Origin: a virus
Reading direction: 5' to 3' (one strand)
Virus record (IMG/VR): IMGVR_UViG_3300046010_002208
Coordinates: 1 to 34,208 of that record
Length of the DNA stretch: 34,208 nucleotides
Position numbers and translations under genes: made by a program. The notes beneath the pieces were generated by a model. That model was not told where the DNA came from. It did no database searches and saw nothing but the letters and a program-made list of their open reading frames with translations. Of this stretch, positions 1 to 34,208 are shown in pieces (positions within the stretch are counted from its first letter, which is position 1; each line of letters starts with the position of its first letter).

Positions 1-3
1 AGG

Positions 4-15
4 GGAATACGCGGG
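4..15. repeat. Left copy of 12-bp terminal direct repeat
   Basis: GGAATACGCGGG occurs here and again at 34189-34200, at opposite ends of the window. A chance 12-base match between the two terminal ~20-base stretches is very unlikely. If the molecule circularises, the copies sit 23 bp apart as tandem direct repeats, between the HNH and small terminase genes. This is where cos sites of actinophages usually lie, so a packaging or terminase-recognition role is inferred. Confidence 0.6.
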
Positions 16-79
16 GTGCTTCTGCCGCTCGTTTTCCACACTTTTTGCCCATACCCGAATGTGCCACGGGGGGCATTTT

Positions 80-394
80 TTATTTTTGTTTTTTACTTCC
101 TAAAGATGAATTGCACGAACGACAAAGCACTTGCACATTCGCCAAACTATTCTGCCCACCGGCGGAGAGCGGAATTATATGATCCGCAGTCAAGTCATAA
201 GGCGAGCGACATAAACGACAGAATGGTTGCAGACGCCGAGCGAGCTTTGATAATTCCTGCCACTTGTAATCATATCCACGCTCTTGTCGTGAAGGGCGCA
301 GTGCTTCTCTCTTGCGTTTGCATTGTGCGCACAGATGAGAGTTGCGAACAATCGTTCCACATTGCGAGCAAGGTCTAGGAAGTAATGCCATCAT
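80..394 (-). CDS. HNH endonuclease next to the genome end
   Basis: This 104-residue protein is a small phage HNH nuclease. Two N-terminal zinc-type pairs (C9/C12 and C22/C25) precede the HNH core. The core has C59/C62, the catalytic D71-H72 followed by IIPLSAGG, N86, and C91-x2-C94-N95. HNH proteins of this kind lie next to the terminase in cos phages and assist cleavage of the packaging site. Here terS is the next gene if the genome is circular. Two consecutive ATGs are possible starts; the second (391) has the better spacing to a GAGGA Shine-Dalgarno. It overlaps the end of the endonuclease VII gene by about 20 bases. The lysine-rich C-terminus ends at TAA 80-82. Confidence 0.85.
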   Translation of the reverse strand: MMALLPRPCSQCGTIVRNSHLCAQCKRKREALRPSRQERGYDYKWQELSKLARRLQPFCRLCRSPYDLTADHIIPLSAGGQNSLANVQVLCRSCNSSLGSKKQK

Positions 395-773
395 TCCTCA
401 CAAGATATTCAATGGCCATCGCTAGGTGGGCGGGGTTGTCTTTGAAGAATGACAAACCACTGTTGCACTTATGACAAAGCAATCCACGAACTTGATGTGT
501 GATGTAACTGTGGTCAACATATAGTTTGACTTTTAGTTCGTCTTGATGAATCCCACAAATCGCACAACAGTTATTCTGTTGCTCTAATAGTTCTTGATAT
601 TCTTCAACTGAAAGATTGATTATTGCGCGATGATATTGACGACATCTCTTGCAAATGGTGTGGCGTTTGTTCTGTTCTCTGTTTTGATAAGGAAAGAACA
701 AAGACTCTTTCGTTTGCTTACAGATTCGACAGGTGACAAAGTCATCAGTCTGAATCTTCCTCTTCGTCATCAT
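375..773 (-). CDS. Recombination endonuclease VII-like protein
   Basis: This protein of about 132 residues matches the T4 gp49 (endonuclease VII) family, which resolves Holliday junctions and branched DNA before packaging. Visible are an N-terminal zinc site (C15/C18 and C41/C44), the pair C70/C73, the catalytic D87-H88 followed by SY, and the family signature RGLLCHKCNSGL at 96-107. I place the start at the double ATG 773/770. The longer open frame to 848 adds residues unlike the family and lies wholly inside the upstream gene. With this start it overlaps the preceding small acidic gene by about 28 bases. A second junction-resolving enzyme (10229-10579) is also encoded, so the two may act at different stages. 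Confidence 0.85.
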   Translation of the reverse strand: MMTKRKIQTDDFVTCRICKQTKESLFFPYQNREQNKRHTICKRCRQYHRAIINLSVEEYQELLEQQNNCCAICGIHQDELKVKLYVDHSYITHQVRGLLCHKCNSGLSFFKDNPAHLAMAIEYLVRNDGITS

Positions 774-942
774 CGTCCGTTCCAAAGCTCGCAAGACGAT
801 CCTCAACAGGGAGTGAGAGATACGACTGAAGTGTGGCCGCAACTGCACGACTCAACAAAGTTTCAATAGCATCAAAGGATAAGTTTTGATCCGTTGTCAA
901 CTCTGTTTCAACATCACCAATGCTGATTGATATGTTCAACAT
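745..942 (-). CDS. Small acidic protein, unknown function
   Basis: I do not recognise this protein of about 65 residues. It has a predicted beta/alpha body and ends in an almost purely acidic tail (DDDDEEEDSD). The start at 942 is preferred because GGGAG lies 8 bases upstream, while the in-frame ATG at 957 has no ribosome site. It overlaps the upstream gene by 7 bases and the downstream endonuclease VII gene by about 28 bases, so the three are probably translated together. An acidic tail can mimic DNA or recruit basic proteins, but nothing here shows which. Confidence 0.6.
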   Translation of the reverse strand: MLNISISIGDVETELTTDQNLSFDAIETLLSRAVAATLQSYLSLPVEDRLASFGTDDDDEEEDSD

Positions 943-1142
943 TTCGTCAACTCCCATCGTATGTCGAGCAAATCGTCTATGAACTCGTCAACAATGGCGC
1001 GTTGGCGCAAGGTGTAATGAGGAAGGTGTCGCGCTCGTGAGGCATGGCCTAGAGCTTCATCAATTTCAGTGATGGATTGTTCCGAGATAGGGAACTCTGA
1101 TAACGAAAGTTTAGCATAGAACTTTGACAACATTCTAGGCAT
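936..1142 (-). CDS. Hypothetical 68-residue protein
   Basis: This is a short, mostly helical, soluble protein with no motif I recognise. It starts with MPRMLSKF and ends in ELTKC. The start at 1142 has AAGG upstream and overlaps the end of the zinc/HTH gene by 8 bases. A second ATG at 1133 is possible. Its place in an unbroken chain of overlapping leftward genes supports it being real, but gives no function. Confidence 0.55.
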   Translation of the reverse strand: MPRMLSKFYAKLSLSEFPISEQSITEIDEALGHASRARHLPHYTLRQRAIVDEFIDDLLDIRWELTKC

Positions 1143-1875
1143 TTTGTTGTCTCGCCTTCATAATTGCCTGAAGGTCATAAGTTGATCCTCGCTTCTCAAT
1201 ATCAAACTTTTTGACCAAGCGATAGACCTCGCGTTGCGTCATTTGTAGCCAAGCAGAAATCGCTTCCACATCTAGGAAGAATCTGCGGTTCGGGTTACTC
1301 ATTGCCAATGCCACCAATCTCAAGACCGACCAACTTTGTTTGCATCCAAAACAACTGACATCCTGCGACAACTGTTCAACATCAATGACAACAAAGCGAC
1401 TGCAATCATCAGTTGGACACGGAATCCGTCGTGCCTGTTCCTTGAACTTCTTGGCGGCAGCACGCCCCCTGGCATGAAGCCCCCACAATTCCCCTGCAAA
1501 GTCTAACGCCCAGTCCTGTTGCAATGTCCACGACAAGTGGGCAATGTGGAAGTCACAGGTCGCCTGAACCTCGGCGTCGGTGCTGCGTTCCTTGAGGACA
1601 AGCGCGGGCAGGGTCAAGTGCCTCCCGCGCCTGATAATGATTTCCCAACTGTGAAGAATCGCCAACAGGTCGGTCGCCATAGAGAAATCAAGGGCATTGA
1701 CATTGATCCCAATCGAGCGCTCGGCAGTGACCGCGCCACTGCCGGTGCGAGATGGCTCAAGGTAGAAGCCCGCCTCAAATTGCAGTTGAGGCAACTCTTT
1801 CAGGATTGACCTCATTCGACCAAAGCAACTACGGCATTCGGTTTCAATCTCAGACTTACAGACTTGACATTGCAT
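1135..1875 (-). CDS. Zinc-finger and helix-turn-helix DNA-binding protein
   Basis: The protein has 246 residues. It opens with a cysteine cluster (C3, C6, C14, C17), has a long middle section, and then a second CxxxxC...CxxC cluster (CPTDDC and CFGC). The C-terminal ~45 residues read like a winged helix-turn-helix: an AISAWLQMTQREVYRLVKKF stretch followed by a short basic wing. Such proteins follow replication genes in actinophages and are presumed DNA-binding; its target is unknown. The ATG at 1875 overlaps the upstream stop as TAATG and has AGGAG upstream. An in-frame ATG at 1926 would lie inside the neighbour and is rejected. Confidence 0.65.
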   Translation of the reverse strand: MQCQVCKSEIETECRSCFGRMRSILKELPQLQFEAGFYLEPSRTGSGAVTAERSIGINVNALDFSMATDLLAILHSWEIIIRRGRHLTLPALVLKERSTDAEVQATCDFHIAHLSWTLQQDWALDFAGELWGLHARGRAAAKKFKEQARRIPCPTDDCSRFVVIDVEQLSQDVSCFGCKQSWSVLRLVALAMSNPNRRFFLDVEAISAWLQMTQREVYRLVKKFDIEKRGSTYDLQAIMKARQQNA

Positions 1876-2225
1876 TAGAAGGCAGGCTCCTGACTTGTGG
1901 ATAGAACTGTGGATAACTTTGACCAATATGACGGCGGCTCGGATTCAAAGAGTCGCCAACCCTGACAGGTATGATCGGCAACAATGACTCGGTCTTTATT
2001 CGGTGCGGCCCATTTGATTCGATTGAGGCTTCGTTCAACGGCTTCAAAGGAAACTCTTGTGCGGTGTAGCTCGTAGGTCATCAGACCCGACAGACGCTTG
2101 ATGACTTCTTCCTCAATGGTCAATCGCGGGGTATCAAGCCTGCGAGTAAAGCCTGCCCACGAGATACCTGCCCAAATAATGGCGCCGCACCTTGAACAGT
2201 TGATTGGCTTGAAATCTTGATTCAT
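1875..2225 (-). CDS. Zinc-ribbon-like small protein
   Basis: This 116-residue protein starts with a CxxC pair (INCSRCG) and has an isolated C and H near DHTCQGWRL, which could complete one metal site. The rest is mixed helix with no motif I can name. It is the first gene after the repeat-rich stretch 2251-2358 and has AAGG upstream of its ATG. Its 3' end contains two DnaA-box-like sequences (1896-1904 and 1908-1916), so part of the gene may double as a replication element. The next gene starts in its stop codon. Confidence 0.6.
   Translation of the reverse strand: MNQDFKPINCSRCGAIIWAGISWAGFTRRLDTPRLTIEEEVIKRLSGLMTYELHRTRVSFEAVERSLNRIKWAAPNKDRVIVADHTCQGWRLFESEPPSYWSKLSTVLSTSQEPAF
1896..1916. 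promoter_or_regulatory. Pair of DnaA-box-like sequences
   Basis: TGTGGATAG (1896-1904) and TGTGGATAA (1908-1916) are direct repeats. The second matches the classical DnaA box (TTATCCACA on the other strand) at 9 of 9 positions, the first at 8 of 9. They lie inside coding sequence, about 340 bases from the repeat block next to the Prim-Pol/helicase gene. Binding by host DnaA is inferred, not shown. Confidence 0.4.
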
Positions 2226-2250
2226 CTATGGCCTTGGGGTGACCGTTGCC

Positions 2251-2293
2251 CTGTTTCCCGTTCCCCCCTTATAGGGGGGAAACGGGGAAACAG
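2251..2293. repeat. Long GC-rich hairpin downstream of the primase-helicase gene
   Basis: CTGTTTCCCGTTCCCCCCT on the left pairs almost fully with AGGGGGGAAACGGGGAAACAG on the right around a 3-base loop, with two single-base bulges. No U-tract follows on either strand, so it does not look like an intrinsic terminator. The arms contain the same GTTTCCC/GGGAAAC word that recurs up to 2358. Confidence 0.65.
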
Positions 2294-2358
2294 TTGGCAC
2301 GCTCAAGTCGGTGGTGTTTCCCGAAATAGTGGGAAACAGTTGGGAAACAGGGAAACAG
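2251..2358. repeat. Cluster of GGGAAACA motifs: candidate origin or operator
   Basis: Six copies of GGGAAACA(G) or its complement lie in 108 bases. Forward copies are at 2285-2293, 2331-2339, 2342-2350 and 2350-2358; inverted copies are at 2251-2259 and 2315-2322. The 2315-2338 pair forms a second inverted repeat. The cluster ends exactly at the stop codon of the Prim-Pol/helicase gene (2359-2361). Iteron-like repeats beside a replication initiator gene suggest a replication origin or autoregulatory site; this is inference from position and structure. Confidence 0.55.
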
Positions 2359-4419
2359 TTACTCATTCGGAGTCCAAGGGTTGACATCATTTGCAAAGAA
2401 GTCGGATTGGAAGCCGTAAAGATACTTCTGCCCATCTTTGCGATAAGTGACATGACCATTGCTGACAAGGCTCTCCATGACAAATTTCAGCTCGGCATCC
2501 TTCATTCCGTGGCCTTCATCTCGTAGGTGATCAGCGATTTGATTCCGACCCATCTCGTATCCTGTCCTTCTGAGCAAGTCGCAGACCGCTTCCATTTTCT
2601 GCTCTCGTGTTGATACTTTGACAATTCCACCTGAAATGGAAACCGAGATGCCACCGTCAGGTAGCGAGCGCAGGTTGGCGACGCCGACCGTCTTGGCGTC
2701 AGGGCAGATGGCACGGACAAAGCCAGGACGATCCTTGGTGCAAGTAATGTCCAAGGCGCCGTCAATGCCTCTGCCAAAGGGCATCGCCACTGACACCGCA
2801 AAGGCCGCGCCATCAATGTCAGCTCTCTTGGCTTGAGCGCCGATGGCGTAGTTGCCTCGGTTGTCTTTGCTCTTGGTGACATGGTCAATCGTCAGAATGC
2901 CTGCTCCGCCGATTCTCAAGGGCTTCAAGACCTTCTGTGAAAAGGTGGTGGCATCTTTGTTCTTCTCTAAGTCCAAACCAAGCAGGTTCATCGCGGCATT
3001 GACACCATCTACGACGATGAGCGTCGGCAGATAGGCCATAATCTCGGTTCGCATAATTTCACCGATACCCTCACCCAATGGCTCGTCAGGATTGGCATAA
3101 CGGAACATTCTGAACTTATCGGTCGGCACCTTCAAGGTCTTGAGGCGGTTGGTAATGGATCGAGCCGAGTCCTCAAAATCAAGATAGAAGACGATGTTGT
3201 TCTTGAGTAATTCTTGGCGGATGGCCTCAAGTGCAATCCAAGTCTTACCTGATTCAGACTCACCGAAGATGGCATTGACCTTGCCAGCATAGAGAAGACA
3301 GTTGCCGTCCTCACGCTTGAGCATAGAAGGTGGCGCCTCGTCATCAAGGTCAATCTGTTCAATCTGCTTGGGTATCCACGAGGACTCAATGACTTCGCCT
3401 TCTTCATTATGAAGCTGAACGAGCGACGGTGAGTGAACTTCTAGGGTTCCCAATTCCTTGCGTACTTCTCCATAACCTTGCGAGCGTAAGGCGCGGGCAG
3501 AGGCTTGGAAGTCTCCGCCGTGTTCGACAATCGTGAAGACTGCGAACTTTGAATAGGATCGCTCCGCTTCAAACTGTGTGCTTGTGGAGAAGACAAAGAG
3601 TTTGTCGTTGCCTGCGTGGTTGGTGGTGGCACTGATGCCGTCGGTCTTATTCGGGCGACGCCATGCGGTGACTTTGTCACGGGTGGTGTAGACCTTCGAC
3701 CAACCGAGAGGCTCAAGAATCTGCTCCCAACTGACCTTGGCGTTGTAATCATCACCAGGAGTTAGTCCGTCGGCTTTGGGCTTGATGTCCTCGGTGATGG
3801 ACTCGTGCTTGGGGATAGCGTCAAAGGTTTCAAAGAGTTTGTGTAGCTCGTTGCGCTCAGGCACCGTCAGGGTCGGAATGGACTTTGGCCCGCCAACGAG
3901 CATTGTCCACGCTCCGCCTGATGGGTGGCAGGTGCCATTGGTCGGTGCGACGATGACAAAGCCGCCCTCGCCTCTCGTTTCGGCTAGGACATCAATACCG
4001 CCATTTTCGCCAGGGCGACGAGCGAGTTTGGTGTTGCCAGGAACTTCACCGTCAATGCGATAGAGCCAATGCAAGCCGCCTGATGGTGTGACCTCGACAT
4101 AACCATTGTTGATGCGATCCCATACATCGCCAAGACCTGATTTGTTTGCCATCTCTTTGAGGTCAAGGTGTAACTTGTCGGCGACTGCTCTGCCCTCTAG
4201 CTCTAACATCTCAAGGTTGCCACTGACTTGTCCGCAGATAACTCCTACGCCCTCGGCATTAGAAAACCAAGTCAACAATTCTTCAGCGCTCGGCAGCCGT
4301 TCTTGATACTGCTTCCAATTTGATAGCGCCGGTCGCTTGCTTCCATCTGTTGCCACAGGAACCGCGCAGATGTCATTGGCAGCGAACTCAAGCGCCGTTC
4401 GTAAGATTTCCCCCGTCAT
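2359..4419 (-). CDS. Bifunctional Prim-Pol / RecA-fold replicative helicase
   Basis: This 686-residue protein has two parts. Residues 1-200 resemble the primase-polymerase (archaeo-eukaryotic primase) domain: acidic ELE at 73-75 where the family often has DxD, H117 in TPSGGLHWLY, and D143 in GGID. Residues ~370-600 form a RecA-fold ATPase with Walker A GESESGKT (386-393) and a Walker B-like LIVVDG. The last ~90 residues look like a winged-helix tail. It is most likely the phage's replication initiator, primase and helicase; no DNA polymerase of another family is present. AAGGGAG precedes the ATG. The candidate origin lies directly after its stop codon. Confidence 0.85.
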   Translation of the reverse strand: MTGEILRTALEFAANDICAVPVATDGSKRPALSNWKQYQERLPSAEELLTWFSNAEGVGVICGQVSGNLEMLELEGRAVADKLHLDLKEMANKSGLGDVWDRINNGYVEVTPSGGLHWLYRIDGEVPGNTKLARRPGENGGIDVLAETRGEGGFVIVAPTNGTCHPSGGAWTMLVGGPKSIPTLTVPERNELHKLFETFDAIPKHESITEDIKPKADGLTPGDDYNAKVSWEQILEPLGWSKVYTTRDKVTAWRRPNKTDGISATTNHAGNDKLFVFSTSTQFEAERSYSKFAVFTIVEHGGDFQASARALRSQGYGEVRKELGTLEVHSPSLVQLHNEEGEVIESSWIPKQIEQIDLDDEAPPSMLKREDGNCLLYAGKVNAIFGESESGKTWIALEAIRQELLKNNIVFYLDFEDSARSITNRLKTLKVPTDKFRMFRYANPDEPLGEGIGEIMRTEIMAYLPTLIVVDGVNAAMNLLGLDLEKNKDATTFSQKVLKPLRIGGAGILTIDHVTKSKDNRGNYAIGAQAKRADIDGAAFAVSVAMPFGRGIDGALDITCTKDRPGFVRAICPDAKTVGVANLRSLPDGGISVSISGGIVKVSTREQKMEAVCDLLRRTGYEMGRNQIADHLRDEGHGMKDAELKFVMESLVSNGHVTYRKDGQKYLYGFQSDFFANDVNPWTPNE

Positions 4420-4432
4420 TTCTCCCTTTCTT

Positions 4433-5077
4433 CTACTTCACAAGTCTGTCAATAATCCATTGGACAACCGGCACCGCCACCGCATTGCCCATTTGTTTAT
4501 AGCGGTGCGAATCGGCTTGGCCCTCTGTCCATCCATCAGGAAAGCCTTGCAACCTCTCACACTCTGTCGGTGTCAATCGGCGCACGACTGATTTCTCCAT
4601 CACCATTCCGACATGGTCATTGCCTGCCTGACCTTTGCGGATTGTCTGTGAAGTTTCACTGAGGCTTTGATTGTAACTATCAAATGCCATCACTCCCATT
4701 CCTTGTGATGTTGTGCCAAGCGCCGGTGATACTTCACCTGACACAGGCGTTTGTGTTGGATGAAATGCAGTTGCTTTTCCTTCAGCAAGAAGTGGCATAT
4801 TGTTTCCACCCGTTCCCATTCGTGCCTGCGATGTGTTCACTTTGTCGTCTTGCACTCGAATATCACCAACCCTGTTTCCGTAGAAGATTATTTGAAAGTT
4901 ACTTGTTGCCAATGTGAAACTCCTGTTCTCGGCTAACAAAAATCCCTTCCCCCCCCCGCTCTTTCCTTCTCGTTCTCTCATAACAATCACAACTGTTGCA
5001 CGATTCTCGTTTGCATTATCAAAAGCATTCAATGTCGGTGCAACCCCCCCCTGCAACCCAAGTTTCGTCATCGTCAC
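4433..5077 (-). CDS. Cytosine-C5 DNA methyltransferase, C-terminal half
   Basis: This 214-residue open frame holds the parts missing from the neighbouring N-terminal half. It begins with the region ending GGVAPTLNAF, has a probable target-recognition segment, then motif IX (RRLTPTECERLQGFP) and motif X (QMGNAVAVPV). It is in the -1 frame relative to the first half. Its ATG lies 15 bases after the TAA of that half, with only a weak ribosome site; GTG 5083 is another option. Either the gene has suffered a one-base frameshift, or the two chains are made separately and pair, as in the known split enzyme M.AquI. Two long G runs (complement of 5044-5051 and 4949-4957) lie inside it without breaking the frame. 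Confidence 0.75.
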   Translation of the reverse strand: MTMTKLGLQGGVAPTLNAFDNANENRATVVIVMREREGKSGGGKGFLLAENRSFTLATSNFQIIFYGNRVGDIRVQDDKVNTSQARMGTGGNNMPLLAEGKATAFHPTQTPVSGEVSPALGTTSQGMGVMAFDSYNQSLSETSQTIRKGQAGNDHVGMVMEKSVVRRLTPTECERLQGFPDGWTEGQADSHRYKQMGNAVAVPVVQWIIDRLVK

Positions 5078-5091
5078 TTGATTGCGCTCGC

Positions 5092-5925
5092 TTACTCTTG
5101 ACGAACCACATCAATAACTGCTTGAAATCTGTTCTTATCTGGCATTCGTTGTTCACTTGATGTGCGCGTCAAAGTATCGGCGACATCGCCACCATCCCAC
5201 CAAGTCATCGTGTCGTGCGCTCTTTGCGATGACATTGTTGGAGCTATTGATTCTCGTGGGAAGTCGTAGAGTTCAAAGTTTCCTGCTCGGCTACTGTCGT
5301 CAGTGCTTCTTGCAGTTGCACCGGCAGTGTCTTTCCTCTTTTCGTTGCTCTTCGCAAGATACCCTGCGCGGCCTTCGGCGATAGCGAGTATTTCTTCAGG
5401 TGATCTCCCTGATTCTCCAAGACATCCGACAATGAAGACTCGACGGCGTCGTTGGGGAACTCCGAAGTATTGAGCATCAAGCACCCGCCACGCGATGCGA
5501 TACCCGCGCTCGACCAACGCTTCAATGACGACGGCCATATCTCTTCCGTTATTTGAGGAAAGTAGACCAGGCACATTTTCGAGGATAAAAGTCTGCGTTC
5601 GTGTTTCGTCAAGGAGTCGGCAGATTTCCCAGAAAAGTCCACTACGCGATCCTGCCAACCCTGCTCGTTTTCCAGCAACGGAAAGGTCTTGACAAGGAAA
5701 TCCACCGGTGATGATTCCGTTGCTTGGATCAAAACCTGCTGCTCTAAGTTGTTCACCGCTTACCCCCTGAATGTCACCGAAAAGTGCAGCGTTCGGAAAT
5801 CGCCGTTGTAAAACTTTCTGTGCGTGTTTATCCCATTCCACTGTTGCGACAACTTTGACTCCTGCTCGCTCAAGAGCTAAATCAAAACCGCCAACACCAG
5901 CGAAGAGTGAAACTGCCGTTGTCAT
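5092..5925 (-). CDS. Cytosine-C5 DNA methyltransferase, N-terminal half
   Basis: This 277-residue chain has motif I FAGVGGF (8-14), motif IV GGFPCQDLS with catalytic C78, motif VI ENV (116-118) and motif VIII QRRRRVF (158-164). It stops in TAA just before the region needed for DNA recognition and motifs IX-X, which lie in the next frame. The ATG at 5925 overlaps the upstream stop as ATGA, so this start is favoured over the ATG at 5937. A -1 shift near 5095-5100 would join it smoothly to the downstream half (…VVRQ then RVSERNQVTM…). Phage C5 methyltransferases commonly protect DNA from host restriction. Another open frame (5244-5756) lies inside it on the same strand. Confidence 0.8.
   Translation of the reverse strand: MTTAVSLFAGVGGFDLALERAGVKVVATVEWDKHAQKVLQRRFPNAALFGDIQGVSGEQLRAAGFDPSNGIITGGFPCQDLSVAGKRAGLAGSRSGLFWEICRLLDETRTQTFILENVPGLLSSNNGRDMAVVIEALVERGYRIAWRVLDAQYFGVPQRRRRVFIVGCLGESGRSPEEILAIAEGRAGYLAKSNEKRKDTAGATARSTDDSSRAGNFELYDFPRESIAPTMSSQRAHDTMTWWDGGDVADTLTRTSSEQRMPDKNRFQAVIDVVRQE
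5244..5756 (-). CDS. Possible overprinted protein inside the C5 methyltransferase gene
   Basis: This 170-codon open frame runs on the same strand as the methyltransferase N-terminal half, in another frame, and is fully contained in it. It begins with GTG 5756 and has AGGGGG about six bases upstream, a spacing typical of real starts here. The C-terminal part (ESSLSDVLENQGDHLKKYSL, then SPKAAQGILRRATKRGKTLP) resembles, from memory, a segment seen in separately annotated phage proteins near C5 methyltransferases. That recollection is the main reason to list it; I could not check it. Long open frames can arise by chance inside constrained genes, so this remains a candidate. Confidence 0.45.
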   Translation of the reverse strand: MNNLEQQVLIQATESSPVDFLVKTFPLLENEQGWQDRVVDFSGKSADSLTKHERRLLSSKMCLVYFPQITEEIWPSSLKRWSSAGIASRGGCLMLNTSEFPNDAVESSLSDVLENQGDHLKKYSLSPKAAQGILRRATKRGKTLPVQLQEALTTVAEQETLNSTTSHENQ

Positions 5926-6116
5926 TGTTGCCCCCATAGATTTAGTGCTTCCCTTCCTTCTACCTTTGACGGATCATTGTTGCTTTGTAAATAACCTTCT
6001 TTGCGCATTTGTGACGCGATAACAGTTCCCATGCGAAATGGAGTGTCAGGAAGTGAAGTCTCATAACAACGCCACAGAATAGATGCAATGGCGCCTTCAA
6101 CACTGCTTCGACTCAT
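5922..6116 (-). CDS. Hypothetical 64-residue protein between two methyltransferases
   Basis: I do not recognise this small soluble protein. Its ATG overlaps the stop of the upstream amino-methyltransferase (ATGA at 6113-6116) and its own stop overlaps the ATG of the C5 methyltransferase (ATGA at 5922-5925). This coupling on both sides argues that it is translated. No metal site, membrane segment or DNA-binding motif is evident. Confidence 0.6.
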   Translation of the reverse strand: MSRSSVEGAIASILWRCYETSLPDTPFRMGTVIASQMRKEGYLQSNNDPSKVEGREALNLWGQQ

Positions 6117-7411
6117 AACAACTTATCCGCCATTTCATTGACGGCAAACTCAATGCGAGCTTTGGCGATAGGGATATATTCATCGGTCATTTCAATTCCG
6201 ACAAAGTTGAAACCTTCATAAATAGCCGCCTTGCCGGTTGAACCGCTACCCATAAACGGATCAAGAACGATGCCATTCGGCGGTGTCACTAGGCGGCAGA
6301 GATAGCGCATAAGCTCTGTCGGTTTGACAGTTGGGTGGTGATTCATTTGTTTGGCCTTAATAGAACCGTATTTCCCACCTGCGCTTGCGGTTTCATAACT
6401 TCCGTCATCACGCAATTCAGCAGTCAATCCGCCACCGCCAACAGTTTGCTTCGCCTCAAACCCATCCAACCCTTCATTGCGATCCTTCTTGCTTGCTTTG
6501 GCGCAGTAGAAGAAACGAGCGGCGCTTCCATCGTCACCCATCGCACGGAACCCGCCTTCGGTTTCCTGACCTGAAGCAAATGAAGTGTTGACTGCTTGAC
6601 CACGCTTTGCAGGAAATGCGCCACCTTTAGAGTTAGGAAACAACTCAACAACCTCGTCACTGCCATCGTGAATGACATTGGCGGGCCAACGGCCTTGTGT
6701 GTTCATTGTCTGCTCGTATGCAGGTTCAATCTTCTGCCCAAATCCTGACCACTCTTCCAATTTATTGATTGGCACCGCTTCACCTGAAACTCTGCTCGCA
6801 TCAATGTTCAACCCGCCTGTGCCATAGGTCAGCACATTGGCGGCGACGGTGCCGATGAGCGGTTTGCGAGCGACAACAATCGGTTCGTGCGCTGGCTTGA
6901 GTGCGGTGCCCCAGCCATCCCATTGCTTTGCCTCGGCGGTGGCGGGATTATCTCGTCGCTCTCTCTCTTTTGAAGAACGCATATCAAATGAAATTGGATG
7001 ACCCATTTCTGCCGGTCTTTTCTCTTCCCGAGTAATTTCTCTTTCAACTCCCGCCGCTTTGTCAATCGCCTTCGACACATCAAGCGACTTAGGAAAGCCA
7101 CTGCCATAAATCCACATAATCTGGTCGCGTATCTCAAAGCCTGCATCTTCAATGGCAACTGCCATTCTGTGATAAGTGCGAGAGCCTGAGAAGGCCAGCA
7201 AGTGACCGCCTGGTTTTAGCACACGCAGACATTCTTGCCACACTTCGACATTGAAGGCGATGCCTGACGCATCCCAACTCTTGCCCATAAAGCCAAGCTC
7301 GTAAGGTGGATCAGTCACAATCGAATGAATTGAGTTGTCTGCTAACTGCTTCAAGACTTCACGATTGTCGCCGTGATAAAGCGTGAAGCGTTCTTCTTGT
7401 GCGTAAAGCAT
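6113..7411 (-). CDS. N4-cytosine or N6-adenine DNA methyltransferase (DPPY type)
   Basis: The protein has 432 residues. The catalytic motif DPPY (34-37) comes first and the S-adenosylmethionine-binding motif FMGSGSTG (386-393) is near the C-terminus, the order of the beta class of amino-methyltransferases. Between them is a long variable region that should carry DNA recognition. I chose the ATG at 7411, preceded by GGGGG four bases upstream. The frame stays open to 7498, but that extension covers the structured intergenic region and looks unlike protein. Phage enzymes of this kind usually protect against restriction. The next gene overlaps its stop. Confidence 0.85.
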   Translation of the reverse strand: MLYAQEERFTLYHGDNREVLKQLADNSIHSIVTDPPYELGFMGKSWDASGIAFNVEVWQECLRVLKPGGHLLAFSGSRTYHRMAVAIEDAGFEIRDQIMWIYGSGFPKSLDVSKAIDKAAGVEREITREEKRPAEMGHPISFDMRSSKERERRDNPATAEAKQWDGWGTALKPAHEPIVVARKPLIGTVAANVLTYGTGGLNIDASRVSGEAVPINKLEEWSGFGQKIEPAYEQTMNTQGRWPANVIHDGSDEVVELFPNSKGGAFPAKRGQAVNTSFASGQETEGGFRAMGDDGSAARFFYCAKASKKDRNEGLDGFEAKQTVGGGGLTAELRDDGSYETASAGGKYGSIKAKQMNHHPTVKPTELMRYLCRLVTPPNGIVLDPFMGSGSTGKAAIYEGFNFVGIEMTDEYIPIAKARIEFAVNEMADKLL

Positions 7412-7439
7412 TTGACCCCCTAATAGTTGTTCAACTTGT

Positions 7440-7501
7440 GCAGTGGCAAGAATCGAACTTGCCGATGAATGACCCCGTATCTCATCGCCCCCAGGCACTG
7501 C
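7440..7501 (-). ncRNA. tRNA-like three-helix structure
   Basis: On the minus strand a closing stem GCAGTG/CACTGC (7496-7501 with 7440-7445) encloses two hairpins. One is a 6-bp stem CGATGA/TCATCG with a 13-base loop (7463-7487). The other is a 5-bp stem GCAAG/CTTGC with a seven-base TTCGATT loop (7446-7462), which matches a tRNA T-arm and sits where a T-arm should be relative to the closing stem. There is no D-arm, no 7-base anticodon loop and no CCA, so it is not a normal tRNA. It may be a decayed tRNA or a tRNA-like regulatory RNA. Confidence 0.4.
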
Positions 7502-7505
7502 GGTT

Positions 7506-7577
7506 GGTCATCGGTGGAAAGGTAGGCACCGACGACCGGCATGACGACAGGCGGAGACGGAAGGAAAACCGCCTGTC
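7506..7577. repeat. Two strong hairpins in the 7412-7585 intergenic region
   Basis: GGTCATCGGTG (7506-7516) pairs with CACCGACGACC (7527-7537) at 10 of 11 positions. GACAGGCGG (7546-7554) pairs perfectly with CCGCCTGTC (7569-7577). No U-tract follows on either strand, so neither looks like a standard terminator. With the tRNA-like element they fill most of the 174-base gap between two leftward genes, one of the largest non-coding stretches in the window, suggesting a structured RNA or processing site. Confidence 0.5.
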
Positions 7578-7585
7578 ACTCACAA

Positions 7586-8056
7586 CTAGATTGGCTTCGC
7601 CCCTAATTGTGCCAAGAGCGCGGCAACTTCAGGTGTGATGCCACCTGTCGCTGCCACAGGTGCGGCCGCAGGTGCAGGTGTCGCCGCAACAGGCGCAGGT
7701 GCGCTTGTTAGATAGGCGTTGGCAAGGGCAACGGCGTTGGCATCGCCTGTGGCATCAACCAAAATCCACGGAGCCGATTTGCCAGGCTTGGCAGCGCCTT
7801 GACCGATGCGGGCCAAAACCTTCTGCCCGATTTTATTCTTCAGTGCATTGCGTAGAGCTACATTGAACCATAGAAGTGATCCGTGGCTCGTTTTGGTATC
7901 AAGGTCAACAACTTCAACCTCGACTGCTTCTGCTAGACCGTGAACAGTTTGAATCCCTGTCTTGTATTCGGTCGGTGTAATGATGAGCAAGTGTCCTGCA
8001 AGGTCAGCGACCTTGACGGATTCGCCTGTGTTATTTGATGGTGCTGCGAAGGTCAT
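7586..8056 (-). CDS. Putative phage single-stranded-DNA-binding protein
   Basis: This 156-residue protein has a beta-rich body (LAGHLLIITPTEYKTG, then VEVEVVDLDT, KVLARIGQG and PWILVDATGD). A flexible Ala/Pro-rich linker follows (APAPVAATPAPAAAPVA), then a short C-terminal helix. The layout of an OB-like body, a disordered linker and a short tail is typical of SSB-like proteins, and related actinophage proteins sit beside RecB-like nucleases as here. The assignment is by resemblance and context. The ATG at 8056 has AGGAG 8 bases upstream; the frame extends to 8107 but that part overlaps the upstream small gene. Its start overlaps that gene's stop (ATGA). Confidence 0.5.
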   Translation of the reverse strand: MTFAAPSNNTGESVKVADLAGHLLIITPTEYKTGIQTVHGLAEAVEVEVVDLDTKTSHGSLLWFNVALRNALKNKIGQKVLARIGQGAAKPGKSAPWILVDATGDANAVALANAYLTSAPAPVAATPAPAAAPVAATGGITPEVAALLAQLGAKPI

Positions 8057-8232
8057 TCCCCCGTCTCCTTTTCTGTTTGTTTGTTCATTTCGTTTTCTTG
8101 GTGCCATTTGTTGAGGTCATTGATGGTTGGCTCCATCTGATTATCAAAGGCAATGTAAACAAGTTTTGCCTCGCCTCTGATACCAAGAAGCCATCCCACA
8201 ATCTTGAGAGTGACCTCTTGAAACTTATTCAT
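8053..8232 (-). CDS. Hypothetical 59-residue protein
   Basis: This small protein begins MNKFQEVTLKIVGWLLGI and has a charged C-terminus rich in Glu, Lys and Asn. The ATG at 8232 has AGGA upstream and lies directly after the RecB-like gene stop; its own stop overlaps the next start (ATGA). The open frame continues upstream to 8472, but that part lies entirely within the nuclease gene and looks like a shadow. Function unknown; its place in the recombination cluster is the only clue. Confidence 0.6.
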   Translation of the reverse strand: MNKFQEVTLKIVGWLLGIRGEAKLVYIAFDNQMEPTINDLNKWHQENEMNKQTEKETGE

Positions 8233-8236
8233 TGTC

Positions 8237-8980
8237 CTAACTACGAGTTTCGGATTCACCCGCACACCCCTTAGATAAATCTTTGGAGTAAGGCATAAAG
8301 TAAGGGCAGTAATTACAGAGGCGGTCTGCCTTTGCCGGTATCGCCTGCCACACTTCAGGATGGTTTTCAACATCTGCCTGCGCAAGTAGCGAGTGGATAT
8401 TGTCCACGCGCTCCAAGGCCTGCAACGCGACGCTTTCGTCGTAGTCATACATTTCGACATGCATGTCATCAATGGAACCGCTTGTCGGTAGATAGACGAG
8501 CGCGACCTTGTTCACGACTGCGCCTGTCTGCGCTTTTCCGTAGCCATAGAGCTGAATCTGTGTCTGATATTGTTTTGAGCCACCATCGCGTCGTTTGCGA
8601 TCCATTTGAGCAGGTGAGGTGGTCTTCCAATCAATAACAATGCCACGGACTTTGTCATAGAGGTCAACAGTGCCACTCAAGTTTCCTCGAATGGTGACTC
8701 GTTGCTCTACTTCGTAGCCTTCAATCTTTTCAAAGACATCGGCTAGATATTTGTGAATCGCAGAACCCACCTGTGCGCTCCACGATGAAGAACCTTGCTC
8801 ATTGGTCTTGGGCCAATCAAGCAATTTGTAAGCAAGTCGCCTTGTGCAATCGTGACCCATTTCAGATGGCCCAATGACGACCTGCTTACTTCTAGGAGTC
8901 CACATCCCTGCCTGAGTAATAATCTCGGACAAATGCTGACCGAGGCTTGCCCCTGGCGAATGCGGTGAAGTGAAAGTCAT
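8237..8980 (-). CDS. RecB/Cas4-like PD-(D/E)XK exonuclease
   Basis: The 247-residue protein has the PD-(D/E)XK core: H76 in GSAIHKYL, D106 in GTVDLYD and the pair D117-x-K119 in VIDWKTT, followed by a QTQIQLYGYG helix. Four cysteines (C45, then C222, C225 and C239) match the spacing of the iron-sulphur cluster of Cas4 and AddB-type nucleases. It should degrade DNA ends to give single strands for recombination. The neighbouring SSB-like protein and the 106-residue protein upstream fit a recombination module. The ATG overlaps the stop of a 27-residue acidic gene (ATGA). Confidence 0.85.
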   Translation of the reverse strand: MTFTSPHSPGASLGQHLSEIITQAGMWTPRSKQVVIGPSEMGHDCTRRLAYKLLDWPKTNEQGSSSWSAQVGSAIHKYLADVFEKIEGYEVEQRVTIRGNLSGTVDLYDKVRGIVIDWKTTSPAQMDRKRRDGGSKQYQTQIQLYGYGKAQTGAVVNKVALVYLPTSGSIDDMHVEMYDYDESVALQALERVDNIHSLLAQADVENHPEVWQAIPAKADRLCNYCPYFMPYSKDLSKGCAGESETRS

Positions 8981-9060
8981 TCGTCGTCCTCATCTTCGTC
9001 ATCCCACTCAGGAATGTTGGGAATGACAGGTTCAACCGGCTGAATAAATGGGATGCTCAT
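8977..9060 (-). CDS. 27-residue acidic microprotein
   Basis: This tiny gene encodes a proline-rich start (MSIPFIQPVEPVIPNIPEW) and an acidic end (DDEDEDDE). Its ATG overlaps the stop of the upstream gene and its TGA overlaps the nuclease ATG, both as ATGA. Tight coupling on both sides, and the lack of any gap for a separate ribosome site for the nuclease, argue that it is translated. It may only carry ribosomes to the nuclease start, or act as an acidic partner of a recombination protein. Confidence 0.55.
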   Translation of the reverse strand: MSIPFIQPVEPVIPNIPEWDDEDEDDE

Positions 9061-9377
9061 TGTTGATCCTGATTGACTAGGGTGAAGCGACGAGAATTTG
9101 TTTGAACTTGAAGGACATCAAGCACCTGTGCGGGCAGGAGTTCCTTAGCGCGTTTTACATCAAATCGCGTTGATGAAACCGTTGTGTAGCGCACAACTTG
9201 TTGACCTTTGTAAAGTCCAACTTCGGCATCGCCGAGTGCGGCTTCAATATGGGAGCGAGCTACATCGGCAACTTCTTCCCATTCTTTGATTTTTGCTAGG
9301 GCAGCGCGATATTGCTCAAGCCACATCGCTATTGACTCGTCAAAGTCAATGACGCCCTTCTCAATTTCAGTTGACAT
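9057..9377 (-). CDS. Hypothetical protein of the recombination module
   Basis: The protein has 106 residues. The first half is a long, probably coiled helix (MWLEQYRAALAKIKEWEEVA onward); the second half is a small beta/alpha unit (GQQVVRYTTVSSTRFDVKRA). Proteins of this shape are common just upstream of RecB-like nucleases in actinophages, but I know no function for them. The ATG at 9377 has GAGGGG four bases upstream and is preferred over the ATG at 9428, which lies inside the neighbouring SLT gene. Confidence 0.6.
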   Translation of the reverse strand: MSTEIEKGVIDFDESIAMWLEQYRAALAKIKEWEEVADVARSHIEAALGDAEVGLYKGQQVVRYTTVSSTRFDVKRAKELLPAQVLDVLQVQTNSRRFTLVNQDQQ

Positions 9378-9390
9378 TGATCCCCTCGAA

Positions 9391-9765
9391 TCAGTAATAA
9401 TTATTTTCCTTGAAGAAACCCCACGCATTGCAAGGGGTCACATGGCGCCTGTGGATATAGGCGAGCGTTGCCACGAGCTGCGGCACCGAGGCTTGAGAAT
9501 GTTTCATCCCAAGATTGCGATAGGTGGCATCAAGTAATTGACCGATGCCTTGTGCGCTTGAGGTCGGATTTTCAGCCGACGCCTTCCACGCTGATTCCTT
9601 GCCAAGCAACTTTGCCAGGCAGGAATATTCTTTTTTCGTCAGCAATTTCTTTGCCAATTTCTTAGCATCTACTTGCTGAAGTAGTGGTCGCTCTTTGTAG
9701 ACCACAGTTGCAGGCACCGCCGGTTGCGGTGCGAATGCTGCGTTGACGAACATCGAGGTCAACAT
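9391..9765 (-). CDS. Secreted SLT-like transglycosylase / lysozyme-fold protein
   Basis: The 124-residue protein starts with a short hydrophobic, signal-like segment (MLTSMFVNAAFA) and a linker. A compact lysozyme-fold domain follows, with the catalytic-type glutamate in LLGKESAWKA and the AQGIGQLL motif. It ends in a PCNAWGFF-type motif often seen at the end of actinobacterial SLT domains. It probably cleaves peptidoglycan outside the membrane. It lies in the early region next to WhiB, far from the lysis cassette, so a role other than final lysis is possible. GGAG precedes the ATG, which overlaps the WhiB stop by 7 bases. Confidence 0.7.
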   Translation of the reverse strand: MLTSMFVNAAFAPQPAVPATVVYKERPLLQQVDAKKLAKKLLTKKEYSCLAKLLGKESAWKASAENPTSSAQGIGQLLDATYRNLGMKHSQASVPQLVATLAYIHRRHVTPCNAWGFFKENNYY

Positions 9766-10226
9766 ACTGACTCCGATGATGATAATGATTCCCCTGACGG
9801 TTTTTCTTCTTTGAGTAATTGGGATTCTCCTTCTAATTTCGCGGCAATCTTGATAACTTGATTGACATACGCCAATTCAACTTTCAAGGTTGCTGCGATT
9901 TCTTTGGGTGTTCGCCCAAGTGAGGTCAACGATCGAATCGCCTCGGCTTTGTTAGTTTTGCCGGTGAAACGATGCTTGAAGCCTTGTCCAAATCCTCGTT
10001 GCGCAGGCGTCGTGCCTGCCCATATTCCATAAGAGATTTGTTCCTTGAGCGCGTAGTCCAAGCACTCCTTTCGTTCAGGACAACCGGCGCAAATAGCACG
10101 CACGATTGGGAGGCACTTTGCCTCTTGTTCTCGTGATTCGGGAAAAAATAGATTCGGGTTGATAATTTCTCTGCAACTTGCTTCAGGAAGCAAAGGCAGA
10201 CTCGGAATGAATGTGTTGAGTTGCAA
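9759..10226 (-). CDS. WhiB-family transcription factor with C-terminal HTH-like extension
   Basis: Residues 1-80 form a WhiB domain: C18, then C46-x2-C49-x5-C55 to hold a [4Fe-4S] cluster, and the GIWAG turn (67-71) that contacts the sigma factor in known WhiB proteins. Residues ~90-130 (KAEAIRSLTSLGRTPKEIAA onward) read like a helix-turn-helix, followed by a disordered Ser/Glu tail, so it is longer than most phage WhiB proteins. The start is TTG 10226, since no ATG lies before the first cysteine and the upstream stop ends at 10229. WhiB strongly indicates an actinobacterial host and may redirect host transcription. Confidence 0.85.
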   Translation of the reverse strand: MQLNTFIPSLPLLPEASCREIINPNLFFPESREQEAKCLPIVRAICAGCPERKECLDYALKEQISYGIWAGTTPAQRGFGQGFKHRFTGKTNKAEAIRSLTSLGRTPKEIAATLKVELAYVNQVIKIAAKLEGESQLLKEEKPSGESLSSSESVC

Positions 10227-10228
10227 CT

Positions 10229-10579
10229 CTATTGTCTCTCATTTAGCCAAGATTCAAGGTCTTGGACAACGAAAGCTCGTTCAATGGATGCATTGCGACG
10301 CTTGACAACAACAAAAGATGGTGGCGTTACCTCTAGCCCCCGCGCCTTTGCGTAGTTTTTGGCCTCTTTGCAGGCCTCATCCCAAAAGGTCGGAAGCGAG
10401 ATTGACTTGCGATTCTTGAGTTCCAAAACAAAAGTCTTGCCAGCAATAAACGCAACGATGTCTCCTTCATCTTGTGATCCCGACAGGCGCAAACGCTCTG
10501 CGGTGACACCGCGAGAACGCAACCACTTGAGAACTCCGATTTCAAAAGCAGAGCCTTTGCGACCATTGGGGTTTGCCAT
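10229..10579 (-). CDS. Holliday junction resolvase-like PD-(D/E)XK nuclease
   Basis: This 116-residue protein has the pattern of Hjc/VRR-type nucleases: E13 in the first helix (SAFEIGVLKWL), D40 in SQDEGDIV, and E53-x-K55 in VLELKNRK. These are the usual metal-binding and catalytic residues, and the length is normal for archaeal-type resolvases. It probably cuts four-way junctions or other branched DNA. ATG 10579 overlaps the stop of the upstream gene (TAATG). It leads into WhiB after a gap of two bases. Confidence 0.75.
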   Translation of the reverse strand: MANPNGRKGSAFEIGVLKWLRSRGVTAERLRLSGSQDEGDIVAFIAGKTFVLELKNRKSISLPTFWDEACKEAKNYAKARGLEVTPPSFVVVKRRNASIERAFVVQDLESWLNERQ

Positions 10580-10914
10580 TATTTGACCAACTCTAGTTTC
10601 GTTGTCTTACCGGCGACGGCGCGGGCGAATTTCACATTCATAATCAAAGCCTCAGCCAATGCCAAGGTTTCATCCTCGGTCATCTTGGCGATGCAGGTGA
10701 CAAAAGGTGGCGTCTTGGCACGAACGCTATCAAGCATCCTTGCCGCCTCCGCAGTCTTGAGAGAGTCCATGCCACTGTGGTCACGGATTTGAGCTAGATA
10801 GAACATTGGCACATTGGCGACGACATCCTCAATGAGATCAAGGTTGGCGTCAGGCTCTTCTAGGTATAGGTGGAAACTGCCATCGGTGGCAGTGTGGACT
10901 GAAAATAGGTTCAT
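10579..10914 (-). CDS. Hypothetical 111-residue early protein
   Basis: I do not recognise this soluble protein. It begins with a beta-rich segment (VHTATDGSFHLYLEEPDANL), then helical stretches. The start at 10914 is chosen because it overlaps the stop of the 50-residue membrane gene (ATGA at 10911-10914); the frame is open further upstream, to 10956, but inside that gene. Its stop overlaps the resolvase start, so it belongs to the same early leftward operon. Confidence 0.6.
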   Translation of the reverse strand: MNLFSVHTATDGSFHLYLEEPDANLDLIEDVVANVPMFYLAQIRDHSGMDSLKTAEAARMLDSVRAKTPPFVTCIAKMTEDETLALAEALIMNVKFARAVAGKTTKLELVK

Positions 10915-11063
10915 TGGGGCATCACCTTGCGCAGGTGCTTCTGAGCCTTCTCCCACGCCTGAGCCTGCCTAATGCCTTCTTTCAGTGGGTCATCGTGTAG
11001 GCTCAGAATGGCCCACAAAAGCCCTAGAGAGGCGATTACGCCCCCGAACATCAGATATTGCAT
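10911..11063 (-). CDS. 50-residue single-pass membrane protein, first gene of the early leftward operon
   Basis: This short gene has a strong ribosome site (GGAAGGGG) before ATG 11063 and ends in an ATGA overlap with the next gene. The protein has one transmembrane helix (residues ~3-22, MFGGVIASLGLLWAILSL) and a basic, helical tail facing inward by charge. Position as the promoter-proximal early gene is often occupied by host-takeover or superinfection-exclusion membrane proteins, but no such role can be read from the sequence. Confidence 0.65.
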   Translation of the reverse strand: MQYLMFGGVIASLGLLWAILSLHDDPLKEGIRQAQAWEKAQKHLRKVMPQ

Positions 11064-11230
11064 AAAACCCCTTCCGTTTGCTTGTGGATAAGTATGAGGG
11101 GAAGGTCTGACACCCTAGCGCACGACACGCCCAAGCCTCAATCCCCTTGTGTATGGACAAAGGTAGGCACAAAGGCTATTGTTCTCTCATAGGGGCGAAA
11201 GGTAGTAGCTCCAAGAAACGGAAGAAGAAA
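11064..11230. promoter_or_regulatory. Divergent promoter region with a DnaA-like box
   Basis: No gene lies in these 167 bases, which separate leftward and rightward operons. For the rightward side, TGGACA (11154-11159) and TATTGT (11177-11182) are 17 bases apart, a fair match to a housekeeping promoter (5 of 6 and 4 of 6). No equally clear leftward promoter is visible. TGTGGATAA (11083-11091), a perfect DnaA-box match, lies 20 bases before the first leftward gene and could be a regulatory site. Confidence 0.5.
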
Positions 11231-11416
11231 ATGACACAGACAAAGAAAATTGAGGATGTTCACATTCTTAGCATCAAGGTAAGTGTTTTTGATAGACCAA
11301 GCATTTTCGTCAATGATCATATGCTTCAGGTCGCGCACGACGCAATTGCTGATTATCTCCGCACTCAAGAAATTTCATTTGAATTTGTTTCAGCAAGCGC
11401 ACAGGTAGGTGCATAA
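11231..11416 (+). CDS. Hypothetical 61-residue protein, first rightward gene
   Basis: The protein begins MTQTKKIEDVHILSIKVSVF and appears to be a small alpha/beta fold. ATG 11231 has GGAAGAAG upstream and is preferred over the ATG at 11147, which would lie within the promoter. Its stop overlaps the next start (TAATG). No motif suggests a function. Confidence 0.6.
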   Translation: MTQTKKIEDVHILSIKVSVFDRPSIFVNDHMLQVAHDAIADYLRTQEISFEFVSASAQVGA

Positions 11417-11634
11417 TGAAAACAAAAAACGTTGGAAACACAACTGTATCTCTTGATTTTGCTGACTGTCCTTCAGATGGTGGCAAGTATCAATTGCTTT
11501 GCGAAAATCACGGATATTTGATTCAAGGTGACAACAAACGCACTTTGTGGCAATTTGCAAATGATGTCGCAGGATGGTGTGAAGCCTGCCAAGGAAATGA
11601 TGACAGATTCCCGAACGAGAAATGGATTGCATAA
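11416..11634 (+). CDS. Small cysteine/histidine protein A
   Basis: The 72-residue protein has C29 and H32 in LLCENHGYL and a later WCEACQGN pair, which together could bind one zinc ion. The next gene shows the same order of a CxxH site and a CxxC site, so the two may be diverged duplicates. TAATG overlaps join it to both neighbours. Function unknown. Confidence 0.6.
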   Translation: MKTKNVGNTTVSLDFADCPSDGGKYQLLCENHGYLIQGDNKRTLWQFANDVAGWCEACQGNDDRFPNEKWIA

Positions 11635-11828
11635 TGACAAGCAATCGTCTTTGGGTTGGAACAGGTGGAAGTGTCACTTGTGATGAACACGCAGGAACTT
11701 ATTTGAAATCAGCAATTGAGAATGAACCAACCGCAACAATGCACACCACACCGCTTGATTGGTGGGTTGTTTATAGTGAAGCAAGTTTCCCTTGTGAAAC
11801 CTGCACACCTTGGAAGGACATCGCATAA
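11634..11828 (+). CDS. Small cysteine/histidine protein B
   Basis: This 64-residue protein has VTCDEHAGTY and, near the end, PCETCTPW: the same pattern of Cys-x2-His and Cys-x2-Cys as the gene before it. A single zinc site per protein is likely. ATG 11634 overlaps the upstream stop; four more upstream codons are open but inside the neighbour. Its stop overlaps the ribbon-helix-helix gene start. Confidence 0.6.
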   Translation: MTSNRLWVGTGGSVTCDEHAGTYLKSAIENEPTATMHTTPLDWWVVYSEASFPCETCTPWKDIA

Positions 11829-11953
11829 TGAAGAAGATTCGATCTATTCGCGTCAGCGAACAACTGTGGCGCAAGGCAATGGCAAAGGCAAAGTCAGAAG
11901 GCAAGACAGTCTCAGAAGTAATCGTTGATTTTCTCAAGGAGTTTGTGAAATGA
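11828..11953 (+). CDS. Ribbon-helix-helix (Arc/CopG-like) regulator
   Basis: The 41-residue protein has the classic compact pattern: a basic beta-strand (KKIRSIRVSEQLW), a first helix (RKAMAKAKSEG), the turn KTVSEV and a second helix (IVDFLKEFV). This is the size and layout of dimeric RHH repressors, which insert the paired strand into the major groove. It is the most likely regulator of this rightward operon, perhaps acting at the 11064-11230 region. TAATG and ATGA overlaps join it to its neighbours. Confidence 0.65.
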   Translation: MKKIRSIRVSEQLWRKAMAKAKSEGKTVSEVIVDFLKEFVK

Positions 11954-12105
11954 CATACGAAGAAGCGATGAACAGATTGGCTCTTCAAATGCTTGGCAAG
12001 TGGCATCAAGAGCAAGCCGATGAATTAGTTGATGACGAACTGCAACAAGAGATGCGTGACTTCCACCTTGGCGCATCGCTACTCATCAAGGAGATTGTCA
12101 AATGA
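11950..12105 (+). CDS. Hypothetical 51-residue helical protein
   Basis: The small protein is almost all helix and acidic in the middle (EEAMNRLALQMLGKW, then QADELVDDELQQEM). It overlaps the regulator gene by ATGA (11950-11953) and the Prim-Pol gene by ATGA (12102-12105), which supports translation. No family recognised. Confidence 0.55.
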   Translation: MTYEEAMNRLALQMLGKWHQEQADELVDDELQQEMRDFHLGASLLIKEIVK

Positions 12106-12560
12106 CAACCGCCGAAATCGCCACCGCCTTTGCCAAGCGTGGTTGGTATGTCTTGCCTTGCTACCCACAACAAAAGGTTCCCTTCTTTCCTATCGCAAAG
12201 CAGGGATATAAGTCGGCATCCAATAAGCCCGCCACAGTCAAGAAATGGTTTGAGAAATCACCGCTTCTCAACATTGGCATTGCTTGTGCGCCTTCCAATC
12301 TTGTTGTCTTTGATGTGGACTTTCGCAATGGCGGAACCACCGAAGGTTTAGAGCTTGACACCTTCACAGTTGAAACAGGCGATGGTCTGCATCTTTACTA
12401 CAAGGCACCGCTTGGCGCGTCATTTCCTGGCAAGTTACGCCAAGGAGTAGACATCAAGTTCAATGGATATGTTGTCACCGCAGGATCACTACACGAAAAC
12501 GGCAAGTTCTATGAAGTCGTCAAAGATATTGAACCTGCCCCTGTGATGGGATGGTGCTAG
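12102..12560 (+). CDS. Stand-alone Prim-Pol domain protein
   Basis: This 152-residue protein is a Prim-Pol (bifunctional primase/polymerase) domain with no helicase attached. The three active-site elements are present: D71-x-D73 in VVFDVDF, H97 in GDGLHLYY and D117 in GVDIKF. The acidic pair is the canonical DxD, unlike the ELE of the larger replication protein at 2359-4419. It might supply primers, fill gaps, or modulate the main replication protein. The domain looks trimmed at the C-terminus. It overlaps the upstream gene by ATGA, and its stop (12558-12560) directly precedes the next ATG. Confidence 0.75.
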   Translation: MTTAEIATAFAKRGWYVLPCYPQQKVPFFPIAKQGYKSASNKPATVKKWFEKSPLLNIGIACAPSNLVVFDVDFRNGGTTEGLELDTFTVETGDGLHLYYKAPLGASFPGKLRQGVDIKFNGYVVTAGSLHENGKFYEVVKDIEPAPVMGWC

Positions 12561-12797
12561 ATGAATGGATTAGATGTTCTCATTATCTTCTTCACCGCGT
12601 TCTACGCCTTTGCAGTTGGCAGAAATATCTTCTTTTGGACGCTGATGTCAGCCTTTTATGGCTTTTGGATTCCACTGCTTCTGCTCATAATGCCCAAGCG
12701 CGAGCCTCGAGCAGTCGTTTTTCCACAATGGTTGCTCAATTGGTTCGGCCCAAAGTATGTCAACCGAACAATTAAGAAGATGGAGGGTCAGTTTTAG
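12561..12797 (+). CDS. Small two-helix membrane protein
   Basis: The 78-residue protein has two hydrophobic segments (residues ~5-20 and ~25-44, including FWIPLLLLIM), then a basic tail. It follows the Prim-Pol gene without a gap. It is the last rightward gene and its end overlaps the last leftward late gene by four bases, with no room for a terminator between the operons. A membrane role in host takeover is possible but unproven. Confidence 0.6.
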   Translation: MNGLDVLIIFFTAFYAFAVGRNIFFWTLMSAFYGFWIPLLLLIMPKREPRAVVFPQWLLNWFGPKYVNRTIKKMEGQF

Positions 12798-13660
12798 GAT
12801 TCTTGGAAGGCGCGAGCGATTCCTTCTTCCAGCGAAATCTTCGGCTCATAGAACGAGAGCATCTTCTTCGGATCACCGACCCGATAGGCAACCCCGACAG
12901 GTGCCTTCGGGTTGGTTCGTATTTCGGCTAAATATCCCGCCTGCATCATCGCTAATTCTGCCAATTCAATGAATGAGGTTGCTCGTCCTGAGCATAGGTT
13001 GGAGACTTCAACATTATTCGTGACCGCCTCAAAGGTCGCTCGCACAACATCCTCAATGTGAATGAAGTCGCGCACCTGCGTTCCTCTGCCCCATACATCA
13101 AAGGGCGTCGCCTTCTCTTTGGCTCGCTTGATGAATGTTGGGAATGGATAGTCAAGGCTTTGGTCGCTTCCGTATCCGCTAAAGGGTCGCAAGACTGTCA
13201 CCTTCAAGCCTTCATTGCGGGCATATTGAGCAAGCATTTCGCCGGATAACTTCGCCCAACCATAAGTGAAATCAGGGGTGCGAATGTGAGCGAGGTTTAT
13301 ATCCCACTCTTTGAGGCTTTGCTTGTATTCAGCTCGCTGAAGATAGATTGGATAAGCCGCCGATGATGAGAAATAGACGATATGACCAGGACGAGTGCGA
13401 AGCGCCCATTGAAAGAGGTCGGCATCAATGGCGAGGTCGGCGGCAACTGCCAAAGGGTTCCCCTCGATAGTGGCGCGGCCACCGACAATCGCCGCGAGAT
13501 GAATGACGAGATCAAACTTGGTGTCATCTTTGGCGAAGAACTCTCGGACATCGGTGCCATTTTTGATGTCAATGCCGGTGATGTGATTGCTTTTACTATC
13601 AAGCAACTTCTTGAAGTTAGTGCCGACAAAGCCTGCGTCACCTGTAATCAGAATCTTCAT
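12794..13660 (-). CDS. NAD-dependent epimerase/dehydratase (sugar-nucleotide SDR)
   Basis: This 288-residue extended short-chain dehydrogenase has an N-terminal TGDAGFVG nucleotide-binding motif (6-13), the catalytic Ser stretch SSS (98-100) and YGWAK with Y133 and K137. The RDFIHIEDV motif is typical of GDP- or UDP-sugar epimerases and dehydratases. It probably makes an activated sugar for the glycosyltransferases just upstream. ATG 13660 overlaps the stop of the glycosyltransferase (ATGA), so they are translated together. Confidence 0.8.
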   Translation of the reverse strand: MKILITGDAGFVGTNFKKLLDSKSNHITGIDIKNGTDVREFFAKDDTKFDLVIHLAAIVGGRATIEGNPLAVAADLAIDADLFQWALRTRPGHIVYFSSSAAYPIYLQRAEYKQSLKEWDINLAHIRTPDFTYGWAKLSGEMLAQYARNEGLKVTVLRPFSGYGSDQSLDYPFPTFIKRAKEKATPFDVWGRGTQVRDFIHIEDVVRATFEAVTNNVEVSNLCSGRATSFIELAELAMMQAGYLAEIRTNPKAPVGVAYRVGDPKKMLSFYEPKISLEEGIARAFQES

Positions 13661-14397
13661 TTCCCCCACCTGTCGCTTTCGTAGTGATATTTCTCAGAGC
13701 CGCAAAAGGCTCGTTGGGCATCTCGGTCAATTGAGAAGACGAAACTATCATCTGCCATCAAAGCAGCGCCAATGTGTGACAGGGGTGTAGGTGCGTCAAA
13801 GGCGATGGTGGTGCGAATTGACTTGCCTTGCGTTGATGTTTCATAGAATGGATCGTGAATGAGGACTGAATCAACGACGAGTGGATAGATATGACTCGCC
13901 AATAAATCTTGGTCAATGGTGTAGTAATCCGAGCCGTCTCGGTGAGCAAGAATAAAGTTTTCCATAAATCCCAACTTCTCTGTCTTGCCTGCAAACATAC
14001 CGGCGGAAATTGGATAGTTGTGACCTGTGGGGTGGTCTTTGATAATGTGATAATCAAGACCTGATTGCTCCCAATCCTCGTGGGCTATGCGGTCACGATA
14101 TGACAGGCGAGCATCAACATCTCGACAAATCACTGCCTCAAACTGAGGATCAGAGAATGCAAAATAACGCCACAACTTGCCATTGTGATTCTCTTCAGAC
14201 TCCATTTCAACAATTTGCACACCTTTGACGAGCTTGAGAGTGCTAATGATGACAGGGTCAACGCTTGGGCCAACATAGAAGCGAACAATAAATCCATCAT
14301 CAAAGGGAAAGTATCGTGAGGCAAGAATGGCGTTCTTGATTGCGCCTATGGTGTAGCGAGGCTCATTGCCATACAGAGAGAAGGAGATGCATTTCAT
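13657..14397 (-). CDS. Glycosyltransferase-like protein A (DVD motif)
   Basis: The 246-residue protein has a GT-A-like layout: an early strand-loop region, then VICRDVDARLS with a D93-x-D95 metal site, followed by an acceptor-like region (HNYPISAGMFAG). Related phage and bacterial proteins are annotated as glycosyltransferases acting on surface sugars. It sits between another glycosyltransferase and a sugar-nucleotide SDR, with ATGA overlaps on both sides. Donor and acceptor are unknown. Confidence 0.6.
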   Translation of the reverse strand: MKCISFSLYGNEPRYTIGAIKNAILASRYFPFDDGFIVRFYVGPSVDPVIISTLKLVKGVQIVEMESEENHNGKLWRYFAFSDPQFEAVICRDVDARLSYRDRIAHEDWEQSGLDYHIIKDHPTGHNYPISAGMFAGKTEKLGFMENFILAHRDGSDYYTIDQDLLASHIYPLVVDSVLIHDPFYETSTQGKSIRTTIAFDAPTPLSHIGAALMADDSFVFSIDRDAQRAFCGSEKYHYESDRWGK

Positions 14398-15071
14398 TGT
14401 TTGAGGTTCTTGACGAGAACTGCGTAATCTTCGCTCTTGATGTAGTTGTCAAACATCAGAGCGTCAAAAGAATAGACCTCACGAGCATTGACTGTTTGAT
14501 AACCCTCATCCCATTCGGCCTTGCCTGCGATAGGGTGACAATGCTCAATGATGACTTGTGGCAGATAGACAAGATTTCCAATGTCGTGACCCAATCGCTT
14601 CCAAAAGTTGTCAAGATAGAGATGCTTCAATTTCGGTGGCACCATCCCGCCAAGGCCACGGACAATGGCAGCAGACATCATCACCGCAGTTGGCAGATTC
14701 TCGCCTTGGAGAAGGTCATTGCCGTAGGCAAGTCCTGGGCGCGGGCCGATAGCTCGCATCAATGTCACATCCCAATCAGGCGTTCTGAATCTGTGATCGT
14801 CGCCGACAAATGTGAAGAACTCATAATCATTGGCATATTTCTTGGCAGCAACATTGAGTGGGTAAGCCATTCCGCGTGTTGTATTTTCAATTTCTATGAT
14901 GCGCTCAACGCCAACTGTGCTTCGATAGTTGACTAATTCCTCATCGTCTGTGTCCACAACAAAGAACAAATCGGATCGGCACGAGAACTCTTTGTGAGCC
15001 TGTAAGACTTCTGCCGCATTTTTCGGTCTGCCACGAGTAGGCACAAGCACGACATTGTTATTGAGATGCAT
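14394..15071 (-). CDS. Glycosyltransferase-like protein B (GT-A fold)
   Basis: This 225-residue protein starts with VVLVPTRGRPKN, typical of GT2-like enzymes, has FFVVDTDDEE early, and FVGDDHRF (88-95) as the metal-binding acidic motif. ATG 15071 has GGGGA upstream and is preferred to ATG 15098. It probably works with the adjacent glycosyltransferase and SDR to glycosylate a virion or cell-surface component; this is inferred from context. Confidence 0.65.
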   Translation of the reverse strand: MHLNNNVVLVPTRGRPKNAAEVLQAHKEFSCRSDLFFVVDTDDEELVNYRSTVGVERIIEIENTTRGMAYPLNVAAKKYANDYEFFTFVGDDHRFRTPDWDVTLMRAIGPRPGLAYGNDLLQGENLPTAVMMSAAIVRGLGGMVPPKLKHLYLDNFWKRLGHDIGNLVYLPQVIIEHCHPIAGKAEWDEGYQTVNAREVYSFDALMFDNYIKSEDYAVLVKNLKQ

Positions 15072-15327
15072 TGGATATTTCCCCACTAATAGCGGCATAA
15101 GCGGCTAGGTCAATGAATGAGTCAAGATGGTCAGGAGTCTCAATCAGGCGAGCGATTTTGACTAGACATAAACACAAAGCGACCTGTGAAGGACTTATCT
15201 CAGTTTCAAGATAAGCACTCCACAGGTCTGCGATGCGTTTGTGATTCGTGTAAGGGTCGCCATAAGTTTGTTGACGATCCGTTGATGTGAGGCGTTTTGC
15301 CTCATCTAAGATTTTCCCCCGTTGCAT
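15058..15327 (-). CDS. DUF6378-like phage protein
   Basis: The 89-residue helical protein carries the RQQTYGDPYTNHKRIADLW segment and a later DHLDSFIDLAAYAAI segment. This pairing is characteristic of a small domain (recalled as DUF6378) widespread in phages, with no assigned function. ATG 15327 is the start nearest the upstream stop, with GGAAG about 12 bases before it. It overlaps the next gene by 14 bases. Confidence 0.65.
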   Translation of the reverse strand: MQRGKILDEAKRLTSTDRQQTYGDPYTNHKRIADLWSAYLETEISPSQVALCLCLVKIARLIETPDHLDSFIDLAAYAAISGEISNASQ

Positions 15328-15331
15328 TCTG

Positions 15332-15529
15332 TTACTTACTTCCGCGACCGAACTCTGTCGCTTTAGGGTCAATGGCCTTCAAGATTGGGCCAATGACTGC
15401 GGCCGCAAATGCGGCAACATAATCCTTTAGAGGACGCGATGGGTCGGCGAGGTAGAGAGCTGCGACTGCTGCTGCTCCTGCTCGTGCGTAGGTGTTAACG
15501 ATTGCGACTGCTTTGTCTTTGTCGAGCAT
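15332..15529 (-). CDS. Putative holin (small amphipathic/membrane protein)
   Basis: The 65-residue protein has two moderately hydrophobic, alanine-rich segments (ARAGAAAVAALYLA and VAAFAAAVIGPILKAI) and a charged tail. Size, position directly after the endolysin, and an AAGGAG ribosome site before ATG 15529 fit a holin or holin-like protein. Hydrophobicity is low for a classical holin, so this is tentative; the membrane protein at 16035-16238 is the rival candidate. Its first 103 bases overlap the endolysin 3' end in another frame. Confidence 0.4.
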   Translation of the reverse strand: MLDKDKAVAIVNTYARAGAAAVAALYLADPSRPLKDYVAAFAAAVIGPILKAIDPKATEFGRGSK

Positions 15530-16035
15530 TTGCACTCCTTGAACTTAGGTCTGCCAAATCCCACGATGAAGACCGGCAGAGATGGCTTGAGTTTGCCACG
15601 ATTCTTGACCTTGTAGGCGCGAATTTTACGCGCAACTTGACCACCATTGCGTTGATCGCCTTTGGTGTCGGGGGCGGTGTTTCCTTCAATACAGGTGAGC
15701 GTGCCATTGGCATTGACTGCTTCCACGATACCGACATGCGAGATTCGGTCAATGCCATCGGCAGGAAAGTCAAAGAAGACGATGTCGCCAGGCATTGGCT
15801 CGGCATGGGCGACTAATTGCCAACGCTTTGCCTCGGCAAATGCCTTCGCCCCTGCCGGTGTGTAAGTGCAGTTAGGGATTTTCAAGCCGACTTGCTTGGC
15901 ACACCAATTGACAAAGGCGCCACACCAAGGCTGATTCGCCTTCTGATACTTTGTCTGATTATCGGCAGGGCCTTCAATGTAGCCCACCTCTGCGCTGGCG
16001 ATATGTAGAAAATTATCTAACTGCTTGGAACACAT
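15427..16035 (-). CDS. Endolysin with CHAP-type cysteine peptidase domain
   Basis: The 202-residue protein has a CHAP/NlpC-like domain over residues ~10-150. C38 in QPWCGAFVNW is the nucleophile, H100 in ISHVGIVE is the general base, and EGN at 117-119 holds the third catalytic residue. It should cut peptide bonds of peptidoglycan. The last ~35 residues are a low-complexity Thr/Gln-rich tail that overlaps the next gene in another frame and looks like a late addition. Start ATG 16035 overlaps the upstream stop (TGATG). No separate cell-wall-binding domain is seen. Confidence 0.8.
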   Translation of the reverse strand: MCSKQLDNFLHIASAEVGYIEGPADNQTKYQKANQPWCGAFVNWCAKQVGLKIPNCTYTPAGAKAFAEAKRWQLVAHAEPMPGDIVFFDFPADGIDRISHVGIVEAVNANGTLTCIEGNTAPDTKGDQRNGGQVARKIRAYKVKNRGKLKPSLPVFIVGFGRPKFKECKCSTKTKQSQSLTPTHEQEQQQSQLSTSPTHRVL

Positions 16036-16238
16036 CAACGCTTCAGAGCTTCCTTCACGATGTCGGTGAGGAAGTCCACCTTTTCCTCAAGTTGGTTGAC
16101 CTTATCACGCATTGATGATCCCCCATTGGGCTTGAGTTCGTTGAGATAATGCTTGACGAGCCACTTGATACCGACGGCGACCGAGCCGAGAATTGTGGTG
16201 ATGGCAACGGCCAAAGATGCCCAATCCAATGCGGTCAT
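16035..16238 (-). CDS. Small membrane protein of the lysis cassette
   Basis: This 67-residue protein has one clear transmembrane helix (WASLAVAITTILGSVAVGI) followed by a charged coiled-coil tail ending in KEALKR. The TGATG and TAATG overlaps tie it to the endolysin and the gene before. It may be the holin, a pinholin, or an accessory lysis protein; the sequence cannot decide. Confidence 0.6.
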   Translation of the reverse strand: MTALDWASLAVAITTILGSVAVGIKWLVKHYLNELKPNGGSSMRDKVNQLEEKVDFLTDIVKEALKR

Positions 16239-16498
16239 TATGGCTCCATGAATAACATCGAGGCAACGCCGGTTTCATTGTTGTTTGTTATTGCATACAA
16301 CTGCGACTTTGGTGACATTCTGAAATTGATATAGCTATCTTTGGGGATAGCAAAACCATTGGCAGTTGTCACACCTTGATCGCCGACATACATCGCGTGC
16401 GATCCAACATTGCGAAGGTGGACATCGCGGAACTCACCATAAGTTGCAATGATGAGAACTCCTGTTGATGTGACCGTGATTGCGTTTGACGAAGCCAT
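16238..16498 (-). CDS. Probable small structural protein
   Basis: The 86-residue protein is beta-rich with no charged clusters (ITVTSTGVLIIATYGEFRDV at its start). It resembles small virion proteins found at the end of tail modules in actinophages. AAGGAG lies right before ATG 16498. It may be a tail-tip or decoration protein. Confidence 0.5.
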   Translation of the reverse strand: MASSNAITVTSTGVLIIATYGEFRDVHLRNVGSHAMYVGDQGVTTANGFAIPKDSYINFRMSPKSQLYAITNNNETGVASMLFMEP

Positions 16499-16515
16499 TT
16501 TTCTCCTTGTAATTC

Positions 16516-17103
16516 TTAATCAAATAAATGATTTGTTGCGTAATCCCCTGAATGATCTGAAAAGCCTGGTGCTTGTGTTATCAAGTAAGGCGAGAAAACA
16601 TAACATTTTGCGTGAGGTTTAACTTTACGATTCATCTGTTCATCTGCAAAATCTAAACCATCAATATTTTCTAAAATTAAATTATAGAGAGTGTCACGAA
16701 CAAGGCTCGCGTGACCACCCCAGCTATTTTGGCTTTCCACGATTCCTGGATAAATCTCTCTCTTGTCACCGAAAATTTCTCCGAAAGAAACATAATCCCA
16801 GTCCGGCGGAATGTGAGGCCAAAGTTCTTCGAATCTTTCTGCAAAGTCATCAACAAAAAGACAATCATCGTCAAGCACTAAAACACATGGCAGATTTGCG
16901 TGTTTTGCATATCTAATGGCTTGGAGTCCATTAAAAGCATTCCACCAAGTCGCGCTTGCCTTTGTGCCTTGATGATCAATGACATCAAATCTGAGCCAAT
17001 CTATATTCAGAGCATCAAGTTGTTTTGAAATACTTTCAAGGCGATCACCTCTGCGTTTAAGGTTTTTCACAATGACTGTTCCAACAATGTCGTTTAGGTT
17101 CAT
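16516..17103 (-). CDS. Family 25-like glycosyltransferase in the tail module
   Basis: The 195-residue protein begins with the GT25 hallmark VIVKNLKRRGDRLESISKQL and has VLDDDCLF (76-83) as the metal-binding acidic motif. GT25 enzymes add sugars to lipopolysaccharide or protein. Here the gene sits inside the tail-fibre cluster, next to a glycine-rich fibre gene, so sugar addition to a tail protein is a reasonable inference. The ribosome site is weak. Its AT content seems higher than its neighbours', which may point to recent acquisition. Confidence 0.75.
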   Translation of the reverse strand: MNLNDIVGTVIVKNLKRRGDRLESISKQLDALNIDWLRFDVIDHQGTKASATWWNAFNGLQAIRYAKHANLPCVLVLDDDCLFVDDFAERFEELWPHIPPDWDYVSFGEIFGDKREIYPGIVESQNSWGGHASLVRDTLYNLILENIDGLDFADEQMNRKVKPHAKCYVFSPYLITQAPGFSDHSGDYATNHLFD

Positions 17104-17112
17104 CCGAATTTT

Positions 17113-17448
17113 CTATAAAGATTGTTCTAGCCAAGTTAGGGTATCTTCATCCCAACGCCAAAAACCCTCTTCAGGTCTAGGTGTTGGCGGTTGCCAATCA
17201 AAGTTTTCATCTAGCGACCAAGAAGCAAAAGGTTGTGGCGCAATAAAGACATCATTCACAGAATCATAGGTGTAACCAATGCCTGCAAATTGCTTGCGAA
17301 TGTTGTGATTATATGAAGTTTGTATCCAAGTGCCGCCAAGCCCCAAATCATTTGCAAGAAAATCAGCGCCACGATGTTCTAAAGAATTGTCAACAACTAA
17401 AACTTGTTTGACAATGTTATTTTCGTCTATTTCTGCGAAGTGTGCCAT
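17113..17448 (-). CDS. Conserved tail-associated protein of aquatic phages
   Basis: The 111-residue protein starts MAHFAEIDENNIVKQVLVVD and ends in a Trp/Pro-rich region (FDWQPPTPRPEEGFWRWDED). Proteins with this start and ending recur in phages of aquatic bacteria near tail-fibre genes, which supports a tail or host-contact role. The match is from memory. The downstream glycosyltransferase gene follows after 9 bases. Confidence 0.6.
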   Translation of the reverse strand: MAHFAEIDENNIVKQVLVVDNSLEHRGADFLANDLGLGGTWIQTSYNHNIRKQFAGIGYTYDSVNDVFIAPQPFASWSLDENFDWQPPTPRPEEGFWRWDEDTLTWLEQSL

Positions 17449-18270
17449 TTAATCTACCTGCGCTCTTGTATAGCGAACAACCACGACGCCTGAGCCACCG
17501 TTGCCGCTTGTTCCGCTTTCTTTCATACCACCTGAGCCGCCGCCTGTGTTTGCCGTTGCATTCCCACCATTTCCAGCCGTTCCGCCACCTGAACCCGCCG
17601 CACCATTATTGCCTGGGTTCTGAACGCTACTACTGCCACCACCGCCGCCTGCGTATGTGCTTCCAAAATAAGTTAAACCATCTCCACCTTTAGCGCCACT
17701 GTTTGTGGTTGAACTACTACCCGCAGCGCCAGCACCACCGCCGCCACCTGCTCCTTCTTGTCCGCTCGAACCATCTTTGCCGTTACCACCCGAATTGCCT
17801 TGTCCAGCAGTTCCAGCAGCTCCACTCCCGCCGATATTTCTACCCGAACTGCCGCCACCTGAACCACCCGAGGAAGGCCCTGCACCTTCTCCGCCGCCAC
17901 CGCCGCCGCCAGTGCAAGTTGTTAAACCTGTGAAACTAGTGTTAGAGCCATTATTTCCTGTGCCACTTAATTTTCCGGCCCCGCCTGCACCAATTGTCAC
18001 AGTATAAGAGCCATTCAAACTTTGGCTTGCCGAATAAAGCAATCCACCCGCGCCGCCGCCACCGCCTACTTCGTAATTTCCGCCCGTTGATGATCCACCT
18101 GAGCCGCCGCCTGCTACTCTTAAAACATCAGCCGTTAGAGTAAAACCGGAAACTTGTAAAGTTCCGCTTCCTGTAAAAGTGCGATAATAATAAGTCGCAT
18201 CAGAAGTGAGTGTTCCACCTGTAACTTCTTTTTTCAATTTGCTTGAAGCAATAATCCCGAGCAAAATCAT
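17449..18270 (-). CDS. Glycine-rich tail fibre protein
   Basis: This 273-residue protein has a short beta-rich start (residues ~10-60, including YYYRTFTGSGTLQVSGFTL), then about 170 residues dominated by Gly, Ser and Asn with many GGGGG runs, and a short conserved end (SGVVVVRYTRAQ). This is typical of polyglycine-containing adhesin or fibre domains in phages, often receptor-binding. ATG 18270 overlaps the upstream stop (TAATG). Low-complexity repeats make it prone to recombination. Confidence 0.75.
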   Translation of the reverse strand: MILLGIIASSKLKKEVTGGTLTSDATYYYRTFTGSGTLQVSGFTLTADVLRVAGGGSGGSSTGGNYEVGGGGGAGGLLYSASQSLNGSYTVTIGAGGAGKLSGTGNNGSNTSFTGLTTCTGGGGGGGEGAGPSSGGSGGGSSGRNIGGSGAAGTAGQGNSGGNGKDGSSGQEGAGGGGGAGAAGSSSTTNSGAKGGDGLTYFGSTYAGGGGGSSSVQNPGNNGAAGSGGGTAGNGGNATANTGGGSGGMKESGTSGNGGSGVVVVRYTRAQVD

Positions 18271-18908
18271 TATGAAATATCTCCCACAACATACCAAGTG
18301 TCGGTGGCGACCTTAATACAAGAAGCGGCTGAGAACTGCGCTCTCAACTTAGGCGCTATGGCAGAAGCTCCTGTTGAGGAAATCGTAGTAGTGCCTGAAG
18401 TGACTGCCTTGATTGTGGTCTGACCTGCACCGATTTGAATGACATTGATTACTGTTCCAGTTGGAAAAGCAACATTGGCATTGGTTGGGATTAGAAAGTC
18501 ATTAGCAGAGCCAACTGACATTGTGACAAGTTTTTGGTCTGCGTCTGTAAGGACTGCGGTATAAGTTGCAGTTTGAGCATTTAGGGTTAAAGCTGAACCT
18601 GCACGATAATCAAAAGAAAGAGTTACATCGCCTGAAGTTCCGCCACCTGATAAACCTGTGCCTGCGGTGACGCCAGTGATGTCACCTGCGTTGCCGACAT
18701 TGACCCACGATGATCCGTTATAGACCTCAACGGCGTTTGTGTCTTGAAGGTAGGACATCATTCCTTCAGCAAGGACTCCTGAAAGAGCAGTTGTGCGAGC
18801 AGTAGAGTTCGCAAAAACCATTGTGACTTGTTGTTGTAAATAGGTGTTCACTTGCGCGGCGGTCAAAACATCGCCGGAAACGAACAACTTATATCCTGCT
18901 CCTGCCAT
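18270..18908 (-). CDS. Minor tail / fibre protein
   Basis: The 212-residue protein starts with FVSGDVLTAAQVNTYLQQQ, a common opening of phage tail-fibre proteins, followed by beta-rich repeats (GVTAGTGLSGGGTSGDVTLS) of the kind seen in trimeric fibres. It lies between the minor tail protein and the glycine-rich fibre. Its stop overlaps the fibre start. Receptor binding is possible. Confidence 0.7.
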   Translation of the reverse strand: MAGAGYKLFVSGDVLTAAQVNTYLQQQVTMVFANSTARTTALSGVLAEGMMSYLQDTNAVEVYNGSSWVNVGNAGDITGVTAGTGLSGGGTSGDVTLSFDYRAGSALTLNAQTATYTAVLTDADQKLVTMSVGSANDFLIPTNANVAFPTGTVINVIQIGAGQTTIKAVTSGTTTISSTGASAIAPKLRAQFSAASCIKVATDTWYVVGDIS

Positions 18909-18917
18909 TTTTTCTCC

Positions 18918-20183
18918 TTAGTATGAAAGAACGCCGAGCGTTCCATCAAGCACACCTTGGGTTGTGGAATCCAAGATGAATGCCTGAATTATAGGCTCGG
19001 CCGTCAAGAACCTTGTTGTCCAAGTGTTCGGTGTAATGTCGTGGGTGATGCCCTGAACGAAAAGTTCAAGTGTAAAGCTCGATGATGCTTGTGCGGTCTT
19101 GGTGACATTGATGAGGGTGAAGAGGTCAGATTCAAGGCCCGCAACAATGCGAGTGTTGGCTGATTCGTCCATCAGATTCAGGCCGATAGAGTCAATGCGA
19201 AGCAGAGCCTCATCACGAGCATTGAGAAGCATTCCTGCTTGGTCTAGGGCCTCAGCATCAGTCTGCATAAGTAGGTCTGACCTTGATCCTGAATGGATAA
19301 AGTAAGTTTCAATTGAACTTGTGGACTGCACATTTTGAGGACTTCCGCCGAGGCGGGTGACTGTGATGTCATTGAAGATTTGAGTGTCATCATAGGCAAA
19401 GTCAATGCTCTGATAAGCGATGTCTGTGCCATTGTCGTTGAATTGCAAAGGCGTCTGATCGGCTTTGAGTGAAACTGTGGAGCGTGACAAGAAGACCGCG
19501 TTGCCTTCAACATCAATGAAGAAGCCACCGAGTTCGGTCTGTTCAATGGTTTGACACGCGCCTAGGAGTGTTCGAGAGGTGGCGGGGTCTGCCTGCACTG
19601 TGCTATTGCCTGCATCAATGAGGCGTTGGCTTGAAGGATAACTTGCAAGATTTAGCAAGTTTTCAATGCGCGCCCCCGTAGTTTGACCGGCGCTTGTTCC
19701 CGCAACGGTCGAGATGTTGACATTCTGAAAGAGACGAAAGGCATCTACGCATTGGAGGGTGACGCTTGAAATTTCATCAATGCCAAGTCTGAAAGAGTTG
19801 TCATAACTGACAATGTAGCCTGAATAAATATAATAACGCTCAAGACCTGAGCCATCGTCATAGTCTGCCCAAATGCGAATCTTGCGAAGTGGCAAGAGCT
19901 TGCCGTAATAGGGAGAAGAAGTGTTCTGAGGGTTCCAATCGCCATTGGCATCTTCTAAGACGACAGTGGCGGTGCCTGCTTCAAAGTTATTGAGGATTCG
20001 ATTACGACCGCGCCGAGTGCTAACGCGAAGGGCGATGTCACTGACATCCACGACATCTGCCGGTGCGTCAGCAAGGATGGCGGTATCAAGAAGACTTGTT
20101 GGGTCGTCAAGAATAAGCGGATTGCCGAACGCAGGGCCATTGGCAAAGTCAATGCTGACTCCAAGAATGGGTGTTCCTGGCAT
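18918..20183 (-). CDS. Minor tail protein (tail-tip/hub type)
   Basis: This 421-residue protein is the first gene after the tape measure, where siphoviruses encode distal tail and hub proteins. It contains STRRGRNRILNNFEAGTATV and later DADGD-like and WTTRF segments typical of actinophage minor tail proteins with beta-sandwich folds. ATG 20183 overlaps the tape-measure stop (TAATG). The exact role (distal tail or hub) cannot be separated by eye. Confidence 0.7.
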   Translation of the reverse strand: MPGTPILGVSIDFANGPAFGNPLILDDPTSLLDTAILADAPADVVDVSDIALRVSTRRGRNRILNNFEAGTATVVLEDANGDWNPQNTSSPYYGKLLPLRKIRIWADYDDGSGLERYYIYSGYIVSYDNSFRLGIDEISSVTLQCVDAFRLFQNVNISTVAGTSAGQTTGARIENLLNLASYPSSQRLIDAGNSTVQADPATSRTLLGACQTIEQTELGGFFIDVEGNAVFLSRSTVSLKADQTPLQFNDNGTDIAYQSIDFAYDDTQIFNDITVTRLGGSPQNVQSTSSIETYFIHSGSRSDLLMQTDAEALDQAGMLLNARDEALLRIDSIGLNLMDESANTRIVAGLESDLFTLINVTKTAQASSSFTLELFVQGITHDITPNTWTTRFLTAEPIIQAFILDSTTQGVLDGTLGVLSY

Positions 20184-22585
20184 TACAACCCACCAACAAA
20201 GAGGATTGGCTTACCGCTTGATTGTTCGCTCAAGATGCGCTGACGAATAGCCTCTGCCAAATCTGCCTCAGTTTGCACATTGCCTTGCACTGTGACATTG
20301 ACAGTCATTCCTTCATTCTCACGCATACGGAAAGAACCAGGATCAAATGAGGATGTTGCCCCAATGCCAGGTGTGTCAAACATGCCCATTGCACGCAGGC
20401 GTGACTGTTCATCGCTCAAACTTGATAAGGCCGTCAAACTCATTGAATCAGTCAAGGTGTCAATGTGTTCTTTGAGTAAGAATGAAATTCCTGTGCCTGC
20501 TTCAACAGTTTCACGCAAGCCTGTGAGAGTGTCAATTTGGTCTTTGATGACATCGGTGGAAATTGCGGGAGAACTTGGATTGAATGGATTAGGAATCGTC
20601 GTTGGCGTGCCTGCGGCAGACCCCGATGGTGATCCTGATGGGCTGCCTGAAGGAGTGCCTGAAGGGATGCCATGTGGCTTGCCGCTATTGAGCGCGGCGA
20701 GATAGGCATTGAGAGCGGCCAGAGCGCGTTTCCACGCATCGGCAGCCTCATCGCCTGGTGTCGCCCAAGTCTTTGAAAGAGCCTTCTGTAAGGCAGTTCC
20801 ATCTTGAACAGTCTTGGCGTAGGAAAGAACTTCGGCACGAGTCATTCCCCACTTGCCCATCAACTCTTCGATTTCCTTGTCGTCAATCTTTTCGTCTTTG
20901 AGGGCGCGGGTGAAATCTACATATTTCTCGGCTTCTTCTTTAGTCAATCCCCACTTCATCAAGAGGTTGACAATAGGGCCATCATTGAGATCAGTTGAGT
21001 TGGCAGCGTAAATGCGAGCGATATATTCAAGAACTTCGCCCTTGGTTACATTCCATTTTGAAGCAAGAACTGAAACTTCTTCGTCACTGATGACTGCATC
21101 AGAGAGAACAACAAGAAGGTCTGTGTATCGTTGAGCCGCCTCATTGAGCTTCATCTGAGCTTCCATGTTGGCAATCAAAGCCTCAACACGACGAGCCTCT
21201 TCTAAATTTGACTGTTTCAAAAGATTCAAACGAGCGGCTTCCAACTGAATTGGGTCTTTCTCAGTTGTGGGTTTGACGCCTAATTTGCGAAGAGCGGCAA
21301 GAGCCTTCTCAGAAGCAATCTGTTCTTTGGTTTTCTTTGTTGAAGCGGTTGTGATGGCAACAAACTTCTTGTTCGCAATATTGGCAGCGGCAGTCGCCTG
21401 TGCAATTCTGCCCAAGTCCTTCAAGTGATTATTGACAACTTGAGAATTGGTCTGAATAGCCTGACTGTTGACATTGACCGCATCTGTCAAGGAATTGATG
21501 GCATACCAAGTGGTTCCTGCGGCGGCAGCGAAAGCGACAAGACCTGCGGCGGCGGCAAATGCCGATGTTCCGCCTGTTGCGAAGGCGGTGGCGGTGCCTG
21601 CGGCGGTGCCTGCGACCGCCTGACGCTTAAATTGAGCAGTGAGAAGTTTGAGAGCGCCGATGACTGTGATGATGCCCGCATAGACCTTGGTGCCAACAAA
21701 AATGCCGGTCAAAATACCTGCGAACACTTTGAAAGTTGTCAGGTTGTCGGAAATTGTCTTGAACATTGAGGCAAGAGCTTTAGATGCGCCAAGAGCAAAT
21801 TGAATGACATCGCCCAAAGTCTGAGCAATCTGATCCTTGTTCTGCGCAATGAATTGTTCAAAAATAGGAAGCAATTGTGTTTGAAAGACTTGTGCCAATT
21901 CCTCAAGAACAGGAATGAGAGCAAACCCAAGACTTTCCAAGGCTTCGCTGAAAGAGATGCGAAGGGCATTCATTCTGCCCTCAAATGTCTTGGCACGAGT
22001 TGATGCCGCGCCTGAGAAGGTATTGCCTAATTCTTGGAGAGCAGCGTTGAGGTCTTTGCTCTTGCGAATGTCCTCAGAGAGAGGAACACCGAGTCTTGTA
22101 AGTGCGCCGATATTGCCACCGACGGCTTTGGCAAGTGCCAAGGAAACGCTCTGCAAATCTTTTTGAGTTCCTGCCGAAATATCAAGAGCAAGATTTTGAA
22201 GTGCCTGCGCCTCGGTGACATCCTTGGTGGCATTCAATAGTGTCGCAAGCGATGGCCTCAACTCGTCATCAGTGACCGCGACGGCTCTCTGTTGCGCCGA
22301 AATATAGTCCTCGACTGAAGCAATGGCGGCTTCGTTTGCCCCTGTCGTGTTGCGCAGGGCATTGGCAAGGAGCGCCTGTGACTTCTGATCCGCGATTGCG
22401 GCTTGAACTCCGTCCACGGCAAGCTTGGTCGCCAACGCAGCCGCCGCGACAGTGGCGGCGCCGAAGGCCTTGGCAATATTTTTGGCGGAATTAGTAAAAG
22501 TTGCTTCTAATTTTTTCAGGTCATTGAGAGCCTGCTTGGAGCCTTTGTCGTTGTAGACCGTGACAATGCGTTCAATAATTGCCAT
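20183..22585 (-). CDS. Tape measure protein
   Basis: At 800 residues this is the longest gene product of the window and lies after the chaperone genes, as expected. It is mostly helical with hydrophobic segments around 262-315 and 325-360. At ~0.15 nm per residue it would give a tail of about 120 nm. Residues ~499-591 hold three related 24-26-residue units with the core KWxxTKxEVxxY. Residues ~640-670 form a GSPSG repeat linker. No peptidase or lysozyme motif is apparent. Confidence 0.85.
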   Translation of the reverse strand: MAIIERIVTVYNDKGSKQALNDLKKLEATFTNSAKNIAKAFGAATVAAAALATKLAVDGVQAAIADQKSQALLANALRNTTGANEAAIASVEDYISAQQRAVAVTDDELRPSLATLLNATKDVTEAQALQNLALDISAGTQKDLQSVSLALAKAVGGNIGALTRLGVPLSEDIRKSKDLNAALQELGNTFSGAASTRAKTFEGRMNALRISFSEALESLGFALIPVLEELAQVFQTQLLPIFEQFIAQNKDQIAQTLGDVIQFALGASKALASMFKTISDNLTTFKVFAGILTGIFVGTKVYAGIITVIGALKLLTAQFKRQAVAGTAAGTATAFATGGTSAFAAAAGLVAFAAAAGTTWYAINSLTDAVNVNSQAIQTNSQVVNNHLKDLGRIAQATAAANIANKKFVAITTASTKKTKEQIASEKALAALRKLGVKPTTEKDPIQLEAARLNLLKQSNLEEARRVEALIANMEAQMKLNEAAQRYTDLLVVLSDAVISDEEVSVLASKWNVTKGEVLEYIARIYAANSTDLNDGPIVNLLMKWGLTKEEAEKYVDFTRALKDEKIDDKEIEELMGKWGMTRAEVLSYAKTVQDGTALQKALSKTWATPGDEAADAWKRALAALNAYLAALNSGKPHGIPSGTPSGSPSGSPSGSAAGTPTTIPNPFNPSSPAISTDVIKDQIDTLTGLRETVEAGTGISFLLKEHIDTLTDSMSLTALSSLSDEQSRLRAMGMFDTPGIGATSSFDPGSFRMRENEGMTVNVTVQGNVQTEADLAEAIRQRILSEQSSGKPILFVGGL

Positions 22586-22588
22586 CGG

Positions 22589-23236
22589 TTAGCCCTCTCT
22601 TCTGCTCAAATTAGCATCCATTCGCGCCTGTGCTTTTGTTTCAGCATTCTTGACTGCTTCAAAGATAGCACGCTGCGCAGACTTCTTGTTTTCATCAACT
22701 GCCCTGATAAGTGCGCGACCTTTATCTTGACCAAGACCTTTGGCAGTTGGAAGAACTCCATAATATTTCTCAACTGCTTGAATAAAGTCTTGAGAGGCAG
22801 TTGGGTTTGTAGAACGAGAAGCGCGAGTTCTTGCGCGACTTGCTTTGCTACCACGACCGGCAGTTTCAAAAATAGCACCTGCTGGGTTGCGCTGAACCAC
22901 TCCATAAGAGTTGCGAAAACCTGTCGTGCTTGATTTTGAGGTAGGCGTCAATGAAGTGATGCCTGCCTTTGCTTTAGCAGCATCAAAGCGAACGAATGAA
23001 CCTCGTGTTTGACCCTGTTGAAGTGGGCCAACCAAGGAAGCATTTTTGCTTTCCCTAGCCCAACCTGAAGGGTGAATATCAAAAGGAATGTGACCGCGAG
23101 CCTCATTGACCATCTTGCTCAAGACGCCTTTAACTTCGCGGTCAAGTTGTTTTTTGAGATCAGGCGCGAAACGCTCAATGGCAGAGATTGTGTTGTTCAA
23201 ACCCTGAATTGAGATTCTATAATTTGGTGAATCCAT
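22589..23236 (-). CDS. HK97 gp10-like tail completion/minor tail protein
   Basis: The 215-residue protein opens with LNNTISAIERFAPDLKKQLD, a helical start like HK97 gp10-type tail-completion proteins, and has a basic central region (SRARTRASRSTNPTASQDF). It lies between the tail assembly chaperone and the tape measure, an unusual position for the gp10 family, so the assignment is tentative. ATG 23236 overlaps the stop of the second chaperone frame (TAATG). Confidence 0.5.
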   Translation of the reverse strand: MDSPNYRISIQGLNNTISAIERFAPDLKKQLDREVKGVLSKMVNEARGHIPFDIHPSGWARESKNASLVGPLQQGQTRGSFVRFDAAKAKAGITSLTPTSKSSTTGFRNSYGVVQRNPAGAIFETAGRGSKASRARTRASRSTNPTASQDFIQAVEKYYGVLPTAKGLGQDKGRALIRAVDENKKSAQRAIFEAVKNAETKAQARMDANLSRREG

Positions 23237-23415
23237 TATTTGTTTCGCGCCTTTGCTCGTTCTTTCACATAAACAAACATTGCTTCCAAAATACCGTCAG
23301 GCGCATCTACTAATGCGACCGGCGAAATTCCCGTCTCCACAGAGAGAGCTGCTATTGAATAAATCAGACTGTCTCTGTGGATTCGGAAGAAGGGTCTGTG
23401 ACCAGCGAGACTTCT
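23236..23415 (-). CDS. Second tail assembly chaperone frame (gpT-like, made by -1 frameshift)
   Basis: After the stop of the first chaperone frame, the -1 frame encodes SLIYSIAALSVETGISPVAL, then VDAPDGILEAMFVYVKERAK and RNK. This is the kind of sequence known for the frameshifted C-terminal part of actinophage tail chaperones. No ATG or other start with a ribosome site leads this frame, so it should be made by ribosomal frameshift from the 23642 start. Slippage must occur between the -1-frame stop (23416-23418) and the 0-frame stop (23364-23366). A canonical X-XXY-YYZ heptamer is not evident there. Confidence 0.7.
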   Translation of the reverse strand, partial: RSLAGHRPFFRIHRDSLIYSIAALSVETGISPVALVDAPDGILEAMFVYVKERAKARNK

Positions 23416-23642
23416 TCAAGAGTATCAAGGAAGTCGGAGCCAAAAGGCTTGACGACACGACCATTGTGTTTCATCGCCGACCAAGCCAAGAAGTAGATGT
23501 GTTCCAACTTCTGTTCTTCGGCGATAAGTTTTGCCAAGCCCTTGTTGTATTTTGTTTCAAATTCAACGATGATGCGCGGGCGCAACGAATAAGTTGCATC
23601 CATTCCATCAGTCGTCTTGACGCGGATTTTGAGTCCGTCCAT
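23364..23642 (-). CDS. Tail assembly chaperone (gpG-like)
   Basis: This 92-residue protein lies between the major tail and tape-measure genes. It begins MDGLKIRVKTTDGMDATYSL and has a helical core (KLIAEEQKLEHIYFLAWSAM) like actinophage gpG-type chaperones. It should coat the tape measure during tail assembly. AAGGGGG lies before the ATG. Translation is expected to slip into the -1 frame near the end in a fraction of ribosomes to give a longer product. Confidence 0.8.
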   Translation of the reverse strand: MDGLKIRVKTTDGMDATYSLRPRIIVEFETKYNKGLAKLIAEEQKLEHIYFLAWSAMKHNGRVVKPFGSDFLDTLEEVSLVTDPSSESTETV

Positions 23643-23660
23643 TTTTCCCCCTTGTAGTTT

Positions 23661-24071
23661 TTATGCGGATGTTGCTTTTGTGATGGCACCCGAAATCGGC
23701 CAAGTGACACTCGCAGTTGCCAATTCTCCCACGGCACCATTAAGAGGTGTCCATTCAGAGATAAGAACCGAGAAGGTGTATTTGGGATTTGTGGCGCTCA
23801 CTGTCGTATTGACAGGGCGAACCTCACAAGTGATTGCGGTTCCGAGCAATGGATAAATCGTAGATTCAACCGAGCCTGAAGCGTAGTCCTGATGAAATTC
23901 AAAGCTGACAGAGTTGTCTGCCAAGCCCGCCACTCTCTTCTTTGCCGTATCCCCAAACGCCGTCGTTTCAACGATGTCGTAAGTGGTGTTCAGTGACACG
24001 CTCGCAATGTGATCCGAAAGGTCAGTTGATGCGAATGTCACATAGGCATTGGTGAGAACGAGTCTTGCCAC
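23661..24071 (-). CDS. Major tail protein, copy 2
   Basis: The 136-residue protein is clearly related to the gene just upstream. Both start MAR-VLTNAYVT and share EFHQDYASGS, IYPLLGT or VYPLLGT, SEWTPLNGAVGELATASVTW and SGAITKA. This is a tube-type tail protein with an HK97 gpV-like beta fold, inferred from size and position. A recent tandem duplication is the simplest origin. The upstream copy's stop overlaps this start. Either copy could be the main tube subunit. Confidence 0.7.
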   Translation of the reverse strand: MARLVLTNAYVTFASTDLSDHIASVSLNTTYDIVETTAFGDTAKKRVAGLADNSVSFEFHQDYASGSVESTIYPLLGTAITCEVRPVNTTVSATNPKYTFSVLISEWTPLNGAVGELATASVTWPISGAITKATSA

Positions 24072-24481
24072 TAGATAACTGCTTTCGTAATTGCGCCGCT
24101 AACAGGCCAAGTGACTGAAGCAGTGGCAAGTTCACCGACTGCGCCGTTGAGTGGTGTCCACTCTGAAACAAGAGCGGTTGCGGTGTATGAAGGATTTGTT
24201 GCGCTTGTGCTTGATCCGTTTGGCTTCACAACAACTGAAGTTGTAGTGCCGAGAAGCGGATAGACAGTTGCTTCAATTGAACCCGAAGCATAATCCTGAT
24301 GAAATTCAAGAGTGATTGAGTTATCAGCAAGACCGCCAACGCGTGTGCGTGCGCCGGTTGTGCCGAATGCGGTTGTTTCAACAACATCAATGGATGAGTT
24401 GAGAGTTACTGATGCCACATGGTCGCTGACATCAACAGAGTTGACAGTGACATAGGCATTTGTGAGGACAATGCGTGCCAT
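24071..24481 (-). CDS. Major tail protein, copy 1
   Basis: This 136-residue protein shares over half its residues with the following gene and the same EFHQDYASGS and SEWTPLNGAVGELATASVTW blocks. The middle segment (positions ~75-100) differs most, which may be the exposed surface. ATG 24481 overlaps the stop of a 58-residue gene (TAATG). Together the two proteins may form mixed or distinct parts of the tube. Confidence 0.7.
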   Translation of the reverse strand: MARIVLTNAYVTVNSVDVSDHVASVTLNSSIDVVETTAFGTTGARTRVGGLADNSITLEFHQDYASGSIEATVYPLLGTTTSVVVKPNGSSTSATNPSYTATALVSEWTPLNGAVGELATASVTWPVSGAITKAVI

Positions 24482-24657
24482 TAGTTTTTGGCTCCTTCTT
24501 GTGCTGGTTTGATTGTTGGTTTGTTTATTGCTTCAAGATGACCGCCAACAATGAGAGCATCAATGTTTGCGCCTACATCTTCAAGTTCTTTCAAGGTAAG
24601 AATCTCACCTTGCTTCTTTCCACAGACCTCGCGGTCTGAGATGACCTTGTAAGTCAT
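24481..24657 (-). CDS. 58-residue protein between connector and tail-tube genes
   Basis: This small gene has a very good ribosome site (AGGAG) before ATG 24657 and its TAA overlaps the next ATG. The protein starts MTYKVISDREVCGKKQGEIL and ends in a Lys/Pro/Ala-rich tail. The compact alpha/beta body could be a small adaptor. Position suggests a structural or assembly role; no family recognised. Confidence 0.6.
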   Translation of the reverse strand: MTYKVISDREVCGKKQGEILTLKELEDVGANIDALIVGGHLEAINKPTIKPAQEGAKN

Positions 24658-24665
24658 TTATTCTC

Positions 24666-25064
24666 CTATCCCCAAAGCGTGAGTCTGTATCTATAAGAGA
24701 GAAAAGTGACGCCTTGTGAGTCATAGGTGCCTGCTTCGGCTCCTGTCACTCGCAATGTATTCACTGCTCCCGACAAAGTGCGATCACTTTCAAGCGCGGC
24801 CTTGATAGAGCTAGCACCTGACCCCGCGAGGTAGGCATCCAACTTGTCTTGTCCTGAGCGTTCTGAAAAGCGTTGCACAATCACAAGAACATCAACTTGC
24901 GCTTGGTCAAGACCACGAGCATTGTCAATGTCAAATGTGAAATCTAATTGGCCGACTACTGCGGCGGGTGGAACGATGGTGTCAGGAATCAAATCGTAGG
25001 CACGCAATCCAGTGATTGTTTGCAGATTTGCTTTGAGCCTGTCACGAACAGTGCTTGGATTCAT
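24666..25064 (-). CDS. Tail terminator-like / neck protein
   Basis: The 132-residue protein (MNPSTVRDRLKANLQTITGL onward) has an alternating alpha/beta layout with a DAYLAGSGASSIKAAL stretch near its middle. Small proteins like this, between the connector and major tail genes, usually close the tail tube or join it to the head. The start overlaps the connector stop (ATGA). Confidence 0.6.
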   Translation of the reverse strand: MNPSTVRDRLKANLQTITGLRAYDLIPDTIVPPAAVVGQLDFTFDIDNARGLDQAQVDVLVIVQRFSERSGQDKLDAYLAGSGASSIKAALESDRTLSGAVNTLRVTGAEAGTYDSQGVTFLSYRYRLTLWG

Positions 25065-25669
25065 ACTGCCAAACCGTTATTTCTTTTCATAGGTCGAAGA
25101 AGAGCCTCAACATCAGGATCAAGTTTTGAAGCCAAACGAACTGTGCCAAGTTCAGGCGTTCCTGCGATTCCGAAAGGTGATTGCTTGCGAACAAAGAGTC
25201 GTGATGACTGAATAAGACAGGCTTGATTGACTTCAGGTGGCAAAGCCGACCAACCCCACACTCCTGTCACTTTGACTGCTTGTGGAAGATAATAAGGAAA
25301 AACATAGGCGCCTGTTGCGAGGATTCTTGTATAAGGCCAACCGCGCCGAGGATTATTGATTGGCTCTGTCATAAAGTCAGAAGTTGACCACACAGTTGAC
25401 CAAGTTTGATTGAAGTTGTCATCGGTGGCAATTGCAGTGATTGAGGTGAAATCGTCAACCGCTAGGCTCCAAGGATTCTGTGCGGTGTAGTAACGCACGA
25501 CAGGAGTTTGAGAGGTTCCATCAGCATAAAAGAAGCGCCCACAATAGTCATCAATCATTCTGCTTGTGGCAGTAATTGAAAGTTCAAGCAAAGCGTCATC
25601 GCTTGTGTCAGTTATTGTCAGGGATGACTTTAGTTCCGCGAGAGTCGCGTAGCCGTTGGTGATTGCCAC
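25061..25669 (-). CDS. Head-tail connector (HK97 gp6-like)
   Basis: The 202-residue protein has the gp6-like start (YATLAELKSSLTITDTSDDA, then LLELSITATSRMIDDYCGR), an early pair of helices, then a beta-rich insertion and a C-terminal helix. It should form the ring below the portal. The start codon is GTG 25669 with AGAGGA seven bases upstream. Its first codons overlap a small basic open frame (25608-25757). Confidence 0.8.
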   Translation of the reverse strand: MAITNGYATLAELKSSLTITDTSDDALLELSITATSRMIDDYCGRFFYADGTSQTPVVRYYTAQNPWSLAVDDFTSITAIATDDNFNQTWSTVWSTSDFMTEPINNPRRGWPYTRILATGAYVFPYYLPQAVKVTGVWGWSALPPEVNQACLIQSSRLFVRKQSPFGIAGTPELGTVRLASKLDPDVEALLRPMKRNNGLAV

Positions 25670-25757
25670 TTGTAGTCCTCTTCTTTGGTTTTCGTTGAAC
25701 TGCTCGTTCTAATTTTGGAGCGGCAGTCGCAGTTTCCTTGCGCTTTAGTCGCGCCAT
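25608..25757 (-). CDS. Possible small basic protein
   Basis: This 49-residue frame encodes a very basic peptide (MARLKRKETATAAPKLERAV at its start, many Lys and Arg later). It starts inside the stop region of the glycosyltransferase gene, with AGAGGA about 10 bases upstream, and covers the 77 bases between that gene and the connector. It overlaps the connector start by 62 bases. Basic leader-like proteins occur here in some actinophages, but it could also be only a spacer. Confidence 0.4.
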   Translation of the reverse strand: MARLKRKETATAAPKLERAVQRKPKKRTTSGNHQRLRDSRGTKVIPDNN

Positions 25758-26428
25758 GAGTCGTGGTGTTCCTCTTTGAGCCAATAAGATTTTGAATGAG
25801 GCAGAATCGCTGCCGTGTTGACATGTATCGGGAAACCTAGGGATTTGATTCGGCGACAGAATAGTAAATCCTCGCCAATCCATTCGCCTTTGATGGGGCC
25901 ATCCCAAAACCAACACCAATCTTTGCCTTGATTAGGATCAGCATTGTCGCGGATAGCTTCAAGGACGCTTCTATGAACCATCAGACATCCTGTGCCTGCG
26001 GCGTCAATTTCAAAAACTGAGTTCTTGTCGTATTTATAGAGCGGCAGGAATCCATCGGGTGTGTCTTGGAATATCGCCGGCACAGGCTTGGGATATGGCT
26101 TGCCCACGACTCCGAACCCCGCAAAAACTAAACCGGCGACGACAGGGCGTTCTTTGTCGTGTGCGGTTTCGCATAATCTGTCAAATGTAAGAACATCAAG
26201 TTGCTCATCTGAATCAATCATCAGAAGCCAATCAGAATCAGTCATTTCTAAGAACTGCTTGACGACTCGATTGCGTTGCTTTGAAAGCAGACCTGAACCT
26301 TTGATGCGAATGAATGGGCCAAGGCGAGAGGATCGTGCCGAGGCTAACTGAATGAGATGGTATGCGAATCCGCCATTGACCATCCCTGGGTCGCAAGACC
26401 CGATTGATACTTTGTGACCTGTTTTCAT
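25745..26428 (-). CDS. Glycosyltransferase between capsid and connector genes
   Basis: The 227-residue protein has a GT-A fold pattern: an N-terminal segment with NGGFAYHL, then LLMIDSDEQLD with the metal-binding D72-S73-D74, and the late GEWIGEDLLFCRR motif that often forms the active-site end of GT2-like enzymes. Lying directly after the capsid gene, it is a candidate for capsid glycosylation. The region before its ATG holds the 15-base palindrome TAGTTCCCCCGAACT, with its GGGGG complement as ribosome site. Confidence 0.75.
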   Translation of the reverse strand: MKTGHKVSIGSCDPGMVNGGFAYHLIQLASARSSRLGPFIRIKGSGLLSKQRNRVVKQFLEMTDSDWLLMIDSDEQLDVLTFDRLCETAHDKERPVVAGLVFAGFGVVGKPYPKPVPAIFQDTPDGFLPLYKYDKNSVFEIDAAGTGCLMVHRSVLEAIRDNADPNQGKDWCWFWDGPIKGEWIGEDLLFCRRIKSLGFPIHVNTAAILPHSKSYWLKEEHHDSWRD

Positions 26429-26442
26429 AGTTCCCCCGAACT
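26429..26442 (-). promoter_or_regulatory. Palindrome covering a ribosome-binding site
   Basis: AGTTCCCCCGAACT lies right before the glycosyltransferase ATG and recurs before the small terminase gene (34128-34141). In mRNA it reads AGUUCGGGGGAACU, a 5-bp stem whose loop holds the G-rich ribosome site. It could tune translation. Only two copies exist, so chance cannot be ruled out. Confidence 0.35.
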
Positions 26443-26513
26443 TTAGGAAGTGCAGAGACGAATGAGTCGGGGGGCCTCATCCGCCTCTGCACAATCTTGA
26501 CTTCTAGTTCAAA

Positions 26514-27860
26514 CTAGAAGCTTGGTGCTGACAAGCCTGTTCCACTAATGATGGAAGCGGCAGTTGGGTAACGGCCTGCTGAATAAGCAGCGTAACCATA
26601 GACAACAGTTTTGATGGTGAGGTTTCCTGCACCTGTCGCGTCGTAGCGAAGTGTGAATGGAGAACCTGGTTGTTCCCAAAGGTGAGATTCTCCTGCGGTC
26701 ACAACATAGATTTCATCTTGATTTGTTGTGGTTCCGTAGGTTGTTCCGATGTTGGCATCGGTCACGATTGGAAGACCCATCATCTGATAACCGGAGTTTC
26801 CGTAAGCGGCTCCACCAGTTCCGACACCAGCAGCGTTGGTTGGGCCATTAGCGGCAGGAACAACGAGTGGGCGGTTTGTTGAATCAACCGCAGCGAGCAA
26901 GAATGCAAGGCGGCGTGGGTGCATTACGAAGTGAGTTGGATTGACGAATGCATTTGTCTGAATCTGCTGAATTGCGTCAGCGAGCTTCGGATAAAGCAAT
27001 CCTACTGTTGGAGCAGTTGAGGTGAATGTGATTGCGTTTCCACCTGCATTGCGAAGACCTTGAATCTGTCCTGCGTTACCTGTTCCATTGAGGATTTGTG
27101 AGTCAAGAGTTGTATGCCAAGAACGGATGAGGTCTTGAGCAACAAATGTGTCAATTCCTGTTCCGCGCTCAATGGCTTGACGGGATAGGTCTTGCTGACC
27201 GGCAATGGTTCTGACATTAATGGTCAATAGTGTGTCATCAACATCGGTTTCGCTGACTGCGTCGTTCTGTGTAACTTGAACGGCCGTTGAAGAACCAGTC
27301 GTCATGCGGCTAATGTTCAGGGTCATTCCAGAAGGAGGCAAGGTCATCTTGTTTGTCACGAAGTCTGCGAATGGGCGACCTGCACGAGCAAGTGGCGCAG
27401 CGAGATCAACGAGATATTGTGGGATAACAAGGCCTTCAAACTGAGCAGTTCCGACATCGCGGCGCTCAATTGATTCTTCGCGTTGGTGACGAGCGAGGCG
27501 CTCCTGAGCAGCATAGTCAGATTTGAACTGTGCGTTGTAAGCATCCTTGAAGAAGGAAGAATCTGATTCTGGTGCGTAGGTGCGTGATTCGCGTGTTACT
27601 TTGAAACCGCCGACCTTTGGGGTTGCGATGTCTGCTACTGCTGCGCGTGCTTCTGCTGCCTTGCGGTCTGCATCTGCCTGAGCAGTGAGCTTTTCAATCT
27701 TCTCATCGAGAGAACGGGATTCAGCGACTAGAGCATCAACCTTTGCGGTTTCCTCTGCGGTTAGATCGGTGCGGCTCTCTGCGGCTACTGCCTCAAGAAC
27801 TGCATCCATTTCTGCCTTCACTGCATCACGGCGCTCGACTACTTTGTCAAAATATGACAT
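26514..27860 (-). CDS. HK97-fold major capsid protein with N-terminal delta domain
   Basis: This 448-residue protein begins with a long charged coiled coil (residues ~1-105), the scaffolding delta domain that is normally cut off by the prohead protease. The capsid fold follows, starting near the FEGLVIPQYLVDLAAPLARA segment (~145). The P-domain/A-domain region includes NPTHFVMHPRRLAFLLAA. The prohead protease gene just upstream supports this. GGAGC lies before the ATG. Confidence 0.9.
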   Translation of the reverse strand: MSYFDKVVERRDAVKAEMDAVLEAVAAESRTDLTAEETAKVDALVAESRSLDEKIEKLTAQADADRKAAEARAAVADIATPKVGGFKVTRESRTYAPESDSSFFKDAYNAQFKSDYAAQERLARHQREESIERRDVGTAQFEGLVIPQYLVDLAAPLARAGRPFADFVTNKMTLPPSGMTLNISRMTTGSSTAVQVTQNDAVSETDVDDTLLTINVRTIAGQQDLSRQAIERGTGIDTFVAQDLIRSWHTTLDSQILNGTGNAGQIQGLRNAGGNAITFTSTAPTVGLLYPKLADAIQQIQTNAFVNPTHFVMHPRRLAFLLAAVDSTNRPLVVPAANGPTNAAGVGTGGAAYGNSGYQMMGLPIVTDANIGTTYGTTTNQDEIYVVTAGESHLWEQPGSPFTLRYDATGAGNLTIKTVVYGYAAYSAGRYPTAASIISGTGLSAPSF

Positions 27861-27969
27861 TGAGTTTTGCTCCTTATGAGTTGGGTTGCGAGGTGGTGGC
27901 GAAGATGCTCACGGCGCTTTGAGGGTGTGAGGTTCGCTCCGACTTCAATCTGCTCGAATGAGCAGAAAT
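27861..27969. other. Intergenic gap before the capsid gene
   Basis: This 109-base gap is longer than most in the head operon. It holds a 6-bp hairpin (CTGCTC/GAGCAG, 27950-27965) just after the protease stop, with no U-tract, and the capsid ribosome site. The hairpin may stabilise or process the mRNA to raise capsid yield. No clear promoter is seen. Confidence 0.4.
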
Positions 27970-29499
27970 CTATTTTGTTGAATTGATAATTGCTTGGGCG
28001 AGGCGCAAAGAAATCTTGCGACCTTCTTCTTCTGTTGGTGAAGGAAGCGGATCAATGGCGCGAAGTTCTGATGCCTTATGACCGACAAGGGTTTCAGTTT
28101 CAACCCATCCGTCACGGAGTTCACGATAAACACGAATCAAAATCGCAGGGTCGCCTTCTTCGGCGGTAATTGAGAAATCCGAGTTCGGGATTCCGAGGAC
28201 ACCTTCGCGCATCACATGCTCAATGCGACCGCGTGCAGTTCCTCCTGATGAATCCCACTCAACAAAATCGCCCACAACATCAACTGCGCGGGCATACTCT
28301 TCTTCGTCTTCTTCATCTTCCATTGAACCTGATTCGCCGACCATCTGCGCCATCACTTCAACGGCTCGCATAATGTATTCGTGACCTTCGGACAGGTCTG
28401 AGAAAATACTCTTGAGTGCGATGAGTGAATCGCCTGTGACTTCGCGGCCTTCCTTGACTGCTTCAATCGCAGCGCGTAGTTGCTCACGAGCTTGAACGGA
28501 TGTTGTTGGATAAGCAGGATAAGTGACAACTGAAACATCGCCATCAGAGAGTGAAACCTCTGTCAATACGCGAACTGTGCGGTCATCATTCCATTTCTGA
28601 CGAATAACACGGAAAGCGAAGGACATCTGATCAACATCGCCACGCTCGACGAGGGTGTAGATGTCTCGACCTTCTTGAGTATCTGCTAAATCTGCGTCAA
28701 AGCGCAATCCACGATCATCTTCTTCAAGTCTCAATGTGCCATTCTTCGTGCGAGCTAGCGGCAGACCTTCATGGTTCACAAGCAATCTAACATCAGGAGT
28801 TTCGCTCAAAGTCTTGCGAAATGCGCCTGGTGCAATTTTTTCCTTGAAGGGTAGTGGCACGCTTGAGTCATGAAAGACTGCGGCATAACCTGACAAGCGC
28901 ATTGAGCCACCTTCGGCTCGTGCCTCAACATCGCGCACTGTAAATGTGCGGCGTTCAATTTTCTTCATTTTGCTCCTTGAATCGGCTTCGGCATTGAGGG
29001 CATCAATCTTGCGTTGCGCCCAATCCTGCGCTCTATCGCTAAAGTTAGAATCTCCGCCCCACAACAACCACGCAACTAACCCTGCGCCTGGATATTGAGG
29101 ATGCGATGAGTCTTTGTTTTTTGGCGCTTGGCCGTCAACCTTATGACGAGCAAACCAAGGTGCCATTTTCCGAACTTTGTTTTCTGTAATTCTTCCCGCC
29201 GCCATTTCGCGTGCTTCACGCTTTGTGGCATCGGTCAAGCCATCTCCCCCAAAGCCTTCACTGATATATTTCAGACCGCGAGCTGCGTTGTCACGAATGA
29301 ATTGAGGCGCGCTCAAATCTACTTGACGAACTTCTCCGCCTGGTTCCATATCTTCAGAAATTGAAACTGCAACCATTTGGTCAATTGCGTCTTGTTTGCT
29401 TGTATGGCATCCAATTGTTGTGTAGGAACCATCAGATTCCTCTTTGACTGTTGCCCAACCTTGACAATCGCTTTGCTTGTCTGAAATGTAATATGGCAT
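27970..29499 (-). CDS. Three-part prohead protease fusion
   Basis: At 509 residues this is far longer than a usual S78 prohead protease. Residues 1-175 form an N-terminal module starting MPYYISDKQSDCQGWATVKE. Residues ~180-330 are the protease, with H243 in LLVNHEG and S293 in QMSFAFRV. After a Glu/Asp-rich linker, residues ~395-495 form a beta module with VGDFVEWDSSGGTARGRI, then ILIRVYREL and LVGHKASELR, seen elsewhere in actinophage head proteins. It should mature the capsid by cutting the delta domain. AGGA precedes the ATG. Confidence 0.85.
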   Translation of the reverse strand: MPYYISDKQSDCQGWATVKEESDGSYTTIGCHTSKQDAIDQMVAVSISEDMEPGGEVRQVDLSAPQFIRDNAARGLKYISEGFGGDGLTDATKREAREMAAGRITENKVRKMAPWFARHKVDGQAPKNKDSSHPQYPGAGLVAWLLWGGDSNFSDRAQDWAQRKIDALNAEADSRSKMKKIERRTFTVRDVEARAEGGSMRLSGYAAVFHDSSVPLPFKEKIAPGAFRKTLSETPDVRLLVNHEGLPLARTKNGTLRLEEDDRGLRFDADLADTQEGRDIYTLVERGDVDQMSFAFRVIRQKWNDDRTVRVLTEVSLSDGDVSVVTYPAYPTTSVQAREQLRAAIEAVKEGREVTGDSLIALKSIFSDLSEGHEYIMRAVEVMAQMVGESGSMEDEEDEEEYARAVDVVGDFVEWDSSGGTARGRIEHVMREGVLGIPNSDFSITAEEGDPAILIRVYRELRDGWVETETLVGHKASELRAIDPLPSPTEEEGRKISLRLAQAIINSTK

Positions 29500-29506
29500 T
29501 TTCGTC

Positions 29507-29956
29507 CTAAATCAGAAGCAGAACTTCTGCATCGTCTTCAAGTATGGAGAAGGAAATCTCTGACATTGCTTGTGCGCTGACAGAACCAAGGGAAGAAATC
29601 GCATTTGCAACGATTGTTGAAACTTGAACTTCTTGTTCTTCTGCTAATTGCGGGAAATTTGGTTGAACATAACTTGGTGATCCAAGTCCACCTGCCACCG
29701 CAGGGGTCACAGGTCGCGTGTTGGCAATGGCTTCTAATCCACCAAGGCTTGCACTTGCCGTTGCTTCGATTTCATCTGCGGCACGAGCAGAGGCAATGAG
29801 TGAACCGAGTGCGCCTACGCCTGTCGCGTTGTGAGTGACAAGTGAATTTGAACTTGATTCAAGTGAGCCTAAATCCGTAGAAGCGGTGGCAATGACAACA
29901 GGGCCAAGAAGGTCTGTGTCAAGAACTCCTGAATCAAGAACAAACTGTGATGGCAT
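29507..29956 (-). CDS. Hypothetical structural protein with LGSL repeats
   Basis: The 149-residue protein has several related blocks (DLGSLESS, GALGSLIAS, SLGGLEAIA, SLGSVSA) spaced by Ala/Ser/Thr-rich stretches, giving a repetitive, beta-like pattern. It follows the portal-side head genes and lies just before the prohead protease. It may be a head-decoration or internal virion protein; no family is recognised. Confidence 0.55.
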   Translation of the reverse strand: MPSQFVLDSGVLDTDLLGPVVIATASTDLGSLESSSNSLVTHNATGVGALGSLIASARAADEIEATASASLGGLEAIANTRPVTPAVAGGLGSPSYVQPNFPQLAEEQEVQVSTIVANAISSLGSVSAQAMSEISFSILEDDAEVLLLI

Positions 29957-29957
29957 T

Positions 29958-30341
29958 CTAAGAAGCCAAAGTCAATGATGCAGTTAGAGAGCCACTTGGA
30001 ATGGTGTAAGTATCACCGGCAGTATAAGCATTGCCAACGATAGTGCCACTGAATAGAAAATTACCAGCAGAAGCATTATCCCAAGCAGTGAAAAAACTAG
30101 CGTCTTCAGAACCCGCAATGTTCGTCCAAGTAACTGCGGCGTCAGAAGCGATTGAACCGCTTGATGCGGCAGCAAATGTGACTTCCTGACGAGTTGTTTC
30201 AGTAGCGGCATTGGCAGTTCCATTCGCCCCAGGGTCGCCTGTGTGTAACTTGACATAGACATTGGCCGCAGAATAAGCAGTGCCATTACCGACCGCATCA
30301 AGGAATTTATTTGCTAAGTATGAACTCAATCCTGTTGCCAT
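29958..30341 (-). CDS. Small head-associated structural protein
   Basis: This 127-residue protein contains VYVKLHTGDPGANGTANAAT and a long beta-rich segment, a pattern often found in phage proteins annotated as tail fibre or head-decoration proteins. It overlaps the portal stop region (TAATG-type) and precedes the LGSL-repeat protein. Its role is probably structural. Confidence 0.6.
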   Translation of the reverse strand: MATGLSSYLANKFLDAVGNGTAYSAANVYVKLHTGDPGANGTANAATETTRQEVTFAAASSGSIASDAAVTWTNIAGSEDASFFTAWDNASAGNFLFSGTIVGNAYTAGDTYTIPSGSLTASLTLAS

Positions 30342-31996
30342 TACTCATCTCCCTCAATGAACTCTTCAATGACTTCTGCGATTCGACCTGCCTCGTCGCG
30401 GATAACCTTCTTGCGAACTTTGCGGCGGTCAATCTGATTTGTGACTTCAATCTTTGGAGCCTCAACATTGACAGTCGGTGCTTCAACGCGAACTTCAGGT
30501 GATTCAAGCATTACCATCGCAGGTTCAACATTGACACTTGGAGCGGCAACATTGACAACAGGCTCAGGCATATTGACCACAGTTCCATTTGCGCGAGCCT
30601 CACGAACATCATAAGCCGCGCTTGGGTCATTCGGATCAATCTGCGAAATTGGTTGAAGTTGTGAACTTGGAACTCCTGTGTGTGCGATAGGCACCATTTC
30701 AACCGCCTTGAGGACTTCTTCAGGATCAAAGCCGACCTGAACCAACTTGCTGACAATGTCAGCTCGTAGATTGAGGCCGACATCCTTAGCATCGGCAGCA
30801 TCAATGTTCTGTAATGGAACGCGGAACTGATCGCCTGCTTCGCCGATAGGTGAGAGGTCTTCTACTGCTCGAACATCGTTCAAGGATAGGAAACCTTCAC
30901 GAAGGCCTTTGGTGTAAGCGTCATAACGCTCAAGAGTTGTGCCACGAAGGAGAGCGTCAAGGTTGAACTTGATAAAGCCATCTGATTCAGGCAACAAAGC
31001 CGAGAGGCTCTGCTCTAGGCGCTCAAGTAGTGGACGAAGGCTATGTTGGACGAATGAGAGGTTTTGAGCCTCTACTGAAGCAAATGACATTGCCCCCGCC
31101 ACAGGATGCCCTAGAAGGCTCACAGGAACGCGGAAAAGGCGTGCTATATCCTCAACATTGAATCTGCGTGCCTCAAGCAATTGCGCGTCGGCAGCGTTCA
31201 AGGTCAAAGGCTTGAAGGCCGCTCCACCTGAGAGAATGCCAATCTTGCCGGCACGATAAGGGCCTGTGTGGGTGATGTTCCAATCGCGGCCAATGTCTTG
31301 TGCCTGCTCTTGAGTCAATTCGCCAGGAACTTCAATCACTCCGCCAGGGTTTGCGGCGTTGCCAAAGTAGGCGGCCGCATAGGTGTCTGCTGCCATCGCC
31401 GCGCCAATGGTGAGGCGAGCGGCGCTGACAGGGCCAAGGCCATAATGTGATCCTGGCAATCTGAACATCGGAATATGGAGGATTTCCCGATTGGTCAGAA
31501 TCTCAGTGCGTGCTTCGTTGGCATCACGAATGGTGATTTCATAGACGAGTGGTTCATTCGGGCGTAGGCGACGAATGCGAACCTCGTCAGGATTCAAACA
31601 ATAAAGCTCCAAGATTTCGTCGTTCTCATCACGAACAGTGAGAATGTAGGCGTTGCCGTGGAGATTGAGCGAAGCGATAACCTGCTCAAAGAACTCAAGG
31701 CGGGAAGTTTCAGGATTCGGTCTGTTAATCCATTCAGGTTGGCTTCCATAGACCGCAGCATAAGCAATGCGGTTGCGACCACGGCGCACATAAGCGCCAA
31801 GCGGTAGCGATGAAATTGTGTCGCCCAAAAGTCTGACGCACGCATAGACAGTTGACATTCGGATTGCAGAATCGGCGGTGACATCAATTCCTGATGGCGC
31901 CATGAATGCAGGACGACCTGGAATGAGCGGCTCAACCCATTGCGAATCATTTGCTCGCTTTTGAACTCCACTACGAATGCGCTTTGAAATTCCCAT
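30341..31996 (-). CDS. Portal protein with C-terminal VNVEAP repeats
   Basis: The first ~430 of 551 residues match HK97-type portals: MSTVYACVRLLGDTISSLPL near the start, LEFFEQVIASLNLHGNAYIL, and the long helical region ending FIKFNLDALLRGTTLERYDA. The portal forms the 12-fold vertex ring for DNA entry. The C-terminal ~90 residues hold short alternating repeats (VVNVAAPSVNVEP, VRVEAPTVNVEAP) likely to form beta-strands, then a charged end. Its start overlaps a small membrane gene (TGATG). Confidence 0.9.
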   Translation of the reverse strand: MGISKRIRSGVQKRANDSQWVEPLIPGRPAFMAPSGIDVTADSAIRMSTVYACVRLLGDTISSLPLGAYVRRGRNRIAYAAVYGSQPEWINRPNPETSRLEFFEQVIASLNLHGNAYILTVRDENDEILELYCLNPDEVRIRRLRPNEPLVYEITIRDANEARTEILTNREILHIPMFRLPGSHYGLGPVSAARLTIGAAMAADTYAAAYFGNAANPGGVIEVPGELTQEQAQDIGRDWNITHTGPYRAGKIGILSGGAAFKPLTLNAADAQLLEARRFNVEDIARLFRVPVSLLGHPVAGAMSFASVEAQNLSFVQHSLRPLLERLEQSLSALLPESDGFIKFNLDALLRGTTLERYDAYTKGLREGFLSLNDVRAVEDLSPIGEAGDQFRVPLQNIDAADAKDVGLNLRADIVSKLVQVGFDPEEVLKAVEMVPIAHTGVPSSQLQPISQIDPNDPSAAYDVREARANGTVVNMPEPVVNVAAPSVNVEPAMVMLESPEVRVEAPTVNVEAPKIEVTNQIDRRKVRKKVIRDEAGRIAEVIEEFIEGDE

Positions 31997-32136
31997 CAGT
32001 TAGCCTTCTCCGTGATCCATACTAGAAACGACCCCAAGCAGATGAGAGCTAGAGGAACGGACACCATTGCAAGTCCTGTCGTGGCGATAATCAAACCGCC
32101 AAAGCCGACGAGGGCTGAGACATCAAGTTTTTTCAT
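31996..32136 (-). CDS. 46-residue membrane protein between terminase and portal
   Basis: The protein has two hydrophobic segments (residues ~6-22 and ~24-40, including VGFGGLIIATTGLAM and LALICLGSFLVW) and starts MKKLD. AGAGG lies before ATG 32136 and its TGA overlaps the portal ATG. Small membrane proteins here are known in some siphoviruses, but no function can be given. Confidence 0.6.
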   Translation of the reverse strand: MKKLDVSALVGFGGLIIATTGLAMVSVPLALICLGSFLVWITEKAN

Positions 32137-32144
32137 ATCGCCTC

Positions 32145-33671
32145 TCAGACTTGAATTGAAAAGAATTTAGCCACAGGCGCCTTCGGCGGTGGCGGTTGTG
32201 TTGCCCTGTCATAACCAAAAATAGCAGCGACGGCGGCATCCACTTTGCGTCGTGCCGATGCCTTGGCAACCATCACTCCACGACTTGATTGCTTTGTGAC
32301 GCAGTTGGCGACATGTCTTGCGAGTCGCTCGTCTCCGTCGTGAGTGAAGGATTGATTGACGACTGCTTCGTAGAACTTTTGAGTTGCAGGAACCATTCGC
32401 TCTGCTGAGTTGGGATATGCCACCACGGGCAATCCTTCTTCGTCGAGAACCATAAAGGTTCTGTTCCACCTTGCGGGATCGAAAACAATCTCGCGGACAT
32501 TGATTCGATTATTGCGTGCAGTTGCAATGATGGTCGCTTCAACTTCTGCGACTGGCACGAACCATCCTTGTTCTGCATTATCAGGCTTCTCCCATAATCC
32601 CACAACTGAGCAATGTGGCTTTTCTCCGCCGAGATACCACGCAAGCAACGCAGTTGAGTCATTTGAGAATGAACCATCGAAGGCAAGCACAACATCTTCT
32701 CCTGGAATGTTGGGTCTGCCCTCGTAGGTCAGCGCTTCCCAAGAACCTTGTGGAAGCCACGCAGTTGTTGTGCTAACAAATGTGTTGCATCGTTTAGTGC
32801 GAAATTCTGCTTCAGGTGTTCGCAAGACTGCCGACTCAAAATCTTGAGTGTCAACAATATCTCCAAGGCCAGGGTTTGCCTCTGCCCACACTTCAGGTTT
32901 TCTATGGTCAGCATCAACGGAAACAGGTTCCCACCACGCAAAGAAGAACGAAGGATCAACCTGTTCGCCTTTGACTAACTTCTGTCCGTATTGGTAGAGC
33001 GAATAACAGAGCGAGTCTTGACCATTGGCCGACGATTTGACGCCAGCAGTCGTGATGCCGAAAAGTAAAGAATCCGCACGAGCGCCACCGGCAAGCGATA
33101 GCGTGTTCCATAAATCCCACGACGGTTGTGCGTGAACCTCGTCAAAGATGACAAGCGGTGAAGGGTTGAGGCCTTCCTTGGTGTATGCCTCGGCAGAGAG
33201 GACACGATAAACGCTCGCCTTCTCTTTGTATTCAATCGCGTCACGATACAAAGTGAACATTGATGAAAGTTCCTCATCAAGTTCAATCATTCGTTTCGCA
33301 GTTCCGAAAACAATGCGTGCTTGATCTCTATCTGCTGCGCAAGAATAAATTTCTGAACCATTGCCGCCGATTGTCAAACCTGCCAAGCCCATTGAAGCTG
33401 CCAATGCTGACTTGCCATTCTTGCGAGCCATTCCGACAAGTGCGGTGCGATGTCTGAATCTGCCATCGTCGCGGCGTGCTAGTGCGTGGCGCAATAATTC
33501 TTTCTGCCAATCACGAAGCACAAGAAGTTTTCCGGCAGGAGAAGCGACGGAATCTTTCGTCACTCGACAAACGGCTTCCGCGAACTTGGCATAAATGTCG
33601 CCATCGCCATTGTCTTGTTCAGACTGTGGCACCGGCGTTAGCCAACGCGGGGGCCAACTATTTTGCGTCAT
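32145..33671 (-). CDS. Large terminase subunit
   Basis: The 508-residue protein has an ATPase half with Walker A GMARKNGKS (80-88) and Walker B VIFDEVHA (D177, E178). The nuclease half starts with the VVLAFDGSFSND acidic motif and includes further conserved acids (REIVFDPARW). It pumps DNA into the prohead and cuts concatemers. ATG 33671 is chosen because it overlaps the small-terminase stop by about 14 bases; an upstream ATG at 33722 would lie deep inside that gene. Confidence 0.9.
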   Translation of the reverse strand: MTQNSWPPRWLTPVPQSEQDNGDGDIYAKFAEAVCRVTKDSVASPAGKLLVLRDWQKELLRHALARRDDGRFRHRTALVGMARKNGKSALAASMGLAGLTIGGNGSEIYSCAADRDQARIVFGTAKRMIELDEELSSMFTLYRDAIEYKEKASVYRVLSAEAYTKEGLNPSPLVIFDEVHAQPSWDLWNTLSLAGGARADSLLFGITTAGVKSSANGQDSLCYSLYQYGQKLVKGEQVDPSFFFAWWEPVSVDADHRKPEVWAEANPGLGDIVDTQDFESAVLRTPEAEFRTKRCNTFVSTTTAWLPQGSWEALTYEGRPNIPGEDVVLAFDGSFSNDSTALLAWYLGGEKPHCSVVGLWEKPDNAEQGWFVPVAEVEATIIATARNNRINVREIVFDPARWNRTFMVLDEEGLPVVAYPNSAERMVPATQKFYEAVVNQSFTHDGDERLARHVANCVTKQSSRGVMVAKASARRKVDAAVAAIFGYDRATQPPPPKAPVAKFFSIQV

Positions 33672-34119
33672 TCTTCTGCGCCAATATTTCTTCGAGCTTG
33701 GTGCGAGCCTTGACTTCGGCAACGCCCATCTTGCTACGATCCACAGGCGTCAATCCGAGTTGGCAAAGTAATTTGAAAATCTCAGTCTCAATCGTTGAGA
33801 GCATCCCAAACAAAGGGTTGGCATAGGCGTAGCCCTTGTCCGTGTAAAGAACAAACGCACTCTTCTTCATTTCCTTAGCAAGTTCTTTTTGCCGAGTCAT
33901 TTTTTCAACGAGCGAAGTGAGTAAGTGTTCATCGGTCACGGCAATCCAAGGCGCAAGCCTGCGCAACTCAGACCACTTGGCCTGTTGATCCTTGGTCAGG
34001 TGCGTTGGCGGTTGAGCGGAACTTTGCGGAAGCACAATCACCTTGCCTTGATCGGGCAATTTTCTTTTGCCAGGATTCCCCAAAGCTCGCTTGAGTTCTG
34101 TTGGTTTCGCGTGTGTCAT
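33658..34119 (-). CDS. Small terminase subunit (P27-like)
   Basis: The 153-residue protein starts MTHAKPTELKRALGNPGKRK, the typical opening of P27-type small terminases, and is mostly helical with a DNA-binding-like N-terminus. It recognises the packaging site, likely the repeat near the window ends. The 15-base palindrome with a GGGGG ribosome site lies upstream. The large subunit follows in an overlap. Confidence 0.85.
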   Translation of the reverse strand: MTHAKPTELKRALGNPGKRKLPDQGKVIVLPQSSAQPPTHLTKDQQAKWSELRRLAPWIAVTDEHLLTSLVEKMTRQKELAKEMKKSAFVLYTDKGYAYANPLFGMLSTIETEIFKLLCQLGLTPVDRSKMGVAEVKARTKLEEILAQKNDAK

Positions 34120-34127
34120 TTTTTTCT

Positions 34128-34141
34128 AGTTCCCCCGAACT
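34128..34141 (-). promoter_or_regulatory. Second copy of the ribosome-site palindrome
   Basis: AGTTCCCCCGAACT recurs here before the small terminase gene, nine bases from the ATG. In RNA its loop carries the G-rich ribosome site, as at 26429-26442. It may link translation of terS and the capsid-adjacent glycosyltransferase. Confidence 0.35.
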
Positions 34142-34142
34142 G

Positions 34143-34163
34143 AAAACAAAAACCCCGTAGGGT
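34143..34163 (-). terminator. Small intrinsic terminator upstream of terS
   Basis: On the minus strand, ACCC-TACG-GGGT forms a 4-bp stem with a UACG tetraloop, followed by TTTTGTTTT. The stem is short but the UNCG-type loop is unusually stable. In a circular genome it would stop early transcripts that run past HNH across the end junction before they reach terS. Confidence 0.45.
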
Positions 34164-34188
34164 GCTAAACTGCGGACAGGTGTAAGAA

Positions 34189-34200
34189 GGAATACGCGGG
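34189..34200. repeat. Right copy of 12-bp terminal direct repeat
   Basis: This is the second copy of GGAATACGCGGG, identical to 4-15. The distance to the left copy through a circular junction is 23 bp, about two helical turns. GGGTGCT also recurs near both ends (14-20 and 34160-34166). The terminal placement supports a cos or packaging site. Confidence 0.6.
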
Positions 34201-34208
34201 CTCTACTC

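Follow-up and report, generated by a model that had tools for sequence, protein, structure and literature searches.

The short repeats at positions 2251–2358 of the window (i.e., the whole stretch of DNA analysed, an IMG/VR virus record of 34,208 bases) very probably form an iteron replication origin that is read by the initiator's own winged helix and exchanged together with it as a cassette. The initial annotation had proposed a candidate origin here, and the conserved place and layout of the array, together with the covariation of its repeat word and the winged helix in related phages, argue for that reading and extend it. The features concerned are as follows.

1875–2225, minus strand: next gene, 116 aa, phrog_10480 (PHROGs)
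1896–1916, minus strand: two DnaA-box-like 9-mers, lineage-specific and of doubtful role
2229–2660, no strand: counterpart of the exchangeable cassette (last ~300 bp of the initiator gene plus array), from swaps in pairs of relatives
2251–2293, no strand: hairpin of 43 bases with one iteron per arm (fold prediction)
2251–2358, no strand: putative iteron array (repeat positions and shuffles; place and layout conserved)
2359–4419, minus strand: initiator gene, Prim-Pol plus AAA_25 helicase plus C-terminal winged helix (Pfam, PHROGs, structure prediction)
2404–2607, minus strand: codons of the C-terminal winged helix, residues 605–672, the putative iteron reader
about 2461–2499, minus strand: recognition helix within the winged helix, residues 641–653
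about 2866–3297, minus strand: AAA_25 helicase domain (PF13481), RecA-like (Pfam)
about 3898–4395, minus strand: Prim-Pol domain (PF09250) (Pfam)

Short directional repeats are clustered beside the replication initiator gene, as at iteron origins. Specifically, six exact copies of GGGAAACA in both orientations, at 2252(-), 2285(+), 2315(-), 2331(+), 2342(+) and 2350(+), are joined by a single near-copy, GGGAAACG, at 2277(+), while GGGAAAC occurs just twice more in the 34,208-base record outside the array. This density is beyond chance: seven non-overlapping copies of one 7-mer fall inside 110 bp, whereas among 150 dinucleotide shuffles of the whole window the best 7-mer count was three in 142 and four in 4, and no shuffle exceeded four. 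Exact positions and the shuffle control thus confirm the six repeats first described; the 43-base hairpin likewise lies where it had been placed (core CCCCCCTTATAGGGGGG, 2263–2279; counterpart in relatives CCCCCTCTTTAGAGGGG), and the array does stop at the stop codon of the minus-strand initiator gene (2359–2361), its last copy ending at 2357, one base short of it.

The array region folds strongly as single-stranded DNA (z = -6.0 for the gene strand, -4.6 for the other), and strong predicted gene-strand hairpins between two genes could also mark an RNA element, with transcript hairpins acting as terminator, attenuator or processing site. Yet the terminator scan made no call at the array and found no T-run behind the hairpin, an Rfam scan returned no family at the site, and such an element leaves unexplained both the direct repeats, at least three of which stand outside any stem, and the match of word to DNA-binding domain described below; we consider it extremely improbable. 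An AT-rich unwinding region, which is common but not universal in iteron-type origins, was not seen at the array, where the best 100-base AT content between 1700 and 2700 was 0.58 against a record maximum of 0.73. The initial annotation had named GC skew as a check, which proved uninformative either way: total skew makes no turn at the array and has its minimum near 18.3 kb, and third-position skew has no break.

If the array were an origin, repeats would be expected beside related genes, as the initial annotation had itself reasoned. A protein-based scan of viral contigs that made no use of the repeats returned 80 loci with initiator homologues, 66 of which had a complete gene end and a usable 3' flank for array analysis (mostly metagenomic contigs, with near-copies inflating the counts). 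Place and layout are kept in all 66: the array stands at the stop codon in 63, and in three (L037, L038, L063) it is displaced 0.5–0.8 kb by inserted DNA. Two further loci from a scan with GGGAAACAGTTGGGAAACA (L085, L089) have two adjacent copies each and no array. Within any given array most copies share one word, and this word defines types: GTTTCCC (type A, that of the window), CGTTCCG (B), CCGAACCT (C), CCGCGCC (D), TGTTCCC/T (E) and CCGATCC (F, from loci found by the hairpin-core scan described below). Relative to the hairpin centre, words of types A, B and E start near -84, -76, -65, -19 and -12, with inverted copies near -50 and near +12, and types C, D and F have a similar layout with slightly different spacing. 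Orientation and spacing around the central hairpin are thus largely kept although the word changes.

The protein most likely to read these words is encoded immediately beside them. The C-terminal segment of the initiator is predicted with high confidence to be a winged helix, and the predicted domain matches solved winged helices (e.g., Hop2 2mh2, TM-score 0.90 by target length); this domain alone was used, as the full-length AlphaFold model had a mean pLDDT of 52. That model was not good enough for a fold search, and the helicase segment retrieved RecA proteins in a PDB sequence search.

Across relatives, word type follows this C-terminal winged helix rather than the catalytic body. Comparing pairs of the same and of different word type, the gap in protein identity does not exceed 0.15 through residue 614 and rises to about 0.3 at residues 615–664 (0.81 v 0.52 and 0.70 v 0.39, same-type v different-type), and pairs whose bodies are at least 95% alike but whose words differ average 0.41 in the identity of their C-terminal parts. 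The body tree (residues 1–589) requires 15 word changes, as opposed to six for the winged-helix tree (residues 603–674, a short domain and weakly resolved), where the minimum is five and the shuffled mean 22.8. Where the recognition helix begins, residues 640–643 almost suffice to tell the types apart: KD[AS]E for A, [AGS]N[DGN]E for B, NNEE for E and GNTE for D. That words change in step with the winged helix is the strongest evidence for recognition of the iterons by the initiator, and we infer from this covariation that the winged helix confers the binding specificity.

Closely related pairs point the same way. In L034 (type C) and L016 (type B) the initiator gene is 93–97% identical to 300 bp before the stop, the last 300 bp fall to 51–61% and the array to 40–58%, and the DNA beyond the array returns to 95–100%. 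The pairs L025/L047, L040/L052 and L061/L067 repeat this pattern, some with short flanks, as does L026/L034, in which the upstream half of the gene is less similar. Because the DNA profiles of these pairs differ there alone, winged helix and array move as one unit, and we take the exchanged cassette to be about 430 bp, comprising the last ~300 bp of the initiator gene and the array. The product of the next gene (phrog_10480) was considered as the reader and rejected, since that gene does not follow the word and its DNA is unchanged across swaps.

Linkage could account for part of the covariation, since the cassette is one contiguous piece of DNA. Taken to its extreme, recombination would carry the adjacent winged-helix codons and repeats together in contiguous swaps without the helix being a reader at all. 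We regard this as very unlikely, as it explains neither the switch of all copies to a single new word with the layout preserved nor breakpoints that bracket exactly the winged helix and array; moreover, the three displaced arrays (see above) still have the word type that their winged helices suggest. Arrays of similar size also serve partition or packaging, so that a site for another phage protein might be entertained. However, the word follows and swaps with the winged helix of a replication helicase while neighbouring DNA stays constant, and the terminase genes lie at the opposite end of the record; a partition or packaging site is therefore scarcely to be expected. As a separate observation, GGAATACGCGGG occurs twice in the record, at 4–15 and 34189–34200, i.e., at its extreme ends and in the same orientation, which may reflect packaging, circularity or assembly.

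The initial annotation had also given a part to two DnaA-box-like 9-mers. Both are as claimed, CTATCCACA at 1896–1904 and a perfect TTATCCACA at 1908–1916 on the minus strand, with starts 12 bases apart and about 335 bases from the array, but their role in the origin found little backing, as they are missing in many relatives. A DnaA box lies 437–565 bp downstream in the window, its near relatives and four others (about 440 bp for the lineage of the window), whereas many relatives have lost this stretch or have other DNA in its place; in types D and F a perfect DnaA box sits at the left edge of the array and TTTTCCACA follows just past its right edge. In the window as a whole, DnaA-like 9-mers are fewer than in its shuffles, and a further TTATCCACA lies at 11083. 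DnaA boxes occur in many, though not all, iteron-type origins; because they are not conserved here we rejected them as a general part of this origin, and a role for DnaA in some lineages is possible.

Beyond this family, a scan of viral contigs with the 17-base core CCCCCTCTTTAGAGGGG gave at least 120 stretches, against 0 for a permuted core of the same composition, CCCCCTGTTTACAGGGG. Among the matches listed, 97 of 112 core sites stand in an array, defined as four or more nearby copies of one 7-mer, and 78 of 112 are no more than 1 kb away from an AAA_25 helicase frame, on its 3' side; these arrays use many other words, and the adjacent helicases carry a Prim-Pol, a Toprim or no primase part. 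Four core arrays lack a detected AAA_25 frame nearby (L124:6701, L126:903, L152:4677, L115:5053), for which truncated contigs, other initiators and origin-borrowing elements are candidate readings. In bacterial genomes the core is mostly a dispersed repeat without a helicase, on which ground we rejected it as an origin marker by itself; it recurs on many contigs of a few genomes (L316–L395; e.g., Oscillospiraceae Hs463_bin105 and Anaerolineaceae UBA5311), mostly with neither helicase nor array. Arrays of TACGTCA/ACGTCAA around a C6/G6 hairpin with no AAA_25 nearby (L209, L234, L238, L256, L258, L268, L290, L298) may be origins of this kind that use a different initiator.

A repeat-independent test used the 6–10 kb loci of 16 sequenced phages picked by helicase homology alone. 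In 12 of the 16, a small cultured-phage sample, the helicase gene's 3' end is where the densest array of the locus is located; were this zone to make up a tenth of each locus, such an outcome would have a probability of about 1e-9. The array was missing there in Nocardia NBR1, Gordonia Upyo, Mycobacterium Imvubu and Caulobacter GB2A. A Toprim–AAA_25 family shares this layout, its words being based on GTACC, AGGTTA, GGGACA, GGTACA and GGTTCA. The search beside related genes that had been suggested at the outset hence finds arrays beside the majority of distant AAA_25 helicase genes as well.

These wider comparisons bear on whether the winged helix might bind the repeats as operators, controlling its own operon or the next gene while replication starts elsewhere. 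Such operators would covary with the winged helix in the same way, the array lies between co-directed genes and near the start of the next one, and initiators often both replicate and regulate. On the other hand, the array is behind the initiator gene and not in front of it, no sigma-70-like promoter was called in it (host promoters may differ), and its place at the helicase 3' end is kept across phages with different neighbours, which makes an operator unlikely.

Under the origin reading, the C-terminal winged helix of the initiator would bind the short iterons and the AAA_25 helicase ring would assemble at the array; the DNA around the hairpin, whose role is itself conjectural, would be opened, and the Prim-Pol domain would prime near it, such that replication starts at the array. 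A host polymerase probably takes over after priming, because none of the window proteins scanned looked like a replicative DNA polymerase. Iteron word and winged helix would together constitute a lineage-specific address, swapped as a pair against a constant background of catalytic body and neighbouring genes. Elsewhere in the window, a second short Prim-Pol-like frame of 152 aa (12102–12560, plus strand, opposite to nearly all other genes) matches PHROG DNA primase families (best E 9.5e-22); a C5 cytosine methyltransferase domain extends over two minus-strand frames (4433–5937; first half 5092–5937, second half 4433–5077), for which a split gene and a frameshift are candidate readings; and a WhiB-like regulator (9759–10226, minus strand) fits an actinobacterial host.

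We found no report in the open-access literature of a phage Prim-Pol/AAA_25 origin with iterons, though each element has counterparts. The alpha protein of P4 differs in having a Toprim-type primase and a helicase of another class, and the P4 repeats are of one fixed word. It is alike in that a single protein with a primase, a helicase and a winged helix binds short repeats (PMC4234260). SaPI Rep and SCCmec Cch2 resemble our initiator in a helicase-initiator whose C-terminal domain acts on short repeats that immediately follow its own gene, as described for SaPI Rep (PMC7581432), but there the initiator-helicase is of another kind and the primase separate, whereas the phage protein is a RecA-like AAA_25 fused to a Prim-Pol. 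The RSF1010 oriV likewise has iterons plus stem-loops, the latter being where its primase acts, and relies on a ring helicase (PMC4234260), yet divides among three proteins (RepA, RepB', RepC) what is one here, and a PDB sequence search gave no match of our helicase segment to the RepA structure. With pRN1 ORF904 and phage BIP-1 the initiator shares a Prim-Pol, a helicase and a C-terminal winged helix in one protein, and a stem-loop origin just downstream of the gene whose structure is kept while its sequence changes (PMC4234260), the origin position being inferred in our case; those proteins have an SF3 helicase, in place of which our initiator has Pfam AAA_25 and RecA-like matches, and their authors report no iterons at the origin (PMC4234260). 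In the PLE satellites, RepA_N and the origin vary together, the modules have been exchanged time and again, replication is limited to cognate pairs, and the origin-directed nuclease Odn of phage ICP1 selects for origin change (PMC8263062). The putative DNA-binding domain and array of our phages covary similarly while the rest of the initiator is conserved, but PLE is a satellite and not a phage, with an N-terminal RepA_N, iterons of about 30 bp and two replicon groups (PMC8263062), and Pfam finds no RepA_N in our initiator. As it has neither an SF3 helicase nor RepA_N, we assign the system to the iteron-origin/initiator kind and not to those of pRN1 or PLE.

Tentatively, phages with AAA_25 primase-helicases at large may possess a two-part origin, in which a nearly invariant hairpin core like CCCCCTCTTTAGAGGGG serves opening or priming and a fast-changing iteron address is read by an exchangeable winged helix, switching being driven by competitors that exploit the origin or cleave it, such as satellites, co-infecting phages or origin-directed nucleases; we rate this generalization as possible, at somewhat less than even chances. 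What had been an unannotated repeat cluster would become a predictable origin marker at the 3' end of AAA_25 helicase genes in many cultured and uncultured phages, and the paired changes in winged-helix residues and 6–8-base words offer a natural data set for a protein–DNA recognition code. The cassette swaps, in turn, make it possible to test if phages switch origins as a way out of parasitism or incompatibility, as has so far been shown for the PLE satellite (PMC8263062).
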